This document shows positions 1-64,000 of a stretch of DNA of 64,000 nucleotides, in pieces. Both the position numbers and the translations under genes were made by a program. Each line of letters begins with the position of its first letter. Positions within the stretch are counted from its first letter, which is position 1. This stretch comes from Butyrivibrio sp. YAB3001 (GTDB lineage: Bacteria > Bacillota > Clostridia > Lachnospirales > Lachnospiraceae). The notes beneath the pieces were generated by a model. The model had not been told where the DNA came from and did no database searches. It was given only the letters and a program-made list of their open reading frames with translations. The DNA is taken from the NCBI RefSeq assembly GCF_900112195.1, contig NZ_FOKR01000002.1, positions 218,134 to 282,133 of the forward strand, written 5' to 3'.

Positions 1-344
1 CCCTGATTTTCTTCGCCTTGGTTCTCTTCACCCTGATTCTCTTCAGAATTCTCAGTGCAATCTGATTCAGAATTTGAATTTTCAGAATTATTAAGAGATT
101 CTTCATCCACACAGGCTTCCTGTGCTGAATCAGCTAAACTCTGAGCTTCCGCAGTAACAGGTACATATTCATCAGATTCTGCATTAGTCTGATCAGTAAC
201 TTCAGGTTCATTATCATTATTTGAGTTACTGTCTGTATCAGTATTTGCATATGCCGTAATAGGTGTTTGAAGCGCCATCATCGCAGAAATACCAATTGAA
301 AGTGCTGTTAATAATCTTTTATTGGTTACGTTATTCTTCTTCAT
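1..344 (-). CDS. secreted low-complexity protein, N-terminal part (partial)
   Basis: The gene runs off the left edge of the window, so only the first 114 or so codons are present. The start ATG at 342-344 has a GGAGA ribosome site a few bases upstream. The protein opens with a basic stretch and a hydrophobic core ending in a TAYA-N type site near residue 33, a convincing Sec signal peptide. The rest is rich in N, S, D and E with almost no hydrophobic residues. At the window edge a 15-bp unit encoding E-E-N-Q-G is repeated about three times with synonymous differences. This looks like a linker or stalk of a secreted or surface protein; the functional domain lies outside the window and cannot be named. 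Confidence 0.8.
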   Translation of the reverse strand, partial: MKKNNVTNKRLLTALSIGISAMMALQTPITAYANTDTDSNSNNDNEPEVTDQTNAESDEYVPVTAEAQSLADSAQEACVDEESLNNSENSNSESDCTENSEENQGEENQGEENQ

Positions 345-409
345 GATGTCTCCTCTCATATAAATTCTAAAACTCTACATTACTTGACATGAACTAAACA
401 GTAATAATG

Positions 410-727
410 TTATTCTTCGCTTGTACCAATCTGTTCGAAAAGATATTGCAAAACATCCGGTGTAAACTTTTTTGCCTTGAAAGCTATTGACTTTTTATTT
501 CCCAGCTCTTTGTCTTCTCTAACGGCTTCCGAATACATTATCATTGTCTCTACAACAACTATAAGTTCTCGTCCAACAAGATTTGGAATATGTTTGTCAA
601 CTGTGATTGCGATTCCAAGTGGACTAATGTTTTTGACTTGCCCGTAGTACTTTTTTAATGTTTCCTTGTCAACGATTACACTGTTTGCCAAAAACTCGAC
701 TCTGTTAATAGTTCTGCGTTCTCTCAT
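410..727 (-). CDS. PilZ domain protein
   Basis: A 105-residue, single-domain protein. Near the N-terminus it has the RxxxR motif (R-T-I-N-R) and about 30 residues later N-I-S-P-L-G, which fits the [D/N]xSxxG second motif; together these form the c-di-GMP binding site of PilZ domains. The expected output is c-di-GMP-dependent control of motility or exopolysaccharide, but no partner is encoded next to it. An in-frame TTG four codons upstream (739) would place the GGAGG ribosome site inside the gene, so the ATG at 727 is preferred. Its own downstream neighbour is the secreted protein at the window edge. Family assignment rests on the two motifs and overall length. Confidence 0.75.
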   Translation of the reverse strand: MRERRTINRVEFLANSVIVDKETLKKYYGQVKNISPLGIAITVDKHIPNLVGRELIVVVETMIMYSEAVREDKELGNKKSIAFKAKKFTPDVLQYLFEQIGTSEE

Positions 728-861
728 GATACCCTCCAATTACCTATCTTCTAATTAAATTATATTTAGTTACAATCATAAAAATAATCATAAAGAACAA
801 TCATAATTCAAATTCAGACTCTTTTATGATTTAGTTTATATGATTTTTAGAATAAACTAAA

Positions 862-914
862 AATGACCTTAAACGAGATGATCATTGAAATATATCATCC
901 CATTTAAGGTCATT
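862..914 (-). terminator. intrinsic terminator of the epimerase-like gene
   Basis: Inverted repeat of about 21 bp with arms 862-882 and 894-914 (AATGACCTTAAA pairs with TTTAAGGTCATT, continuing with two mismatches). On the minus strand it is followed by a T-rich stretch (TTTTTAGTTTATT). It sits just downstream of the aldose-epimerase-like gene. The rest of the 728-994 gap shows nothing recognisable. Confidence 0.65.
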
Positions 915-994
915 ATAACATCTATATTTTAACGCAATTGTAACTAAAGAATAAAAAACAACTAAATTTTGAAACAATTTAACCTTTTTATTAA

Positions 995-1876
995 TCAGTA
1001 TACTTTAATCTTGTATGAAGCCTTAAATTCTTCTCCTATTTGAAGCCTCATGCCATATTCACGGTCTTCCAGTTTCTGTGAAAAGCCCACTCTGTCGCAT
1101 CTGCCATACCAGGGTTCGATGCATACAAAAGGTGCTTTTTTACCGGCAGGAGACCATAAGCCAAACAATGGAGAATCAAACTTTACTTTTAACACTTTTT
1201 TATTATCAGAATCAATAAGAGTTACCGAATCAGCCTGTCTATTCTCAATTATCAGGGCATCTTTTGCAAAAAGCTCATCGCTTAGATGCATTTTTCCCTT
1301 ATTTAATGTAAGCTCCATCCTATTATCAGAAAGGCATCCGCTTCCTGCATCATCTAAAACACCGCAGATAACATTTTCTGAAAGCTTTTCATCACCCTTC
1401 TTTAACAAGAGCTTCGAATTATTAAGATCACAGTTAAATGCAGGATGTCCACCAATTGAAAAATACATGCTTCTGTTTCCGGTATTTTTTACCTTCCAAA
1501 TAACTTTAACCTTATCATCTTTAATCTTATATCCAATTCTCAGTCCAAAATAAAATGGATATTTCTTTAAAGTCTCATCATTTTCTTTTAACTCAAACCA
1601 TAATGAATGCTCATCACTTTTTACAAGATGAAAATCCATATCCCTTGCAAAGCCATGCTGAGACATCTCATATACTTTGCCATCATATAGAGATTTCTTT
1701 TCCCAATAATTACCAACAAGCGGGAAAAGAACAGGTGATGTTCTTCCCCAAAACTTAGGATCTGCCTGCCACATCAGTTCTTTATTATCATAATTGCGCA
1801 CAAGAGATTTAATCTCTGCTCCGTGTTCAGAAATCTTTAATGTTAAAAAATCATTTTTTAATGTGTATTCTCTCAT
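995..1876 (-). CDS. aldose 1-epimerase family protein (LacX-like)
   Basis: A 293-residue protein of the galactose-mutarotase fold. It carries HGFARD near residue 74, GGHPAFNC near 142-149 and EPWYGRCDR near the C-terminus, the pattern typical of the LacX/YeaD-type sugar epimerase branch rather than classical GalM. No signal peptide is present after start correction, so it acts in the cytoplasm, interconverting anomers of an aldose or a phosphorylated sugar; the substrate cannot be read from sequence. The start at 1876 is chosen because GGAGGAG lies directly upstream; an upstream in-frame start at 1951 would bury that site. It is divergently oriented from the transaldolase-like gene and ends at a good terminator. 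Confidence 0.85.
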   Translation of the reverse strand: MREYTLKNDFLTLKISEHGAEIKSLVRNYDNKELMWQADPKFWGRTSPVLFPLVGNYWEKKSLYDGKVYEMSQHGFARDMDFHLVKSDEHSLWFELKENDETLKKYPFYFGLRIGYKIKDDKVKVIWKVKNTGNRSMYFSIGGHPAFNCDLNNSKLLLKKGDEKLSENVICGVLDDAGSGCLSDNRMELTLNKGKMHLSDELFAKDALIIENRQADSVTLIDSDNKKVLKVKFDSPLFGLWSPAGKKAPFVCIEPWYGRCDRVGFSQKLEDREYGMRLQIGEEFKASYKIKVY

Positions 1877-2057
1877 CTGCTCCTCCTGAATGAACTTTTC
1901 TCTCATTTGTTTATACAAATTAAGTATAAAAGCTATACACAAACGTTTCAAGCACGCATAAAATGATCAAAGCACTAATTGATTAGAAATAAGCAAAAAA
2001 AAGAGATAAATAAAAACATAAAAATGTTAATATATTTTTTGTTTGAAACAGAAAATG

Positions 2058-2088
2058 TTCACCATATGATTTTATTTTTTGCTATAAT
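2058..2088 (+). promoter_or_regulatory. extended -10 promoter of the transaldolase-like gene
   Basis: TATAAT at 2083-2088 is preceded by TG one base upstream (TGCTATAAT), an extended -10 element. A weak TTCACC at 2058-2063 with 19-bp spacing is the only -35 candidate. The predicted transcript starts about 40 bases before the GGAGGAG ribosome site and ATG at 2134. Confidence 0.5.
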
Positions 2089-2133
2089 ACTATGGTGATT
2101 ATTAAAAACCAAGTATTTTTCAGGAGGAGAATT

Positions 2134-2787
2134 ATGAAGTTCTTTATTGACACAGCCAACATTGAAGAAATTAAGAAAGCTAACGACATGGGTGTTATCT
2201 GTGGTGTAACAACTAACCCATCTCTTATCGCTAAAGAAGGTCGTGACGTTTATGAAGTAGTTAAGGAAATCGCTTCAATCGTTGATGGTCCTATTTCAGG
2301 AGAAGTTAAGGCTACAACAACAGACGCTGAAGGCATGATTGCTGAAGGCCGTGAAATTGCTAAGCTCCACCCTAACATGGTTGTTAAGATTCCTATGACT
2401 GTAGAAGGCCTCAAGGCTTGCCACGTTCTTTCAAAGGAAGGCATCAAGGTTAACATGACACTTATCTTCACAGCTAACCAGGCTCTTCTTGCTGCAAGAT
2501 CAGGCGCTGCATTTGTAAGTCCTTTCCTTGGAAGACTTGATGATATCAGCGTAAGAGGAACAGACCTCATTTCTGAAGTTGCTGAAATCTTCAACATCCA
2601 TGGTATCGAAACAGAAATCATCGCTGCTAGCATCCGTCATCCTATGCACGTTACAGATTGTGCACTTGCAGGTGCTGATATCGCAACAGTTCCTTACAAG
2701 GTAATTGAGCAGATGACACATCACCCTCTTACAGATCAGGGTATTGAGAAATTCCAGAAGGATTATCTTGCAGTTTTCGGTGCATAA
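2134..2787 (+). CDS. fsa: fructose-6-phosphate aldolase / transaldolase-like protein
   Basis: A 217-residue TIM-barrel aldolase, the length of the short FSA/TalC subfamily of transaldolases. It starts [13 protein letters not shown] and contains the VTTNPSL segment and KIPMT, whose lysine near residue 85 is the Schiff-base residue of the family. The reaction is either transaldolase (sedoheptulose-7-P plus glyceraldehyde-3-P) or fructose-6-P cleavage; short proteins of this type in Clostridia often serve as the working transaldolase of the pentose-phosphate pathway, and sequence alone does not separate the two. The start at 2134 follows GGAGGAG; the longer reading from 2092 would run across the promoter. 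Codon choice is strongly biased compared with neighbours, suggesting high expression. It is monocistronic, bounded by a promoter and a strong terminator. Confidence 0.9.
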
Positions 2788-2818
2788 TTAACAGAAAAAA
2801 TTAGCATACATCATTAAG

Positions 2819-2847
2819 TAGGAAGGACATTGTTCCTTCCTATTTTT
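2819..2847 (+). terminator. intrinsic terminator after the transaldolase-like gene
   Basis: Perfect 9-bp stem (TAGGAAGGA / TCCTTCCTA) with a 6-base loop followed by ATTTTTTAT. It lies about 30 bases after the stop codon at 2787. Confidence 0.85.
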
Positions 2848-3019
2848 TATAAAAAAATATCCTTATTACTGCTATGTGTTTTATAGTATGAATTTCTTCT
2901 CCAATAACGCAATTAATGAGAAAAAAATCGAAACATGTGCGTAGAATTGAAAGTCCAAAAAGCCTACTATTTAAGTGGGGTTAGAAATAAAATTATATTT
3001 TCTTTTTGGAGGTTATGGT

Positions 3020-4210
3020 ATGAAACAACTAATTTATTCAGTCTACGTAATTTTGCCAATTCTTTTGCTTTGGCGCGCTAGTTTTGTTGGGGTTAAAAAA
3101 TGGAATGACGGATTTTTGTCTTTGGAACAGACAAAAGCTTTTCAGGGATTCCTTGCAGTGTGCATCATGCTGCATCACATCGGTCAGAAAACTGCAGCTT
3201 CATGGATTCAGCCAAAAAGCCGCATCGTTCATGGTCTTGATATGTTCGTTCCAATCGGTTACTTGTTAGTTGCAATCTTTTTGTTTTTCAATGGATATGG
3301 TGTTTACAAAAGTTTCCATTCAAAACCAAACTACCTGAATGGTTATGTAAAAAAACGTATCCTGCCTGTTATTTTGGCTCTTTACAGCACAACTTTGATT
3401 TTCTTCGTAGTAAGACTTTTAATCGGTGAAAAAATGGATGGCAAGCAGGTTCTTCTTTACCTCACCAGTATTGATCTTTGCAACCCTAATACCTGGTATG
3501 TAATTGTACTTCCCTTCTTCTACCTTGCTTTTTACCTTTCATTTAAATTCATCAAAAAAGATGGTCTTGCTGTAGCTGCTACTACTGCTTTCGTTGTTCT
3601 TTATCAGCTATTGGGCACACGCATCAACCACAATGATTTTTGGATTCGTGGTGAGTGGTGGTACAACTGTGTACACCTTTTCCCTATCGGAATTATCTTT
3701 GCCAAGTATGAAAACAAGATCATTCCTCATGTAAAGAAATACTATTGGGCATATCTTATTGTAGCTTTAGCAGCTTTCTATCCGCTCTATGTATGGTCAG
3801 GACATATGTGCGACATATTTGGATATTATGGCGAAAACTGGGGCGCTCCTGATGTAGTATTAAGAAGACGTATCAGCCTTCTCTCTCAGGTAGTCCTTAC
3901 AACAGAATTCGTATTCTGCTGGCTGTTACTTGGCATGAAGGTTAAGATTGGCAATGCTTTCCTTAAATTCATGGGAACAATAACACTTGAATTCTACCTT
4001 ATTCATGGACTTTTTGTTGAACTATTTGGATGGCAATTTGATGGCGGAGTAAGATCACCACACCACATCAAATATGTTATAGTATATGTTCTTGTAGTAT
4101 TTGCTTTGGGTGTTCCTTCTGCTATTCTACTCAAGAAATTTCATAAATTTGTTCTTGGTCTTGGCAAAAAGAAAGAGTGTCCCAAGGAAGAAAAAGCTCT
4201 GTCAGCATAA
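3020..4210 (+). CDS. membrane acyltransferase, acyltransferase-3 family
   Basis: A 396-residue polytopic membrane protein with roughly ten hydrophobic segments. The segment around residues 35-55 (AFQGFLAV, then MLHHIGQ) matches the first helix of acyltransferase-3 enzymes, where an arginine or histidine pair near the helix end is part of the active site; a second signature (FYLIHG) occurs near residue 335. These enzymes move O-acetyl groups across the membrane onto cell-surface or exported glycans. The ATG at 3020 follows GGAGG with seven-base spacing; an upstream GTG at 2975 lacks a ribosome site. The next gene is a cytoplasmic GH8 enzyme, separated by a terminator-like hairpin. The acceptor glycan is unknown. 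Confidence 0.75.
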   Translation: MKQLIYSVYVILPILLLWRASFVGVKKWNDGFLSLEQTKAFQGFLAVCIMLHHIGQKTAASWIQPKSRIVHGLDMFVPIGYLLVAIFLFFNGYGVYKSFHSKPNYLNGYVKKRILPVILALYSTTLIFFVVRLLIGEKMDGKQVLLYLTSIDLCNPNTWYVIVLPFFYLAFYLSFKFIKKDGLAVAATTAFVVLYQLLGTRINHNDFWIRGEWWYNCVHLFPIGIIFAKYENKIIPHVKKYYWAYLIVALAAFYPLYVWSGHMCDIFGYYGENWGAPDVVLRRRISLLSQVVLTTEFVFCWLLLGMKVKIGNAFLKFMGTITLEFYLIHGLFVELFGWQFDGGVRSPHHIKYVIVYVLVVFALGVPSAILLKKFHKFVLGLGKKKECPKEEKALSA

Positions 4211-4290
4211 TATCTATTAGCGATTATTATCTATAGTAAATGAACGTAATATCTGACATTTACCATAAAACGATTTTAGAGGATACAGAT

Positions 4291-4331
4291 ACATCTTGCT
4301 AAATCATCATTTTGGCAAGATGTATTTTTTT
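4291..4331 (+). terminator. terminator or attenuator between acyltransferase and GH8 genes
   Basis: Stem ACATCTTGC (4291-4299) / GCAAGATGT (4315-4323) followed directly by ATTTTTTTT. The T-run ends only a few bases before the AAAGGA ribosome site of the GH8 gene. No convincing promoter is visible between hairpin and ATG, so the GH8 gene may depend on read-through. Confidence 0.7.
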
Positions 4332-4348
4332 AAGAAAGGACATAAAAA

Positions 4349-5491
4349 ATGAGTGCATTAGAAAACAAAACTTACAGAAATCTATTAAAAGAAATCGGTA
4401 TCCCGGATGATGAGATCAAAGCAAGAATCAAAGAAGCTGTTCAAATCTTTTTCTATGATGAGAATGAAAGAATTTATCATGAAGCCGACACAGACATGGG
4501 TTATCTGACTGATACCGGCAATAATGATGCCAGAACTGAAGGCATGTCCTATGGCATGATGTTGTGTGTTCAGCTTGATATGAAGGAAGAATTTGACAGA
4601 ATTTGGAAATGGTCCAAGACATATATGTTCATGGATAAGGGTGATAATGAAGGATATTTTGCCTGGTCTTGCCAGACTGATGGAACTAAAAATGCTGATG
4701 GTCCTGCACCTGACGGCGAAGAATTTTATGCTATGGCTCTCTTTTTTGCCTCCCACAGATGGGGTGATGGCGAAGGAATCTTTGAATATAGCAAAGAAGC
4801 CAGAAATATTCTTAGCGCATGCCTTCATAAGGGGGAAAATGGCCGCGTAGGTTGCCCTATGTGGAATCATGAAAACGGACAGATTCTCTTTGTTCCCGGA
4901 ATTGATTTTACAGATCCCTCTTATCATCTTCCACACTTCTATGAACTTTTTGCACTTTGGGCTAATGAAGAAGACAGAGATTTCTTTAAGCGTGCAGCTA
5001 AAGTAAGCCGCGAATATCTTGCAAAAGCATGCCACAAAGATACCGGTCTAAGCGCTGAATATGCAAACTTCGATGGAACTCCTCTAGATAAGCAGCTTCC
5101 ATGGGGCTACTTTGGAAACTTCTTTAGCGATGCTTATAGAACAGCCGCTAACATCGGTCTTGACAGTGTATGGTTCTCAGAAGACTGTGGCCAGCTTGAA
5201 GTTCCTCTTAAAATGATGAAATTCTTCGGAACAGACCTTGAAGCTGTAAGATGCGAATATAAGGTAGATGGAACCCCTACTGAAAGACCTGTCCTCCATC
5301 CACTTGGACTTCTTTCTACTATCGCCCAGGGCGCTCTTGTAGCAAAGACCGACGAAGAGATGGAACTTGCAACAAAATGGGTAAAATGGTTCTGGAATCA
5401 GCCTTTAAGAAAAGGTGTGCGTAGATACTACGACAATTGCCTTTATATGTTTGCTCTCCTGGCTCTGTCAGGAAATTATAGAATTTGGTAA
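4349..5491 (+). CDS. GH8 reducing-end xylose-releasing exo-oligoxylanase-like enzyme
   Basis: A 380-residue glycoside hydrolase family 8 protein without a signal peptide. The block TEGMSYGMM places the catalytic acid at Glu64, and PDGEEF contains the conserved Asp122 of the GH8 centre; a further NFFSDAYRTA block near residue 255 matches the base region. Length and lack of secretion signal match Rex-type enzymes (EC 3.2.1.156), which remove xylose from the reducing end of imported xylo-oligosaccharides. An intracellular endo-acting GH8 cannot be excluded. The upstream gene is a membrane acyltransferase and the transaldolase-like gene lies further up, consistent with pentose use. Downstream is a palindrome cluster and a bidirectional terminator shared with the convergent phosphoesterase gene. 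Confidence 0.88.
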   Translation: MSALENKTYRNLLKEIGIPDDEIKARIKEAVQIFFYDENERIYHEADTDMGYLTDTGNNDARTEGMSYGMMLCVQLDMKEEFDRIWKWSKTYMFMDKGDNEGYFAWSCQTDGTKNADGPAPDGEEFYAMALFFASHRWGDGEGIFEYSKEARNILSACLHKGENGRVGCPMWNHENGQILFVPGIDFTDPSYHLPHFYELFALWANEEDRDFFKRAAKVSREYLAKACHKDTGLSAEYANFDGTPLDKQLPWGYFGNFFSDAYRTAANIGLDSVWFSEDCGQLEVPLKMMKFFGTDLEAVRCEYKVDGTPTERPVLHPLGLLSTIAQGALVAKTDEEMELATKWVKWFWNQPLRKGVRRYYDNCLYMFALLALSGNYRIW

Positions 5492-5508
5492 ACGTTTCTC
5501 ATAAGAAC

Positions 5509-5531
5509 AAAGAGTTGCTTTGCAACTCTTT
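5509..5531. repeat. short palindrome after the GH8 gene
   Basis: AAAGAGTTG (5509-5517) and CAACTCTTT (5523-5531) form a perfect 9-bp stem with a 5-base loop. No T-run follows on either strand, so it may serve as an mRNA 3' end stabiliser or belong to the adjacent repeat element. Confidence 0.6.
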
Positions 5532-5536
5532 ACGCG

Positions 5537-5640
5537 CTGATGCGCGCAAGCGTTAGCTTGCATATACATTTGCGCATCAGTCGCATCCATAGCGGAGCGT
5601 TTTTATTTCATAGGAATGCGAAGCAATTTCCTATGAAATA
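5537..5640. repeat. dispersed palindromic element, copy 1
   Basis: Compound palindrome. CTGATGCGC (5537-5545) pairs with GCGCATCAG (5572-5580) and encloses a small GCAAGC/GCTTGC hairpin. It continues through a conserved core (GCATCC...AGCGGAGCGTTTTT, 5583-5605) to a perfect 13-bp stem, 5604-5616 with 5628-5640. Positions 5540-5588 match 17266-17314 with about five differences in 49 bases, and the core recurs again at 17434-17473. It is therefore a repeat family rather than a local terminator. Confidence 0.75.
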
Positions 5641-5681
5641 AAAAAACAGAAACACGCATTTACTGCAGGTTTCTGTTTTTT
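5640..5681. terminator. bidirectional terminator between convergent genes
   Basis: A 13-bp perfect stem (AAAAAACAGAAAC, 5640-5652, with GTTTCTGTTTTTT, 5668-5680) gives a T-run on both strands. It lies between the plus-strand GH8 gene and the minus-strand metallophosphoesterase gene. Confidence 0.8.
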
Positions 5682-5729
5682 TATTTTAGCCTTATACAAA
5701 ACGCTTCATAGAAAGCGCATTGTTTTTAT

Positions 5730-6332
5730 TCACTCATTTAGATGCATCCACTCAAAAAGTGAAAGTGGTGTATAATCCGATCTCTTGCAGAAACAATTGA
5801 TCATATTACAGGGGATTGTGCTCTCATGTTCACTTCCTATAGGAAAGTAAGGGGTTTCTCTTATAAGCCCGATTATCTTTTGCATAAGTTGTTCATCTCT
5901 TGTCTCATGAACATGCCCATACATCATATAGGTTTTAGGATCACCGTTGTGCCTCTTTCTATACTGCCCTTCATAAAAAGGCATGGGATAATGACAACAG
6001 ATTACTTTTTTCTGACTATCAACAATTTCCCTGTAGTTATCAATCCATTCAAATCTATCAAGATCAAATCCCGGTTTTGAGAGATACTTATCATGATTGC
6101 CTACTATGAGACATAACTTTCCTTTTAATCTGTGAATAAGGTCATTTGTCTGTTCAACCGTTCCCAGAGATAAATCGCCCAATATCACTACTCTGTCAGC
6201 ATTTGTAACTTTACTGTTCCATTTTTCAATCATGTACTCATTCATTTCCTCACAGCTGGAAAAACCACGCTTATCCATTTTTTCATTGAGCGCGCTATGA
6301 TAAAAATGACAGTCTGCAATATAATAAATCAA
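5730..6332 (-). CDS. calcineurin-like metallophosphoesterase
   Basis: A roughly 200-residue cytoplasmic phosphoesterase. The metal-binding blocks appear in order: IADCHFYH at the N-terminus (D-x-H), ILGDLS, VGNHDK, CCHYP and GHVHE. These define the dinuclear-metal calcineurin-like fold; the substrate is not predictable. The start is a TTG. The one at 6332 has GAGG eight bases upstream, while the TTG at 6338 would leave only two bases of spacing, so 6332 is preferred. It is the last gene of a minus-strand group with rnhA and the MutS-like gene, about 70 bases after rnhA, and ends at the bidirectional terminator. Confidence 0.85.
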   Translation of the reverse strand: MIYYIADCHFYHSALNEKMDKRGFSSCEEMNEYMIEKWNSKVTNADRVVILGDLSLGTVEQTNDLIHRLKGKLCLIVGNHDKYLSKPGFDLDRFEWIDNYREIVDSQKKVICCHYPMPFYEGQYRKRHNGDPKTYMMYGHVHETRDEQLMQKIIGLIRETPYFPIGSEHESTIPCNMINCFCKRSDYTPLSLFEWMHLNE

Positions 6333-6400
6333 TCTCAAAACCTCAAATTAAATATTCAGATCTTACAAGAATCAAAATCTATATAAAGTGCAAGATCAGT

Positions 6401-6889
6401 TCACCTCAAATCTCCACCATCATCATGTAAAAGCTTTGATGATGGCTGATCTGCAGCAGTTGTAGCAAGATGATCACATCTTTCGTTTTCAGAATGTCCG
6501 GCGTGACCTTTTACCCAGTGCCATCTGATTCCATGAGGCTCAGTAGCTGCAATAAGCCTTTTCCAAAGCTCAACATTCTTGACCGGCTTCTTGGTGGAAG
6601 TCTTCCAACCATTCTTTATCCAGTTTTCAATCCAATGCTCATTAAAAGCACTGATCACATATTTTGAATCTGAATACATTTCAACATCGCATGGTCTGTT
6701 AAGTGCCTCAAGTCCTACAATAGCACCCATTAGTTCCATGCGGTTATTTGTTGTTTTATCATAGCCTGCGCTCAGCTCTTTTTCATGGACATCACCCTTG
6801 GCATCAACATATCTCAAAATAGTGCCATAACCTCCCGGTCCATCAGGGTTTCCTCTGGCAGAGCCATCAGAATATATTTCTACTCGCAT
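6401..6889 (-). CDS. rnhA: ribonuclease HI
   Basis: A 162-residue protein covering the full RNase H fold. The catalytic carboxylates are visible: Asp in YSDGSARGN, Glu in NRMELMGA, Asp in YSDSKYV and Asp in [16 protein letters not shown] gives the handle and histidine region. It degrades the RNA strand of RNA-DNA hybrids in the cytoplasm, helping remove primers and R-loops. A clean AAAGGAGA site precedes the ATG at 6889. It follows the MutS-like gene by 29 bases, so the two are probably co-transcribed. A second enzyme of overlapping function, RNase HII, is encoded at 29800-30561. Confidence 0.95.
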
Positions 6890-6918
6890 TTATATCTCCT
6901 TTAGTAACAATAACTCTT

Positions 6919-8589
6919 TTATACCCAAACACCATTTTTTAGGAAATGGTCAGCCAAATGCTGTGCATTATCAACAACTTCATTATCATAGCCTAAAACC
7001 CCAAGAAGCTTTATAGCGTTTCTTGTAGTCGCAGGGCCTTCCTTTATCAGATAATCAAAATGCACATCATTATCAGATACATTACCCTCAAAATGATAGA
7101 TTCCATAATAATCAGCTAAAAGAGTTGTAAGCTCAATATCATGAGTTGCTGCAAAACACATTACTTTTTCTTTTGCAAAAGTTTTAAGAATCTCAGTTGA
7201 AGCTGCGATTCTCTCGATGGTATTCGTTCCTCTGAGAACCTCATCAACAAAGCAAAGAACTCTGAAGCCATCTTTTTTAGCAGCATCAAGTATTCTCTTG
7301 ATTGACTTTATCTCAACGATATAGTAGCTATCTCCCTCAAAGATATCGTCTTTTAATGCCATTGAAGAATACACCTTATAGATTGGAGCCTTATATTCTT
7401 TTGCCAAAACAGTATGAATTGTCTGAGCCAGTATTGTATTTATAGCGCAGGTTTTAAGGAATGTAGATTTACCTGAAGCATTTGATCCTGTAATGAGCAC
7501 TCCACGGTCTGCTGCAATATCATTTGGAACAGCATTCTCAATAAGAGGATGTAAAAGCACTTTTGCATTATACTCTTCACCGCCAAAGACAGGTTCGCAA
7601 TAATTATCCTTAACAGATTCTCTAAAGCATGCAACCGAAATCTCTGCTTCAATCCTACCCGTTATCTCAAGAATCTTATCAAGGTCTTCCCTATGGGCAA
7701 TGATAGCCTTATACATCTGATTGAACTTAATAAGGTCTATATGGGTAACCATGCGGAAATAGTCAAATATAACTTCCATAGGGTTTCCGCTTGCGCTTCC
7801 ACCGGGAGTCATGAGAATTCCTGCACCTCGAACAAAAGACTTTAATGCCTTTGTAGCATCTTTCATATCTTTAATGTCTTTTTCAAGCTCAGGATATTTA
7901 ATTTTATCAAAATAATCTGTTGCATAAATAACCCTTAAGATATATGCAAAAGTCGCAAGGTATGGTTCAATTGTTCCTTTTTGCCTAAAATACCAGACAA
8001 GATTCACCGCCATTAGACCTAATAGCGCAATAAATCCAATCTTGAAGTTCACAAAGCATACTGCGCCGGAAATGACCATCAGCCCCAGCATGATAAAGTG
8101 CTTGGCATTTGAAACATCAGGCACTCTATCCAGATAATCGATATAATCATAAATGGAATATCGAATTCTTCTACCAATCTTGTAAAATATAAGCTGACAC
8201 TTTTGCCGTGCATCTGCATTACTCTGGAAAAACTTAACATGCTCTTCATGTTCTTTAAAATCATCTTCCTGCTTCAACGTACGTAAAAGATAGTACAAAT
8301 ACTCTTCACCTGTTGCAGAAAGACAATAATTTATCCTTGCAAAAACGCCATCCATGTTAAGGTCATTCCAGGTAATATCATCAATCTGATTATCACTTTT
8401 ATGATTGTTGTAAAATCCCGGAATATGATCAAGGTCATCCTGCTTATACTCTCTAAACGGTGCCTGTCCAGAGTTCTTTTTAAGCTTTATTAAAAGAGCT
8501 TTTTCAGCAATTTTCTGATCTCTAAGTCCAAGAAGATACGCAATAAAACATATTCCTACTAAAATGCTAATTAAAATAATACTTTCCAT
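6919..8589 (-). CDS. membrane-anchored MutS-family ATPase
   Basis: A 556-residue protein with a MutS-type C-terminal ATPase. The P-loop GSNASGKST lies near residues 368-376, Walker B FVDEVLRGTNT near 450, and a conserved ATHD follows. The N-terminal mismatch-recognition domain is missing. Instead there is one hydrophobic segment at residues 3-21 and a hydrophobic pair near 165-200, so the protein should be tethered to the membrane. Such MutS-related proteins are found in many Firmicutes and Bacteroidetes but their role is unsettled; mismatch repair should not be assumed. The ATG at 8589 lacks a strong ribosome site and sits 5 bases after the deaminase stop, suggesting translational coupling. 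Confidence 0.85.
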   Translation of the reverse strand: MESIILISILVGICFIAYLLGLRDQKIAEKALLIKLKKNSGQAPFREYKQDDLDHIPGFYNNHKSDNQIDDITWNDLNMDGVFARINYCLSATGEEYLYYLLRTLKQEDDFKEHEEHVKFFQSNADARQKCQLIFYKIGRRIRYSIYDYIDYLDRVPDVSNAKHFIMLGLMVISGAVCFVNFKIGFIALLGLMAVNLVWYFRQKGTIEPYLATFAYILRVIYATDYFDKIKYPELEKDIKDMKDATKALKSFVRGAGILMTPGGSASGNPMEVIFDYFRMVTHIDLIKFNQMYKAIIAHREDLDKILEITGRIEAEISVACFRESVKDNYCEPVFGGEEYNAKVLLHPLIENAVPNDIAADRGVLITGSNASGKSTFLKTCAINTILAQTIHTVLAKEYKAPIYKVYSSMALKDDIFEGDSYYIVEIKSIKRILDAAKKDGFRVLCFVDEVLRGTNTIERIAASTEILKTFAKEKVMCFAATHDIELTTLLADYYGIYHFEGNVSDNDVHFDYLIKEGPATTRNAIKLLGVLGYDNEVVDNAQHLADHFLKNGVWV

Positions 8590-8594
8590 ACTTA

Positions 8595-9896
8595 TCAGTC
8601 ATAAATCCTTTTCTTAATCTCTTCTGCCTTACTATATAGTTCCTCAGGATCTACGCCAATATTAAATGTTCCATTTTCATACCGGATTATCCCGTCTATC
8701 ATCGTCATAAGCACATTTGACTTACTTCCGCTGTAAACTATATTTTTAACTATATTGTTGATGGGTTGCATGTTTGGCTGCTTTAGATCAAGCATGATAA
8801 TATCTGCTTTCTTGCCTTCAGCAAGATAATCACAGTCATCAAGTCCCATCGCTCTTGCGCCATTTACAGTTGCCATTTTAAGAACTTCTGCAGCATCGAC
8901 ACTTCGTGCATCCATATCTTTTACCTTGGCAAGACCTGTTACCAAAAACATCTCCCTGAACATATCAAGACAGTTATTGCTTGCAGGACCATCAGTACCG
9001 ATTGCAACCGGAATGTCACACTCCAAATATTTGGTTATAGGTGCAATTCCACTTGCAAGTTTAAGGTTTGAACCGGGATTTGTGACAACAAAAAGATTTC
9101 TCTTTTTCATGATTTCCCTGTCCTTATCGCTAGTCCATACAAGATGATATCCGCCACCGCCATAATCAAATAGCCCAAGTGAATCAAACAGTTCAATAGG
9201 AGACATACCATAACGTTCTATGCATTCTTTTGTCTCTTTCTCTGTCTCCTGAAGGTGTGCCCAGAATGGAGCCTTGTATTTATGAACAAGCTCGGCGCAC
9301 TTCTCCAGAAGTTCTTTTGAACATGTATATTCTGCATGAATTCCAAGTAAAAATGAATTAAAAGCATCTCTTGAGTTTAATTCAAGATAATACTTTTCCA
9401 AAAGTTCAACAGACTGGCTGAAATTGTTGACGCAGCTTGTCTGAACGCATCTCATTCCACAGTCTCTGAACGCATCAGCGACTGTATATGGAGTAAGATA
9501 CATCTCAAAAACAGAAGTTATACCACTTGTTAAGTATTCAAGAATAGCAATCTTGGATAAATGATAAATATCCTCACCTGTCATCTTGGCTTCAACAGGA
9601 AAAATCTGAGTGTTAAGCCAATCAGATAATGGAAGGTCATCTGCTTTAGACCTCATCAGTGTCATGGCAGAATGCGTATGTGCATTCTTAAATCCCGGCA
9701 TAAGGAGGTTTTGTTTGCAATCAATCTCCCTGTCCCAGATCATGATAGCCCCTTTATGCAACTCGCAAAAGCTACGGCCTTCTTCCTCTGTTCCAACAAA
9801 AATTATCTTATCTTCAATAACCCAGACTTCCCCCAAAAATACATCCCTGCCAGGCTCCATAGTCAAAATTCTGGCATTATAAAATCTTGTTCTCAT
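8595..9896 (-). CDS. mtaD: MTA/SAH deaminase family amidohydrolase
   Basis: A 433-residue amidohydrolase. Zinc ligands and active-site blocks are visible: NAHTHSAM, GIHAEYT, HLQETEKE and GTDGPASNN. The pattern matches 5'-methylthioadenosine/S-adenosylhomocysteine deaminases, which convert these by-products to the inosine analogues; other adenosine or chlorohydrolase-type substrates remain possible. It directly follows purine nucleoside phosphorylase, which could split the deaminated product, giving a two-step salvage route. An ATG at 9914 overlaps the phosphorylase stop (TAATG) but has no ribosome site. The ATG at 9896 has GGGGG upstream and gives the usual family N-terminus, so it is chosen. 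Confidence 0.85.
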   Translation of the reverse strand: MRTRFYNARILTMEPGRDVFLGEVWVIEDKIIFVGTEEEGRSFCELHKGAIMIWDREIDCKQNLLMPGFKNAHTHSAMTLMRSKADDLPLSDWLNTQIFPVEAKMTGEDIYHLSKIAILEYLTSGITSVFEMYLTPYTVADAFRDCGMRCVQTSCVNNFSQSVELLEKYYLELNSRDAFNSFLLGIHAEYTCSKELLEKCAELVHKYKAPFWAHLQETEKETKECIERYGMSPIELFDSLGLFDYGGGGYHLVWTSDKDREIMKKRNLFVVTNPGSNLKLASGIAPITKYLECDIPVAIGTDGPASNNCLDMFREMFLVTGLAKVKDMDARSVDAAEVLKMATVNGARAMGLDDCDYLAEGKKADIIMLDLKQPNMQPINNIVKNIVYSGSKSNVLMTMIDGIIRYENGTFNIGVDPEELYSKAEEIKKRIYD

Positions 9897-9913
9897 ACCA
9901 TCCCCCGTTTTCA

Positions 9914-10744
9914 TTAGATTTTAAAAGCCTTGATTGATTCTGATACAAGCTTTGTAAACAGCGGAGCTGCCTTATCAGCTGCTTCCTGAACTTCTTCATG
10001 GCAAAGCGGTTCTTTACTGATTCCTGCTGCAAGATTACTGATGCAGGAAACGCCGCAAATACGCATTCCCATATGGTTAGCAGCAATAGCCTCATTAACA
10101 GTACTCATTCCAACAGCAGAAACTCCAAGTTTTCCAAGAAGTCTAATCTCAGCCGGACTTTCAAATGAAGGCCCTGTAAGCTGGCAATATACACCTTCCT
10201 TAAGATCAATTCCTTCATTCTTGGCAATACTTCTTATCACATCCTGAAGATCCTTATCATATACTTCAGACATATCTGCAAATCTGGGACCAAGTTCATC
10301 TACATTTGGTCCGATAAGTGGATTTGGGGCAAATATTGACACATGATCAGTTATCATCATAAGATCCCCGGCTTTAAAACCTTCTCCAAGTCCGCCTGCA
10401 GCGTTAGTCAGGAAAAGAATCTTTGCCCCAAGTAATTTCATAAGTCTTGCAGGAAGCACGACGTCGGAAATATCATATCCCTCATAAAAATGCACTCTGC
10501 CTTTCATGCAGACGATCTTTACATTATCCAGGTAGCCAAAGATAAACTTTCCTGCATGTCCAGGAACTGTAGAAACAGGGAACCCCGGAATCTCGCTATA
10601 GCTAATTTCTGTTTCAATCTTAATATTTTCTGCAAAGCCGCCAAGTCCTGAGCCCAAGACAAGTGCAACGTCAGGAACAAAATCTGTTTTCTCTCTGACA
10701 GCCTTCAAACAACCTTCAAGTTTCTCATATATTTTATTTCCCAT
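9914..10744 (-). CDS. punA: purine nucleoside phosphorylase (trimeric class)
   Basis: A 276-residue phosphorylase of the homotrimeric PNP family. Key blocks are LGSGLGGFAE near the N-terminus (phosphate site), KGRVHFYEGY, LTNAAGGL and a C-terminal MSTVNEA segment that carries the base and ribose contacts. It cleaves purine nucleosides such as inosine and guanosine with phosphate to base plus ribose-1-phosphate. The start at 10744 follows GGAAGG with seven-base spacing; an in-frame upstream start at 10807 lacks one. A TATAAT-like sequence at 10842-10847 may be its -10 box. It heads a group with the MTA/SAH deaminase, MutS-like and rnhA genes. Confidence 0.93.
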   Translation of the reverse strand: MGNKIYEKLEGCLKAVREKTDFVPDVALVLGSGLGGFAENIKIETEISYSEIPGFPVSTVPGHAGKFIFGYLDNVKIVCMKGRVHFYEGYDISDVVLPARLMKLLGAKILFLTNAAGGLGEGFKAGDLMMITDHVSIFAPNPLIGPNVDELGPRFADMSEVYDKDLQDVIRSIAKNEGIDLKEGVYCQLTGPSFESPAEIRLLGKLGVSAVGMSTVNEAIAANHMGMRICGVSCISNLAAGISKEPLCHEEVQEAADKAAPLFTKLVSESIKAFKI

Positions 10745-10873
10745 AGTAATTACCTTCCTTTTTTCATAATTAATTTTTTCATATTTTAGCCTGCAAGTAA
10801 AATGCATATATAAAATTATCAGATACCTATGACATTTACTACATTATACTTTATAGAAACTATTCTTTCATCA

Positions 10874-12895
10874 TTACTTTTCATTATCTTTAGTCTCAGT
10901 TTCACCTAATTCATCACTGATTTTATTATTATCAGAATCATCCTCTAATTTGATTTCTTTATATTCGGGCAACGAAAGAGTTCCGTGTATTACAGGCTGA
11001 ATTGTTCCTATCACAGCCTGTTCAAATACCTCTTTTATTCCGCCCTTAAATAACTTGCCGAAAATCTTCCCCTGAAGTCCATTAAAAGCTTCAGGTGCCA
11101 TGCTCTTCATTGTTTCAATTAGCATGTCAGTTCCCGGCGTTTCCAATAGCCTTACCTCTATTTCAGAAGGAATTGACGGATGGATAAATGTTCCTTGTCC
11201 ATCATCTCTGTCTGCAGGATTATCAATGAAGCATATATTAAAGGTACGAAGACATGCCTCTTCGATAAAATTTATCTCATTTCTAATTACAAGCCTGTTA
11301 TATTCGTCAGTCTTACAAAATGATACAAGAGAAACCTCATATATCTCTCCATGCATATTTATCTTACTTACATATCTTTTTCCGCCAAATCCGCACCGCA
11401 GGCTGTAAATTTCCATTCCTTCATATATGTCAATATAAAAAGAATTATTATCCCACAGTCTAAACCCAATCTTGTACATACCATCAGTAAAATTGTTATG
11501 CACAATCTGCATCATAAGCGGCATAATTCCATAGCATTTCACATCAAGGTCATAAGTTTTCCCATCAAGCTTGGAAAGCCAGTTAATAATAAGCTGATTT
11601 TCATTTCTCACATTGTATGAATAAACAGATGTCTTAAAATCTGTTCTTCTATCTGCAAAACTGACTGTTCTTTTTCTTGTTCTTCCTGTCGTCATGGAAA
11701 TATTTCTTGTCTTCCACCCACCATTTACAATTACAGGAAAATCAGCATTTCTTCCGCTTACATGTTTACAGATAGCCTTTAATTCGTTTAATGCTCCGTC
11801 ATTTGGTGCAAGCTCACTATCAGAAACCTCGATATTCTTCATTCCTTCACGTATTATGGTTGCCATTTTGCTCGTCTGGAAAATATCACTATTCCCCGCA
11901 TTCGTGACAACAACCATATCAATGTCTGGATATATAAAGACATTTTGTCCAAGCATTCCGTTATATGCATAAGAGCCTGGTCTGTCATCATTTATCCAAA
12001 GCTGATATCCATAATGTCCATTATCTTCTTTTCCTGTTTCAATCTGCCAGGATATGGATTCATTGACCCATTCTTCAGGAACAATCTGCTTACCTTCCCA
12101 TTTTCCTTTTTGAAGATAAAGCTGACCAAGCTTAGCCATATCCTCAATTCTGATAAACAGTCCCCAGCCTGCCTTGGTAATACTCTGAGGACAACTCTCC
12201 CAGAAAGTCCTGTAAATACCCATAGGCGCAAAAATTCTCTCATTTACAAATTCATACAATGATTTTCCGGTCTTCTCTGTAACTATAGCTGAGAGCATAT
12301 ACGAATTCATGCTATTGTACTCAAACTGAGTACCCGGGTCAAATTTAAAAGATGCCTCAAGAAAGCCCTTTCTCCAGTCATTTCCGCTAATAGCGCCAGC
12401 TTCACTAAAATCAACGCCGCTGCTCATTATAAGCAAATGTTTTACAGTAACATTTTTTCTTAAAAATCCAAAAGGGCTCATTCTTGAACTGAAAATATCG
12501 CTTAATTTCTCATCAAGTCTAAGCACACCCTCATCAACAAGAATGCCAATAGCCATACCAACTATACTCTTGCACATAGAATAGGAAACATGCCAAACAT
12601 CCATGCTATAAGGCTCAAAAGCGCACTCAGCTATAACATATCCATGCCTGAGAAACATCAGCTTATGGGTATTGCTTTCTTTATTTTCTGAAAGTTTTCT
12701 TATAATATCCGTAAAAAAAGCAGAACTGACGCCTTGTGATTCCGGTGATCTTCTTTCCAGATATGTTTCTCCTATAACCGAATCATAATTAAATTCCGGT
12801 TTCTGAGGAGTGTAATCAACCTTGCTTATTTCACCAGTTTCCCTGGATACAAGCTTTAAAAGAAGTTCACCTACGTCTAGTCCTGCTCTTGCCAT
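10874..12895 (-). CDS. large serine hydrolase, beta-lactamase/PBP-like family
   Basis: A 673-residue protein. Residues about 45-370 form a class-C beta-lactamase-like hydrolase: the SxxK motif is S106-M-C-K109 and the Y-N-S triad motif follows near residue 193. There is no signal peptide, so it appears cytoplasmic, unlike true penicillin-binding proteins. Residues from about 380 on form a second region with no recognised domain, ending in an acidic lysine-rich tail. Relatives include esterases and 6-aminohexanoate-dimer hydrolases; the substrate is unknown. GGAGGA precedes the ATG. An extended -10 box (TGCTATAAT) lies about 30 bases upstream. It appears to be transcribed alone. Confidence 0.75.
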   Translation of the reverse strand: MARAGLDVGELLLKLVSRETGEISKVDYTPQKPEFNYDSVIGETYLERRSPESQGVSSAFFTDIIRKLSENKESNTHKLMFLRHGYVIAECAFEPYSMDVWHVSYSMCKSIVGMAIGILVDEGVLRLDEKLSDIFSSRMSPFGFLRKNVTVKHLLIMSSGVDFSEAGAISGNDWRKGFLEASFKFDPGTQFEYNSMNSYMLSAIVTEKTGKSLYEFVNERIFAPMGIYRTFWESCPQSITKAGWGLFIRIEDMAKLGQLYLQKGKWEGKQIVPEEWVNESISWQIETGKEDNGHYGYQLWINDDRPGSYAYNGMLGQNVFIYPDIDMVVVTNAGNSDIFQTSKMATIIREGMKNIEVSDSELAPNDGALNELKAICKHVSGRNADFPVIVNGGWKTRNISMTTGRTRKRTVSFADRRTDFKTSVYSYNVRNENQLIINWLSKLDGKTYDLDVKCYGIMPLMMQIVHNNFTDGMYKIGFRLWDNNSFYIDIYEGMEIYSLRCGFGGKRYVSKINMHGEIYEVSLVSFCKTDEYNRLVIRNEINFIEEACLRTFNICFIDNPADRDDGQGTFIHPSIPSEIEVRLLETPGTDMLIETMKSMAPEAFNGLQGKIFGKLFKGGIKEVFEQAVIGTIQPVIHGTLSLPEYKEIKLEDDSDNNKISDELGETETKDNEK

Positions 12896-12925
12896 TATTT
12901 ATTTCCTCCACAAGCATAATTATTA

Positions 12926-12934
12926 ATTATAGCA
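12926..12934 (-). promoter_or_regulatory. extended -10 box upstream of the serine hydrolase gene
   Basis: TGCTATAAT on the minus strand, the same nonamer as in the transaldolase-like promoter. It lies inside an 11-bp inverted repeat (ATTAATTATAG / CTATAATTAAT) that could also serve as a weak end for the upstream ATPase gene. No clear -35 box is visible. Confidence 0.4.
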
Positions 12935-12973
12935 AAAAAGAATTCACTATAATTAATATTTTATGCTGTCACT

Positions 12974-14866
12974 TTATTTTTTATAATTCAGTGCTCTCAT
13001 GGAGTTAAGTATCGCTATCACTGCCACGCCAACATCTCCAAACACTGCAAGCCACATCGTTGTAAGGCCAAGCGCCCCCAGTATAAGAATAACTGCTTTT
13101 ACCAAAAGGGCAAAAACAATATTCTCCCTTACTATTCTGACTGTCTTGCGTGCAATGCCGATAGTAGTTGAAATCTTACGGATGTCGTCATCCATAATAA
13201 CTATATCAGCTGCCTCTATCGCAGCATCACTTCCAAGTGATCCCATTGCTATTCCTACATCTGCCCTCATCAGTACAGGTGCATCATTGATTCCGTCCCC
13301 AACAAATGCAAGCTTACAACCATTATCCTCTGATAAAAGCAATTTTTCAACCCTGCCAACCTTATCTGCAGGTAAAAGCTCTGCTGCAACCTCATCTATA
13401 CCAATTTCTCCTGCAACGCTCCTGGCTGCTTTTTCTCTATCGCCCGTAAGCATAACAGTCTTTTTAACGCCACATTCCTTAAGCATCCTGATTGCCTGTG
13501 CTGTATTATCTTTAATGACATCTGATATTACAACAGCGCCCTGGTATATTCCATCATATGCCACATATACTATCGTTCCTGCTTCATCAGAAGGCTTATA
13601 TGAAATATTGTTTTCATCCAATAATTTTGTATTTCCAAGAAGAAGTTCTTTTCCATTGTAAAAAGATATTATTCCTCTTCCGGACACTTCCTTTGTTCTT
13701 GTTTCGTCAATCAAACTACTGTCAATCGTATTCTTTTCTGTATATGCATTTAGAACCGACTTTGCAATAGGATGATTTGAAAGACTCTCTCCATGAGCTG
13801 CAATTTTTAAAAGCTCGTTTGCTGTCACACCGGCTTCAGCATTTGGAATAATATTTGTTACCTTAAATTCTCCCTTTGTAAGGGTACCTGTTTTATCAAA
13901 AACAACTGTATCAATCAGTGCAGCCGACTCAAGGAAATTACTTCCTTTTACAAGCACACCGGCCTTAGATGATGCACCGATTCCACCAAAAAATCCAAGA
14001 GGAACTGATATTACAAGAGCACATGGACATGATACGATCAAAAAGATACAAGCTCTTCTGATACTGTCTGATAATGGAATCATTCCAAGAATAGGAGGAA
14101 TAATTGCAAGAAGAACCGCTCCTAAAGTTACAACAGGAGTATAATATCTTGCAAATCTTGTAATGAAGTTCTCCATCCTTGATTTCTTATTGCTGGCATT
14201 TTCTACAAGCTCCAGGATTTTTGCAACTGTAGAATCTTCATAGGCTTTATCAACTCGAATCTTGATAATTCCTTCTCCGTTAACGCATCCACTTATCACA
14301 CTGTCTCCAACAGAAGCTTTTCTGGGAACAGATTCACCGGTAAGCGCTGCTGTATCAACAAAGCTCTCGCCTTCAAGAACAGTTCCATCCACAGGGATCT
14401 TTTCACCAGCCCTTACAAGAAGAACATCTCCAACACTTACATCTTCAGGATCAACCTCTGTCACATTACCATCAGCATCAATAAGGTTTGCAATCTCAGG
14501 AGCGATACTCATAAGATCCGTAATTGACTGACGGGATTTCCCGACAGCATATCCTTGGAATAATTCTCCTACCTGATAAAAAAGCATTACTGCCAGGGCT
14601 TCAGAATACTCGCCTATACCAAAAGCGCCAAATGTAGCGATCATCATTAGAAAGTTTTCATCAAAAACCTGTCCATGACTAATATTGATAACAGCTTTTC
14701 TAATTACGTCATATCCAATTATCACATATGGAACTAAATATATTGCAAATAATATGAACCATGGTAAATTATCGAATAATCCAGTTTTATCGGCAGCTAA
14801 TAAAATAACAAACATTATCAGCGTAATTATTATCCTGGTTCTCATTTTCTTTTGTTTCTTAGTCAT
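12974..14866 (-). CDS. cadA: Zn/Cd-exporting P1B-type ATPase
   Basis: A 630-residue heavy-metal ATPase. Motifs in order: TGES near 176, the metal-binding C-P-C near 280-282 within a membrane helix, the phosphorylated Asp324 in DKTGT, and GDGINDAP near 525. The last membrane segment has an aspartate (VFGDVG), the P1B-2 pattern for Zn2+, Cd2+ and Pb2+. The usual N-terminal HMA domain is absent; a separate 71-residue HMA protein is encoded just upstream. The enzyme pumps divalent soft metals out of the cytoplasm. GAGGTG precedes the ATG. With the HMA protein and the ArsR-type sensor it forms a metal-resistance operon, presumably derepressed by metal. Confidence 0.93.
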   Translation of the reverse strand: MTKKQKKMRTRIIITLIMFVILLAADKTGLFDNLPWFILFAIYLVPYVIIGYDVIRKAVINISHGQVFDENFLMMIATFGAFGIGEYSEALAVMLFYQVGELFQGYAVGKSRQSITDLMSIAPEIANLIDADGNVTEVDPEDVSVGDVLLVRAGEKIPVDGTVLEGESFVDTAALTGESVPRKASVGDSVISGCVNGEGIIKIRVDKAYEDSTVAKILELVENASNKKSRMENFITRFARYYTPVVTLGAVLLAIIPPILGMIPLSDSIRRACIFLIVSCPCALVISVPLGFFGGIGASSKAGVLVKGSNFLESAALIDTVVFDKTGTLTKGEFKVTNIIPNAEAGVTANELLKIAAHGESLSNHPIAKSVLNAYTEKNTIDSSLIDETRTKEVSGRGIISFYNGKELLLGNTKLLDENNISYKPSDEAGTIVYVAYDGIYQGAVVISDVIKDNTAQAIRMLKECGVKKTVMLTGDREKAARSVAGEIGIDEVAAELLPADKVGRVEKLLLSEDNGCKLAFVGDGINDAPVLMRADVGIAMGSLGSDAAIEAADIVIMDDDIRKISTTIGIARKTVRIVRENIVFALLVKAVILILGALGLTTMWLAVFGDVGVAVIAILNSMRALNYKK

Positions 14867-14969
14867 AAAAAATCACCTCTTCAGCCAAATATACTTATGA
14901 GCATTTATAAAACAGATGGGGGCAAACAGCTGATAATAAAAGCCCAACCATTCGCCCCTTTTAGTTCAT

Positions 14970-15185
14970 TTAGATTTCAATCTCACAATCAGGTTCAACC
15001 TTCTTGCATGCCTTAACAGCCTGATCAAGAACTTTTTCAAATACATCATCAGCTGCTTCGATGCTAAGTTTCTGTGTCATAAAGTTTACTCTTGCATTTA
15101 CAACGCCTTCAATTTTCTTGATAGCTTCTTCCATCTTAGCTGCACAGTTTGCACAATCCACTTCACACTTATAAGTCTTCTTCAT
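14970..15185 (-). CDS. free-standing heavy-metal-associated (HMA) domain protein
   Basis: A 71-residue ferredoxin-like HMA domain. The metal motif is C11-A-N-C14 preceded by D10, with a further Cys7. An aspartate next to the CxxC is typical of the N-terminal domains of Zn/Cd ATPases rather than copper chaperones. It probably delivers metal to, or acts as a detached regulatory domain of, the ATPase encoded 103 bases downstream, which lacks its own HMA domain. GAGGGA stands before the ATG. The intervening spacer contains a weak GGGGC/GCCCC pairing but no terminator. Confidence 0.88.
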   Translation of the reverse strand: MKKTYKCEVDCANCAAKMEEAIKKIEGVVNARVNFMTQKLSIEAADDVFEKVLDQAVKACKKVEPDCEIEI

Positions 15186-15339
15186 AAATTTATCCCTCTT
15201 TTCTCTTACTTTATATGCGTATAATTTTTATTACATACAACTATCTACATTGAGTAAGATAGTCAATATCTCATTTAACACCATTCTCATGGCAATCATT
15301 GATGCACATAACCAATATAATCTTATGAATAAGCATCAA

Positions 15340-15699
15340 TCATTCTTCAATATGGTTAAGCCCCTGATCGATAATAGTTCGTACATGGTCATCTGCAAGA
15401 TAATATATGATAGACTTGCCTTCTCTTTTATTTCCTACAAGCTTGCTCTGCTTCAATATCTTAAGCTGATGAGAAATTGCTGATTGCGTCATATTAAGAC
15501 TTTCTGCAATATCACACACACACATCTCCTGCTCAAACAAAGCAAACAATATCTTAATTCTTGTAGAATCTCCAAATACCTTAAACAGTTCAGCAAGATC
15601 ATATAATTCATCATCACTTGGAAGTTGCTTATGAACTTTCAACACAACTTCACTGTGAACATGGAATTCATCACACTGTTCTACATCTGTAATAGCCAT
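15340..15699 (-). CDS. ArsR/SmtB-family metal-sensing repressor
   Basis: A 119-residue winged-helix repressor. It retains both known metal sites of the family. The alpha-5 site residues D103, H105, H116 and E119 have exactly the spacing of SmtB (104, 106, 117, 120). The alpha-3N site is represented by C9, H13, H15 and C60-V-C62. This suggests sensing of Zn2+ and Cd2+/Pb2+. The recognition helix is in the MTQSAISHQLK segment. It heads the operon with the HMA protein and the P1B ATPase, and two overlapping operator-like palindromes lie just upstream. A GGAG site precedes the ATG. Confidence 0.92.
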   Translation of the reverse strand: MAITDVEQCDEFHVHSEVVLKVHKQLPSDDELYDLAELFKVFGDSTRIKILFALFEQEMCVCDIAESLNMTQSAISHQLKILKQSKLVGNKREGKSIIYYLADDHVRTIIDQGLNHIEE

Positions 15700-15726
15700 T
15701 TAAGTCTCCTGTCTTATTAAATCTTA

Positions 15727-15759
15727 GTTCATATTTACATATGAACAATTATTCATATG
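15727..15759 (-). promoter_or_regulatory. overlapping ArsR/SmtB-type operators
   Basis: Two overlapping palindromes lie 28-60 bases upstream of the repressor ATG. GTTCATAT (15727-15734) faces ATATGAAC (15739-15746), and CATATGAA (15738-15745) faces TTCATATG (15752-15759). ATATGAA-TTCATAT arms are the known operator signature of SmtB, CzrA and CadC relatives. The arrangement predicts autoregulation by the repressor encoded at 15340-15699. Confidence 0.7.
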
Positions 15760-15839
15760 TTTCTGTAATTTATTTATACGACTACATAGTTTAAATGTCA
15801 ATACATTTTTATATATTTAATTTGTTATTTTCATTTAGT

Positions 15840-15936
15840 TTTTGTTTGTATAAATCCACGCTAAATTGCATATGCTTTGGCTTCACCTACATTTTGTGCG
15901 AGTGCGAATAGCATTTTATTAAGTAGGAATTTACCA
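15840..15936. repeat. possible degenerate copy of the dispersed palindromic element
   Basis: The stretch GCGAGTGCGAAT-AGC and TTTATTAAGTAGGAATTT (about 15898-15932) resembles part of the element core at 17425-17470 with deletions. The palindromic arms are no longer intact. It sits just beyond the tyrS terminator. Support is weak and based on visual alignment. Confidence 0.35.
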
Positions 15937-15937
15937 T

Positions 15938-15979
15938 TAAAAAAAGACCTTAGGCAACATTTTTATGTTGTCTAAGGCC
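15938..15979 (-). terminator. intrinsic terminator of tyrS
   Basis: A 15-bp stem with two mismatches (15946-15960 with 15965-15979) followed on the minus strand by a seven-base T-run at 15939-15945. It lies about 20 bases after the tyrS stop. Confidence 0.85.
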
Positions 15980-15997
15980 CTATTATGATATCAAATA

Positions 15998-17218
15998 TTA
16001 AAAAGTTACTTTCTTGTAAGACTTCTTTCCTTTGCGAACCATTACGCCTTCAGCAAAAACATCTTTTGCATAAGTTGTCTTAACGTCTGTTACTTTTTCT
16101 TCATTAAATGTTACGCCGCCCTGCTCAACAGCTCTTCTTGCCTCACTTCTTGTTGCGCAAAGACCTGCAGAAACAAGCACCTGAAGAATATCAACAATGC
16201 CGTCTCTGAAATCCTCTTCCTTAAGAGAAGTTGCAGGAACATTTGCCATATCTCCGCCGCCTGCAAACAATGCTCTTGCAGCATCCTGAGCTTTCCTAGC
16301 CTCTTCCTGACCGTGAACCAAAGCTGTAAGCTCAAATGCAAGAATTTCTTTCTTCTCATTGATTCTGGAATCATCCCATTTTTCCATTTCAAGGATTTCT
16401 TCGATAGGAATAAATGTAAGCATCTTAATGCATTTATCAACATCAGCATCGCCAACATTTCTCCAGTACTGATAGAAGTCAAATGGTGATGTCTTGTTAG
16501 GATCAAGCCATACTGCATTACCAGCAGTCTTACCCATTTTTTTACCCTGTGAATCAGTAAGCAGTGTAATTGTCATTGCATGAGCGTCTTTACCAAGCTT
16601 TCTACGAATGAGCTCAGTACCACCAAGCATATTGCTCCACTGATCATCTCCACCAAACTCAAGGTTACAGTTGTACTTCTGGAACATGTAATAGAAATCG
16701 TAGGACTGCATGATCATGTAGTTAAATTCAAGGAAGCTAAGTCCTTTTTCCATACGCTGCTTGTAGCACTCAGCACGAAGCATATTGTTAACTGAGAAGC
16801 ATGCTCCAACTTCTCTTAAAAGTTCAATGTAGTTAAGATTCATCAACCAGTCAGCATTATTGACCATCATTGCTTTGTCATCAGAGAAATCAATGAATTT
16901 CTCCATCTGCTTTTTAAAGCACTCTGCGTTATGATCGATATCTTCTCTTGTGAGCATCTTTCTCATATCAGTTCTGCCTGAAGGATCACCGATCATGGTT
17001 GTACCGCCACCTATAAGAGCTATAGGCTTATTACCGGCCTGCTGAAGTCTCTTCATAAGTGTAAGAGCCATGAAGTGGCCTGCTGTAAGAGAATCTGCAG
17101 TACAGTCAAATCCGATATAAAATGTTGCCTTACCTGCATTTACGAGGTCTCTTATCTGTTCCTCGTCTGTAACCTGGGCAATCAGCCCTCTTGCTTTTAA
17201 TTCTTCAAAAATCTGCAT
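15998..17218 (-). CDS. tyrS: tyrosyl-tRNA synthetase
   Basis: A 406-residue class I aminoacyl-tRNA synthetase. It contains the HIGH-equivalent TAGHFM, the tyrosine-pocket and Rossmann blocks, the KMSKS-equivalent KMGKT, and a C-terminal S4 RNA-binding domain (residues about 340-406). It charges tRNA-Tyr in the cytoplasm. The ATG at 17218 follows GGAGGTGC; an in-frame start at 17275 lies in repeat sequence and is unlikely. Expression is controlled by the T-box leader at 17482-17770. Between the T-box terminator and this ATG lie about 265 bases of palindromic repeats, an unusual insertion in a leader RNA. Confidence 0.95.
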   Translation of the reverse strand: MQIFEELKARGLIAQVTDEEQIRDLVNAGKATFYIGFDCTADSLTAGHFMALTLMKRLQQAGNKPIALIGGGTTMIGDPSGRTDMRKMLTREDIDHNAECFKKQMEKFIDFSDDKAMMVNNADWLMNLNYIELLREVGACFSVNNMLRAECYKQRMEKGLSFLEFNYMIMQSYDFYYMFQKYNCNLEFGGDDQWSNMLGGTELIRRKLGKDAHAMTITLLTDSQGKKMGKTAGNAVWLDPNKTSPFDFYQYWRNVGDADVDKCIKMLTFIPIEEILEMEKWDDSRINEKKEILAFELTALVHGQEEARKAQDAARALFAGGGDMANVPATSLKEEDFRDGIVDILQVLVSAGLCATRSEARRAVEQGGVTFNEEKVTDVKTTYAKDVFAEGVMVRKGKKSYKKVTF

Positions 17219-17265
17219 AAAGCACCTCCAAAAATATGATGATATAGACTGCGGAAGGAAGAAAA

Positions 17266-17348
17266 ATGCGCGCAAGCTTTAGATTGCATAAACATTTACG
17301 CATCAGTCGCATCCTTAGCGGAGCGTTTTTTATTTAATAGGAATTTCC
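17266..17348. repeat. dispersed palindromic element, copy 2
   Basis: Positions 17266-17314 match 5540-5588 with about five differences in 49 bases, and the core continues (GCATCC, then AGCGGAGCGTTTTTT, then AATAGGAATTTCC) to 17348. Compared with copy 1, the closing arm of the last hairpin is missing. It lies in the leader of tyrS between the T-box terminator and the coding region. Confidence 0.75.
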
Positions 17349-17361
17349 AATCAAACAAGAA

Positions 17362-17383
17362 AGAATGTCGCTCGCGACATTCT
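17362..17383. repeat. perfect 10-bp hairpin between repeat copies
   Basis: AGAATGTCGC and GCGACATTCT flank a two-base loop. It stands between element copies 2 and 3 and has no T-run, so it is not a terminator. It may be part of the composite repeat. Confidence 0.6.
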
Positions 17384-17419
17384 CGCGCCGAGCGCGTTTG
17401 CATTTATGCAATATATTCC

Positions 17420-17486
17420 TATCGCGCGAGTGCGCATCCTTAGCGGAGCGTTTTTTATTGAATAGGAATTTCCTATTCAATAAAAA
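17420..17486. repeat. dispersed palindromic element, copy 3
   Basis: The core at 17434-17473 matches copy 2 almost exactly. It ends in a 35-base perfect palindrome, arms 17452-17468 and 17470-17486, centred on 17469. The left half differs from copies 1 and 2. The last five bases also form the U-tract of the T-box terminator, so the element abuts or overlaps the regulatory RNA. Confidence 0.75.
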
Positions 17487-17770
17487 GTCCTTCGCAATCT
17501 ATAAAATTGCGAAGGACGATTAGATTCGTGTTACCACCTTCATTCATATGCAGCTCACACTGCATACCTCAGCAAGTACAGCAATTTACTTTAATGTAAA
17601 AAGCGATACTCTTCCGATATAACGGTCAGTCCCGTCAAAGCCTACTAATCTTTTCAGCCTTGCAGCTCACGGAGGTATTCAAATTCACACTTAACATACG
17701 CCTCTCACCAACCGGCAGTTCTCTGTTGTCAGCCTGTGAATCTTACTTATTCCGATCATAGCTTTTGAAA
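17482..17770 (-). ncRNA. T-box riboswitch, tyrosine type
   Basis: The minus-strand leader has the T-box landmarks in order: stem I with the GAGAACTG and GGTGAGAGGC segments, the conserved T-box bulge AAGGTGGTAACACG (17528-17541), and a 12-bp terminator (17487-17498 with 17506-17517) with a T-run. The UGGU of the bulge pairs with an ACCA tRNA end, which fits tRNA-Tyr. A UAC tyrosine codon at 17675-17677 in GAATACC is the likely specifier. Uncharged tRNA-Tyr should stabilise the antiterminator and allow tyrS transcription. The family call is firm; the specifier position is inferred by eye. Confidence 0.9.
17487..17517 (-). terminator. T-box regulated terminator
   Basis: GTCCTTCGCAAT (17487-17498) pairs perfectly with ATTGCGAAGGAC (17506-17517) and is followed on the minus strand by TTTTT. 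The CGTCCTT segment at its 5' side is shared with the antiterminator of the T-box. Confidence 0.88.
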
Positions 17771-17779
17771 TATAAAAAC

Positions 17780-17808
17780 ATTCTAAGAAAATCAAAATCA
17801 AATGTCAA
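17780..17808 (-). promoter_or_regulatory. promoter of the T-box/tyrS transcript
   Basis: TTGACA (17803-17808), 17-bp spacer, TAGAAT (17780-17785) on the minus strand. The start point would be near 17773, immediately before the T-box and just past the folT stop at 17812. Confidence 0.8.
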
Positions 17809-17811
17809 CAA

Positions 17812-18399
17812 TTATTTATAAGAATTAAAGTATGGTTTAATTGTCTTGGATACAACCTGAAGAAGCAAATACATTATGATCACATCTATAGGCAGCATCA
17901 CTGCATTTGATACAATTCTTCCTGGAAGAATCGCCAGTATGGCCTTACTGTAAAGAAGATTGAGCCAAAGTGTATTAAGAATAATATTGCAAACAATCTT
18001 AACACTTACCTGCGCTGCAATGATTCTCCAAAGCTTCAATGGTTTATTGTAAATAAATAATCCATAGATAATAGCTCCAAGCATTGCGGTTATGGTAAAT
18101 CCCGGGAAGAAATCACCATCTCCTGACACAAACCACTTAATTATATCCATGGTACCGCCAAAAATCGCGCCTATCCATGGACCAAAAAGATAATCTACAA
18201 CCTGGTTTGGGAGTCCGGAAAAGCCGATTCTGATATATGGCCCAAACTTGATTGTTGCCACATACCCAAGAACTATTGCAAGTGCGCCCATCATTCCACA
18301 GAATGTGAGCACTTTCGTTTCTTTTAGCCTTGATACTGAGCTAAAAGAATCCTTAACTGAGCTGAGTCTGCTTGCTTGTGTGATAGTATTTTTTGACAT
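17812..18399 (-). CDS. folT: folate ECF transporter S component
   Basis: A 195-residue membrane protein with five to six hydrophobic segments, the size and layout of ECF-transporter substrate-binding S components. The LGYVATIKFGPYIRIGF and NQVVDYLFGPW region matches the FolT-type folate family. It needs shared EcfA/EcfT subunits encoded elsewhere. A tetrahydrofolate riboswitch directly upstream independently supports folate as substrate. The start at 18399 follows GAGGAGGTG; a longer reading to 18525 would run through the riboswitch and is rejected. The ribosome site is sequestered in a hairpin (18406-18446), predicting translational shut-off when folate is abundant. Confidence 0.9.
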   Translation of the reverse strand: MSKNTITQASRLSSVKDSFSSVSRLKETKVLTFCGMMGALAIVLGYVATIKFGPYIRIGFSGLPNQVVDYLFGPWIGAIFGGTMDIIKWFVSGDGDFFPGFTITAMLGAIIYGLFIYNKPLKLWRIIAAQVSVKIVCNIILNTLWLNLLYSKAILAILPGRIVSNAVMLPIDVIIMYLLLQVVSKTIKPYFNSYK

Positions 18400-18405
18400 A
18401 ATAAT

Positions 18406-18446
18406 GCACCTCCTCTGCAGCTTTCCTTTAACCACATCGGAGGTGC
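18406..18446 (-). promoter_or_regulatory. ribosome-site sequestering hairpin of folT
   Basis: GCACCTCC (18439-18446) can pair fully with GGAGGTGC (18406-18413), which contains the folT ribosome-binding site. It lies between the THF aptamer and the start codon and is the probable expression platform. Confidence 0.7.
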
Positions 18447-18480
18447 AAAAGCTTTCAAATATGATCACACCATTGATGTA

Positions 18481-18577
18481 GCAGCGGGATGCGACATTAA
18501 AACCGCGGATATTTCCTTCGTCCAAGTAGCAACTCCCTGTCTACCCGGCACTTAACGCTTTAACATCTACTCTGCAT
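18481..18577 (-). ncRNA. tetrahydrofolate (THF) riboswitch aptamer
   Basis: The minus strand shows the conserved THF aptamer blocks in order: AGAGTAGATG, GCGTTAAGTGCC, AGGGAGTTG, ACGAAGG, CCGCGG and TGTCGCATCCCGCT. These match the published consensus that binds reduced folates. It lies upstream of folT, the best-known gene class controlled by this RNA. Assignment is by motif order; a covariance search would confirm it. Confidence 0.9.
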
Positions 18578-18598
18578 AAACAATATTTATTTTTCTAA

Positions 18599-18627
18599 AT
18601 CATACTTTATAATGCCGATGATTTCAA
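18599..18627 (-). promoter_or_regulatory. promoter of the THF riboswitch/folT transcript
   Basis: TTGAAA (18622-18627), 17-bp spacer, TATGAT (18599-18604) on the minus strand. It lies in the gap after gpsA, showing that folT is transcribed separately from the der-plsY-gpsA group. Confidence 0.7.
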
Positions 18628-18636
18628 CAATTATTT

Positions 18637-19659
18637 TCACCAATCAAGTGAACTGCTTTCAATCTTCTTGTCCCTTATCATCAGATCATTGATTGCATCA
18701 GCAGGGGCTTTTCCTTTGAAAAGAATCTCATTTACAGCTTTTACTATAGGCATTTCCACTTCATATTTTTCAGCAAGTAAAAGAGCTGCCTTAGCGCTAT
18801 ATACGCCTTCTACAACCATCTTTACTTCATCCATTGCTTCCTGATAAGATTTGCCCTGGCCGATAAGAATACCAGCTCTTCTGTTTCTTGAATGCATAGA
18901 TGCACAGGTAACAACAAGATCTCCGATTCCTGAAAGACCACTGAAAGTCTCAAATTTACCGCCCATAGCCATTCCCAGTCTTCCAATCTCTGCTATGCCG
19001 CGTGTTATAAGGGCTGCCTTGGCATTATCTCCAAGACCATATCCGTCTGCCATACCTGACGCTAACGCAATAACATTTTTAAGCGCTGCGCCAATCTCAA
19101 TGCCTAGAATATCAGGACTGATATACACTCTGAAAACATTGCTCATAAAGATATTCTGGACATATCTTGCTATGTCTTTATCAAAAGCACCTACAACAAT
19201 AGATGTTGGCATTCCTTTACCAACTTCTTCCGCATGTGAAGGTCCTGACAATACACATACATGACATCCTGGAATCTCATCAAGAATAACATCAGTCATT
19301 ATCATCAGAGAATCTTCTTCAATTCCCTTGGAACAATTAACAATTATCTGTTTATGCTCATCTGTGGCATTGATAAAAGGAGCAATCTTTTTGACTGTTT
19401 CTCTCATATGCGCTGATGGAACCACAAGAACAATAATATCTTTATCGCTTACCGCTTCAGAAATATCTGATGTAAATTTTACTTTGTCATCAAGTTTTAC
19501 ACCCGGAAGTTTTTCCTCATTACCATGATATGCACGAAGCTTTTCTACTGTACTCTCACTTCTGGACCATACGATAACATCATGTCCATTATTTGTAAGC
19601 AGATATGCCAATGCAATTCCCCAGCTACCTGCTCCAACTATACCAATCTGTTTTCCCAT
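18637..19659 (-). CDS. gpsA: NAD(P)+ glycerol-3-phosphate dehydrogenase
   Basis: A 340-residue dehydrogenase. The N-terminal dinucleotide site is GAGSWGIALA; further blocks are GPSHAEEV, the KNVIALASG catalytic lysine segment and GLSGIGDL. It reduces dihydroxyacetone phosphate to sn-glycerol-3-phosphate for phospholipid synthesis, supplying the substrate for PlsY encoded 27 bases upstream. A GAGGAA site precedes the ATG. In spore-forming relatives spoIVA often follows gpsA; here folT follows instead. Confidence 0.95.
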   Translation of the reverse strand: MGKQIGIVGAGSWGIALAYLLTNNGHDVIVWSRSESTVEKLRAYHGNEEKLPGVKLDDKVKFTSDISEAVSDKDIIVLVVPSAHMRETVKKIAPFINATDEHKQIIVNCSKGIEEDSLMIMTDVILDEIPGCHVCVLSGPSHAEEVGKGMPTSIVVGAFDKDIARYVQNIFMSNVFRVYISPDILGIEIGAALKNVIALASGMADGYGLGDNAKAALITRGIAEIGRLGMAMGGKFETFSGLSGIGDLVVTCASMHSRNRRAGILIGQGKSYQEAMDEVKMVVEGVYSAKAALLLAEKYEVEMPIVKAVNEILFKGKAPADAINDLMIRDKKIESSSLDW

Positions 19660-19686
19660 ATATTCCTCGTATTAACAATATGCTGC

Positions 19687-20382
19687 TTAATCAATTTTGT
19701 TCTTCTTGAATAAATATGTCTTTCTTTCAGTTCCAGATAAAAGCTTCTTAATGTTTCCTCTATGCTGATAAAAAGCTAAAACTGTCATCAAAAATGCCAC
19801 AACATACATTTCAATAAGTGTTCCCTGAGACATTATATCCATGCCCAAAAATCCCAGCTGACCGCATATAACAAGCTGTAAAAAGAAACATGAATAAAGA
19901 CATAAACTTCCAAGTGATACAAAATGAGTGATATTAAAAGGAATTAAAAAAGAAGCCATTCCTACAATCACAAATGTCCAGTGCATTGCGATAATATATC
20001 CCGATGTAACTGCAATTCCTTTTCCGCCCTTAAATTTAAGAAAGAATGGGAAATCATGTCCGAGAACACATCCCGCTGCAGTATAAATTTTAAGAAGCCA
20101 TTTATACTGATCGTATACATCCTGTCCTAAAATTCCCTTAAACAAAAAACCGGTAAGTAAAATTGCGAGAATACACTTAAACATATCGCCGAAAAGAACA
20201 ATAAAACCTGCTTTTGTTCCTAAAACTCTAAGTGTATTGGTTGTTCCTGCATTGCCGCTTCCAACCTTGCGAATATCTACCCCTTTAAGTCTGCCATAAA
20301 AAACTGCAGTCTGTATCATTCCAAAACAATACCCCACAATGATACAGATAACCCTTACAACAAGTAAATTATTAAGCCCCAT
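19687..20382 (-). CDS. plsY: acyl-phosphate:glycerol-3-phosphate acyltransferase
   Basis: A 231-residue membrane protein with five to six helices. The family motifs are present: GSGNAGTTNTLRVLG after the first helix, KGGKGIAV in the middle, and QHRGNIKKL near the C-terminus. It transfers an acyl group from acyl phosphate to glycerol-3-phosphate, the first step of phospholipid synthesis; its partner PlsX is encoded at 52289-53299. The ATG directly follows the der stop codon (TAAATG), implying coupled translation. It is slightly longer than the usual 190-210 residues. Confidence 0.95.
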   Translation of the reverse strand: MGLNNLLVVRVICIIVGYCFGMIQTAVFYGRLKGVDIRKVGSGNAGTTNTLRVLGTKAGFIVLFGDMFKCILAILLTGFLFKGILGQDVYDQYKWLLKIYTAAGCVLGHDFPFFLKFKGGKGIAVTSGYIIAMHWTFVIVGMASFLIPFNITHFVSLGSLCLYSCFFLQLVICGQLGFLGMDIMSQGTLIEMYVVAFLMTVLAFYQHRGNIKKLLSGTERKTYLFKKNKID

Positions 20383-21711
20383 TTACTTTTCCTCTTTTCT
20401 CTCCCTTATTATAAATCTCAATGGTGTTCCCTTAAATCCAAAAGCCTCACGTATCTGGTTTTCAATATATCTTGTATAGCTGAAATGCATCAGCTTTTTA
20501 TCATTTACAAAGATAACAAATGTCGGTGGCTTTACAGATGCCTGAGTAATATAGTAAAGCTTTAAGATCTTGCCCTTATCACTTGGTGGCTGCTGCATAA
20601 CAACTGCCTGTGTCATTATCTCATTAAGTACACCGGTAGCAACTCTGAGGGCATGGTTTTCAGAAACCATATCAATCATATCGTAGAGCTTAACAAGTCT
20701 CTGACCCGTTTCAGCTGATACAAAAATTATCTCCGCATAATTCATAAAGGAAAGCGTATCTCTGATGTCCTTGGTAAATTCTTTTACTGAATGATTATCT
20801 TTTTCAATAAGATCCCACTTATTTACTGCGATGATCACAGCCTTACCACTGTCATGCGCGATGCCCGCAATCTTTGCATCCTGCTCTGTAACACCTTCGT
20901 CAGCGTTGATAACCAGAATAGCGACATCAGCTCTTTCAACAGCTCCAACTGTTCTGACGATCATATAGTGCTCAAGCTCGTCTTTTACCTTGTTCTTACG
21001 TCTAAGACCAGCTGTATCAATAAATGTATATTTCTTGCCGTTGTATTTTACCTCAGTATCAATGGCATCTCTTGTCGTTCCAGCAATATCAGAAACAATA
21101 AGTCTGTTCTCACCGATAAGTTTATTGATGATAGATGATTTACCAACATTAGGCTTACCAATTATCGCAATCTTAATAGAATCATCTTCTTCATCAGCTG
21201 TTGAATCCTTGCTGAAATGGCTCACAACCTCTTCAAGCAGATCTCCGATTCCCTGTTTGTTAATAGCAGAAATAGGGAATGGATCACCAATTCCAAGATT
21301 ATAAAACTCATAAACATCAAGTGAATCTCTGTTATAGTTATCAACTTTGTTAACGCAAAGAACAACAGGCTTAGCTGATCTTCTAAGCATATCTGCAACT
21401 TTGGAATCAGCATCAGTAAGTCCCTGCTTAACATCAACCATAAATATGATGACATCAGCAGTGTCTATAGCAATCTGAGCCTGATCACGCATCTGTGAAA
21501 GAATAATATCCTTGGAGTCAGGTTCAATACCGCCGGTATCAATCAAAGTAAAGCTATGATTAAGCCATTCAACATCCTGATAAATCCTGTCTCTTGTAAC
21601 ACCAGGTTTATCCTGGACAATTGCAATCCTGCTTCCTGCAAGTGCGTTAAAAAGTGTGGATTTTCCCACATTTGGTCTGCCTACTACGGCAACAATATTT
21701 CTTTTACTCAT
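20383..21711 (-). CDS. der: ribosome biogenesis GTPase Der
   Basis: A 442-residue protein with two tandem G domains, whose P-loops are GRPNVGKS near residue 8 and GKPNVGKS near 185. Both are followed by DTAG/DTGG and NKxD motifs, and a C-terminal KH-like domain. Der acts in 50S subunit maturation. It sits between the DUF512 gene and plsY, a conserved clostridial arrangement. GGAAAG precedes the ATG. Confidence 0.97.
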
Positions 21712-21753
21712 TTTCTTTCCTTATCTAAAAATTAAAATACACTTTTTCAGCTC

Positions 21754-23124
21754 TTAACCCATAAGTACTTCTATCGGTATATCAAAGAGAGTTGAAACAA
21801 GGCTATGTCCGTCGCACTTGGAAATACCTATCGGCACTTCAAGTTCTTTTTCAATTTCAGGAACATGAACATCATCAAGTAGATAATCTTCACCGCTTCT
21901 TAATAGATTCTCAGGAAGATACAACATCTCACCAAGTTCTTTTCCCTTAAGCTGTTTCATAATATCCTGGCCGGTAAGAAGTCCTGAAACAGTTATTTTT
22001 TCACCAAAAAACTCATTGATTATCTCATAAACATTACACTTTAGTCCAGGGCAAACTTCCATTGCCTTATCAGCAAGCTTTTTAATGGCCGGATATACCA
22101 GCTTTCCTGTAGCAAAAGAAATGCTCCTATTTAATTTATCAATATGCTCCTTGTGATTTTGAAGCGCTATATCAAAAGCCTCATCAAACTCAGTTATAAG
22201 AAGTCTCATCATGCCAACTCCGTTTTCCAACTGAATATAACCATCATAGCGTTCTTCCTCAGGAAATTCTCTTCCTGCAAGGAAATACCACTCATCTGAG
22301 GCATGAATAAAGTGTATACCATGTTCACTGTAAATCTTCTTCTGCCACTTTTCTATTTCATCAATGACCTCTTTGGCATCCTCAGAATCAAATGGCTCCA
22401 GGGGATACAACCCCTCTCTGAATTTGGATAAGCCAACCGGAACAACCGATACACTCTGCAAATTAGGAATATACTTAGTCAGATCTCGTATTGACCTTGT
22501 CAGTTCTTCTTTATCATTTACTCCTTTGCAAAGAACTATCTGACCATTTATCTCAATTCCTGTGCCAGGTGCGCAAAGTCTGTCTACTTTTTTGAGAGCT
22601 TCTCCGGCAAACCTGTTTCCAAGCATCTTACATCTTAATTCAGGATTTGTAGTCTGGAAAGAAATATTAATAGGAGAAAGATGATATTTGAGAATCCTGT
22701 CAATATCCTTATCAGACATATTTGTAAGAGTCACGTAATTTCCCTGTAGAAAAGATAGTCTTGAATCATCATCTTTAAAATACAGAGTTTCTCTCATTCC
22801 CTTAGGCATTTGGTCTATGAAACAAAAAATACATTTATTACTGCATGATCTGTAATCATCCATCAGACCATTTTCAAATTCGATGCCCAGTTCCTCATCA
22901 TAGTCCTTATCAATATCAAGAAGCCATTCTTCTCCATCTTTTTTTCTGATAAGAACATCAAGATGTTCATCCTGAACAAGATATTGGTAATCAAAAACAT
23001 CCTCAAGTTCCTGATCATTGATTTTTAATAGAGCATCTCCGGGTTCAATATTAAGTTCTTCAGCAATGCTACCCTGTTGTACACTGCCTATTATATGTCC
23101 ACTATATTTTTTCATAATTTTCAT
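21754..23124 (-). CDS. DUF512 family PDZ/radical-SAM-like iron-sulfur protein
   Basis: A 456-residue protein. Residues about 8-65 form a PDZ-like domain (GSIAEELNIEPGDALL). A cysteine cluster CSNKCIFC near residue 95 resembles a radical-SAM Fe-S motif with altered spacing, followed by the C-terminal DUF512 region. The family is widespread in Clostridia beside der and has no established reaction. The ATG at 23124 has AAGGA about 12 bases upstream, a loose spacing; an internal ATG at 23115 has none. It is divergent from prs. Confidence 0.85.
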   Translation of the reverse strand: MKIMKKYSGHIIGSVQQGSIAEELNIEPGDALLKINDQELEDVFDYQYLVQDEHLDVLIRKKDGEEWLLDIDKDYDEELGIEFENGLMDDYRSCSNKCIFCFIDQMPKGMRETLYFKDDDSRLSFLQGNYVTLTNMSDKDIDRILKYHLSPINISFQTTNPELRCKMLGNRFAGEALKKVDRLCAPGTGIEINGQIVLCKGVNDKEELTRSIRDLTKYIPNLQSVSVVPVGLSKFREGLYPLEPFDSEDAKEVIDEIEKWQKKIYSEHGIHFIHASDEWYFLAGREFPEEERYDGYIQLENGVGMMRLLITEFDEAFDIALQNHKEHIDKLNRSISFATGKLVYPAIKKLADKAMEVCPGLKCNVYEIINEFFGEKITVSGLLTGQDIMKQLKGKELGEMLYLPENLLRSGEDYLLDDVHVPEIEKELEVPIGISKCDGHSLVSTLFDIPIEVLMG

Positions 23125-23216
23125 TATACATGAATTTCCTTGACGTGTCAGTATCTATGATGATAAAACAATTATGTATGCACTTATAATTTTAATTATT
23201 TAAAAAGGGGATTGAT

Positions 23217-24416
23217 ATGCCAGATTTTCATAAACTTGAAGGTACTATTCCTGTAGCGCCGCTAAGTCTTATCGTAATGGAATCAGCCAAAGAATTGGGT
23301 AACAGCGTAGATAATTACATATCCCAGTTCAGACATGAACTCTATAAAATGCCGGAAAATGATCCTGCATTTCATGGCTATGTTAAAGATAGCTATCTCA
23401 TCGGCTATGAACTTGACCGTTTTGCAAGCGGCGAAGCAAAAGCTACCATCAGAGAAAGTGTAAGAGGTAATGACGTCTACATTCTGACTGATGTATGTAA
23501 CTATAGCATCACCTATAAAATGTACAATTACGTTAATCACAAATCTCCGGATGATCACTATCAGGATCTTAAACGTGTCATCGGCGCCATAACAGGCAAG
23601 GCAAAAAGAATCAATGTTATCATGCCATTTTTATACGAAGGCAGACAGCATAAGAGAACCGGCATGGAATCTCTTGATGCAGCCCAGATGTTTAAAGAAC
23701 TGCATGATATGGGAATTTCAAACTTCATTACTTTTGATGCTCATGATCCTAGAATATCTAACGCCAAGCCTATAGGCGGTTTTGATAATTTCCTTGCTTC
23801 ATATCAGTTTATGAAGGCTCTTTTATCTCATATTGATGATCTTGTTGTTGATAAGGATCATTTAACAGTCATCTCACCTGATGAAGGCGCATTAGACAGA
23901 GCTGTTTATTTCGCAAACGTAATCGGTGCAGATACAGGTATGTTCTACAAGAGACGTGATTATGCCCACGTTGTAAACGGAACCAACCCTATCGTTGCTC
24001 ATGAATTCTTAGGCTCTGACATTTCAGGAAGAGATGTCATCATCATAGATGATATGATTTCTTCCGGTTCAAGTATGATTGACACTGCAAAACAGCTTAA
24101 ATCAATGGGAGCAAAGCGAGTATTTATCTGCACAACCTTTGGATTATTCACAGATGGAATGAAGAAATTCGATGAGGGTTATGAACAGAAATTCTTCGAT
24201 GCAGTGATTACCACAAACCTCACTTATATGAACGAAGAAGTGCTCTCAAAGGAATATATCGTCGTTGCTGATATGGGAAAATTCCTTGCAACAATTATTG
24301 ACTTCCTCAACCATGACGCTTCAATGTCAACTGTAAATATGCCAACAGATAAGATTCATGAAATTGTAAGGAAATACAACTCTGGTTGTAAGACTCCTAC
24401 AGAACTTTTTGATTAA
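23217..24416 (+). CDS. prs: ribose-phosphate pyrophosphokinase, long form
   Basis: A 399-residue PRPP synthetase-like protein. The PRPP-binding loop is DVIIIDDMISSGSS near residue 270, and the ribose-5-phosphate and ATP region includes SPDEGALDRA. Typical bacterial Prs proteins are 310-320 residues; this one has extra sequence at the N-terminus and between domains and belongs to a divergent long branch seen in Lachnospiraceae. It makes PRPP from ribose-5-phosphate and ATP for purine, pyrimidine and histidine synthesis and for salvage. AAGGGG precedes the ATG. It is monocistronic, with a strong terminator after it. Confidence 0.9.
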   Translation: MPDFHKLEGTIPVAPLSLIVMESAKELGNSVDNYISQFRHELYKMPENDPAFHGYVKDSYLIGYELDRFASGEAKATIRESVRGNDVYILTDVCNYSITYKMYNYVNHKSPDDHYQDLKRVIGAITGKAKRINVIMPFLYEGRQHKRTGMESLDAAQMFKELHDMGISNFITFDAHDPRISNAKPIGGFDNFLASYQFMKALLSHIDDLVVDKDHLTVISPDEGALDRAVYFANVIGADTGMFYKRRDYAHVVNGTNPIVAHEFLGSDISGRDVIIIDDMISSGSSMIDTAKQLKSMGAKRVFICTTFGLFTDGMKKFDEGYEQKFFDAVITTNLTYMNEEVLSKEYIVVADMGKFLATIIDFLNHDASMSTVNMPTDKIHEIVRKYNSGCKTPTELFD

Positions 24417-24434
24417 CAATATTTTTAGCACACC

Positions 24435-24479
24435 ATACCGTTTAAGAACTTCCCAAAAGTTTTTAAACGGTATTTTTTA
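24435..24479 (+). terminator. intrinsic terminator of prs
   Basis: A 17-bp stem with one mismatch (ATACCGTTTAA...AACTT with AAGTT...TTAAACGGTAT, arms 24435-24451 and 24457-24473) followed by TTTTTT. The convergent histidine kinase gene ends just beyond it. Confidence 0.88.
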
Positions 24480-24490
24480 TTCTTCCTTTT

Positions 24491-25552
24491 TTATTCTGCA
24501 TCAAATGATAAAATAGCTTTGAATACATTTCCAGTTGTTCTTATCTTAAACTCACCACCCTGCAGTGTGGTAAGGCTTTTTGCAATAGAAAGCCCCAAGC
24601 CGCTTCCTTCAGTTGTTCTTGACTTATCTCCTCTAATAAATCGTTCAGACAACGTTTCTTCGTCAACAGTAAGTTCTGATTTTGATATATTATTTACGCA
24701 ATAAACAATCTTTTTACATGAATTCTCATAAACATAATTCATGTCCATGTACACAATTGTTCCTTCGAGGGCATACTTGCAAATATTACCAAATAGATTT
24801 TCTATTACTCTCCACAGATGTCCCGGATCAGCCATAATCATCATTTTAGATTCTTCCGAAGAAAAATATGGTATAAGACCGGAAGTTTCGAACTTCTCAT
24901 AGAACTCACCTATGGTCTGATTCACCATCTCAACAAAATTTATTTTAGATAAACTCACTGACACATTCCCTGAACTAATCTTGGAAGCCTCAACCAGATC
25001 TTCGGTAAGATGTTTTAATTTATTTGCTTTATTATCCAAAACTTCTATATAGCCATTTATTTTTTCATTATCGATATTTTCTCTTTTTATAAGCCCAACA
25101 TAATTGATTATAGATGTGAGCGGGGTTTTAAGGTCATGTGAAACATTGGTGATAAGCTCAGTTTTTAATTTTTCATCCCTCATGCTCTTATCTACAGCCT
25201 TCTCAATTCCATCACCAATGGAATTAACTGCATCTGCAAGAGGGATATTATCAAAATGGAGTTTACTCGTATTTACTTTTGCTTTGACATTATCATTTTT
25301 TATTATTTCTATAACCTCAATAATACGGTTTCTGTCGTAGTTTTGCTTTAATAATATAATTCCCACAAGTATATCGATTAAAAAAGCAAGGATAATTCCG
25401 GAAATGCCGATAGAATAAAGAAGAAAATTCATAGACACAAATAGTGAATATGGAAAGATTGTTCGAATGTAAACATTTTTACTGTCAATCAGCTTCTTCA
25501 AAGCTTTGTCAGGATAAAAAGAGGCTTTTTTGTAAATTTCCTTAAATATCAT
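24491..25552 (-). CDS. sensor histidine kinase with minimal sensor
   Basis: A 353-residue kinase. The N-terminus has two adjacent membrane helices (about residues 33-68) with almost no extracellular loop, so it belongs to the intramembrane-sensing type. The phospho-acceptor block is NVSHDLKTPL, followed by an ATPase domain with GSGLGLSIAKSL; the N-box (NLFGNICKYA) departs from the usual NAxKY form but keeps key residues. Its start overlaps the regulator stop (TGATG), so the pair is co-translated. Kinases with such short loops often sense envelope stress through a partner membrane protein; none is visible next to it. Confidence 0.9.
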   Translation of the reverse strand: MIFKEIYKKASFYPDKALKKLIDSKNVYIRTIFPYSLFVSMNFLLYSIGISGIILAFLIDILVGIILLKQNYDRNRIIEVIEIIKNDNVKAKVNTSKLHFDNIPLADAVNSIGDGIEKAVDKSMRDEKLKTELITNVSHDLKTPLTSIINYVGLIKRENIDNEKINGYIEVLDNKANKLKHLTEDLVEASKISSGNVSVSLSKINFVEMVNQTIGEFYEKFETSGLIPYFSSEESKMMIMADPGHLWRVIENLFGNICKYALEGTIVYMDMNYVYENSCKKIVYCVNNISKSELTVDEETLSERFIRGDKSRTTEGSGLGLSIAKSLTTLQGGEFKIRTTGNVFKAILSFDAE

Positions 25553-26250
25553 CAGCAGGCATCTTCCTCTACCTTATATCCCACGCCCCATACCACTTTC
25601 AGATATTTGGGATCCTTTGGATTTATTTCTATCTTTTCTCTGATATGTCTGATATGCACTGCAATTGTATTATCTGACCTACCACCGGCTTCTTCCCATA
25701 TTTCTTCATAAATCTGTTCTATAGAATACACTCTTCCTTTGTTTTTTACCAATAAGCAAAGAATATTGTATTCAACAGGAGTAAGTTTTATGCTCTCGCC
25801 AAGCACGTAACATTCCTTACAATTATCATCAATAACAAGTCCTCCTGTCGAATAGATATTGTCATTTTCTACTTTAGAACCCAGCGTCATATATCTTCGC
25901 AGATTTGATTTGACTCTTGCCACCAGTTCCAATGCATTGAAAGGCTTTGTCATATAGTCATCAGCGCCAATGTTAAGTCCAAGTATCTTATCAGCATCTT
26001 CTGATTTGGCTGAAAGAAAAATAATCGGAATACTGCTAAATTTGCGGAGTTCTTTAACAAACCTGAAGCCGTCCATATTTGGCATCATTATGTCAATAAT
26101 TGCCAATTGTATTTCAGCTCTTTTTATAAGTTCCAGTCCCTGAATTCCATCATAAGCCTTAAACACCAGATAGCCTTCTTCTTCAAGATATATTGCTATA
26201 GACTCTACTATTTCCTTATCATCATCACAAATAAGTATATTTTCCATCAC
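25552..26250 (-). CDS. OmpR-family response regulator
   Basis: A 232-residue regulator. The receiver domain has the DD pair near residue 10, the phospho-acceptor Asp in IIDIMMP near 53 and K near 104; the C-terminal winged helix ends in VWGVGYKVE. It pairs with the kinase at 24491-25552. The ATG overlaps the pgeF stop by four bases (ATGA), making it the penultimate gene of a long operon starting near rbgA. Confidence 0.95.
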   Translation of the reverse strand: MMENILICDDDKEIVESIAIYLEEEGYLVFKAYDGIQGLELIKRAEIQLAIIDIMMPNMDGFRFVKELRKFSSIPIIFLSAKSEDADKILGLNIGADDYMTKPFNALELVARVKSNLRRYMTLGSKVENDNIYSTGGLVIDDNCKECYVLGESIKLTPVEYNILCLLVKNKGRVYSIEQIYEEIWEEAGGRSDNTIAVHIRHIREKIEINPKDPKYLKVVWGVGYKVEEDAC

Positions 26251-27122
26251 TTCTCCTGTTTCAAACTCAAAAATGCCGCAAGATTTCCTCTATCATCATG
26301 ATGTATTCTATGAGAGAACAAAATATCCGGATTACATCTGGTACAAACATCTGTTACCGCAATATTTTCTTCCTTAACACCACTTTGAACAAGCGTCAGT
26401 TTGATTGCATTCCACAAATATAATCTATATTTATCGTTTGGATATGGAACAATAATTTCATAATCTCTGATCTCATCTTCAGAAAAAGCCTCTGAAAATT
26501 CTTTTGCAACATCCTCACCAATTTCATAGCATGGACCACATATAGACGGCCCGATGGCACATATAAGATCCTTTGGATTTGTACCATAGTTTTCTCTCAT
26601 TGCAAAAATGACTTTTTCTGAAATCTTCCCCTTTGTTCCCTTCCAGCCGGAATGTGCAAGTCCAATGGCATTATTTACCGGATCAACAAAAAAGACTGGC
26701 GGACAATCAGCATGAAATGTAGAAAGAATGATTTCCGGAACATTTGTAATAAGTCCGTCAATATCGATATAATCCCTTGGTATCGCAGGACCTTTCCCTT
26801 TATCTTTTTCAGTCACAACTCTTACATTAGTTGTGTGTGTCTGGAAAGTGGATACGAAATCATTTAATGTTCTCCCATGTCCCAAAACATCAGATATTCT
26901 CTTATAGTTTTCATCAACTGCTTCTTTTTCATCGCCTCTTGTATAGCTAAGATTCATTTCAGAAAAACAGCCTTTGCTTACACCTCCAAGCCTTGTGCTA
27001 AAAAGGTGATCCACAGTTCCCAGTTCTTCAAGTTTAGGAAAAACAAGATAATAAACTCCATTTTTCTTTCGTAATTCTACTGTCTTTTCACATCCCGTAC
27101 GCTTAATTGCTATTTTTTCCAT
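26247..27122 (-). CDS. pgeF: PgeF/YfiH-family laccase-domain protein
   Basis: About 291 residues with the Cu-oxidoreductase-like YfiH fold. The zinc and active-site blocks are STFHADCPP and LAHSGWKGT with a C-terminal CTRC segment and FSHRI. The family acts as purine nucleoside phosphorylase/deaminase and as a peptidoglycan editing factor in Escherichia coli; older names call it polyphenol oxidase. GGAGAAAATGATG at the start allows ATG at 27125 or 27122; the second gives better spacing. Its stop overlaps the response regulator start. Confidence 0.88.
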   Translation of the reverse strand: MEKIAIKRTGCEKTVELRKKNGVYYLVFPKLEELGTVDHLFSTRLGGVSKGCFSEMNLSYTRGDEKEAVDENYKRISDVLGHGRTLNDFVSTFQTHTTNVRVVTEKDKGKGPAIPRDYIDIDGLITNVPEIILSTFHADCPPVFFVDPVNNAIGLAHSGWKGTKGKISEKVIFAMRENYGTNPKDLICAIGPSICGPCYEIGEDVAKEFSEAFSEDEIRDYEIIVPYPNDKYRLYLWNAIKLTLVQSGVKEENIAVTDVCTRCNPDILFSHRIHHDDRGNLAAFLSLKQEK

Positions 27123-27145
27123 CATTTTCTCCAATTCTGTACATT

Positions 27146-27508
27146 CTAAACATATAAAAAAGCATTCTTATACCATTTTATACCAATAATTCCACTATCA
27201 CTTGTAATTGCTATAACATCGTATCTTATAGGGATATCTTCGGATTTCTTTTTAGAATAAAGATAAAGCTTTGATAATTTGCAGATTTGCTTTTGTTTTG
27301 AAAAGTTGACAGCAGCCTCAGCTGCGCCATACTTCGAATCTTTTCTGTATTTCACCTCGATAAAACACAGATATCTGCCATCCATGGCAATAATATCAAT
27401 ATCGCCCCTAAAGGCTCTGTAATTTCTCTCAATGATATGCGCTCCCGACTCTATTAAAAAATCGCAGGCCATGTCCTCGAAAGAATTACCAACTTGTCGC
27501 TTATTCAT
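27146..27508 (-). CDS. YraN/UPF0102 family endonuclease-like protein
   Basis: A 120-residue protein of the UPF0102 family with a restriction-endonuclease-like core: RNYRAFRGDIDIIAMD followed by FIEVKYR gives the D-ExK motif. The biological role is unclear; relatives are linked to nucleic-acid processing. AAGGTGAC precedes the ATG. It is encoded in the same minus-strand series as rnhB and the FlhB-like gene, as in other Firmicutes. Confidence 0.88.
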   Translation of the reverse strand: MNKRQVGNSFEDMACDFLIESGAHIIERNYRAFRGDIDIIAMDGRYLCFIEVKYRKDSKYGAAEAAVNFSKQKQICKLSKLYLYSKKKSEDIPIRYDVIAITSDSGIIGIKWYKNAFLYV

Positions 27509-27575
27509 TTGTCACCTTATCTGTAAAAACATAAGTCGTATACTATCACAAGAAAACTAATTTGTCTATTACTTT

Positions 27576-27875
27576 TTATTTTTCCTTCATTTTTTCTTTT
27601 GCTTTGATCTTATCCATTGCATCAACAAAAACAAGAATTTCAGCCACAACTTCATATAGTTCCGGAGGAATCATCTCTCCGATTTCCAGCTTTGAAAGTG
27701 TATTTGCCAGTTTATCATCCTCATGAACAGGAATCTTGTTCTCTTTTGCTTCCTCAATAATCTTTTCTGCAAGATACCCTTTTCCGGATGCTATTACCTT
27801 AGGAGCTCCATCTTCATTTGGATCATAGCCAAGAGCTACGGCTGTTTTAATCGTTTTTTGTTTTTTATCTTTCAT
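27576..27875 (-). CDS. FlhB C-terminal-domain-like protein
   Basis: A 99-residue soluble protein matching the cytoplasmic tail of flagellar export protein FlhB (ALGYDPNEDGAPKVIASGKG and IPVHEDDKLA blocks). The NPTH autocleavage motif of true FlhB and the membrane part are missing. Such stand-alone versions (YlqH type) are known in Bacillus next to rnhB and can partly replace the FlhB C-terminus in flagellar export. Next to it a FliK-like protein is encoded, its natural interaction partner. Confidence 0.85.
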   Translation of the reverse strand: MKDKKQKTIKTAVALGYDPNEDGAPKVIASGKGYLAEKIIEEAKENKIPVHEDDKLANTLSKLEIGEMIPPELYEVVAEILVFVDAMDKIKAKEKMKEK

Positions 27876-27940
27876 GTAGTCACCTACAATATCATCTTAA
27901 ACTCAAATTCCCATACGTAACAAAATAGCTAGACAGTACA

Positions 27941-29803
27941 CTAGGCTCTTGCATCAAAAGAAGTTGTCGAAACGATAGGCATTCTTTGAACAGAAAGCAT
28001 TTCATCAACAGCTGCATCTTCACCATTTAGATCATCCTGCAGCTTAAGAGTTGCTTTCATAGAATACCCTCTTTTTTCGAGCCTTTCATTCAAAATATGT
28101 ATATTATCATTGATAAGATCAATAATCGAAACATCAGCAACATAAAAATTAGTTGTAACCTTTTTGTCCAGCATCCTGACATATACATCCAAAGGTCCAA
28201 GATTATCCATATCAAGATGCAAAATTGCACTGACACTGCCATCTTCGCTCAAGCGTTTATTTTTATTCCTGTATACATAAAGATCACCATTTGCATTCTG
28301 TCCGGTCATCTGAAGAGGAAGCTGAACATACTGAAACATATGGTTAAGCTGATTCATGAAGTCGATATTGTTGCTAAGGTTATTGGCAGACTGCGAAATA
28401 TTTGAATTTTCTCCTAGTACATTATTTAAAGTCTGCGAAAGAGCCTTCACCTGATTTCCCAGTCTTTGATACAGATTGTCAACATTTTCCTTTTTCTCAA
28501 CTTCTTCAGGATTTAGCATCCACTGTGAAGAAATATTCTCTTTTAATAGTTTATTAAAATCATCCGAGGAAAAGATTTTTTTCCATGAAGCAATCTCGAC
28601 AGAATTAGTCATATCAGCACTTTCAAAAGCTGTTGATAATTCTTTAAACAACTGTTTTGTTGCACTTAAATCTCCCTGATTTATAGCCTTAACCAAAGCC
28701 TGAATATTTTTCTCTGGCACATTTAGATTTTGCAGATTATTTACAAAATCATTTGAAAGTTTAATATCTTTAATATCAGTTGTACTTTGCTTTAATCCGT
28801 TCGTTAAAAGACTTTGCCCAGGATTTGTGTCTATGTTCTTTGTGTCAGGCTGAGCAGATGTAGTAAGAATATCTGGATTTAGATTATTTATCTGCTGATT
28901 ATCATTCTTAACAGGCACATCTTTAGGCATATCTTTTGGCACATCACTATTATCTACCTGTACTTTTTCGTTAAGAACTTCCGTTTTACTTTCTGCCTCA
29001 GGATTTTTTATTGTGTCGCCAATAACATTTTCTTCTCTTTCTCCCAAAGTAGTTTCCTGAGGGACTACCTGTTCTGATGACTCAGCTACTATTTCACCAA
29101 CACTTTGCGGAACTTCTGGACTCTCACCAAAAATCTTTAATAATGAGCCATAAAGATTTACAGCCCCCATAGAATTACCATTTTCTGATAATGCACTAAA
29201 TGCTTTGGGTAATTCATCAACAATAGTTGTCATTTCATTAATGACCTGGTGCTCGTAATTCTTATAATTGCTATATTGTTCAATTGTATTTTCATTTATG
29301 GGTATACCAAGACTCTTCATTTCAACCATTGTAGAAACAGGAGTTTCCATGAAGTTTGATACATTTTTATTCATTTCCCAAAGTGAAGCTTTATTGATAG
29401 GAAGTCCGGCTTCCATCATATCCCGGACCATCTTTATAGACTCATTATTAACCTCAAGCCCTGCAGCCTGCAAAGCTTTTAATGTGCTCTGAATTAAAGA
29501 CGTGTTCTCAAAAAGAGGAGAAATAGTTACTCCTCTTTCATTTGTACCACGAACGATAAAATTTAGAAACTGGCCTTCTTTAAGGCCCATTTCCTCAGAA
29601 AGTTTGGCTGAAATAGTTCCATTTCCGATATCAATGTTTGCAAATTTACCTTCTTCGGTATCAATAAAAGACAATACTTTTCCAGAAATGGTAGCGCCAT
29701 TTTTGAGCTCCACAGGAGTACCTTGCAAAGCTTCATTTTGCAGTGTCTTACCATCAATTATTATATTGCTGTTATTATTTGCAACTCCGGAAATAACATT
29801 CAT
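27941..29803 (-). CDS. FliK-like hook-length-control family protein
   Basis: A 620-residue protein. The N-terminal 180 residues are mixed; the middle (about 230-340) is low-complexity and rich in Q, N, D, P and T. The C-terminal region (about 500-600, with VSAILHLDMDNLGPLDVYV) resembles the FliK substrate-switching domain. This architecture fits flagellar hook-length regulators, but proteins of this YlqG-type position next to rnhB have not been tied clearly to flagella. Start and rnhB stop overlap by four bases (ATGA). Confidence 0.75.
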   Translation of the reverse strand: MNVISGVANNNSNIIIDGKTLQNEALQGTPVELKNGATISGKVLSFIDTEEGKFANIDIGNGTISAKLSEEMGLKEGQFLNFIVRGTNERGVTISPLFENTSLIQSTLKALQAAGLEVNNESIKMVRDMMEAGLPINKASLWEMNKNVSNFMETPVSTMVEMKSLGIPINENTIEQYSNYKNYEHQVINEMTTIVDELPKAFSALSENGNSMGAVNLYGSLLKIFGESPEVPQSVGEIVAESSEQVVPQETTLGEREENVIGDTIKNPEAESKTEVLNEKVQVDNSDVPKDMPKDVPVKNDNQQINNLNPDILTTSAQPDTKNIDTNPGQSLLTNGLKQSTTDIKDIKLSNDFVNNLQNLNVPEKNIQALVKAINQGDLSATKQLFKELSTAFESADMTNSVEIASWKKIFSSDDFNKLLKENISSQWMLNPEEVEKKENVDNLYQRLGNQVKALSQTLNNVLGENSNISQSANNLSNNIDFMNQLNHMFQYVQLPLQMTGQNANGDLYVYRNKNKRLSEDGSVSAILHLDMDNLGPLDVYVRMLDKKVTTNFYVADVSIIDLINDNIHILNERLEKRGYSMKATLKLQDDLNGEDAAVDEMLSVQRMPIVSTTSFDARA

Positions 29804-30561
29804 ACAAAGTTACCTATAAATGATCTGCGATGAATAGAACATGGTCCATATTTTTTTAATGCTTCAATATGTTCTGCACTACCATACCCTTTATTAGAGT
29901 CAAATCCATACTCCGGATAAGTATTTGCATATTCCTTCATCACTCTGTCCCTTGTAACCTTGGCAATTATACTGGCAGCAGCGATTGAAGCACTCTTCGC
30001 ATCACCTTTAATTATAGAAATCTGTTTAAACTCCTCAAGCTGCGGAATATGAACCGCATCAATCAAAAGAGCTCCCGGCTTGACATTCAATGAATTAACT
30101 GCCATGGTCATAGCTTCAAATGTTGCCTGTAAAATGTTGATCTCATCAATGCGTTCACAAGTAGCTGAACCAATTCCTACTGCAACAGCTTTCTCCATGA
30201 TGACATCATAAAGCTCTTCTCTCTTTTTTTCGGATAATTTCTTCGAATCATTTAGATATAAAATTTCAGAATTTTTTGGCAAAATAACAGCCGCAGCATA
30301 AACAGGACCAGCAAGCGGGCCTCTCCCAACTTCATCGATTCCGCAAAGAAAGCCATATTCGCTGTTCTCGCGTTCATAGCTGTACATCTCAAATGTTCTG
30401 GAAATTTCTTTATCAATTGCAGAAATTCTCTTTTTGGCAGTTTCAACTATTTTTTGCACTCCAGCGCGCTCATCAGAAGAATACTCATTGACAAAAGCCA
30501 ATAATTCTGCCTTATCATATGCTTTTTCTAAATTTGCCTTTATATCAGATATTGAACTCAT
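29800..30561 (-). CDS. rnhB: ribonuclease HII
   Basis: A 253-residue protein. The N-terminal 70 residues are the common helical extension of Firmicute enzymes; the catalytic region starts at GIDEVGRGPLAG and contains LNDSKKLSEKKR, ADA-type carboxylates (LLIDAVHI) and KGDAKS. It removes ribonucleotides from DNA hybrids. The start codon overlaps the signal peptidase stop (TAATG), and its stop overlaps the FliK-like start. GGAGG precedes the ATG. Confidence 0.95.
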   Translation of the reverse strand: MSSISDIKANLEKAYDKAELLAFVNEYSSDERAGVQKIVETAKKRISAIDKEISRTFEMYSYERENSEYGFLCGIDEVGRGPLAGPVYAAAVILPKNSEILYLNDSKKLSEKKREELYDVIMEKAVAVGIGSATCERIDEINILQATFEAMTMAVNSLNVKPGALLIDAVHIPQLEEFKQISIIKGDAKSASIAAASIIAKVTRDRVMKEYANTYPEYGFDSNKGYGSAEHIEALKKYGPCSIHRRSFIGNFV

Positions 30562-31094
30562 TATTTAATACCTCCAAATGAGTCAAATGGATAAATTCTA
30601 ACAAAAGCATGTCCCAAAATATTACTCTTTTTGATATTACCAACAGACGGATCCCTACTGTCCATACTGTGATTGCGATTATCCCCCATAACAAACACTT
30701 CATCATCTGCAAGGGTAATTCCATCAACGGCAATTCCGGGATCCTCTATCTTTTCAGCGCCATAATTCTCTTCCAAAAGAACATCATTTATATAAATATT
30801 GCCATCATAATCAATTCTAACGGTCTCCCCCGGAAGACCAATAACTCTTTTTATAAAAAACTCATTATTGCCATATCTGTAAGGGAATACAACTATATCA
30901 AACCTGTTTACGTCGCTAAATCTATAGCTCACCTTCTCAATCAATAGTGAATCATTATCATGAAGTGTGGGATACATTGAAGAACCGCTTACTTCTGTTC
31001 TCTGCATTACAAATGTAATAAATAAAAAGGTAAGCAAAAAAACAATCCCGACATAAATAAGAGTACTTAACAATTCTTTCAATACGTTTTTCAT
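30561..31094 (-). CDS. lepB: signal peptidase I (second copy)
   Basis: A 177-residue type I signal peptidase with one N-terminal membrane helix (about 9-30). The catalytic serine is in SGSSMYPTL, the lysine in FIKRVIGLPGE, and the GDNRNHSMDSRD block completes the family signature. It cleaves signal peptides outside the membrane. A second lepB lies at 32040-32633 on the other side of rbgA. Confidence 0.95.
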   Translation of the reverse strand: MKNVLKELLSTLIYVGIVFLLTFLFITFVMQRTEVSGSSMYPTLHDNDSLLIEKVSYRFSDVNRFDIVVFPYRYGNNEFFIKRVIGLPGETVRIDYDGNIYINDVLLEENYGAEKIEDPGIAVDGITLADDEVFVMGDNRNHSMDSRDPSVGNIKKSNILGHAFVRIYPFDSFGGIK

Positions 31095-31146
31095 AACCTA
31101 TCCAATCCGTGCAAATGCACTGTTTTATTGATAAAAACTTTGACAA

Positions 31147-32019
31147 TTATGGCTTTTCTATAGATATTCTTCCAAGTCTGCCATTTCTAAAATCATCAAG
31201 TAAAAGAGCTGCCGCTCTGTCGATATCGGGCGTTGCTCCCTGCTTAAAACATTTTCTATTAATGGCTATAGCAGAAAGAACTGCGCTTAATGAAGTCGCA
31301 AACTGCTCATTCTCAAGTTCTTCTACCTGCTCTTTAGTTATATTATACTTCTCATAAACGGCCGCAGGATAGCACTCATTGAGTGTTTTTATCAGTTCAC
31401 AGGCAAGCTCCGTAATATCAAGATTTTCATCATTCATAGAACCAATTAATGCTAAATGAAGCCCAACTTCCTCATCTTCAAACTTGGGCCATAAAATTCC
31501 AGGAGTATCAAGAAGCTGCATATTTCTCCCCAGAGAGATCCATTGCTTACCCTTCGTAACACCGGGCTTATTTCCTGTCTTTGCAGATGCCTTACCTGCA
31601 AGTTTATTTATAAAAGTAGATTTACCAACGTTAGGAATTCCTGCAACCATTGCCCTTACAGGTCTTCCCACGATTCCTCTTTTTTTATCTTTTTCAATTT
31701 TTTCCGCACAGGCGCTTAAGATCAAATCTTTTACTTTTGATGCTTCGTTTCCTGTCTTGGAATTCATTTCCATCACAAACATTCCCTGAGACTGGTAATA
31801 ATCACGCCATTTCTTTGTAATAGCAGGATCAGCCAGATCAGCTTTATTTAAAATTATCAATCTGTACTTATTCTTGCCAAGCTCGTCAATATCAGGATTT
31901 CTTCCTGCGGAAGGCACTCTGGCATCAGTCAGCTCAATAATAATATCGATCAATTTAATATTTTCCTGCATCATTCTGACTGCTTTAGTCATATGACCGG
32001 GATACCACTGATAATTCAT
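31147..32019 (-). CDS. rbgA: ribosome biogenesis GTPase RbgA
   Basis: A 290-residue circularly permuted GTPase. The G4 motif (NKADLAD) comes before G1 (GIPNVGKST) and G3 (DTPGI), the order typical of YlqF/RbgA. It acts in late 50S assembly. AAAGGTG precedes the ATG. It lies between the two lepB genes in the rplS-lepB-rbgA-rnhB series also seen in other Firmicutes. Confidence 0.96.
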   Translation of the reverse strand: MNYQWYPGHMTKAVRMMQENIKLIDIIIELTDARVPSAGRNPDIDELGKNKYRLIILNKADLADPAITKKWRDYYQSQGMFVMEMNSKTGNEASKVKDLILSACAEKIEKDKKRGIVGRPVRAMVAGIPNVGKSTFINKLAGKASAKTGNKPGVTKGKQWISLGRNMQLLDTPGILWPKFEDEEVGLHLALIGSMNDENLDITELACELIKTLNECYPAAVYEKYNITKEQVEELENEQFATSLSAVLSAIAINRKCFKQGATPDIDRAAALLLDDFRNGRLGRISIEKP

Positions 32020-32039
32020 CTAAACACCTTTCAAAATAA

Positions 32040-32633
32040 CTAATTTAAGACTATTCCACCCTTATGGTCGCCAATACCCATCTTATACCAGACTTTTCCA
32101 ACCATCATGGATGTCTTCACAATTCCAATATTCGCACTTCGTGAATCTTCACTGCTGTTTCTGTTATCCCCCAGAACAAAGTATTCACCGCTTTTAAGTT
32201 TTATCTCATTTGCTGCAATCCCTGCATCTTCCATTTTATCATATTCTTCATCATCTTTATCCTGGATTGTTCCATTTATATAAAGACTTCCATCAATAAT
32301 CTGAACTTTATCTCCCGGAACTGCGACAACACGCTTAACATAAAAATGAGAATTTGTATTGCCATTAGGTAAAAAAACTACTATATCGCCATTTGAGGGA
32401 CCAAATATTTTAAATATCAGTTTGTTGACCAAAACTGTCTGACCATTATAAGCTGACGGTTCCATGGAATCTCCGATTACTTTCACCTGCATTCCAAATG
32501 CAAATACAAAGACAAATGCCAAAACAATAGATAAAACAGTCACTGATATCCATGAAAATATCTCTCTAAAAAGCTTAGGGGTAAAAATAGTTTTCTTCTG
32601 ATGAAATGTAAGTTTACTCTTTTTGCGAAACAT
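32040..32633 (-). CDS. lepB: signal peptidase I (first copy)
   Basis: A 197-residue type I signal peptidase with a basic N-terminus and one membrane helix near 25-50. Catalytic serine in GDSMEPSAY, lysine in YVKRVVAVPGD, and GDNRNSSEDSR block. The two copies differ throughout, so they are not a recent duplication. It follows rplS after a terminator and precedes rbgA by 20 bases. Confidence 0.95.
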   Translation of the reverse strand: MFRKKSKLTFHQKKTIFTPKLFREIFSWISVTVLSIVLAFVFVFAFGMQVKVIGDSMEPSAYNGQTVLVNKLIFKIFGPSNGDIVVFLPNGNTNSHFYVKRVVAVPGDKVQIIDGSLYINGTIQDKDDEEYDKMEDAGIAANEIKLKSGEYFVLGDNRNSSEDSRSANIGIVKTSMMVGKVWYKMGIGDHKGGIVLN

Positions 32634-32654
32634 CTTTCTCCTATCCTATGGCTA

Positions 32655-32693
32655 TTAAGAAAAAGAGGCAATTACTAAAAAGTAACTGCCTCT
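32655..32693 (-). terminator. terminator after rplS
   Basis: A 13-bp stem with one mismatch (32664-32676 with 32681-32693) and a loop of four, followed on the minus strand by TTTTTCTT. It would cap rplS mRNA, with lepB and downstream genes transcribed by read-through. Confidence 0.8.
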
Positions 32694-32703
32694 AATAAGC
32701 AAA

Positions 32704-33054
32704 TTATCTGGTAACAAGTTCCTTAACCTTAGCCTTCTTACCTGTAAGTCCCTTAAGGTAGTTAAGCTTAGCTCTTCTAACCTTACCTCTTCTTACAACT
32801 TCAACCTTCTCAACGATTGGTGAGTGAAGTGGCCATGTCTTCTCAACGCCTACACCGTAAGACTCTTTTCTAACTGTGAAAGTTGTACGGTTGCTGCCGC
32901 CCTGGATCTTCTTAACAGTACCTTCGAAAATCTGTACTCTTTCGCGGTTTCCTTCCTTAATCTTAGCGTGTACTCTTACAGTATCACCAGTGTTGAACTG
33001 AGGTGCATTAGCATTCAGCTGCTCTTTCTCGAGCTCTTCAATAATTGTACTCAT
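32704..33054 (-). CDS. rplS: 50S ribosomal protein L19
   Basis: A 116-residue L19 protein of typical length, with [17 protein letters not shown] and the conserved C-terminal [16 protein letters not shown] segment. It lies at the 30S-50S interface. It has its own promoter (33156-33185) and a terminator, and is separated from trmD and rimM, its usual operon partners, by the nucleoside cluster. The 130-base leader contains a GACGG...CGTC pairing that could act in autoregulation. Confidence 0.97.
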
Positions 33055-33155
33055 ATTTTTTCTCCTATTCTATGGACGTTCTTAGTATGCATATGTGACG
33101 AGTCTAATAAACTCTAACCATACCAGAGGACCGTCTGATTGTCACAACGTACTAT

Positions 33156-33185
33156 ACTATACCATAAAGCATAACAAAAAGTCAA
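33156..33185 (-). promoter_or_regulatory. promoter of rplS
   Basis: TTGACT (33180-33185), 18-bp spacer, TATAGT (33156-33161) on the minus strand. The -35 box touches the cdd stop codon at 33186. Confidence 0.65.
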
Positions 33186-33608
33186 TCATCCAAGTAGATC
33201 TTTTGGACCAAATCTTGCAGGCAATATTTCAGGTAAAGTATATTCCATGTATTCATCAACTGATTTAGCGCAGATAACAATAAAATCGTCTTTGCAGAAC
33301 TCGCTCATTACCTGTCTGCATACACCACATGGAGGACAATACTCAAGCTCTATAGCATCACTTGGGCCGCCAACAATAGCTATAGCATTAAACTCTTTTA
33401 CGCCTTCACTAACTGCCTTAAAAAATGCTGTTCTCTCAGCACAGTTTGAAGGTGTGAATGAAGCATTTTCTATATTGCAGCCTGTATAAATTGTTCCGTT
33501 AGCAGCTAAAAGCGCTGCACCAACATTATAATGAGAATATGGTGTATATGAAAAATTTCTCATCTCAAGCGCTCTTTTTATGAGCTCTTTTTTTTCTATT
33601 TCTGTCAT
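33186..33608 (-). CDS. cdd: cytidine deaminase
   Basis: A 140-residue homotetrameric-type cytidine deaminase. The zinc site is CAE (in SNCAERTAFF) plus PPCGVC, and the substrate block is GCNIENAS. It converts cytidine and deoxycytidine to uridine forms. The ATG follows the permease stop directly (TAAATG). Together with the ABC transporter and uridine phosphorylase it completes a pyrimidine nucleoside salvage route: uptake, deamination, phosphorolysis. Confidence 0.95.
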   Translation of the reverse strand: MTEIEKKELIKRALEMRNFSYTPYSHYNVGAALLAANGTIYTGCNIENASFTPSNCAERTAFFKAVSEGVKEFNAIAIVGGPSDAIELEYCPPCGVCRQVMSEFCKDDFIVICAKSVDEYMEYTLPEILPARFGPKDLLG

Positions 33609-34553
33609 TTATCTTGCCCCCTTATCATAAGGTATACCCTCTGCTTTAGGTGCTCTTGATTTCTGTGATGTAAATGCAAGAACAATAAGTGAAACTATAT
33701 ATGGGAACATATTATAAACAGTTCCGGAAATTGGAAGCGCATGTAAAAAATCAATTCCCATATATACATTGGACAAGGATCTGAATACTGCAAAAAGCAC
33801 AGCTGACCAGGCAATGCGTTCAGGTTTCCATTGACCAAATATCATTACGGCAAGAGCAAGGAATCCTGCACCTGCTACACCGTAATCAAAGTGCCATGTA
33901 GAGTTAGCTGCCGCAATATATATAATTCCGCCAAGTCCTGCAAAAAAACCAGACATAAGAACACCGGCATATCTCATTTTATATACATTGATACCAACGG
34001 AATCGGCAGCCTGAGGGTGTTCACCACAAGCACGTAATCTCAAAGCAAATTTAGTCTTATAAAATAATACAATAGCAGCCACAAGAAGTACAGCAGCTAT
34101 CACAACAAACCAGCTAAGCTGAAGACTTCCAATATTAAACATGAATGCTGCATGTCCTTTAACATAATCAAGTTTGGCTGAAAAATCAGTACCATTGGAC
34201 CTATTTGTATTAAATGCCTTAACAATAACTGTAGCAGCCGCTGTAGCAAGCATATTTACAGCTGTTCCAACAAGAGTCTGATCAGCCTTGAAATATATGC
34301 AGGCAACACCGATCAAAAGTGAAGAAAGCATACCAGCGATTGCTGCAGCAACAAGTGTCAAAACTACGATAGTAAACTTTGACGCTGAATCCGGCAAAAG
34401 AACCATAACCATTCCTCCTGCCATTGCGCCAAATACCATTATTCCCTCAAGTCCGAGGTTAATTATTCCGCTTCGCTCTGAGAACATTCCTCCCAAAGCA
34501 ACAAGAATAAGCACTGCTGAAAAGATAAGTGTGTATTGAAGCAGTAGTACCAT
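33609..34553 (-). CDS. nupQ: nucleoside ABC transporter permease 2
   Basis: A 314-residue permease with eight to nine hydrophobic segments, belonging to the BMP-associated permease family (NLGLEGIMVFGAMAGG near residue 30, and LRACGEHPQAADSVGI near 175). With the second permease and the ATPase it forms the channel for nucleosides. GGAGGTG precedes the ATG, two bases after the neighbouring permease gene. Confidence 0.92.
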   Translation of the reverse strand: MVLLLQYTLIFSAVLILVALGGMFSERSGIINLGLEGIMVFGAMAGGMVMVLLPDSASKFTIVVLTLVAAAIAGMLSSLLIGVACIYFKADQTLVGTAVNMLATAAATVIVKAFNTNRSNGTDFSAKLDYVKGHAAFMFNIGSLQLSWFVVIAAVLLVAAIVLFYKTKFALRLRACGEHPQAADSVGINVYKMRYAGVLMSGFFAGLGGIIYIAAANSTWHFDYGVAGAGFLALAVMIFGQWKPERIAWSAVLFAVFRSLSNVYMGIDFLHALPISGTVYNMFPYIVSLIVLAFTSQKSRAPKAEGIPYDKGAR

Positions 34554-34555
34554 TC

Positions 34556-35701
34556 TTACACCTCCTTCTTAGCAGCTGATTTTTCAGCACTATTATTAGT
34601 ATCAGCATTATTTGTTTTAATTTTCTTAGGCTTATTGAGCACAGTTTTAAAGAATAATACAAAGCCGCACAGGTAGATAATAATAGCGATCATAAGATCT
34701 GCCACCTGAGGGTTGTAATAATTTGTATTCAGATACTGTCCGCCAAGAGTAATATACTCAACAAAAAAGCCTGCAAAAATCGCTCCGATCGGGTTAAGAC
34801 CTCCGAGGAATGCAACCGCAATACCGGAAAAGCCCATGCCGGGAACAGATGAAGAAATCTTGTAATGTTCAATACTTGTCAGATAGTATAAAGAAGCAGC
34901 AAGACCGGAAATAGCGCCAGATATTACAAGTGTAAGGATTATGTTTCTTTTTGCATTCATACCTGCATATTTAGCTGCATCCTTATTATGGCCTGTAGCC
35001 TTAAGTTCATAACCAAATGTTGTCTTATTAAGAATGATAAGAATTACAATGGCAACAATAACTGTTATCGGAACAGCAATAGTCATGTACTGATTATTAC
35101 CAAATACTCCCTGAATAAATCCCGGAAGTACACCGGAAGCATTTTTTGAAGTTAAATCATATGTCTCAGACTTAGTTGTATCCATGCATATCTCATTGCC
35201 AAGAACGATATTTGTAAGATACAAACCAATCCAGTTAAGCATAATTCCTGCAATAACTTCATTAACATTACAAAAAGCCTTAAAGAAGCCGCACAGAGCC
35301 CCCCACAAACCGCCAGCAACAGCTGCTGCAAGAAGGCATAAAAACCAGTTCCATCCAAGAGCCAGTGACGTATAAAGACAAACAAGGATACCAATTGTAT
35401 ACTGTCCTGCAGCTCCAATGTTAAAAAGACCAGCCTTATAAGCAAACAGAATCGCTTCTGCGCAAAGAATAACAGGCACTGACTTAACCAAAGTAGAGCC
35501 AAAATAATACATTAACTGCTGTGGCTTATTACTAAACTTAAAAAAATTTCTAAGGATTGCAAACATACCATCCGCAGCATGTTCAGAATTCATAAATAAC
35601 AGGATTATAAAACCAAGGATAATACCAAGGACTGCGCAAAGAACAGATGCAAGCAGAGTCTGTACACCAGGTTTTTTCAGAAATTCATTTTTGTTATTCA
35701 T
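34556..35701 (-). CDS. nupP: nucleoside ABC transporter permease 1
   Basis: A 381-residue permease with about ten hydrophobic segments (FNIGAAGQYTIGI and KATGHNKDAAKYAGM blocks typical of the family). The C-terminus is a hydrophilic lysine- and asparagine-rich tail. It pairs with the permease encoded next. Start at 35701, five bases after the ATPase stop, with AAGGGA near the ATG. Confidence 0.92.
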   Translation of the reverse strand: MNNKNEFLKKPGVQTLLASVLCAVLGIILGFIILLFMNSEHAADGMFAILRNFFKFSNKPQQLMYYFGSTLVKSVPVILCAEAILFAYKAGLFNIGAAGQYTIGILVCLYTSLALGWNWFLCLLAAAVAGGLWGALCGFFKAFCNVNEVIAGIMLNWIGLYLTNIVLGNEICMDTTKSETYDLTSKNASGVLPGFIQGVFGNNQYMTIAVPITVIVAIVILIILNKTTFGYELKATGHNKDAAKYAGMNAKRNIILTLVISGAISGLAASLYYLTSIEHYKISSSVPGMGFSGIAVAFLGGLNPIGAIFAGFFVEYITLGGQYLNTNYYNPQVADLMIAIIIYLCGFVLFFKTVLNKPKKIKTNNADTNNSAEKSAAKKEV

Positions 35702-35706
35702 TCCCT

Positions 35707-37242
35707 TTACGCCTCCTTTCTATTGTCACGTTTAGCACCTGACATATATAATCCTAATTCCTGAAGAGTAGTCTTCTTTGGATCAACTTCTCCAACTATT
35801 TCACCTTCGTACATAACAAGAATTCTGTCTGAAAGGTTCATTACCTCTTCAAGTTCCAATGAAACAAGTAAAATAGCACAGCCTTCATCTCGCTGCTTTA
35901 CAATTTCTTCATGGATATATTCAATAGCTCCAACATCCAGACCTCTTGTTGGCTGCACCGCCACCAAAAGCTTATGTTCTCTGTCCATTTCTCGCGCAAT
36001 GATTGCCTTCTGCTGATTACCACCGGACATTGAGCGGACGATTGTCTCAGGCCCCTGTCCCGAACGAACATCAAAGGCCTCTGAAAGTCTATTTGAATAC
36101 TCTCTCATTGCATCTTTTTTAATGAATCCATGATTAGAAAAATCAGGTTCAAAATATCTTTGAAGAATCATGTTTTCTTCAAGTGTATAATCAAGAACAA
36201 GACCATGTTTATGCCTGTCTTCCGGAACATGGCTCATACCATGAGTATTCTTATATCTGATTGATTTATGTGTGATATCATCACCAAGGAAAGAAATCTT
36301 ACCGCTGGATATATCGTCGATTCCTGTAAGCGCACCAATAAATTCTGTCTGGCCATTTCCATCAATACCGGCAATACAAACTATCTCACCTTCTCTTACG
36401 TTGAATGACACATTATGAACTGAATCGTTCTGATGAATCTTGCTCTTCACACATACATTCTCGACTTTAAGAACCTCTTTTCCCGGCTTAGCCTCTGCCT
36501 TATCAACAGCAAATTTAACATCTCTTCCTACCATCATGGAAGACAATTCTTCTTTTGTTGTGTTTGCCACATCAACAGTACCTATGTACTTACCTCTTCT
36601 CAAGATACTACAGCGATCTGCAACTTCCATGATTTCATTTAACTTATGAGTGATAAACAAAATGGATTTTCCCTCTGCAGCAAGGTTCTTCATGATTTTC
36701 ATAAGTTCATCGATTTCCTGAGGAGTCAAAACTGCAGTTGGCTCATCAAAAATAAGAATGTCATTATCTCTGTAGAGCATCTTAAGAATTTCAACACGCT
36801 GCTGCATACCAACAGTAATGTCTTCAATAAGCGCGTCCGGGTCAACTTTCAGATTATATTTATCAGAAAGCTCCAGAACTTTTTTTCTTGCCGCCGCCTT
36901 AGTTAAAAAGCCAAATTTATTAGGCTCAGCGCCAAGAATAATATTATCAAGAACAGAAAAAATATCCACAAGCATGAAATGCTGATGCACCATACCGATT
37001 CCCAGTGCAGTAGCATCGTTAGGATTTTTTATCTTTACTTCTTTGCCGTCCTTCTTTATTACACCCTTCTCAGGAGTGTATAATCCAAACAATACACTCA
37101 TAAGAGTGGACTTTCCTGCACCATTCTCCCCTAAAAGTGCATGGATTTCTCCTCTCTTTAATTGCAATGTGATATCATCATTTGCAATTATTCCTGGAAA
37201 TTCTTTTGTAATATGCAGCATCTCAATTACATAATCATCCAT
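35707..37242 (-). CDS. nupO: nucleoside ABC transporter ATPase
   Basis: A 511-residue protein with two fused ABC domains. The first has a regular Walker A (GENGAGKST) and signature TVGMQQRVEIL; the second has the degenerate Walker A GIDGNGQTEF and signature MSGGNQQKAI. Tandem fused ATPases are standard for sugar and nucleoside importers of this class. It powers uptake with the two permeases and the BMP lipoprotein. Confidence 0.95.
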   Translation of the reverse strand: MDDYVIEMLHITKEFPGIIANDDITLQLKRGEIHALLGENGAGKSTLMSVLFGLYTPEKGVIKKDGKEVKIKNPNDATALGIGMVHQHFMLVDIFSVLDNIILGAEPNKFGFLTKAAARKKVLELSDKYNLKVDPDALIEDITVGMQQRVEILKMLYRDNDILIFDEPTAVLTPQEIDELMKIMKNLAAEGKSILFITHKLNEIMEVADRCSILRRGKYIGTVDVANTTKEELSSMMVGRDVKFAVDKAEAKPGKEVLKVENVCVKSKIHQNDSVHNVSFNVREGEIVCIAGIDGNGQTEFIGALTGIDDISSGKISFLGDDITHKSIRYKNTHGMSHVPEDRHKHGLVLDYTLEENMILQRYFEPDFSNHGFIKKDAMREYSNRLSEAFDVRSGQGPETIVRSMSGGNQQKAIIAREMDREHKLLVAVQPTRGLDVGAIEYIHEEIVKQRDEGCAILLVSLELEEVMNLSDRILVMYEGEIVGEVDPKKTTLQELGLYMSGAKRDNRKEA

Positions 37243-37285
37243 ACCACAATACCTTCCTAAACAGTTTTTTGGTCCGCAAAACCAT

Positions 37286-37325
37286 AAAAAAATACTTTTT
37301 TATCTATGAAAAAATACTTTTTTAT
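37286..37325. repeat. direct repeat of 17 bases
   Basis: The sequence AAAAAATACTTTTTTAT occurs twice within 40 bases, in the gap between the ATPase and lipoprotein genes. Each copy is itself nearly palindromic. It may add weak mRNA secondary structure; no function is known. Confidence 0.55.
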
Positions 37326-37353
37326 GCCTTTGCTCACTTATTACTTTTTTAAA

Positions 37354-37380
37354 AAAGGGAAGGATTTAAACCTTCCCTTT
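37354..37380 (-). terminator. partial terminator after the BMP lipoprotein gene
   Basis: A 10-bp perfect stem (AAAGGGAAGG, 37354-37363, with CCTTCCCTTT, 37371-37380) followed on the minus strand by TTTTTT. Its place inside the transporter cluster suggests higher expression of the binding protein than of the membrane parts. Confidence 0.75.
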
Positions 37381-37410
37381 TAAAAAACATTTAAAATCAC
37401 TCCAAAATAA

Positions 37411-38535
37411 TTAGTGGATGTTATCAAATGTTGTAACCTTGATTGATGTTGAAGGCATTGCATCGATACCGTTGCTAACCTTAACAGTGCCGCTAAACAT
37501 AGAGCTTACAAGAGCCTTGTAATCATCAACAGTGAAATTAGTCATTGACCATGTATCTGTAGGAAGCTGAACATAGTTAAGTGATGGGTCATCACCGGAA
37601 ACAAGACCAAGATTCTGGAACTTTCCAGCATGATCTGACCACTTATCAGCAAATACATCTGCAAGTGTTGAATTAACAGTTGCAGCAAGACCCTTCATAG
37701 CAGATGTTACGCAAAGTCCCTTAACATTGTACTGTGATTCGATAACACCAGACTGGTCAACGTCTACACCAACAACCTTACCGTCTACTTTGCAAGCAGC
37801 TTCGCAAGCTGATGTGAAGATACCGCCACCGCAGGCAAATACTATTTCAGTACCATTTGAATACCATGTATCCATAGTAGCTGTAATAGCTTCATCACCA
37901 TAGAACTGGCCGCCATATACATAGTTAACTTCAACGTCTGAAGAGATGCCCATTTCTGAAGCAGCAGCATCAGCACCCTGAACGAAACCATAACCATAAC
38001 GGATAACAGCAGGAACAGCCATTCCACCTAAGAAACCAAGCTTCTTGTAGCCTTCCTTAACAACAGCATAGCCAGCCATATATCCTGCAAGCTCTTCCTG
38101 ATATGTGAAGCAGCAAACATTTGAAGGAAGTGTATAGCCTTCGCTGAAGTCACCCTGTGAGCAGTCAAGAGCAATGATTGTAACATCAGGGTTAGCTTCT
38201 GCTACGTTCTCTACCATTGCTGCGAAAAGGTAACCAGGAACAACAATAACATTGTAACCATCAGCTACTGCATTATTAAATGCAGCAACACGTGCTTCAT
38301 TTGAATCCTCAGTAGGTTTGTAATACTGGAACTCAGCCTTATTAGCTTCAGCAAAAGCCTTAGAAGCTTCATAAGTTGTCTGGTTGAATGACATATCTGT
38401 GATGTCACCAGAGTCAGTGATCATGGCAATCTTCTTCTCTGCAGTGCTTGTAGAACTACTTGATGAGCCACAGCCTACCAATGAAGAAAGTGCCATTGTT
38501 GCAGCTAAAACAACTGCAAAAATCTTCTTTTTCAT
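37411..38535 (-). CDS. nupN: BMP-family nucleoside-binding lipoprotein
   Basis: A 374-residue lipoprotein. The signal peptide ends in the lipobox LVGC, with acylation at Cys near 22, followed by a serine-rich linker. The rest is a BMP-family periplasmic-type binding fold (ITDSGDITDMSFNQ, and VPAVIRYGYGFVQGAD). It is anchored outside the membrane and delivers purine or pyrimidine nucleosides to the transporter. GGAGGG precedes the ATG. A terminator after the gene and a salvage-gene context support a highly expressed binding subunit. Confidence 0.93.
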   Translation of the reverse strand: MKKKIFAVVLAATMALSSLVGCGSSSSSTSTAEKKIAMITDSGDITDMSFNQTTYEASKAFAEANKAEFQYYKPTEDSNEARVAAFNNAVADGYNVIVVPGYLFAAMVENVAEANPDVTIIALDCSQGDFSEGYTLPSNVCCFTYQEELAGYMAGYAVVKEGYKKLGFLGGMAVPAVIRYGYGFVQGADAAASEMGISSDVEVNYVYGGQFYGDEAITATMDTWYSNGTEIVFACGGGIFTSACEAACKVDGKVVGVDVDQSGVIESQYNVKGLCVTSAMKGLAATVNSTLADVFADKWSDHAGKFQNLGLVSGDDPSLNYVQLPTDTWSMTNFTVDDYKALVSSMFSGTVKVSNGIDAMPSTSIKVTTFDNIH

Positions 38536-38591
38536 AAAATCCCTCCATTTAATAAAAAAATCATGACACTAATTTATAATAAAACCATATT

Positions 38592-39368
38592 TCAGGCTTT
38601 ATCCATATCAATAAGGCTCTTAATAGCTTCGATAGTAGTTTTATAAACTATATCCATATCGTGCGCCTGTGGGTTTGAAAGACCTTTTTTTGCACGTTCC
38701 TGATTGGCAACCACAAGCAAAACCGCGCCTGTTCTAACGCGAAGATAATCACCTACAATAAATAAAGTAGAAGATTCCATCTCAGAACATAAAGCTCCGC
38801 ATTTGATCCATGCATCCCATTTATACAATAGTTCAGGTCCTACAGGCTTAGTCTCCGGTTCATGCTGACCAAAGAAAGAGTCCTTACACTGGACAACCCC
38901 AACATGATATTTGGCATTTGTTTTCTTGGCAGCCTGGACTAAAGAATTCACAACATCAAAGCTTGCAACCGCAGGATACTCAATCGGAGCATACTCCTTG
39001 GAAGTACCTTCCGCACGGATTGCACCATTTGCTATAACGATATCACCACCGATAACATCATCCTGCATACCACCGGAAGTTCCCATTCTAATAAAAGTGT
39101 CTGCACCGCACTTAACAAGCTCCTCAACTGCAATCGCTGTTGAAGCTCCGCCAATACCAGTAGACATAACACTTACCTTTTCTCCGTTTATTGTACCGGT
39201 ATATGTATTGTATTCTCTGTTATAGGCTATAAATTCGGGATTATCAAACAGATGTGATATAGTTTCGCATCTTCCGGGATCCCCCGTAAGAATGACATAT
39301 CTGCCTACATCACCTTTTTTTACATGAGTATGATACTGATATCCAGCACCCTCAGTATAATCGACCAT
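38592..39368 (-). CDS. udp: uridine phosphorylase-like nucleoside phosphorylase
   Basis: A 258-residue member of the hexameric nucleoside phosphorylase family. The phosphate-binding block is [10 protein letters not shown] and GTSGGMQ; MESSTLF provides the ribose-binding glutamate region. The length and [14 protein letters not shown] segment favour uridine phosphorylase over purine types. It cleaves uridine to uracil and ribose-1-phosphate. It heads the transporter and cdd cluster, and GGAGTG precedes the ATG. Confidence 0.88.
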
Positions 39369-39421
39369 ATTTCACTCCATGAATTCAGAAATAAAATTTC
39401 AATTTATTTTGCAATATTCTA

Positions 39422-39450
39422 ATTATAATTCATTTTGTTCAAAAAGTCAT
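39422..39450 (-). promoter_or_regulatory. possible promoter of the udp-nup-cdd cluster
   Basis: ATGACT (39445-39450), 17-bp spacer, TATAAT (39422-39427) on the minus strand. It lies in the gap after the rimM stop and 54 bases before the udp ATG. The -35 box is imperfect. Confidence 0.5.
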
Positions 39451-39462
39451 CAGTAATATTAA

Positions 39463-39975
39463 TTACAATAGTCCGTCAATGACATGAATTACTATCTTTT
39501 TATTATCAATATCAATATTCTTTACGCAGTCCTTTATGGCAGGAATATAAACCTTCTCGCCGTTATCTTCTCTTACCATTTCATAAACATCATTTGCGCC
39601 TGTCTGAAGAATATCAGAAATTGTTCCAAGAATTTTTCCGTCTTCATCCTCTACACTAAGCCCGATAAGATCAGCGCAATAATATTCGCCCGGCTCAAGT
39701 TTTATTGCATCATTACGGTCAATAGTAAGCTCACAGCCGCGGAATTTCTCTACATCATTTATATTATTAAATTGTTTAAACTTAACAATAACAAATTTCT
39801 TAAAAAACCTTGCCCCCTGAACATCCAGTTCAATATTTTCACCTTTTTGAGTGTGCAACGTTACCTTTTTAAGTTTTTTAAAACGATTAGGATCCTCAGT
39901 TGTGGGAAACACATTGACTTCTCCCTGCAAACCATGTGTAGATGCAATAACACCAACCTGAAATCTATCTGTCAT
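39463..39975 (-). CDS. rimM: 16S rRNA processing protein RimM
   Basis: A 170-residue protein with the N-terminal RimM barrel (GVIASTHGLQGEVNVFPTT) and C-terminal PRC barrel (LIGLSVEDEDGKILGTI, VYIPAIKDCV). It assists 30S subunit maturation by binding S19. GGAG precedes the ATG. It lies downstream of trmD; in most Firmicutes rimM precedes trmD. Confidence 0.95.
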   Translation of the reverse strand: MTDRFQVGVIASTHGLQGEVNVFPTTEDPNRFKKLKKVTLHTQKGENIELDVQGARFFKKFVIVKFKQFNNINDVEKFRGCELTIDRNDAIKLEPGEYYCADLIGLSVEDEDGKILGTISDILQTGANDVYEMVREDNGEKVYIPAIKDCVKNIDIDNKKIVIHVIDGLL

Positions 39976-40110
39976 AATTTATTCTCCATAAAAACTCATT
40001 TATATTTTTCGTTAATCTCCATCTTACAATGTATGTATTCTTGAACGATATTACAAGAAACACGCATTTGCCGCGGCTTTTATGCAATAATAAAGTAATA
40101 TTTCATAAAA

Positions 40111-40923
40111 CTAATTATCTATATCATTTGCCAGATCTGTTTTTGCTTCAATATCTATAGAATCACCAATAGCAGAAGCTTTTTTTCTTCTACGTTTCTT
40201 TTTCTCAGGCTTAGGTGGATTTTCTATAAGCCATTTCTCATATAAATCCGGTCTTCTCTCTTTTGTACGTTCAATTGATTTTTCAAGACGCCATTCATCA
40301 ACCTTTTTATGATCACCGGATAAAAGAATTGGAGGAACTTTTTTTCCCATCCATTCCTCAGGTCTTGAATACTGCGGATATTCAAGAAGATTATTATTAA
40401 AGCTCTCAGTCATCGCTGACTCATCATTATTTAGAACTCCGGGAACCAGTCTTGAAATAGCATCGATCATGACCATCGCCGGAAGTTCTCCACCGGTGAG
40501 AACATAGTCACCAATAGAAATATAATCAGTTACTATCTCTTCGAGCACTCTTTCATCAACACCTTCATAATGTCCGCAAAGAAAAACCAGATTTTCTTCT
40601 TTTGCAAGTTCACTGGCTTTATTCTGATTAAAAGTCTCTCCCTGAGGTGTAACATAGATCACACGTGGTTTCTTACCACTTCTTTCCAATACTTTCTTCT
40701 CTATTGATAAGTAGCAATCATAAATTGGCTGTGCCTGCATAAGCATTCCTGCACCGCCACCATATGTGTAATCATCAACTTTGTGATGCTTATCTGTTGA
40801 ATAATCCCTAATATTTACTGCATCAAACGAAATATATCCCTTATCCTGAGCTCTGCCAGTAATACTGCTTGAAAGACTGCCCATTATCATTTCAGGGAAA
40901 AGAGTCATTATATAAAAATTCAT
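40111..40923 (-). CDS. trmD: tRNA (guanine37-N1)-methyltransferase
   Basis: A 270-residue SPOUT methyltransferase. Family blocks include the N-terminal IMTLFPEMI, DDYTYGGGAGM and the trefoil-knot segment GDYVLTGGELPA. It methylates G37 of several tRNAs and prevents frameshifts. After the usual end (about residue 240) there is a basic patch KPEKKKRRRKK and an acidic tail. The start at 40923 gives the family N-terminus; the reading to 40974 crosses terminator sequence. It is separated from khpA by a terminator. Confidence 0.95.
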   Translation of the reverse strand: MNFYIMTLFPEMIMGSLSSSITGRAQDKGYISFDAVNIRDYSTDKHHKVDDYTYGGGAGMLMQAQPIYDCYLSIEKKVLERSGKKPRVIYVTPQGETFNQNKASELAKEENLVFLCGHYEGVDERVLEEIVTDYISIGDYVLTGGELPAMVMIDAISRLVPGVLNNDESAMTESFNNNLLEYPQYSRPEEWMGKKVPPILLSGDHKKVDEWRLEKSIERTKERRPDLYEKWLIENPPKPEKKKRRRKKASAIGDSIDIEAKTDLANDIDN

Positions 40924-40949
40924 AGTATTCAAATACCCGTCTTTTAAAT

Positions 40950-40991
40950 ATATTAGAAAAGTCGAATAAAGCAAAAAGCCTTATTCGACTT
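40950..40991 (-). terminator. terminator after khpA
   Basis: A 14-bp stem with one mismatch (40959-40972 with 40978-40991) and a five-base loop, followed on the minus strand by TTTTCTAATAT. It divides the rpsP-khpA unit from trmD-rimM. Confidence 0.75.
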
Positions 40992-41016
40992 ACTATACAA
41001 GCCATCAAAGATATGC

Positions 41017-41244
41017 TCAAACAATCTCAACATCGACTTTAAGATTTTCTCTTGTTGATGCTGCCTTAACAACAGCACGGATAGCCTTAGCTATACGTCC
41101 CTGCTTGCCAATAACTTTGCCCATGTCTGAAGGTGCAACATGAAGCTCAATCATAATATTACGCCCGTCATTTTTCTCGGAAACGACTACCTCATCCGGA
41201 TTATCAACCAGCGCTTTTGCGATAACTTCCACCAATTCTTTCAT
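41017..41244 (-). CDS. khpA: KH-domain RNA-binding protein KhpA
   Basis: A 75-residue single KH domain with the GKQG loop (KVIGKQGRIAKAIR). KhpA (formerly YlqC) forms complexes with KhpB/Jag and binds many transcripts in Firmicutes. It follows rpsP by 64 bases, as is usual. GGGGG precedes the ATG. Confidence 0.94.
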   Translation of the reverse strand: MKELVEVIAKALVDNPDEVVVSEKNDGRNIMIELHVAPSDMGKVIGKQGRIAKAIRAVVKAASTRENLKVDVEIV

Positions 41245-41308
41245 TGAATAACCCCCGGCATATGTTAATTAGTCGCATATAATGCAACTATATAGAGACA
41301 ATACCAAA

Positions 41309-41551
41309 TTATTTAATGCCGGCCTGCTTAAGAAGCTTAGCAACTGATTCTGTAGGCTGTGCACCATTTGCAAGCCACTTCTTAGCAAGTTCTTCATCGA
41401 TCTTTACAGTGCTAGGATCTGTGTTAGGATCATATGTACCGATCTCATCAATGAATTTACCCTGTACAGGAGCCTTTGAATCAGAAACGATAATTCTGTA
41501 GAAAGGAACCTTCTTCTTACCAATTCTCTTTAATCTCATCTTTACTGCCAT
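41309..41551 (-). CDS. rpsP: 30S ribosomal protein S16
   Basis: An 80-residue S16 of normal length ([19 protein letters not shown] start, GTYDPNTDP centre). A GGAGG site precedes the ATG. It follows ffh as in other Firmicutes. Confidence 0.97.
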
Positions 41552-41601
41552 TTTTAAAATCCTCCATAAAATAAATAGATAAAAAAGTTATAATTATATG
41601 T

Positions 41602-41624
41602 AAAAAACAGCTTATTATTAGCTG
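41602..41624 (-). terminator. weak hairpin with T-run between ffh and rpsP
   Basis: CAGCT (41608-41612) pairs with AGCTG (41620-41624), a stem of only five bases, followed on the minus strand by TTTTTTAC. It may attenuate read-through from ffh into rpsP. Confidence 0.35.
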
Positions 41625-41633
41625 ATTGACATA

Positions 41634-43001
41634 TCAAAACGGAAATTTTCCGCCACCTGGGAAACCACCAAATCTACCAAAGCCACGCTTGCCTCCCATA
41701 AGTCCGGGCATCTGCTTCATCATTTTCTGCATCTGTTCAAACTGTTTGATAAATCTATTGACTTCAGCAATGTCATTACCTGAGCCTTTGGCAATTCTGA
41801 ATTTTCTCTGCGGGCTCATAAGCTTTGGATTCTTACGTTCTTCAGGTGTCATAGAAAGAACAATTGCTTCAATTCTTGCAAGCTGCTTTTCATCAGGAAG
41901 CATATCATCACTGATTTTGCCCATTCCAGGAAGCATCGACAATATTGAAGAAAGGCCACCCATATTGCGCATCTGCTTCATACTCTCAAGATACATCTCA
42001 AAATCAATCTTGCCCTTTTTCATCTTCTGGGCCATTTCTCGATCTTTTTCAGCATCTCTTTCAGCATTTGCTTCCACAGCCTTATCAATAAGGCTAAGAA
42101 CATCACCCATGCCTAGAATTCTGCTGGCCATTCTGTCCGGATAGAACTGCTCAAGGTCAGATAATTTCTCACCCATACCAACAAACAATATAGGTTTTCC
42201 GGTAACAGCCTTAGTGGAAAGCGCTGCACCACCTCTTGAATCACCGTCCATCTTGGAAAGGACGATTCCATCAACTCCAACCTTCTCATTGAACTCAGAA
42301 GCCACATTAACAGCTTCCTGACCAGTCATGGCATCAACGACAAGCAATGTCTGATGAACAGTAACAGCTCTCTTGATTTCTGCAAGTTCCTGCATCATGA
42401 TGTCATCAATCTGAAGTCTTCCGGCTGTATCGAGGATAACAACATTATTGCCATCCTTTTGTGCCTTATCTATTGCAGACTTAGCTATATCGATAGGATC
42501 TGCATGAGTTCCTAATGTAAAGAAATCAACCTGTTGTCTCTCTGCATTTATTCTAAGCTGCTCGATAGCAGCAGGTCTGTATATATCACATCCTACAAGA
42601 AGTGGTTTTCTTCCCTTAAGCTTAAGCTTACCTGCTATCTTGGCTGCAGTAGTTGTTTTACCGGCACCCTGAAGACCACACATCATAAGAACTGTAACAG
42701 TGTTAATCGGCTGAAGCTGCAACTCAGTTGTTTCAGAACCCATAAGAGATATCATCTCTTCGTTAACTATCTTAACAACCATCTGCCCGGGATTAAGTCC
42801 ATTAAGAACATCTTCTCCCACAGCTCTTTCCTGTATCGCTGAAATGAACTGCTTAACCACCTTGAAACTAACATCCGCCTCAAGCAGCGCCATCTTAACT
42901 TCTTTAAGTGCCACCTTGACATCTTCTTCAGTTAATCGGCCCTTGCCACGCAATCCTTTAAATACATTTTGAAGTTTATCTGTAAGACTTTCAAAAGCCA
43001 T
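41634..43001 (-). CDS. ffh: signal recognition particle protein Ffh
   Basis: A 455-residue SRP GTPase. The N domain is followed by the G domain (GLQGAGKTTTAAK P-loop near 107, DTAGR, TKMDG-type region) and a methionine-rich M domain that binds 4.5S RNA and signal peptides, with a glycine-rich end. It targets membrane proteins; the receptor FtsY is encoded at 46770-47684. The start is three bases after the ylxM stop. Confidence 0.97.
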   Translation of the reverse strand: MAFESLTDKLQNVFKGLRGKGRLTEEDVKVALKEVKMALLEADVSFKVVKQFISAIQERAVGEDVLNGLNPGQMVVKIVNEEMISLMGSETTELQLQPINTVTVLMMCGLQGAGKTTTAAKIAGKLKLKGRKPLLVGCDIYRPAAIEQLRINAERQQVDFFTLGTHADPIDIAKSAIDKAQKDGNNVVILDTAGRLQIDDIMMQELAEIKRAVTVHQTLLVVDAMTGQEAVNVASEFNEKVGVDGIVLSKMDGDSRGGAALSTKAVTGKPILFVGMGEKLSDLEQFYPDRMASRILGMGDVLSLIDKAVEANAERDAEKDREMAQKMKKGKIDFEMYLESMKQMRNMGGLSSILSMLPGMGKISDDMLPDEKQLARIEAIVLSMTPEERKNPKLMSPQRKFRIAKGSGNDIAEVNRFIKQFEQMQKMMKQMPGLMGGKRGFGRFGGFPGGGKFPF

Positions 43002-43004
43002 CTG

Positions 43005-43352
43005 CTAAATGAGCTCCTCTAAAATTTTGCCTGAAATTGTTTTAAGTTGAATCTGTAAATCTTCATAGCTAGGAATATCATCCGACTTAGACAGTTGTTC
43101 AAGCTGCTCTGCCTGAGCCTTAATAGCTTCAAAACGTCTTATCATGTGAAGCCTGTCTTCATAACTTTGAAGTGTATTGGTACATCTCTTGATAAGATCA
43201 TGTACCCCCTGCTTACTTATGCCGTTCTCATCAGCAATTTCGGTAAGAGACATATCATTATATACAGCTGCTTCAAAAATATCTCTTTGATGTTTAGTTA
43301 GAAGCTCGCCATAAAAATCATACAACAAGCCTTGCTCTACGATTTCTCTCAT
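43005..43352 (-). CDS. ylxM: YlxM/UPF0122 SRP-associated regulator
   Basis: A 115-residue helix-turn-helix protein (LTKHQRDIFEAAV, and IADENGISKQGVHDLIKR). YlxM modulates SRP activity in streptococci and sits before ffh in most Firmicutes. The ATG at 43352 follows AGAGGA; the reading to 43379 starts without a ribosome site. A strong promoter at 43385-43413 drives the ylxM-ffh unit. Confidence 0.93.
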   Translation of the reverse strand: MREIVEQGLLYDFYGELLTKHQRDIFEAAVYNDMSLTEIADENGISKQGVHDLIKRCTNTLQSYEDRLHMIRRFEAIKAQAEQLEQLSKSDDIPSYEDLQIQLKTISGKILEELI

Positions 43353-43384
43353 AAATATCCTCTTTACCATTAAACACAATTGTT

Positions 43385-43413
43385 ATAATATACAAAAACG
43401 ATAAAGGTGTCAA
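43385..43413 (-). promoter_or_regulatory. consensus promoter of ylxM-ffh
   Basis: TTGACA (43408-43413), 17-bp spacer, TATTAT (43385-43390) on the minus strand. The -35 box lies within the downstream arm of the GH25 terminator hairpin. Confidence 0.82.
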
Positions 43414-43434
43414 GTATTTTTTCTTGACACCTTT
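43391..43434 (-). terminator. terminator of the ilvA-yitT-GH25 unit
   Basis: A 12-bp perfect stem (AAAGGTGTCAAG, 43403-43414, with CTTGACACCTTT, 43423-43434), then ATCGTTTTTG on the minus strand. It overlaps the ylxM promoter. Confidence 0.75.
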
Positions 43435-43451
43435 AAGATTGATTTAAATGA

Positions 43452-44540
43452 TCAATATTCAGTTATACAGATATCAAGATCAACATTGCCCTCAATGCCA
43501 TCTACCGTACCGGTTGAACTAAACTGCCATACATCAAAATGGTATGGATAATAAAGTGGCGTTCCATAATAAGCAATCCATATTCCGTAATCATCCACAT
43601 CTTTTGCATCCATAAGCAATGTAAATGACTTAACATTGCCATAGACCATCGGCTTATATCCCGCACTCCTTACCATATCACAAAAAACTCTGACAACATT
43701 CTCATAATCATCTGAGGTCATATTGTTAGTGCGCGCAGTATCCGAATCAGCGGATTCTATATCGATTACAACCGGATATTTGATACTGTACGGTTCAATA
43801 TTATCAAGTACAATTTGGAGTTCTTCCTTGGCCTCTTCTTCATTCAAAGCCTGTGAGTAAAAATAAACGCCTACGTCAATCCCATTTTCGGTAGCTCCTT
43901 TAATGTTGTCACTAAAACAATCATCAACCAATAGAGTTCCTTCTTTGGTTCCGCGAAGACCAACTCTTATAAAAGCAAAATCAATGCCTGCATCGGCAAC
44001 CTTTTTCCAATTGATTTTTCCTTGAAATCTGGAAACATCTATGCCCTTTTTCACATGCACATTAGTATCGTTTCCAACGTATTTAAGAAAACCGTCATCG
44101 CCAACCACAAAGTCTTCATCGCCAAACCCGTGATGCGCTATAGAATCAAGTATCGGAAAAAAGTAATATTTGCCGGAACTTGCAACCACCATCTGCTCTG
44201 GAAAAAGAGATCTGATAGTAGCTGTCGTCCCTTCACCAGCCTCCAACTTAGATTGTATCTTGCTTTTAATAGAATTTGTCGTTTCTATTTCTGCTTCTTT
44301 TTTTGCCTCTTCAACAAGTCTGTCAGCTTCTGTCAAAGTATAATAGCCTTCATTGTTTAAAGCTTCCAACTCCATTCTGACAGCTTCTTCTTCTCTTTTG
44401 AGTGATGCATTCTTAATAAGCAACATTATGCTAAAAGAAAGAGCAAGTAATGCTACAAGGCTTAAAAAAATAATTGAAATTATATTGTGAGTATTTCTGA
44501 CACCAATTCTTTCTCTTGAATCCTGGGAAGTATTATTCAT
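43452..44540 (-). CDS. membrane-anchored GH25 lysozyme-family protein
   Basis: A 362-residue protein. One membrane helix (about residues 21-43) is followed by a charged coiled-coil (45-100) and a C-terminal GH25 domain (about 160-362). The catalytic acids are in GIDVSRFQG and VIDIES, with DVWQFSSTG at the end. GH25 enzymes cleave peptidoglycan N-acetylmuramyl bonds. The anchor places the enzyme on the outer face of the membrane. It is the last gene after ilvA and yitT, six bases after yitT. Confidence 0.9.
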   Translation of the reverse strand: MNNTSQDSRERIGVRNTHNIISIIFLSLVALLALSFSIMLLIKNASLKREEEAVRMELEALNNEGYYTLTEADRLVEEAKKEAEIETTNSIKSKIQSKLEAGEGTTATIRSLFPEQMVVASSGKYYFFPILDSIAHHGFGDEDFVVGDDGFLKYVGNDTNVHVKKGIDVSRFQGKINWKKVADAGIDFAFIRVGLRGTKEGTLLVDDCFSDNIKGATENGIDVGVYFYSQALNEEEAKEELQIVLDNIEPYSIKYPVVIDIESADSDTARTNNMTSDDYENVVRVFCDMVRSAGYKPMVYGNVKSFTLLMDAKDVDDYGIWIAYYGTPLYYPYHFDVWQFSSTGTVDGIEGNVDLDICITEY

Positions 44541-44545
44541 GTTTT

Positions 44546-45427
44546 TTACATTCTCTCGTCAAAATAACTTTTATAGCCTTCACCGAATATCTCACTGGCA
44601 CTTGTTACGATCATAAATGCATTAGGATCTTCATCTCTGACAATATCCTCAGCCATTGGTGATAATCTCTTCTTGATCGCACACATGATAACTTTTTTCT
44701 TTTCACCGCTATATGCGCCCTGCGCAAAGACATGAGTTGCGCCGATGTCAAGTTCCTCAAGAAGTCTGGCAGTAATAATATCAGGATGATCAGAGATGAT
44801 ATATACAAGCTTAGCTCCATCTCTGCCATATAAAACAAGATCCAACACTGATGATGTTACCATAACTGAAATAAATGAATATAATGCAGCAGTTATATCA
44901 TTAAATACAACACCTGCAATGATAAGAACAACCACATCAGTAAGGATATAAAGCATTCCAGTCTTGATATGCGGATATTTAAGTCTTAATAACTTAATTA
45001 TAACATCTGTTCCACCACTGGTTGCATGGCTTTTGAAAACAAGTCCCATTGCAACAGCAGATAAAGCACTACCAATCGTAACTCCAAGAATAATATCTTT
45101 GATCATAAATGCCCCAAGGTAGTTGCTGAAAAAATCCGTTGACCACGATATTACAGATGTGGCATATATCGTGGAAATGGTAAATCGTATGCCAAATTTC
45201 CAGATAGCTATAATCAGAATAGGAATGTTCATAAACAAAAACCACATACCTGTTCCTATAGGAATAAGTCTGTTCATAACAATTGCAAGACCTGTTATTC
45301 CTCCGGGGGCAATATTATTTGGATCTATCAAAAGAGCTGTGGCAAGTCCGTACAAAGATGCTGCAAATGTTATTACAACATATTCCATAAGTCTCTTTTT
45401 TATATCATTCTTTTTCAAACTGCTCAT
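44546..45427 (-). CDS. YitT family membrane protein
   Basis: A 293-residue protein with five to six N-terminal membrane segments (NNIAPGGITGLAIV block) and a C-terminal soluble DUF2179 domain (about 220-293). Function unknown; the family is common in Firmicutes. The ATG follows the ilvA stop by one base (TAATATG). Confidence 0.9.
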   Translation of the reverse strand: MSSLKKNDIKKRLMEYVVITFAASLYGLATALLIDPNNIAPGGITGLAIVMNRLIPIGTGMWFLFMNIPILIIAIWKFGIRFTISTIYATSVISWSTDFFSNYLGAFMIKDIILGVTIGSALSAVAMGLVFKSHATSGGTDVIIKLLRLKYPHIKTGMLYILTDVVVLIIAGVVFNDITAALYSFISVMVTSSVLDLVLYGRDGAKLVYIISDHPDIITARLLEELDIGATHVFAQGAYSGEKKKVIMCAIKKRLSPMAEDIVRDEDPNAFMIVTSASEIFGEGYKSYFDERM

Positions 45428-45428
45428 A

Positions 45429-46655
45429 TTAAATGTTTGTCCTTACAATTCTTGGTTTATAACCATTTTTATTGAGAGCATCCATAATCTGCTCTTTATG
45501 CTCGCTTCCAAACGCCTCAAGTGTAATTCTAAGTTCCACTGCTGCGCTTCTGTTTATGGAAACAAACTGATTATGCTCAAGCTTAATAACATTACCATTT
45601 TCTTCGGCAATAATTCCTGAAACTCTTGAAAGTTCACCCGGCTTATCAGGAAGAAGCACAGAAACTGTAAATATTCTGTCTCTCATAATAAGTCCCTGCT
45701 GAACAACAGAAGACATAGTAATGATATCCATATTACCGCCTGAAAGAACACAGGCTATTTTTTTATCCTTGCAATCAAGCTGCTTAAGGGCAGCCACTGA
45801 AAGAAGTCCTGAATTTTCTACTACCATCTTGTGATTTTCAACCATATCCAAAAATGATACTACAAGATCTTCGTCAGGAACGGTAATGATATCGTCGATA
45901 TTTGCTGAAAGATATGGGAATATCTTTTCTCCCGGAGTCTTAACAGCTGTGCCGTCAGCAATTGTATTTACTGAAGGAAGTGTAACAACATGTCCAGCCT
46001 TAATTGATTCCTGCATGCAATTAGCGCCAGCAGGCTCAACACCTATTACTTTTATCTTGGGATTAAGGAGTTTAGCCAAAGTTGAAACGCCTGTTGCAAG
46101 ACCACCTCCTCCGATTGGCACCAAAATATAATCTACTGTAGGAAGTTCTTTTATAATTTCCATTGCAATGGTGCCCTGTCCTGTAGCAACATCAAGATCA
46201 TTAAACGGGTGAACCATAGTATATCCATGTTCATTTGCAAGCTCAACAGCCTTTTCGTAAGCTTCATCATAAACATTTCCATGAAGAACAACTTCTGCGC
46301 CAAGAGCCTTTGTTCTATTGACCTTGATAAGTGGTGTTGAAGTAGGCATAACAATAGTAGCCTTTACGCCATAACACTTTGCTGCATATGCTACACCCTG
46401 CGCATGGTTTCCGGCAGAAGCTGTAATGAGACCTTTTTTTCTCTCTTCTTCTGAAAGAGTAGTTATCTTATAATATGCGCCACGAACCTTGTAAGCACCT
46501 GTTCTTTGAAGGTTTTCAGGCTTCAAATAAACCTTATTTCCAGTCATATTGCTCCAATAATCACTGTAAATAAGTTTTGTCTCAAGTGTAACTTTCTTTA
46601 CATCTTCATAAGCATTCTCGAATTTATCGAGAGTCATCTTCTCATCTTCCAACAT
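45429..46655 (-). CDS. ilvA: threonine ammonia-lyase
   Basis: A 408-residue PLP enzyme. The PLP lysine is in TGAYKVRGA near residue 55, the phosphate loop is GGGGLATG, and a C-terminal ACT-like domain (about 330-408) provides regulation. It converts threonine to 2-oxobutyrate and ammonia, either for isoleucine synthesis or for catabolism; one ACT domain of this size is common in clostridial enzymes of both kinds. GGAGGAG precedes the ATG. It heads the unit with yitT and the GH25 gene. Confidence 0.93.
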   Translation of the reverse strand: MLEDEKMTLDKFENAYEDVKKVTLETKLIYSDYWSNMTGNKVYLKPENLQRTGAYKVRGAYYKITTLSEEERKKGLITASAGNHAQGVAYAAKCYGVKATIVMPTSTPLIKVNRTKALGAEVVLHGNVYDEAYEKAVELANEHGYTMVHPFNDLDVATGQGTIAMEIIKELPTVDYILVPIGGGGLATGVSTLAKLLNPKIKVIGVEPAGANCMQESIKAGHVVTLPSVNTIADGTAVKTPGEKIFPYLSANIDDIITVPDEDLVVSFLDMVENHKMVVENSGLLSVAALKQLDCKDKKIACVLSGGNMDIITMSSVVQQGLIMRDRIFTVSVLLPDKPGELSRVSGIIAEENGNVIKLEHNQFVSINRSAAVELRITLEAFGSEHKEQIMDALNKNGYKPRIVRTNI

Positions 46656-46769
46656 CTGCTTCTCCTCCAGCTATATAATACTTTCTTTGCCTATTGTACA
46701 CATAAAAGATTTAAACAGTAAATGTAAATACACTAAAACATAATACTTTCACAAAAATTTTTGCTTCAA

Positions 46770-47684
46770 TCATGAAAACAACGCATCTACAAACTCATCT
46801 GAATTAAATCTCTCAAGATCATCAATCGCTTCGCCGACACCAATATACTTTACAGGAATATTAAGTTCAGAAACAATCGCTACCGCAATTCCCCCTTTTG
46901 CAGTGCCATCAAGTTTAGTCAGCACGATGCCTGTAAGATTAGCAGCCTCACCAAATTCTCTTGCCTGATTAAGCGCATTCTGACCTGTTGTTCCATCAAG
47001 AACGATAAAGTTCTCTCTGCATACACCTGCAAGCTCTTTATCAATGATTCTGTTCATCTTCGCAAGTTCTTCCATAAGATTTTTCTTATTGTGTAATCTT
47101 CCAGCAGTATCAACTATCAGAATATCTATATCTCTCGCCTTAAAAGCGCCAACTGCATCATAGATAACACTGGCAGGATCAGCGCCTTCTCTACCAGTAA
47201 TAAGCGGTGTTCCGGCTCTATCTGCCCAGCCCTGAAGCTGTTCTGTAGCCGCAGCTCTGTAAGTATCAGCGGCTGCAATAAGCACCTTTTTACCCTTTCT
47301 TCTGAAATTGGCTGCAAGCTTTCCTACTGATGTAGTCTTGCCTACGCCATTAACTCCGATAACAAAAATAACTGTTTTCTTATCCTCGAAATCATAGGCA
47401 TTTTCATTAGTTTTCATCTGCTCTCTGATATCTTCGATAAGTAATGCCTTGCACTCGGCTGGGTCTTTAATATGCTTTTCCTTAACCTGAGATCTGAGTT
47501 CATCCATGATCTTGCTTGTAGCATTTATTCCAATATCACCCATGATAAGCGTTTCTTCAAGTTCTTCATAAAAATCATCATCGATACTTGAAAAGCCGCT
47601 AAAAACATTGTCAATGCCCTTAGCGATATTGTCTCTGGTGCGGGTAAGTCCCTGCTGTAATTTTGAAAAAAATCCATTAGCCAT
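46770..47684 (-). CDS. ftsY: signal recognition particle receptor FtsY
   Basis: A 304-residue SRP receptor GTPase with NG domains (GVNGVGKTTSVGK P-loop, DTAGRLHNK, TKLDGTAKGG). The acidic N-terminal A domain is very short, as in many Firmicutes. It docks Ffh-ribosome complexes at the membrane. Its start overlaps the smc stop (TAATG). Confidence 0.96.
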   Translation of the reverse strand: MANGFFSKLQQGLTRTRDNIAKGIDNVFSGFSSIDDDFYEELEETLIMGDIGINATSKIMDELRSQVKEKHIKDPAECKALLIEDIREQMKTNENAYDFEDKKTVIFVIGVNGVGKTTSVGKLAANFRRKGKKVLIAAADTYRAAATEQLQGWADRAGTPLITGREGADPASVIYDAVGAFKARDIDILIVDTAGRLHNKKNLMEELAKMNRIIDKELAGVCRENFIVLDGTTGQNALNQAREFGEAANLTGIVLTKLDGTAKGGIAVAIVSELNIPVKYIGVGEAIDDLERFNSDEFVDALFS

Positions 47685-50600
47685 TAATTCGTAAGCTCCT
47701 TATCAATGAGATTAACACTAACAAGCGTTGAAACGCCCTTCTCCTGCATGGTGATACCATATAATCTGTCAGCACTTTCCATTGTACCACGACGGTGAGT
47801 AATTACTATAAACTGTGTGCTCGAAAGTTTATGAAGATACTTTGCAAAACGAACAACGTTGTTTTCATCAAGCGCAGCCTCAATCTCATCCAAAAGACAG
47901 AATGGAGAAGGCTTAAGATTCTGAATTGCAAACAAAAGTGCTATAGCTGTAAGAGCCTTCTCTCCACCGGACATCTGCATCATATTTACAAGCTTTTTGC
48001 CAGGTGGCTGAGCATTTATTCGTATGCCTGCTTCAAGCACATCTTCTTCCTCATTGAGTTCCAACGAGCCCTTACCGCCGCCAAACATTTCCTTAAATAC
48101 CTTGTCGAACTCAGTATTTATCTTCTGGAACTGTTCTATGAACTGCTTTCGCATTGACTCGTCCAGGTCTTTGATGATTCCCTTAAGCTGTTCCTCTGCA
48201 ACAATAAGATCATCATGCTGCGTTTTCATAAATGTATATCTTTCCATGAGATTCTTATAATCCTCAATGGAATTAACATTAACATCACCAAGTTTTCTGA
48301 TAGAATCCTTCAAAGATCCTATTTCTTTACGCATAGCAGGTACATCTGTCATTTCTTCGTCACGTAGATTTGCTGCATCTGTAAGCGTTATCTCATACTC
48401 ATTCCACATATAATTGATCTGAGATTCGATTGCTTCCTGACACTTTTCCTTTCGTGATGACAGCCTGTTTACTTCTTTATCGAGACTGGACATCTGATTA
48501 TTCAGTTCCTCAGTCTTTCCAAAAAAGTCTTTCTGTGCAAGAGACAGATTATTTTTCTGTTCCTTTTTCTCGTCAAGTTCCTTGGTAGTCTCATCCTGCA
48601 CATTTGCAGAAGCTTCGATAGTAAGTCTGATTTCTTCAATATCCTTTTTGCTCTGTAAAAGAATTTCCTCGTTTTCTTTTAAAGAACGAACAATCTCATC
48701 ATATGATTTTTGTTCTTCCTGTATTTCATCGGTCATTCTATCGATATTCTGCTGTTGAAATTCCTGCTTCTGAGCAACTTTTTCGTACTGAATATCCCAT
48801 TTTGAAACCTTTTCATTTTCTTTTTCTTCAATTTCATGAAGACCTTCAAGTTCTTTCTGGAATTTTTCTACTTTTAAAGTACACTCTTTTTCAACATTTT
48901 CAGATTCCTGCAGGGATGCTGAAGCAGTTTCCTTTTCTTCTGCTATTTCTTTAAGTCTTGACTCAATCTCATCGTTTTCAGCCTTTAAATCTGAAAAACT
49001 GCCCTTTTGCTCTTCCTGACGTCTTTCTTCATTCTCAACATTAAGTCTCGCTGTATTCTGCGCAATAAACTTATCTTGAAGTTTGGATCTAAGTTCCTCT
49101 GCCAAAAGTCTGAGTTCATTTCTTTTTGTTCTGGCTTCTTCAATCTCTTTTTGAAGATCATCAATCTTTGCCTTGTACTTCTTGACATTATTCTCAAGGT
49201 CTTCCATTTCACGACGTCTTCCAAGAAGATTACTGTTATTTTTAAAGGCACCACCACTGATAGCTCCTCCTGGAACCAATAATTCACCCTCCAGAGTTAC
49301 CATCCGCACCGTATAATTATATTTTTTGGCAATCTTAACTGCATTATCAATATTATCAACAGCTACGATTCTTCCAAGCATTGCCTTTGCAACACATTTA
49401 TACCTTGGATCAGTGCTTACAAGTTCATCAGCCATTCCAAGGACGCCCACTTCATTAAGTGCTTCTTTTGCCTTTAATTCAGGCGGATTATCAAGTGAAG
49501 TAAGCGGCAAAAATGTTGCTCGACCTGCCTTGGTATCCTTAAGATACCGAATCATCTTCTTAGCAGTTTCCTCATCATCGGTTACGATGTTCTGAATATT
49601 GCCGCCAAGTGCTACTTCTATTGCTGTTTCATATTTAGGCTCAGTCTTTATAATATCCGCAACAACACCAATAATACCCTTGGTATCGTCTTTTCTTTCC
49701 ATTACTTTCTTGACACTGCCACCGTAACCCTCGTATCTTTCAGTTAGATTTGCAAGTGCCTCAAGCTTGGATTTCTCCTGCTGATAAAGAGACTGAGTCT
49801 TTCGAAGTTCTGTATCCTTGAGACTCATTTGTTCGCGGATTGAAACAACTTCCTTCTCCGCATCTTTCTGCTTCTTATTCATTTCTGAAATCTCAGCAGT
49901 TATTGCATCAAATTCATCTCTGTACTGCTTAATTATTTCTTCCTGCCTGGATTCGTCAGAACGGGCTCGAACAAGTTTACCGGTAAGCTCTGCTTTTCTG
50001 ATATTTACCTGTTCTCTCATTGTTTCAAGGGAACTAAGTTTTGACTTTATTGTTGCCCTTTTTCCAAGAATTTCAATGATAGTATTCTTACATTCTTCTA
50101 CTTCATCATTTATAATAGAAATCTGAGTGACTATCTTTTCAAGCTCTTTCCTGGCTTCATCTCTGCTAGCCTTTAAGATTTCTGCTTCCTTATCAACCTC
50201 AGCTTTTTCATCAAGATACTGCTGCTTTTTTTCATTTTTTTCATCAATCTTGGCCTGCTCATCCTGCATTCTCTGCTTAAAATGAGCATCATTTGAAGAA
50301 GCTGCTTTTATTTTTTCATTGAGAATCCCTATCTGTCCTTCTAGTTTCTCACGTTTAACAGAGGAATCCGTTATCTTCGCTCTTGCTTCATCGATTTCCT
50401 GATCCAGAATTTCAAGCTGTTTCTGAATATTCTCATATTCTTCTCTGGTCTTTTCATAGTTAACCTTAGCTTCACCAAGGGCATTTACAGCAATCTCCAG
50501 ATTTTTTTGTGTCTCTTCAAACTGCTGTTTCTGGTTTTTGTTTTCCAAGAGGAACATGTTCACATCCAAAGTCTTTAAACGCTCTCTGAATTTAAGATAT

Positions 50601-51241
50601 TCCTTTGCAACAGCAGATTGCTTTTCCAGCGGTCCTATCTGTTTTTCAAGCTCGGACAAGATATCACTTAATCTTGTAAGATTTATTTTTTCTTCTTCAA
50701 GTTTTTTTATCGCTGTTTCTTTACGGGATTTGAATTTAACAATGCCGGCAGCCTCATCAAAAAGATTTCTTCTATCCTCAGGCTTACTGGACAAAATCTG
50801 ATCTATCTGGCCCTGTCCGATAATAGAGTATCCCTCTTTACCGATACCGGTATCCATAAAAAGTTCATTCACATCTTTTAGACGACAAGAAGAGCCATTG
50901 ATCATGTACTCACTTTCTCCGGAACGATAGAGTCGTCTGGAAACAGTTACCTCGTCATAATCAATAGCTAATGAATGATCTGAATTATCTAGTGTAATAG
51001 CAACAAATGCATAACCAAGCGGTTTACGAAGCTCCGTACCGGAAAAAATAACATCCTGCATAGAACCGCCACGAAGCTGTTTTATTCTCTGTTCACCCAG
51101 AACCCATCTTACGGCATCGGCAACATTACTCTTACCCGAACCATTTGGTCCGACAATGCCGGTGATTCCATTGTGAAAATCGAATTTTATTTTATTGGCA
51201 AAAGACTTAAAGCCATGAATTTCGATACTTTTTAAATACAT
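47684..51241 (-). CDS. smc: chromosome segregation protein SMC
   Basis: A 1185-residue full-length SMC. Walker A (GPNGSGKSN) lies near residue 32, the hinge near 520-640, long coiled coils on both sides, and the signature MSGGEKALTA with Walker B CLLDEIEAALDE at the C-terminal head. It organises and segregates chromosomes with ScpAB. The start codon has no visible ribosome site and lies two bases past the rnc stop, so translation is probably coupled. Confidence 0.97.
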   Translation of the reverse strand: MYLKSIEIHGFKSFANKIKFDFHNGITGIVGPNGSGKSNVADAVRWVLGEQRIKQLRGGSMQDVIFSGTELRKPLGYAFVAITLDNSDHSLAIDYDEVTVSRRLYRSGESEYMINGSSCRLKDVNELFMDTGIGKEGYSIIGQGQIDQILSSKPEDRRNLFDEAAGIVKFKSRKETAIKKLEEEKINLTRLSDILSELEKQIGPLEKQSAVAKEYLKFRERLKTLDVNMFLLENKNQKQQFEETQKNLEIAVNALGEAKVNYEKTREEYENIQKQLEILDQEIDEARAKITDSSVKREKLEGQIGILNEKIKAASSNDAHFKQRMQDEQAKIDEKNEKKQQYLDEKAEVDKEAEILKASRDEARKELEKIVTQISIINDEVEECKNTIIEILGKRATIKSKLSSLETMREQVNIRKAELTGKLVRARSDESRQEEIIKQYRDEFDAITAEISEMNKKQKDAEKEVVSIREQMSLKDTELRKTQSLYQQEKSKLEALANLTERYEGYGGSVKKVMERKDDTKGIIGVVADIIKTEPKYETAIEVALGGNIQNIVTDDEETAKKMIRYLKDTKAGRATFLPLTSLDNPPELKAKEALNEVGVLGMADELVSTDPRYKCVAKAMLGRIVAVDNIDNAVKIAKKYNYTVRMVTLEGELLVPGGAISGGAFKNNSNLLGRRREMEDLENNVKKYKAKIDDLQKEIEEARTKRNELRLLAEELRSKLQDKFIAQNTARLNVENEERRQEEQKGSFSDLKAENDEIESRLKEIAEEKETASASLQESENVEKECTLKVEKFQKELEGLHEIEEKENEKVSKWDIQYEKVAQKQEFQQQNIDRMTDEIQEEQKSYDEIVRSLKENEEILLQSKKDIEEIRLTIEASANVQDETTKELDEKKEQKNNLSLAQKDFFGKTEELNNQMSSLDKEVNRLSSRKEKCQEAIESQINYMWNEYEITLTDAANLRDEEMTDVPAMRKEIGSLKDSIRKLGDVNVNSIEDYKNLMERYTFMKTQHDDLIVAEEQLKGIIKDLDESMRKQFIEQFQKINTEFDKVFKEMFGGGKGSLELNEEEDVLEAGIRINAQPPGKKLVNMMQMSGGEKALTAIALLFAIQNLKPSPFCLLDEIEAALDENNVVRFAKYLHKLSSTQFIVITHRRGTMESADRLYGITMQEKGVSTLVSVNLIDKELTN

Positions 51242-51243
51242 TT

Positions 51244-51936
51244 TTATTTATTTTTCAATACAAGAAGTGCCTGATAAGCTGCCTTCTGTTCCGCAGCCTT
51301 CTTCGTCTTACCTGTCCCCTCTCCATAATTCTTATCCCCGATAAAAACACGGACCTCAAATATTTTATCATGTTCAGGGCCACTCTCGCCACATGTTTCA
51401 TAACGAACAGTCCCAAGATTATTCCCCTGTACAAACTCCTGAAGAATAGATTTGCTGTCGCTGAACATCTCCATACTATCTGCATTTGTAAGCACAAAAC
51501 TGTCTATAAAACGCTTGGACTGATCAATTCCTCCATCAAGAAACAATGCACCAATAACAGCTTCCATGACATCTGCGATAATTGATTCCTTATTTCTTCC
51601 CCCTGTGAGTTCTTCACCCTTTCCAAGCTGAATGTATGACTTAAGATTAAGTTGTTCTGAACAGTACGCAAGAGCTGGTTCGCAAACAAGAGATGCTCTT
51701 ATCTTAGACATCTCACCTTCTTTTTTATCGGGATATTTCCTGTAAAGAAATGCACTTGAGATCATCTCAAGCACTGCATCACCCAAAAATTCAAGCCTTT
51801 CATAATCGGGTTTTTTATTTATTTTCTGTTCGTTGACAAAAGAACTATGAGTCAATGCCTGAATCAATAACTCCCTGTCTCTGAAGGAATATCCTATTTT
51901 CTGTTCAAATTCTTCTAAATCTTTTTGTTCTAACAT
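51244..51936 (-). CDS. rnc: ribonuclease III
   Basis: A 230-residue protein with the RNase III signature (ERLEFLGDAVLEM) in the catalytic domain and a C-terminal dsRNA-binding domain (KKAAEQKAAY). It processes rRNA precursors and double-stranded RNA. The ATG at 51936 follows GAGG; a GTG at 51948 would overlap it. It precedes smc. Confidence 0.96.
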   Translation of the reverse strand: MLEQKDLEEFEQKIGYSFRDRELLIQALTHSSFVNEQKINKKPDYERLEFLGDAVLEMISSAFLYRKYPDKKEGEMSKIRASLVCEPALAYCSEQLNLKSYIQLGKGEELTGGRNKESIIADVMEAVIGALFLDGGIDQSKRFIDSFVLTNADSMEMFSDSKSILQEFVQGNNLGTVRYETCGESGPEHDKIFEVRVFIGDKNYGEGTGKTKKAAEQKAAYQALLVLKNK

Positions 51937-51958
51937 AACTATCCTCACTATATAACTA

Positions 51959-51985
51959 AATAAGGCAGTACGTAACTGCCTTATT
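51959..51985 (-). terminator. hairpin between acpP and rnc
   Basis: An 11-bp perfect stem (AATAAGGCAGT / ACTGCCTTATT) with a five-base loop. On the minus strand only a weak T-rich tail follows (TTATTTAGTTAT), so it may terminate acpP mRNA partially. Confidence 0.6.
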
Positions 51986-51996
51986 AAAGAGATAAT

Positions 51997-52233
51997 TTAT
52001 TTACCTGAAACTGCTGTTTTAAGAAGCTCAACTGCTTCACCTACAGTAGCGATATTCTCTGTTTTCTCAGGATCGATCTGAACATCAAATTCATCTTCAA
52101 GTCCCATGATGATCTGGAAAAGATCAAGTGAATCTGCTCCAAGATCTTCCGTAAATGTTGTATCTAATGTTATCTCCTCAGGATCAACATTAAGTACATT
52201 TGCAATAATTTCTTTCATTTTTTCAAATTCCAT
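51997..52233 (-). CDS. acpP: acyl carrier protein
   Basis: A 78-residue acidic four-helix protein. The phosphopantetheine attachment serine is in DLGADSLDLFQ near residue 37. It carries acyl chains in fatty acid synthesis and connects with plsX just upstream. GGAAGG precedes the ATG. Confidence 0.97.
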   Translation of the reverse strand: MEFEKMKEIIANVLNVDPEEITLDTTFTEDLGADSLDLFQIIMGLEDEFDVQIDPEKTENIATVGEAVELLKTAVSGK

Positions 52234-52262
52234 AATAAACCTTCCTTTACTGCCAAATCAGC

Positions 52263-52292
52263 ATAATAAATATATAATTGATAGCATATCAA
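52263..52292 (-). promoter_or_regulatory. promoter of acpP
   Basis: TTGATA (52287-52292), 18-bp spacer, TATTAT (52263-52268) on the minus strand, overlapping the plsX stop codon. It would give acpP its own transcript. Confidence 0.5.
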
Positions 52293-53299
52293 GCTTCCTG
52301 TGAAAGCTTCTTGCTGATCTTTTCACTTATCTTTTGTTCTGTAAATGTTACACACTGTAAAATAGAATTCTTCACTTCTATATCATTAGCACTGCCATGA
52401 GTCTTGACTACAAGACCTTTTAATCCAAGCATCGGTGCTCCGCCATATTTGTCCATGCTATAATCTGCCAGAGACTTCTTGAGGTCATCCTTTATAAGAA
52501 GAGCTCCAATCTTGGTCTTTAAGTTACTCATAAGTCCTTTTTTAATGACATGCATCATGGATTTTGCAACACCCTCATACATCTTGAGGATGACATTTCC
52601 TGTAAACGCTTCGCAAACAATAATATCCGCAAAACCCGCAGGTATATCTCTTGCTTCTACGCTGCCAATAAAGTTGATATCAGGGCAATTCTTAAGCAAT
52701 GGATAAGTCTCTTTAACAAGGGCATTTCCTTTTTCTTCTTCAGCTCCAATATTAACTATCGCAACCGTGGGATTCTTGATTCCCATTACATTTTCCATAT
52801 AGACAGTGCCCATTTTAGCAAATTGAACAAGATGATTAGATCTTGCGTCAACATTGGCTCCACAATCTATAAGTAATGAGTTGCCCTTTTCTGTAGGAAT
52901 AAGCGGAGCAAGTGGTGCTCTGTCAACACCTTTAAGTCTTCCGACAATAACCTGACCACCAACTAAAGTTGCACCTGTACTTCCGGCTGAAACATAAGCA
53001 TCTGCCTCACCGTGATTTACCATGTACATAGCTTTTACTATAGATGAATCCTTCTTGGTTCTTATAGCCATTACAGGTGGTTCTGCCATCTCGATAACCT
53101 CTGTGGCATCAACCAACTCTAATCTATCTTTATTATATTCATATTTTGAAAGTTCACTTTCAATAAGGTCCTTCTTACCTACCAAAAAAACTTTAAGGTT
53201 ATCAGACTCCTTTATAGCATCAACTGCACCCTTAACTGTAACAAAAGGTGCATTATCACCACCCATTGCATCAACCGCAACTCTAACAAGTTCAGCCAT
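52289..53299 (-). CDS. plsX: phosphate acyltransferase PlsX
   Basis: A 336-residue enzyme with AVDAMGGDNAP at the N-terminus and the typical STGATL and CEAFTGN blocks. It converts acyl-ACP and phosphate to acyl phosphate, the PlsY substrate. The ATG at 53299 follows GGGGGAA; the reading to 53314 includes that ribosome site. It precedes acpP. Confidence 0.96.
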   Translation of the reverse strand: MAELVRVAVDAMGGDNAPFVTVKGAVDAIKESDNLKVFLVGKKDLIESELSKYEYNKDRLELVDATEVIEMAEPPVMAIRTKKDSSIVKAMYMVNHGEADAYVSAGSTGATLVGGQVIVGRLKGVDRAPLAPLIPTEKGNSLLIDCGANVDARSNHLVQFAKMGTVYMENVMGIKNPTVAIVNIGAEEEKGNALVKETYPLLKNCPDINFIGSVEARDIPAGFADIIVCEAFTGNVILKMYEGVAKSMMHVIKKGLMSNLKTKIGALLIKDDLKKSLADYSMDKYGGAPMLGLKGLVVKTHGSANDIEVKNSILQCVTFTEQKISEKISKKLSQEA

Positions 53300-53350
53300 T
53301 AAACATTCCCCCATATCAGATTTGACTTATTCTAATATACTAGAGTGATA

Positions 53351-53388
53351 TATAAAAATCAAGGCTTTCCGATATAATCGGAAAGCCT
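53351..53388 (-). terminator. terminator of rpmF
   Basis: A 13-bp perfect stem (53360-53372 with 53376-53388) with a three-base loop, followed on the minus strand by GATTTTTAT. It lies between rpmF and plsX. Confidence 0.82.
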
Positions 53389-53423
53389 TAAAATTCGAAC
53401 TGATGAAGTTGCACTAAAACTTA

Positions 53424-53606
53424 TCAAGCCTCAGTTTCAACAATGTTCTTCTTATTGTAGTAGCCACACTTCTTGCAAACCTGATGAGGCTGCATAAGAG
53501 CTCCACAATGACTGCACTTTACAAGAGTAGGAGCTGTCATTTTCCAGTTAGCTCTTCTCTGATCTCTGTGGCCTTTTGATGACTTATTCTTAGGGCAGAT
53601 TGACAT
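53424..53606 (-). CDS. rpmF: 50S ribosomal protein L32
   Basis: A 60-residue L32 with the zinc-ribbon form: CSHC and CKKC pairs. The start MSICPKNKSSKG is slightly longer and contains an extra cysteine. GGAGGTG precedes the ATG and a strong promoter lies at 53696-53724. The DUF177 (YceD) gene that usually precedes rpmF is not present here. Confidence 0.95.
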   Translation of the reverse strand: MSICPKNKSSKGHRDQRRANWKMTAPTLVKCSHCGALMQPHQVCKKCGYYNKKNIVETEA

Positions 53607-53695
53607 TTCAGAAACACCTCCTTACAGTAACCGTATAAGAAACTGCCTGTATTTATAAGGCAATTGTTTACGTTTATTCATTAGCATACCCGTTA

Positions 53696-53724
53696 AGTAT
53701 ATCCATAATGGTTTCTGTTGTCAA
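53696..53724 (-). promoter_or_regulatory. consensus promoter of rpmF
   Basis: TTGACA (53719-53724), 17-bp spacer, TATACT (53696-53701) on the minus strand, about 90 bases before the rpmF ATG. Confidence 0.8.
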
Positions 53725-53811
53725 TCACTTTTTTCATTTTGGCACAAATCTTTTAATACAATTAACGGAATGTACACCTATTATTGCTACTATTTATAAC
53801 TGTTTCTGAAC

Positions 53812-54681
53812 TCATTTTAAGAAAACAGTCTCTTTCTGGTCACCATCAAAAATAACCAATTCAAGTGTCTTTATCTCCGTAGACAAAGACTCATCTATCT
53901 CAGACAAAACAACAAGACTTTCATGAGCTTTTGATTCTATGCTGCCAACAAATGATGATAAATCATTGGGAAGCACAGTAACAGAAGTATACCCTATATT
54001 AGAACCGTTTATTAGTACCTGGAAAAGAATATTATGCTGAAGCAGATTCACATTCTTATCAGCATCTGTTGAATTATAAAGGTCAAATCTAAGAACCAAA
54101 AGTTTTTTACCTTTTTCCGCATTTATAACGTAGCTCTTTGATTTTTCCGGGTACGTGCTTGATATTGAATAGCCCTGATAAGATAAAAACATTCCAGGTA
54201 CTATTTCCTGAGTATCTTCATTTGATAATACAGGCTCTGAAGGGTCATAGTTCTCAGTAGATGGTGTTTCCTCAGAACTTGCATCACCGGAATCATCAGT
54301 TTGTTCTACAGGAATCTCTTTTTCCTCAATGCCACTTTCAGACTCTTGAGTTTGTGCAGAACTTTCTTCTGTCTTGCTTTCGGACTCAGATGATGTTTTT
54401 GGCTTTGAACTAGTCTGCTCAGTTTTTTTCGTACTGGCTTCCTCACTGCTTGCTTCAGCCGCTGCCTTTTCTTTATCCATTTCTTTCTGAACCAGTTTGG
54501 CATCAACATATGTCAGCTTGGACTGGCCATTATTGGAATACTTAAGTAAAAGCCCTGCCGCATATTCAACAGTCTGATCATACTGTTCCTGCGTAAGATC
54601 AGGAAATGCCTCTCCGCAACCTGACAAACACAAAACTAAACCAAAAATTGCAACAATACCTGAATACTTATTTTTCAACAT
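53812..54681 (-). CDS. lipoprotein linked to a two-component system
   Basis: A 289-residue lipoprotein. The signal peptide ends in the lipobox LSGC near residue 22. Residues about 70-150 form a low-complexity linker rich in S, E, K and T. The C-terminal 130 residues form a beta-rich domain resembling the DUF4352/immunoglobulin-like domains of surface lipoproteins. No enzyme motif is visible. It follows the histidine kinase by 20 bases and probably belongs to the same transcript, so it may be a sensor partner or target of that system. Confidence 0.75.
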   Translation of the reverse strand: MLKNKYSGIVAIFGLVLCLSGCGEAFPDLTQEQYDQTVEYAAGLLLKYSNNGQSKLTYVDAKLVQKEMDKEKAAAEASSEEASTKKTEQTSSKPKTSSESESKTEESSAQTQESESGIEEKEIPVEQTDDSGDASSEETPSTENYDPSEPVLSNEDTQEIVPGMFLSYQGYSISSTYPEKSKSYVINAEKGKKLLVLRFDLYNSTDADKNVNLLQHNILFQVLINGSNIGYTSVTVLPNDLSSFVGSIESKAHESLVVLSEIDESLSTEIKTLELVIFDGDQKETVFLK

Positions 54682-54701
54682 AAGTTACCCCTCGCAAGGT
54701 T

Positions 54702-56213
54702 TTATTTAGTTTCCAGTTCAAAATAAAACTCAACACCATTATCATAGTTAATCACACCATAATCCTGATGCATACTTTCCATTATCGCTTTTACAATAGA
54801 CAGCCCAACACCGCTTCCGCCATATTCACGGGTTCTTGCCTTATCAACCTTATAGAATTTTTCCCAAATATGACCAATACTGTCAGCAGGAATAGGTTTA
54901 CCCGTGTTAAAAACAGAAACTCTCACTTTATTGATTTTCTTAACAAGCTTGATCTCGACAATCTTTTCTCCATCAATATGATTTAACGCATTGCTGTAAT
55001 AATTCTGGAGCACTTCTTCAATCTTAAATTCATCACCCCATACAAAGATAGGATCATATTCATCAAACTTTATAGTGACATCTTTCTGTTTTGCAAGAAG
55101 CTCGGCAGATTTAATATAGTTTGATATCATCTCAACTATGTCAAATCTGTCCATATTTGCACTGTCATTACCAAATTCAAGCTGATTGAGTGTAAGAAGC
55201 TTTTTTACCATGATATTCATCTTATTGGCTTCATCCATGATGACTTCACAATAAAAATTCTTGCTCTCCTCGTCATCATTTACACCCTCTTTAAGTCCTT
55301 CAGCGTACCCTTGTATAAGTGCTATAGGAGTCTTTAGTTCATGAGATACATTGGACAAAAACTCTTTTCGCATCTCATCAATCTGCTCTTTTTTATCAAC
55401 ATCATGCTTAAGAGCAATGTTTGCATTTTTCAATTCTTTAATTGTTGTCTCCAATGTTTCAGAAAGCTCATTCATATTTTCTCCGAGGGCATCAATTTCA
55501 TTATGGTAAGTGCCCTGTGCTTCATATTTCGCCTCGAAATTTAGCTTCTTCATATCATCAGAGATATAGTAAAGTCGTTTTATAGGATCAGTTACCCTCT
55601 TGGAAATATACAAGATAACAATTGATCCGGCAACGATAGCTATAATCCCAACATAGGTCATAAATGTATTGGAAATCGTAACATTATCCTTAATACTCTC
55701 CAGCGTTGACCTTACAAGAACCAGATTGCCATTTCCAACAATTCCCCACATTTCAAGATATTGCCTGCCGGTTGATCTGTCTTCATCCATCTGGAGAGTG
55801 TAATTCTCTCCAACGTCCAAGACTGTTCTGTTCTCAATGACAAAATCACCGGAAGACGGATTTATCATATTTTCCCACAAGATTTTTGCAAGTAATTCCG
55901 CATTACTTGTAGAAGCCTTTACGGTTCTGGAATCCCCATCCAAAACTATCATTTCAATATCATATCGCTCGCAAATACGCCTAAGCTCAAGATCAAATTC
56001 GATGGACGCAATATCTCCTGAACTTATTGCAGTATCAATACTTTTATAAGCTTCCAATATCGCTTCTCTTTTATTCTGGACATAGAAATTTTCCATAAAT
56101 AAAAGATTTATGATCAGACAAAGGCCAAAGGTACCGACCATGGTAAGCATAAATGCCATACTTATCTCAAATCTTATGGAATGAGTTTTATCAAACTTAT
56201 TTCCATCAGGCAT
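54702..56213 (-). CDS. sensor histidine kinase with extracellular domain
   Basis: A 503-residue kinase. Two membrane helices (about 15-37 and 165-190) flank an extracellular sensor of about 125 residues. A HAMP domain follows (TDPIKRL), then the phospho-acceptor block NVSHELKTPI and an ATPase domain with N-box QNYYSNALNH and GSGVGLSIVKA. It pairs with the response regulator, whose gene overlaps by eight bases. The ligand is unknown. Confidence 0.93.
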   Translation of the reverse strand: MPDGNKFDKTHSIRFEISMAFMLTMVGTFGLCLIINLLFMENFYVQNKREAILEAYKSIDTAISSGDIASIEFDLELRRICERYDIEMIVLDGDSRTVKASTSNAELLAKILWENMINPSSGDFVIENRTVLDVGENYTLQMDEDRSTGRQYLEMWGIVGNGNLVLVRSTLESIKDNVTISNTFMTYVGIIAIVAGSIVILYISKRVTDPIKRLYYISDDMKKLNFEAKYEAQGTYHNEIDALGENMNELSETLETTIKELKNANIALKHDVDKKEQIDEMRKEFLSNVSHELKTPIALIQGYAEGLKEGVNDDEESKNFYCEVIMDEANKMNIMVKKLLTLNQLEFGNDSANMDRFDIVEMISNYIKSAELLAKQKDVTIKFDEYDPIFVWGDEFKIEEVLQNYYSNALNHIDGEKIVEIKLVKKINKVRVSVFNTGKPIPADSIGHIWEKFYKVDKARTREYGGSGVGLSIVKAIMESMHQDYGVINYDNGVEFYFELETK

Positions 56214-56880
56214 CGAACTTATATCCCACTCCCCAAATTGTCTTAATCAGATCACCTTTTTTACCAAGCTTTCCACGAAGCTTCTTAACATGTGTATCTA
56301 TAGTTCTTGCATCACCAAAGTAATCATAATTCCAAACACTGTTTAGTATTTTTTCTCTTGATAATGCAATACCCTTATTTTCAAAAAAGAATGATAAAAG
56401 TTCAAATTCTTTAAAACTAAGATCGATTTCTTTTCCGTCAACAAGAACGCTATGGGCAATCTTATTAATAACAATGCCATCAATTTCCATTAAATGATTG
56501 CTTGCAGACTGATTTGTTCTTCTTAATATTGCAGATACTCTTGCCGCTAAAATCTTAGGGCTGAACGGTTTTGATATATATTCATCAACTCCAAGCTCAA
56601 AGCCTAACAGCTCATCTCTTTCTTCAGCCTTTGCTGTAAGCATGATGATAGGCATCTTTGAGTTTTCACGAATCTCTCTGCAGACTTCCCATCCATCCTT
56701 CTTGGGCATCATGACATCCAGAATAATAAGAGAAATATCTTTATCCTTATAAAAAATATCAAGTGCCTGTTGACCGTCTTCAGCCTCAATAACTATATAT
56801 CCATCCTTAACCAAAAAGTCCTTGACGAGTTTACGCATTCTGCTCTCATCATCAACAACTAATATTTTTAAATCCTCCAT
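56206..56880 (-). CDS. OmpR-family response regulator
   Basis: A 224-residue regulator. The receiver has DDE near residue 10, phospho-acceptor Asp in LIILDVMMP near 54 and a K near 104; the C-terminal winged helix ends in IWGVGYKF. It partners with the overlapping histidine kinase gene. GGAGG precedes the ATG. Confidence 0.95.
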   Translation of the reverse strand: MEDLKILVVDDESRMRKLVKDFLVKDGYIVIEAEDGQQALDIFYKDKDISLIILDVMMPKKDGWEVCREIRENSKMPIIMLTAKAEERDELLGFELGVDEYISKPFSPKILAARVSAILRRTNQSASNHLMEIDGIVINKIAHSVLVDGKEIDLSFKEFELLSFFFENKGIALSREKILNSVWNYDYFGDARTIDTHVKKLRGKLGKKGDLIKTIWGVGYKFDA

Positions 56881-56894
56881 TATGTCTTTTCCTC

Positions 56895-57497
56895 CTAGTT
56901 ATCGCTTGTATCATCATAATAACTTGAAGTATCCTGTATGCCAAGTCTTTTTTCTGCCTCTCTGACTTTCTTTTCTCTTTCTTTTAAGTCCTGTTCCCAA
57001 GAAGCATATCTGTTTGTGACATTACTTTTATAATTTAAAATATTATCACTTTCGCTATTTAGATTAATAACAAACATCAAAACAACAAGGAGTATCAGGA
57101 ATACATTCAACACAATCGGGAAAATGATTTTAAACTGAGCATTATTCTTTTCCGGCTTAATTCTTTGTTTAACATTTAAATTTTCAAGTGCAGAATGTCT
57201 GGTAAAAGACACTTCCATTGGCAAAGGCAATACATCATCTTCGCTCATTCCGGCAGATAGAAGTCTATTTCGTAAATCCATCAAAAACATCCAGCCTACG
57301 GGCGTTTTGAAAATCTTGTTCTCAATAGCCTTCTCATAAACCGCCTTCACATCGCCAACCTTATTGATATTAATTCTGGACTTCAGCAGCTTCACTTTAG
57401 ATGCATCAAGAACCGCTTTTTGAGCATCTGTTTCAGAAGTAAATTGAATTCCATCAACTATTAATTTATCAACTTCTTCTATATTATCGGTTGCCAT
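56895..57497 (-). CDS. unrecognised single-span membrane protein
   Basis: A 200-residue protein I do not recognise. Residues 1-115 are soluble with a segment KTPVGWMFLMDLRNRLL and a predicted helical character. One membrane helix lies at about 122-145, and the C-terminal 50 residues are a charged coiled coil (DLKEREKKVREAEKRL) ending in D/S/Y-rich sequence. The ATG at 57497 follows GGAG and overlaps the end of glgX by 14 bases, so it is translated from the same mRNA. Its place between glgX and a two-component system suggests a link to one of them, but no function can be assigned. Confidence 0.7.
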   Translation of the reverse strand: MATDNIEEVDKLIVDGIQFTSETDAQKAVLDASKVKLLKSRININKVGDVKAVYEKAIENKIFKTPVGWMFLMDLRNRLLSAGMSEDDVLPLPMEVSFTRHSALENLNVKQRIKPEKNNAQFKIIFPIVLNVFLILLVVLMFVINLNSESDNILNYKSNVTNRYASWEQDLKEREKKVREAEKRLGIQDTSSYYDDTSDN

Positions 57498-59664
57498 ATT
57501 CAGCTCCAAAAGATGCTATGAATACACTTACACTTCTTGCTTTTAACGTTTTATTTCTCCAGGTAAGTGGCTTTGGTCTGTTAAGGAAATATTTACCCTC
57601 GTCATCACCTGTATCAACGCACAAAGACCAATAAGCGCCATTTGGAGGATTCGGAAGCATAATCTGAACATCCTCCCAAAATGCATTTATGGCCATATAA
57701 ACAATGTCATCATGCCCTTTCTTTTTCTCGTAGCCGGCATAACGAACGCAAATAACCTTCGAATCATTTGTAATATTTCCATTATCTGGATTTTCAGTGT
57801 GAACTGAAATATACGGAAGGCCGCAAACTGCCGGGCTTAAATCCTTTCTAATAGCCGGATGTTTTCTTCTAAACTGGATCATATGTCTGTAAAACTCAAA
57901 AAATGCCTTATTCTTCGTTAGCAGATTCCAATTCAGCCAGGAAATCTCATTATCCTGGCAATAAGCATTATTATTACCGAACTGAGTATTTCCAAACTCA
58001 TCACCGGCATATATCATAGGCGTGCCTCTGCTGCACATAAGGACAGTAATGGCATTTCTCATCATCCTGAATCGAAGATCTTTTATTTCAGGATTATCAG
58101 TCTCACCTTCTGCGCCACAGTTCCAGCTTCTGTTATCATTTGCTCCATCTGTGTTATTCCAGCCATTGTCTTCATTGTGCTTGCCATTATAGGAATAAAG
58201 ATCATATAAGGTAAAACCATCATGGCATGTGATGAAATTGACAGATGAATCATATCCCATATAGGAGCCGCCATACATATCCATTGAACCTGTAATTCTC
58301 TTAATTGCTTCAGGCGCAGCCCAGATGTCGCCTTTAAGATAAGACCTTAAGTCATCACGATATTTGCCATTCCACTCAGCCCATCTCTTCCAGGCAGGGA
58401 AATTACCAACCTGATATACTCCGCCGGCGTCCCATGCCTCAGCAATAAGCTTAACGTTTCCAAGAATCGGATCATAAGCAAGCCTCTGTATAAGAGGGGG
58501 CTTTTCCATTGGCGCACCATCCTGATCTCTGCCAAGGATGCTTGCAAGATCAAATCTAAAACCATCAACTCGATATTCTTCAACCCAATATCTCAGACAC
58601 TCAACGATAAGTTCCTGAACCATAGGGTGATTACAGTTCATTGTATTTCCGCACCCACTAAAGTTATAATACTGTCCATGCGGTGTTAAAAGATAATAAA
58701 TATTGTTGTCAAATCCTTTAAAAGAGATAAAAGGACCATGTTCATTTCCTTCTGCAGTATGATTGAAAACTACATCAAGAATAACTTCTATACCGTTATC
58801 CTTAAGTGTTTTTATCATATGTTTGAGCTCAACGCCCTCTTTATTGTATTCTGTCTGTGAAGCATAACTTGTATTTGGCGCAAAAAAGCTTATTGTATTA
58901 TATCCCCAATAATCAAGAAGCACTTTTCCGTTTACTTCACGCTTATCTCTTGTTTCATCAAACTCAAAAATAGGCATAAGTTCAACTGCACTAATTCCAA
59001 GTCTTTTCAGATAATCTGCTTTTTCCTTTATTCCTTCAAAAGTTCCCCTGCATGTTACATTAGAAGATTCATCCATTGTGAACCCTCTTACATGCATTTC
59101 ATATATAACTGAATCGCTCATTGGCGTTCCAAGGCTGGTTGTATCATTCCACTCAAAATTATCCCTCACAACCCTTGCTCTGTACTGACCGTCCTTGTTA
59201 GGTCTTTGTCCCCAAATTCTCTGTCCGGTCACAGCCTTTGCATATGGATCAAGAAGGACATGATTTTTATCGAAAAGAAGCCCTTTTTCCGGTTCCCATG
59301 GTCCATCAACACTATAGCAGTACTCAAGGTCTTCGATATCCAGACCAAATACTATCATAGAGTAAACTTTACCAATCTTATATGTCTCAGGAAACGGAAT
59401 CTGTCCGAATGGCTTGGATTCACCTCTATGATAAAGAAGAAGTGTTATGGATGTTGCTCCATTGGAATAAACAGTAAAGTTTACACCGTCGGTAAGCATA
59501 GTAGCCCCATTGATTCCATAGAATCCGGGCCTTACCCTGAATCCGTCAATTACATCCAGAGCCAAAAGCTGCCTGTTAAGGTCACTTTTTCTAAGTTCCC
59601 TTACCTGCCTCTCTCCTACCTCAACTGGTTTTCTGTTTTGTCTATGTCTTCTATATTCGTTCAT
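57484..59664 (-). CDS. glgX: glycogen debranching enzyme (GH13)
   Basis: A 726-residue GH13 enzyme with an N-terminal CBM48-like domain (residues about 50-150). Catalytic blocks: DVVFNHT, DGFRFDLAS with the nucleophile Asp, IAEAWD with the acid Glu, and FITCHDGFTL with the stabilising Asp. The length and block pattern match GlgX/isoamylase-type debranching enzymes acting on alpha-1,6 branches of glycogen in the cytoplasm. No signal peptide. No strong ribosome site precedes the ATG. Confidence 0.93.
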   Translation of the reverse strand: MNEYRRHRQNRKPVEVGERQVRELRKSDLNRQLLALDVIDGFRVRPGFYGINGATMLTDGVNFTVYSNGATSITLLLYHRGESKPFGQIPFPETYKIGKVYSMIVFGLDIEDLEYCYSVDGPWEPEKGLLFDKNHVLLDPYAKAVTGQRIWGQRPNKDGQYRARVVRDNFEWNDTTSLGTPMSDSVIYEMHVRGFTMDESSNVTCRGTFEGIKEKADYLKRLGISAVELMPIFEFDETRDKREVNGKVLLDYWGYNTISFFAPNTSYASQTEYNKEGVELKHMIKTLKDNGIEVILDVVFNHTAEGNEHGPFISFKGFDNNIYYLLTPHGQYYNFSGCGNTMNCNHPMVQELIVECLRYWVEEYRVDGFRFDLASILGRDQDGAPMEKPPLIQRLAYDPILGNVKLIAEAWDAGGVYQVGNFPAWKRWAEWNGKYRDDLRSYLKGDIWAAPEAIKRITGSMDMYGGSYMGYDSSVNFITCHDGFTLYDLYSYNGKHNEDNGWNNTDGANDNRSWNCGAEGETDNPEIKDLRFRMMRNAITVLMCSRGTPMIYAGDEFGNTQFGNNNAYCQDNEISWLNWNLLTKNKAFFEFYRHMIQFRRKHPAIRKDLSPAVCGLPYISVHTENPDNGNITNDSKVICVRYAGYEKKKGHDDIVYMAINAFWEDVQIMLPNPPNGAYWSLCVDTGDDEGKYFLNRPKPLTWRNKTLKARSVSVFIASFGAEYGNR

Positions 59665-59702
59665 ACAATAATTTTACCATAATATTGATAAAAATTCTGT
59701 GA

Positions 59703-59741
59703 AAAAACAAAGAACAAGGCATTATCTGCCTTGTTCTTTTT
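59703..59741 (-). terminator. terminator of the decarboxylase operon
   Basis: A 13-bp perfect stem (AAAGAACAAGGCA, 59709-59721, with TGCCTTGTTCTTT, 59727-59739) followed on the minus strand by GTTTTTTC. It separates oadA from glgX. Confidence 0.85.
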
Positions 59742-59763
59742 GTAAAAATTATTGTTATTTCGT

Positions 59764-61176
59764 TTATACAGGATATGCACCATTCTTAGAATCAGCTGCT
59801 GACATATCAACTGATGTCTGCTGTGCCATACGATATTTGAAGAAATCCGTAGCAACCTGTGGGAATAATGCGTATGAAAGTGTATCTTCATCCTGCTGTT
59901 TCCACTGGGCAACTTCCTTCTCAAACTTAGGAAGTCCTGGCTCAAGTTTATCAGCAGGTCTGCAAGTAATAACTTCTCTGTCGCCGATAATCTTCTTCTG
60001 AACTTCCGGATTGAAAGGCTTAATTGTCTTACCATATTCACCGGCAAGAAGGTCCTTAGTCTGGTCAGTTGCAACTTTGTATCTTTCACCCATAAGAACG
60101 TTCATAACAGCCTGTGTACCAACAATCTGTGATGAAGGTGTAACAAGAGGTGGCTCACCAAAGTCTTTTCTAACCTGTGGAATCTCTTCAAGCACTGTGT
60201 TGTACTTGTCGCTTGCATTCTGCTCTTTAAGCTGGCTAACCATATTTGAAAGCATACCGCCTGGAACCTGATACATAAGAGTCTTGATATTAACACCAAG
60301 AACCTTAGCATCCATAAGTCCGCTCTTAAGGCATTCTTCTCTATATGGTCTGAAGTGATCTGCAATCTGAGCAAGAAGCTTCTGATCAAGTCCAGTCTCG
60401 AAAGGCTGTCCCTTAAATGCTTCAACCATAACTTCTGTAGCAGGCTGAGATGTTCCAAGTGCGAATGGAGAAATTGCGCAGTCGATGATATCAACTCCTG
60501 CCTCAGCTGCCTTAAGGTATGTCATGCTGGCAACACCTGAAGTATAGTGTGTATGAAGGTCAATAGGAAGGCTTGTAGCGCTCTTAAGAGCCTTAACGAG
60601 CTTCTCTGCCTCATAAGGAAGAAGAAGTCCTGCCATATCCTTGATACAGATTGAATCTGCACCCATTGACTCGATATCTTTAGCAATGTTCATCCAATAC
60701 TCTTCTGTATATGCATCACCAAGAGTATAAGCAAGAGCTATCTGTGCATGACCACCCTCTTTTTTACAAGCCTTAACAGAAGCCTCAAGGTTTCTAAGGT
60801 CGTTCAAGCAGTCGAAAATTCTGATGATGTCAATACCATTAGCGATAGACTTCTGAACAAAGTACTCAACTACGTCATCAGGATAATGCTTATATCCAAG
60901 AATATTCTGTCCACGAAGAAGCATCTGGAGCTTAGTATTCTTAAATCCTGCTCTAAGTTTTCTAAGTCTCTCCCATGGATCTTCCTTAAGGAATCTCATG
61001 CATGCATCAAATGTTGCGCCACCCCAGCATTCTACTGCATTATAGCCAACCTTATCCATTGTATCGATAATAGGCAACATAACTTCAGTAGGCATTCTTG
61101 TAGCTATAAGTGACTGGTGCGCATCACGGAGTACAGTCTCATTGATACGAACCGGCTTTTTCTGTAAATCTGCCAT
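59764..61176 (-). CDS. oadA: oxaloacetate decarboxylase alpha / transcarboxylase 5S-like subunit
   Basis: A 470-residue carboxyltransferase. The N-terminal HMGL-like barrel has VLRDAHQSL with metal-binding Asp, ECWGGATFD, IRIFDCLNDLRN and IDLHTHYTSG. The biotin-carrier domain found at the C-terminus of many OadA proteins is absent, and a separate carrier is encoded at 62438-62797. It transfers carboxyl groups between oxaloacetate/pyruvate and biotin. It is the last gene of the Na+-pump operon. Confidence 0.93.
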   Translation of the reverse strand: MADLQKKPVRINETVLRDAHQSLIATRMPTEVMLPIIDTMDKVGYNAVECWGGATFDACMRFLKEDPWERLRKLRAGFKNTKLQMLLRGQNILGYKHYPDDVVEYFVQKSIANGIDIIRIFDCLNDLRNLEASVKACKKEGGHAQIALAYTLGDAYTEEYWMNIAKDIESMGADSICIKDMAGLLLPYEAEKLVKALKSATSLPIDLHTHYTSGVASMTYLKAAEAGVDIIDCAISPFALGTSQPATEVMVEAFKGQPFETGLDQKLLAQIADHFRPYREECLKSGLMDAKVLGVNIKTLMYQVPGGMLSNMVSQLKEQNASDKYNTVLEEIPQVRKDFGEPPLVTPSSQIVGTQAVMNVLMGERYKVATDQTKDLLAGEYGKTIKPFNPEVQKKIIGDREVITCRPADKLEPGLPKFEKEVAQWKQQDEDTLSYALFPQVATDFFKYRMAQQTSVDMSAADSKNGAYPV

Positions 61177-61240
61177 ATCTATATTTCCTTTCTATAGTTA
61201 GATAATACGATCAAATTTAAATTTTTAATGTATAAAAATC

Positions 61241-62383
61241 TTATACACCAAATACTGCCATAAATGTACCAGCAACAACGGCTGTACCAATAACTCCGGC
61301 AACATTAGGTCCCATAGCATGCATTAACAGGAAGTTTGATGGATCATATTCAGCACCAACCTTCTGTGATACACGTGCAGCCATAGGAACAGCAGATACA
61401 CCAGCTGAGCCGATAAGAGGATTGATCTTACCACCTGTTATCAGGCACAACAGCTTACCAAGAAGACATCCTGCAGCAGTACCAAACGCAAATGCAATAA
61501 GTCCGAGAACAACAATGATAATAGTTGTCTTATTAAGGAAAGCTTCTGCACTTGTTGTAGCTCCTACTGATGTTCCAAGAAGGATAACTACGATATACAT
61601 AAGAGCATTTGAAGCTGTCTCCTGCAGCTGACGAACAACGCCAGATTCTCTGAACAGGTTACCAAGCATAAGCATACCAATAAGTGGTGCTGTAGTAGGA
61701 AGAATCATACTTACTACGATAGTAACGATTACAGGGAAAAGAATCTTTTCAAGCTTAGAAACTTCTCTAAGCTGCTGCATTCTGATTTTTCTCTCTCTGT
61801 CTGTAGTAAGAGCCTTCATAATAGGAGGCTGAATCATAGGAACCAAAGCCATATATGAATATGCAGCAACAGCAATAGGTCCTAAGATAGATGTCTGATG
61901 CAGCTTGGATGCAAGGAAAATTGATGTAGGGCCATCTGCACCACCAATGATGGATACAGCAGCAGCCTGCTGATCATTAAATCCAAAAGCAATAGCCATA
62001 AAGTAAGCTGCAAAGATACCAAACTGAGCTCCGGCACCCATAAGGAAACTTATAGGATTCGCAATAAGCGGACCAAAGTCTGTCATAGCTCCAACACCAA
62101 GGAAAATAAGTGACGGAAGAATTGCCCATTCATCCAAAATATAGAAATAATGCAAAAGTCCTCCGGCAGCACTTCCTGTAGGTTCTGCCATAATATCCGG
62201 ATAAATATTTACAAGAAGCATACCAAATGAAATTGGTACTAAAAGCAAAGGCTCAAATCCCTTGGCAATAGCCAGATACAAGAACACCAATGCAACACCG
62301 ATCATAACATAGTTACCCGGTGACATCGTGGTAAATGCCGTCTGATGCCAGAGATTAGATAATGTATTAACAATGTAATCCAT
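61241..62383 (-). CDS. oadB: Na+-pumping decarboxylase beta subunit
   Basis: A 380-residue membrane protein with ten to eleven hydrophobic segments. The family segments GIGALTDFGPL-like (VGAMTDFGPLIANP) and GAADGPTSIF-like (GGADGPTSIF) carry the aspartates used in Na+ translocation and carboxybiotin decarboxylation. It couples decarboxylation to Na+ export. GAGG precedes the ATG. Confidence 0.95.
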   Translation of the reverse strand: MDYIVNTLSNLWHQTAFTTMSPGNYVMIGVALVFLYLAIAKGFEPLLLVPISFGMLLVNIYPDIMAEPTGSAAGGLLHYFYILDEWAILPSLIFLGVGAMTDFGPLIANPISFLMGAGAQFGIFAAYFMAIAFGFNDQQAAAVSIIGGADGPTSIFLASKLHQTSILGPIAVAAYSYMALVPMIQPPIMKALTTDRERKIRMQQLREVSKLEKILFPVIVTIVVSMILPTTAPLIGMLMLGNLFRESGVVRQLQETASNALMYIVVILLGTSVGATTSAEAFLNKTTIIIVVLGLIAFAFGTAAGCLLGKLLCLITGGKINPLIGSAGVSAVPMAARVSQKVGAEYDPSNFLLMHAMGPNVAGVIGTAVVAGTFMAVFGV

Positions 62384-62437
62384 TTTTTATCCTCATTTCT
62401 GTTTTAAAGTAAAAACCAACTATTCTCTGACACAAAA

Positions 62438-62797
62438 TTAGTTAAGAGTAGCAAGGCATGTTCCAGCCTCAACAGCATCACCTGCAGCAACATCGATACT
62501 TGCAACAGTTCCGTCTGAAGGAGCTACCATAGGGATCTCCATCTTCATAGATTCAATAGTTACAACTGTGTCGCCCTTCTTAACAGCCTGACCAACACTT
62601 GCATTGATCTTAAGAACCTTTCCGGCAGCACCAGCCTCAACCTTGATTGAGCCGGCACCAGCACTTGCCTTCTTTGCAGGTGCAGCAGGTGCCTTAGGTG
62701 CAGGAGCTGCAGCAACAGGAGCAACTCCTGATCCAGCGCCCTCTTCTACAGTTACATCATATACGTTTCCGTTAACGGTTATTGTATAGTTCTTCAT
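62438..62797 (-). CDS. gcdC: biotin carrier protein of decarboxylase/transcarboxylase
   Basis: A 119-residue biotin carrier. After a 20-residue N-terminal part comes an A/P-rich hinge, then a biotinyl domain with ESMKMEIPM, whose lysine is biotinylated. It shuttles the carboxyl group between carboxyltransferases and the OadB pump. Two adjacent ATGs (62797 and 62800) follow GGAG; 62797 gives better spacing. Confidence 0.95.
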   Translation of the reverse strand: MKNYTITVNGNVYDVTVEEGAGSGVAPVAAAPAPKAPAAPAKKASAGAGSIKVEAGAAGKVLKINASVGQAVKKGDTVVTIESMKMEIPMVAPSDGTVASIDVAAGDAVEAGTCLATLN

Positions 62798-62845
62798 CAT
62801 ATCTCCTTTCGATGAGCAAGGTTATCTCCGTGCTCGATCTCATAT

Positions 62846-63673
62846 TTAGTGTTTTTTCCAATTATTATTTACTTTTCTTATAGATCTTACACGGAATCCG
62901 TCAGTACTGCCGCTTCCTTCATATGCTGCAATAGCAGCTGCAATTACAGCTACAAGTTCTGCATCGCTGGAAAGATCTTCTTGTGTGGCAATCTGATTGA
63001 TTGTGTTCTCCATTGCCTTCTGAGTGATTTCCTTATCACTCTCTTTCTTTTTCTTATTACCACCAATAAGTATTGGGAATAAAGAAATAATAAGCGAAAT
63101 GATTACAAGAATTGAAAATGCCATTCCCATTCCTAAAAGTGTATTAAGACCGGCATTCTCAAGTTTCTCACCTGTTGTCTTAGCTACTGTAACACCGATA
63201 TCAGTAGGTTCTCCTCTATTGGAGAGATAGATCATCATATCAGCTGTATGCTTTGTTCCCTGCAAAACTGCATCAACTACAAGCACACCTTCTTTATTAA
63301 CCTCATATGAAATATCCTTGACACTGATATCATCTGCCAAAGTCACTTCTGTGTTATAGCCAAGATCTTTTACAGCCTTATACCAGCTTGTATATCCGCT
63401 CTTAAGCACATCATATCTCTCGTCAGAAGTGCTCATGGCAATATCAAAATACAAGTTCTGTTCAAAGTTATCCGGAGTGATACCATCAAGATACCATGCT
63501 TCAAAATTATTATCTTCCAAAGCTTCCGCATAACCCCTCAGGCTATCGTATGTAAATATATCAGACGAATACCTGCTTCCTTCAACAGTGTTGACAGTTG
63601 TCTGTTCACCGCATGCAGTAAGTCCGAGAAGGCAGCTAAGCATAACGCCCAAAACCAACATTTTTCGTTTCAT
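62846..63673 (-). CDS. oadG: lipoprotein-OadG fusion, gamma subunit of Na+ decarboxylase
   Basis: A 275-residue protein in two parts. The N-terminus is a lipoprotein signal ending in LTAC-G, followed by an extracellular domain of about 140 residues resembling DUF3887-type domains. The C-terminal part has one membrane helix (about 175-200) and a basic, glycine-poor cytoplasmic end typical of OadG. Normal OadG is about 80-120 residues, so this is an expanded form. The ATG at 63673 follows GGGAG; an earlier start at 63694 would overlap the mmdA stop. Confidence 0.8.
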   Translation of the reverse strand: MKRKMLVLGVMLSCLLGLTACGEQTTVNTVEGSRYSSDIFTYDSLRGYAEALEDNNFEAWYLDGITPDNFEQNLYFDIAMSTSDERYDVLKSGYTSWYKAVKDLGYNTEVTLADDISVKDISYEVNKEGVLVVDAVLQGTKHTADMMIYLSNRGEPTDIGVTVAKTTGEKLENAGLNTLLGMGMAFSILVIISLIISLFPILIGGNKKKKESDKEITQKAMENTINQIATQEDLSSDAELVAVIAAAIAAYEGSGSTDGFRVRSIRKVNNNWKKH

Positions 63674-63690
63674 TTTGAGTGCTCCCTTCA

Positions 63691-64000
63691 TCAAACTGTG
63701 CCGTGTTTCTTTGCAGGACGCTCATCCCTTTTTGTAAAAAGCATCTCGAATGCGCCAATTACATACTTTCTGGTATCTGCCGGCTCAATAATTTCATCGA
63801 CATAACCTCTTCCAGCTGCACTCTTAACATTATTCTGAAGAGCTGCGTACTCATTTGCTGTCTGATTAACATCAGCATCCTTGCCATCGCAAAGAATTTT
63901 GGCTGCAAGCTTAGCATCCATAGTACCGATCTGAGCATCTGGCCAGCTTATAGTAACATCAGCGCCGATTGCCTTTGAATTCATAACAACATATGCACTT
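63691..64000 (-). CDS. mmdA: carboxyltransferase beta subunit, MmdA type (partial)
   Basis: Only the C-terminal 102 residues are in the window; the gene extends past the right edge, and the reading frame is open to position 64000 (SAYVVMNSKAIGAD). The VVMNSKAIGADVTISWPDA block and the C-terminal RKYVIGAFEMLFTKRDERPAKK... segment are typical of the acyl-CoA carboxyltransferase family (methylmalonyl-CoA decarboxylase alpha, propionyl-CoA carboxylase beta, transcarboxylase 12S). It lies upstream of oadG and shares the operon with the biotin carrier, OadB and OadA. Confidence 0.88.
   Translation of the reverse strand, partial: SAYVVMNSKAIGADVTISWPDAQIGTMDAKLAAKILCDGKDADVNQTANEYAALQNNVKSAAGRGYVDEIIEPADTRKYVIGAFEMLFTKRDERPAKKHGTV

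Follow-up and report, generated by a model that had tools for sequence, protein, structure and literature searches.

What does an operon do that carries the parts of a transcarboxylase beside those of a Na+ pump? The question is raised by the minus-strand mmdA-oadG-bccp-oadB-oadA operon of Butyrivibrio sp. YAB3001, which runs to the end of the window, the whole 64,000-nucleotide stretch of contig NZ_FOKR01000002.1 that was analysed. The families of all five genes bear out a first-pass annotation that had read here an MmdA, an OadA without a carrier domain and a separate biotin carrier together with OadB and OadG, and, taken part by part, these families fit a transcarboxylase plus a Na+ pump:

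63691-64000, minus strand: mmdA, altered 12S-like carboxyltransferase subunit, last 102 codons only (whole protein, Carboxyl_trans E 2.3e-106)
62846-63694, minus strand: oadG, 282 amino acids, with an OAD_gamma match confined to residues 179-259
62438-62800, minus strand: bccp, separate biotin carrier, 1.3S/MmdC-like (Biotin_lipoyl, ESMKMEI motif)
61241-62383, minus strand: oadB, beta subunit of a Na+-translocating decarboxylase (OAD_beta E 1e-150; TIGR01109 474.7 bits, cut-off 190.6)
59764-61176, minus strand: oadA, 5S-like oxaloacetate carboxyltransferase, 470 amino acids (PYC_OADA and HMGL-like; NF008985 746.1 bits, cut-off 718)

A 12S-like gene is thus present as had been claimed, but the window holds only its end, and taken whole this MmdA is unusual; the complete gene lies on the same contig (9691-11214 of locus L005, which would equal 63691-65214 of the window). 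Among 80 named loci, most of them from Lachnospiraceae, 67 show all five genes and the remaining 13 break off too early; the operon is ordinary in this group, and the idea that it is unique to the window organism was ruled out.

OadA retains the metal-site motifs LRDAHQS, IKDMAG and HxH when aligned to 2nx9, and OadB retains GGADGPT and MGPNVAGVIG when aligned to 6iva; we take both sets to be catalytic sites. A family search of the 470-residue OadA gave no Biotin_lipoyl match, i.e. no fused carrier domain. Judged from their families, OadA would transfer the carboxyl group of oxaloacetate to the separate biotin carrier, and OadB with OadG would free CO2 and export Na+. The expansion of OadG that had been pointed out is real, but the large form is usual in the group: among 79 OadG proteins from the 80 named loci, 73 have 236-321 amino acids and six have 111-206, one of the six (L132) being located at a contig end. 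The likely start of oadG is the ATG at 63671-63673, and the protein is ordered as a lipoprotein-type signal, an extracytoplasmic domain, one membrane-span-like helix and the OAD_gamma domain. The extra part opens with this signal, and all 15 of the sequences aligned share its Cys. The extracytoplasmic domain was predicted with pLDDT mostly about 90, and comparison of the predicted fold with the PDB gave nothing at E <= 0.001, only weak NTF2-like matches.

MmdA proteins fell into two non-overlapping classes, a canonical one that keeps 162-188 of 188 reference positions and an altered one that keeps 74-133; the positions were defined on 22 stand-alone MmdA proteins, whose own high scores follow by construction, and the boundary was placed after the distribution of scores had been viewed. 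Relevant MmdA was seen in 25 of 60 OadB loci chosen by hand among the matches listed; 60 OadA loci were likewise chosen by hand among the matches listed for the OadA of a canonical operon, and the 16 of these without mmdA were dropped. Two GCD-type mmdA genes (L185, L217) were excluded from class scoring by a score limit. The window MmdA keeps 101 of the 188 positions and belongs to the altered class, the canonical acyl-CoA carboxyltransferase motifs not being retained. Both it and the carrier score under the NCBIfam cut-offs (for MmdA against TIGR01117, 398.9 bits with a cut-off of 998.8). Linkage to OadA was found for all 35 altered and for 32 of 55 canonical MmdA genes. The fraction of reference positions kept in altered loci is 0.568 for MmdA, 0.957 for OadA, 0.897 for OadB and 0.850 for the carrier. 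On the OadA tree, the careful version of which excludes the long branches L275 and L276, the altered state has about six origins, at least five of them forced.

The two classes were compared for fatty acid genes in 59 genomes whose mmdA and oadA are linked (32 canonical and 27 altered), a tally that leaves out eight of the 67 OadA-linked rows (L052, L073, L094, L101, L102, L131, L136 and L150) and uses limits chosen after the lists were viewed (AccC 500 bits, AccD 300 bits, FabF the family cut-off). FabF is present in all 32 canonical genomes and AccD in two (G434 and G316); 30 of the 32 therefore have FabF without AccD, and their MmdA probably makes malonyl-CoA. An AccC-type match of at least 500 bits is likewise missing from 30 of the 32. 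Among the 30 with FabF and no AccD, 29 have no TIGR00514 match of at least 500 bits, and the match in G473 lies in a 1154-amino-acid frame. Altered genomes have either both AccD and FabF (20 of 27) or neither (7 of 27), so that every one with FabF has AccD; the absence of FabF from the seven had been forecast before it was examined. The tally gave a Fisher p of 8e-15, which ignores kinship, and a kinship-aware paired test with 5 pairs gave an average of 3.7 in agreement, 0 opposite and a median p of 0.125. The two canonical genomes that bear AccD, and the small number of kinship-aware pairs, were counted against the main explanation. Upstream of mmdA, a FapR-type operator (at least 10 of 12 half-site letters) turned up in 4 of 32 canonical OadA-linked loci, in 1 of the 35 altered ones and in 1 of the 23 without OadA; such a site thus has no general support, which also counts against the main explanation.

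In canonical relatives, then, MmdA would take the same carboxyl group from the carrier and form malonyl-CoA for fatty acids where acetyl-CoA carboxylase is absent, as their gene content indicates, and for these genomes a single carrier shared by two carboxyltransferases, as the first-pass annotation envisaged, is the simplest account. A working acyl-CoA arm is not supported for the window organism: its MmdA is altered, and AccB, AccC, AccD and AccA all lie within its fatty acid cluster (a fused AccDA is encoded elsewhere, outside that cluster), which makes malonyl-CoA formation by MmdA unlikely here. In this lineage the malonyl-CoA job would be done by AccD and AccA. Compared across genomes, the protein encoded first in the operon seems to have made the fatty acid building block in relatives and to have lost that role here. 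We lean, with somewhat better than even confidence, toward an oxaloacetate decarboxylase Na+ pump that has a detached carrier and a 12S-like MmdA, the latter derived from a carboxyltransferase that formed malonyl-CoA and most likely serving today as a structural core. The predicted fold of the window MmdA still corresponds to the 12S subunit and to PCC beta (TM 0.84-0.86). The 12S subunit is a hexamer, and it is by analogy with this hexamer that MmdA might act as a scaffold; kept under purifying selection, it would most likely join OadA and the carrier.

The conservation of the altered motifs within Lachnospirales would, however, fit a new substrate as well as a scaffold. All Lachnospirales loci repeat the changes to GLR, to GS in place of GG, and to MNSK, the window protein still has its N-domain GG, and mmdA shows dN/dS of 0.007-0.10 in ten Butyrivibrio pairs, all of which could reflect an active carboxyltransferase whose two carboxyl transfers are still tied to Na+ export. 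Against this, other altered lineages disagree at the same motifs, several lacking the N-domain glycines, every altered genome with FabF has AccD, and no candidate pathway was found; we regard a new substrate as unlikely.

A pump running mainly in reverse, with OadB using the Na+ gradient to carboxylate the carrier and OadA making oxaloacetate from pyruvate in place of pyruvate carboxylase, seems quite unlikely to us, since an ATP-type PEP carboxykinase is present that could provide oxaloacetate and OadB is missing from 15 of the 67 OadA-linked loci. It would nonetheless suit a genome in which the window OadA is the only PYC_OADA protein, so that there is no pyruvate carboxylase, and Hackmann and Firkins, in the excerpted text of PMC4478896, name oxaloacetate decarboxylase as worth investigating for oxaloacetate supply.

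The form in which the operon was first read, a Na+ pump combined with a methylmalonyl-CoA/oxaloacetate transcarboxylase and active in this organism, is very improbable. Its genes do fit part by part, and methylmalonyl-CoA mutase is present in G218 and G242, two genomes from another class that have all five genes and a canonical MmdA. The MmdA here, however, is altered, and the mutase genes, which the first-pass annotation had proposed to look for, were absent from the window genome and from 56 of 56 OadA-linked genomes ranging from the same genus to the same class. For want of a mutase in the window genome, methylmalonyl-CoA was rejected as a substrate here.

AccD and AccA occur without any AccC match in seven genomes, of which two are Butyrivibrio; the sole strong carrier match of these genomes is the operon carrier. 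A bolder picture we rate just short of an even chance: in many Clostridia lipid synthesis would depend on this complex, and oxaloacetate, rather than ATP and bicarbonate, would give the carboxyl group of malonyl-CoA, AccD and AccA in the seven genomes would be charged by the pump's carrier as an acetyl-CoA carboxylase without biotin carboxylase, and MmdA would have become a scaffold several times. That such gene sets form malonyl-CoA has already been proposed in print; the excerpts of open-licence literature mention neither the repeated change in MmdA nor an acetyl-CoA carboxylase that lacks AccC and is fed by OadA. Hackmann and Firkins (PMC4478896, excerpt) report that, of 62 butyrivibrio draft genomes, only 36 to 61 have acetyl-CoA carboxylase subunits; the operon offers a testable explanation for the missing subunits, for which that excerpt gives none. 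If the picture is true, many bacteria of the gut and rumen use a single biotin carrier for the sodium gradient, for the oxaloacetate node and for making membrane lipids, automatic labels such as methylmalonyl-CoA decarboxylase for such MmdA proteins mislead metabolic models, and an enzyme subunit has been replaced repeatedly yet retained as structure.

Among known systems, C. thermocellum has a putative malonyl-CoA-forming transcarboxylase and C. bescii a FapR-controlled unit; both have, by annotation, a similar MmdA-, carrier- and OadA-like set, but OadB is not in the C. bescii table as excerpted (PMC7071700). The same excerpt labels that gene set malonyl-CoA biosynthesis and reports that the mmdA-?-bccp-oadA unit rises together with fatty acid genes upon fapR deletion, which speaks for our explanation. 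C. thermocellum is said, in the portion of PMC5414155 consulted, to be without the standard carboxylase; oxaloacetate decarboxylase activity is reported there as undetected in the wild type, which counts against our explanation. Neither altered MmdA proteins nor genomes lacking AccC are dealt with in these excerpts. The operon resembles Na+-translocating methylmalonyl-CoA decarboxylase of the MmdABCD type in its OadB/MmdB-type beta subunit and in the order of mmdA, oadG, carrier and oadB, as in stand-alone sets, but adds OadA, and its MmdA and carrier do not reach the family cut-offs. The Propionibacterium transcarboxylase (methylmalonyl-CoA:pyruvate carboxyltransferase) has 12S, 5S and 1.3S parts that all have counterparts here, the predicted MmdA fold matching 12S, OadA aligning to 5S over its length and the carrier to 1.3S; unlike it, the operon adds the membrane subunits OadB and OadG, has an altered MmdA site and occurs in a genome without the mutase. 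With the Na+-translocating oxaloacetate decarboxylase OadABG it shares the OadA carboxyltransferase, OadB and the OAD_gamma domain, and it differs in having its carrier as a separate protein, an extra MmdA and an extracytoplasmic domain on OadG.

Family searches supported each gene of the operon mmdA-oadG-bccp-oadB-oadA, in which bccp encodes a detached biotin carrier.

59764 to window end, minus strand: oadA, oadB, bccp, oadG and the end of mmdA

The contig runs about 570 kb past the window, and the complete mmdA sits in that stretch. The searches bore out the gene set listed in the first-pass annotation (MmdA, OadA without a carrier domain, a separate carrier, OadB and OadG). OadA, which lacks a carrier domain, aligns with the pyruvate carboxylase beta subunit, the carrier bears ESMKMEI, and OadB, aligned to solved OadB, retains GGADGPT and MGPNVAGVIG. 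The closest named relatives of MmdA are those of Butyrivibrio M55, AE2015, Su6 and INlla21 (87-89% identity; the window's own record was possibly excluded). An isoamylase/GlgX-type gene (57484-59664) follows oadA immediately, in the same orientation.

The five-gene set is not unusual as an operon. The genes occur in identical order in 27/27 fetched same-genus loci, two of which have a short OadG, and the complete set is present in 67 of 80 named loci, mostly Lachnospiraceae, the remaining 13 stopping at most 2.9 kb past mmdA and being too short for the whole set; mmdA and oadA are found together in 8/13 loci belonging to other families within the order. OadG is indeed expanded, as had been noted, and the long form is common in relatives as well (73 of the 79 OadG in the 80 named loci). 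Its N-terminus is a lipoprotein-type signal, with Cys in 15/15 sequences, followed by a confidently predicted domain of helices and four strands and a predicted 27-residue helix that fits a membrane span; a PDB fold search with the model of the extracytoplasmic domain gave no significant match. This extracytoplasmic part (window 62849-63670) is absent in 2/27 congeners and has a higher rate of evolution than the other subunits (dN/dS of oadG 0.06-0.36 in ten Butyrivibrio pairs).

MmdA of the window differs from its solved relatives in three motifs, having IDSTGLRLQEG versus NDSGGARIQEG-like forms, GSAYVVMNSK versus GGAYIAMGSK or similar, and IGTMDAKLA versus IAVMGPEGA or similar. We sampled 60 OadB loci over the phylum and 60 OadA loci over the class, taken from the matches listed, and scored MmdA at 188 reference positions invariant in 22 stand-alone proteins (OadB nearby, no OadA). 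The proteins fell into two ranges, keeping either 162-188 (canonical) or 74-133 (altered) positions, a cut set after the distribution was seen. The window MmdA keeps 101, those of 27 Butyrivibrio loci 98-107 and those of 80 named loci 94-107. In a reduced set of 90, all 35 altered MmdA were OadA-linked, as were 32 of 55 canonical ones. When one half of the canonical OadA-linked loci served to set the reference positions and the other half was held out, the fractions kept in held-out canonical and altered loci were 0.982 and 0.568 for MmdA, 0.990 and 0.957 for OadA, 0.983 and 0.897 for OadB, and 0.980 and 0.850 for the carrier; the change in altered loci is therefore concentrated in MmdA. The altered motifs are rather constant inside the window's order; the glycine motifs vary among altered lineages outside it, several of which have lost the N-domain GG. 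The canonical/altered label requires six changes on a careful OadA tree (65 rows), at least five forced by well supported branches, and nine on a quick tree (67 rows), at least four forced. In ten Butyrivibrio pairs, dN/dS was 0.007-0.10 for mmdA versus 0-0.06 for oadA and oadB; mmdA is under purifying selection in Butyrivibrio and is not decaying. The predicted fold is of the PCC beta/12S subunit type (TM-scores normalised by query length 0.84-0.86; mean pLDDT 74.3), the model being poor in loops 100-105 and 137-143, the site of two changed motifs.

We searched 80 genomes (32 canonical OadA-linked, 26 altered OadA-linked, 22 stand-alone) for methylmalonyl-CoA mutase and AccD, and 80 for AccC and FabF, the window genome replacing one stand-alone genome; the score limits for AccD, AccC and FabF were chosen after the lists were seen. 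The search found mutase in 0/56 OadA-linked genomes ranging from the same genus to the same class, in 2/2 outside the class (G218, G242) and in 18/22 stand-alone genomes. Among the 32 canonical genomes, FabF exceeded the family cut-off in all, AccD reached 300 bits in two (G434, G316), and AccC-type matches reached 500 bits in G434 and G473 only, that of G473 in a 1154-aa frame of pyruvate carboxylase size. The best AccC-type matches of the others were weak, and the majority fell in frames of roughly 1070 aa, presumably carbamoyl-phosphate synthase judging by size. Most canonical genomes thus have fatty acid synthesis genes without AccD or biotin carboxylase, and no acc genes were found in the fetched stretch of fatty acid clusters from eight of them (L286-L293). 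From this gene content, MmdA would be the simplest source of malonyl-CoA in most canonical genomes. The carboxyl group would pass from oxaloacetate via OadA and the carrier to MmdA; alternatively, it could derive from CO2 via OadB run backwards, where OadB exists. Of the two exceptions, G316 (described below) and G434, the latter combines a canonical MmdA with AccC-AccB-AccC-AccD-AccA. As many of the 20 FabF-type matches in G434 sit in 1300-5900-aa frames, polyketides may be what this carboxylase serves. The stand-alone genomes G187, G203 and G194 have canonical MmdA and no good FabF match, as expected if MmdA has another purpose there. Several others (e.g. G094, G288) carry canonical MmdA with OadB, mutase and FabF and no strong AccD or AccC, and MmdA may form malonyl-CoA there too.

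Altered genomes, including that of the window, have AccD and FabF together (20/27) or neither (7/27: G356, G323, G388, G404, G513, G349 and G396). Absence of FabF from these seven was forecast after the AccD search and before the FabF search, and was borne out; G396 has two weak matches (best 26 bits) within a frame of 395 aa; G349 has a completeness of 84%. The association of MmdA class with AccD/FabF gave a Fisher p of 8e-15 with kinship ignored. A kinship-aware test, with five independent pairs on supported branches (3.7 concordant on average, none opposite; median p 0.125), is suggestive and on its own falls short of significance.

A half-way state was found in six altered genomes (G005, G025, G262, G046, G310, G407) and the canonical G316, whose MmdA is the least complete among canonical OadA-linked ones (164/188). 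In these, AccD and AccA are encoded next to fab genes; AccB and AccC were not found in their fetched fatty acid clusters (L278-L284), and whole-genome searches gave weak AccC-type matches only. In all seven, no protein but the operon carrier matches Biotin_lipoyl strongly, the other matches being below 27 bits except in G310 (41.5 bits, 451-aa frame). The absences weigh less in G407, which is 80% complete, the others being 94-100% complete. Judging by gene content, AccD/AccA could hardly be charged otherwise than via the mmdA-oadA operon. Kinship to the window places G005 and G025 in Butyrivibrio. The available part of a survey of 62 butyrivibrio draft genomes gives acetyl-CoA carboxylase subunits in just 36 to 61 of them and predicted oxaloacetate decarboxylase in 62/62 (PMC4478896); operon-charged AccD/AccA, if true, would explain this patchiness.

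The window genome has the fatty acid cluster ACP-FabK-FabD-FabG-FabF-AccB-FabZ-AccC-AccD-AccA. Its Carboxyl_trans matches are the operon MmdA, the AccD/AccA pair and both halves of a fused AccDA (537 aa; G000:C43:222384-225827, L003), which neighbours a FabD-like gene and an aminotransferase-like frame, apart from the main cluster, and resembles a second carboxylase dedicated to some special product. The sole PYC_OADA protein is the operon's OadA, and the genome therefore lacks pyruvate carboxylase; it encodes an ATP-type PEP carboxykinase. A second OAD_beta match occurs besides oadB. A check for methylmalonyl-CoA mutase, which the first-pass annotation had called for, found none by a search that was positive in 8/14 control genomes.

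In the portion available to us, a study of Caldicellulosiruptor bescii reports that fapR deletion raised, with fatty acid genes, a unit annotated as methylmalonyl-CoA carboxyl transferase, hypothetical protein, carrier and oxaloacetate decarboxylase, and names it a malonyl-CoA biosynthesis unit (PMC7071700). This record, as far as that portion goes, supports our reading of the canonical operons and limits its novelty. In its accessible part, an evolutionary study of biotin carboxylases set transcarboxylase-like homologues aside (PMC3199775).

The data show the gene content, its conserved order, the two MmdA classes, their association with AccD and FabF, and purifying selection on mmdA; the operon is ordinary, and we judge its interest to be that of a metabolic and evolutionary case. 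In the window, OadA would move the carboxyl group from oxaloacetate onto the carrier, and OadB would free CO2 with Na+ export. The 12S hexamer holds the parts of transcarboxylase together, and by analogy the window MmdA probably no longer accepts the carboxyl group and serves to hold the parts together. The proposal of a transcarboxylase joined to a Na+ pump is supported in part. It loses its methylmalonyl-CoA partner, the window genome having no mutase, and stands as to the genes, which match its parts; OadA aligns both to OadA of the Na+ pump and to the 5S subunit of transcarboxylase.
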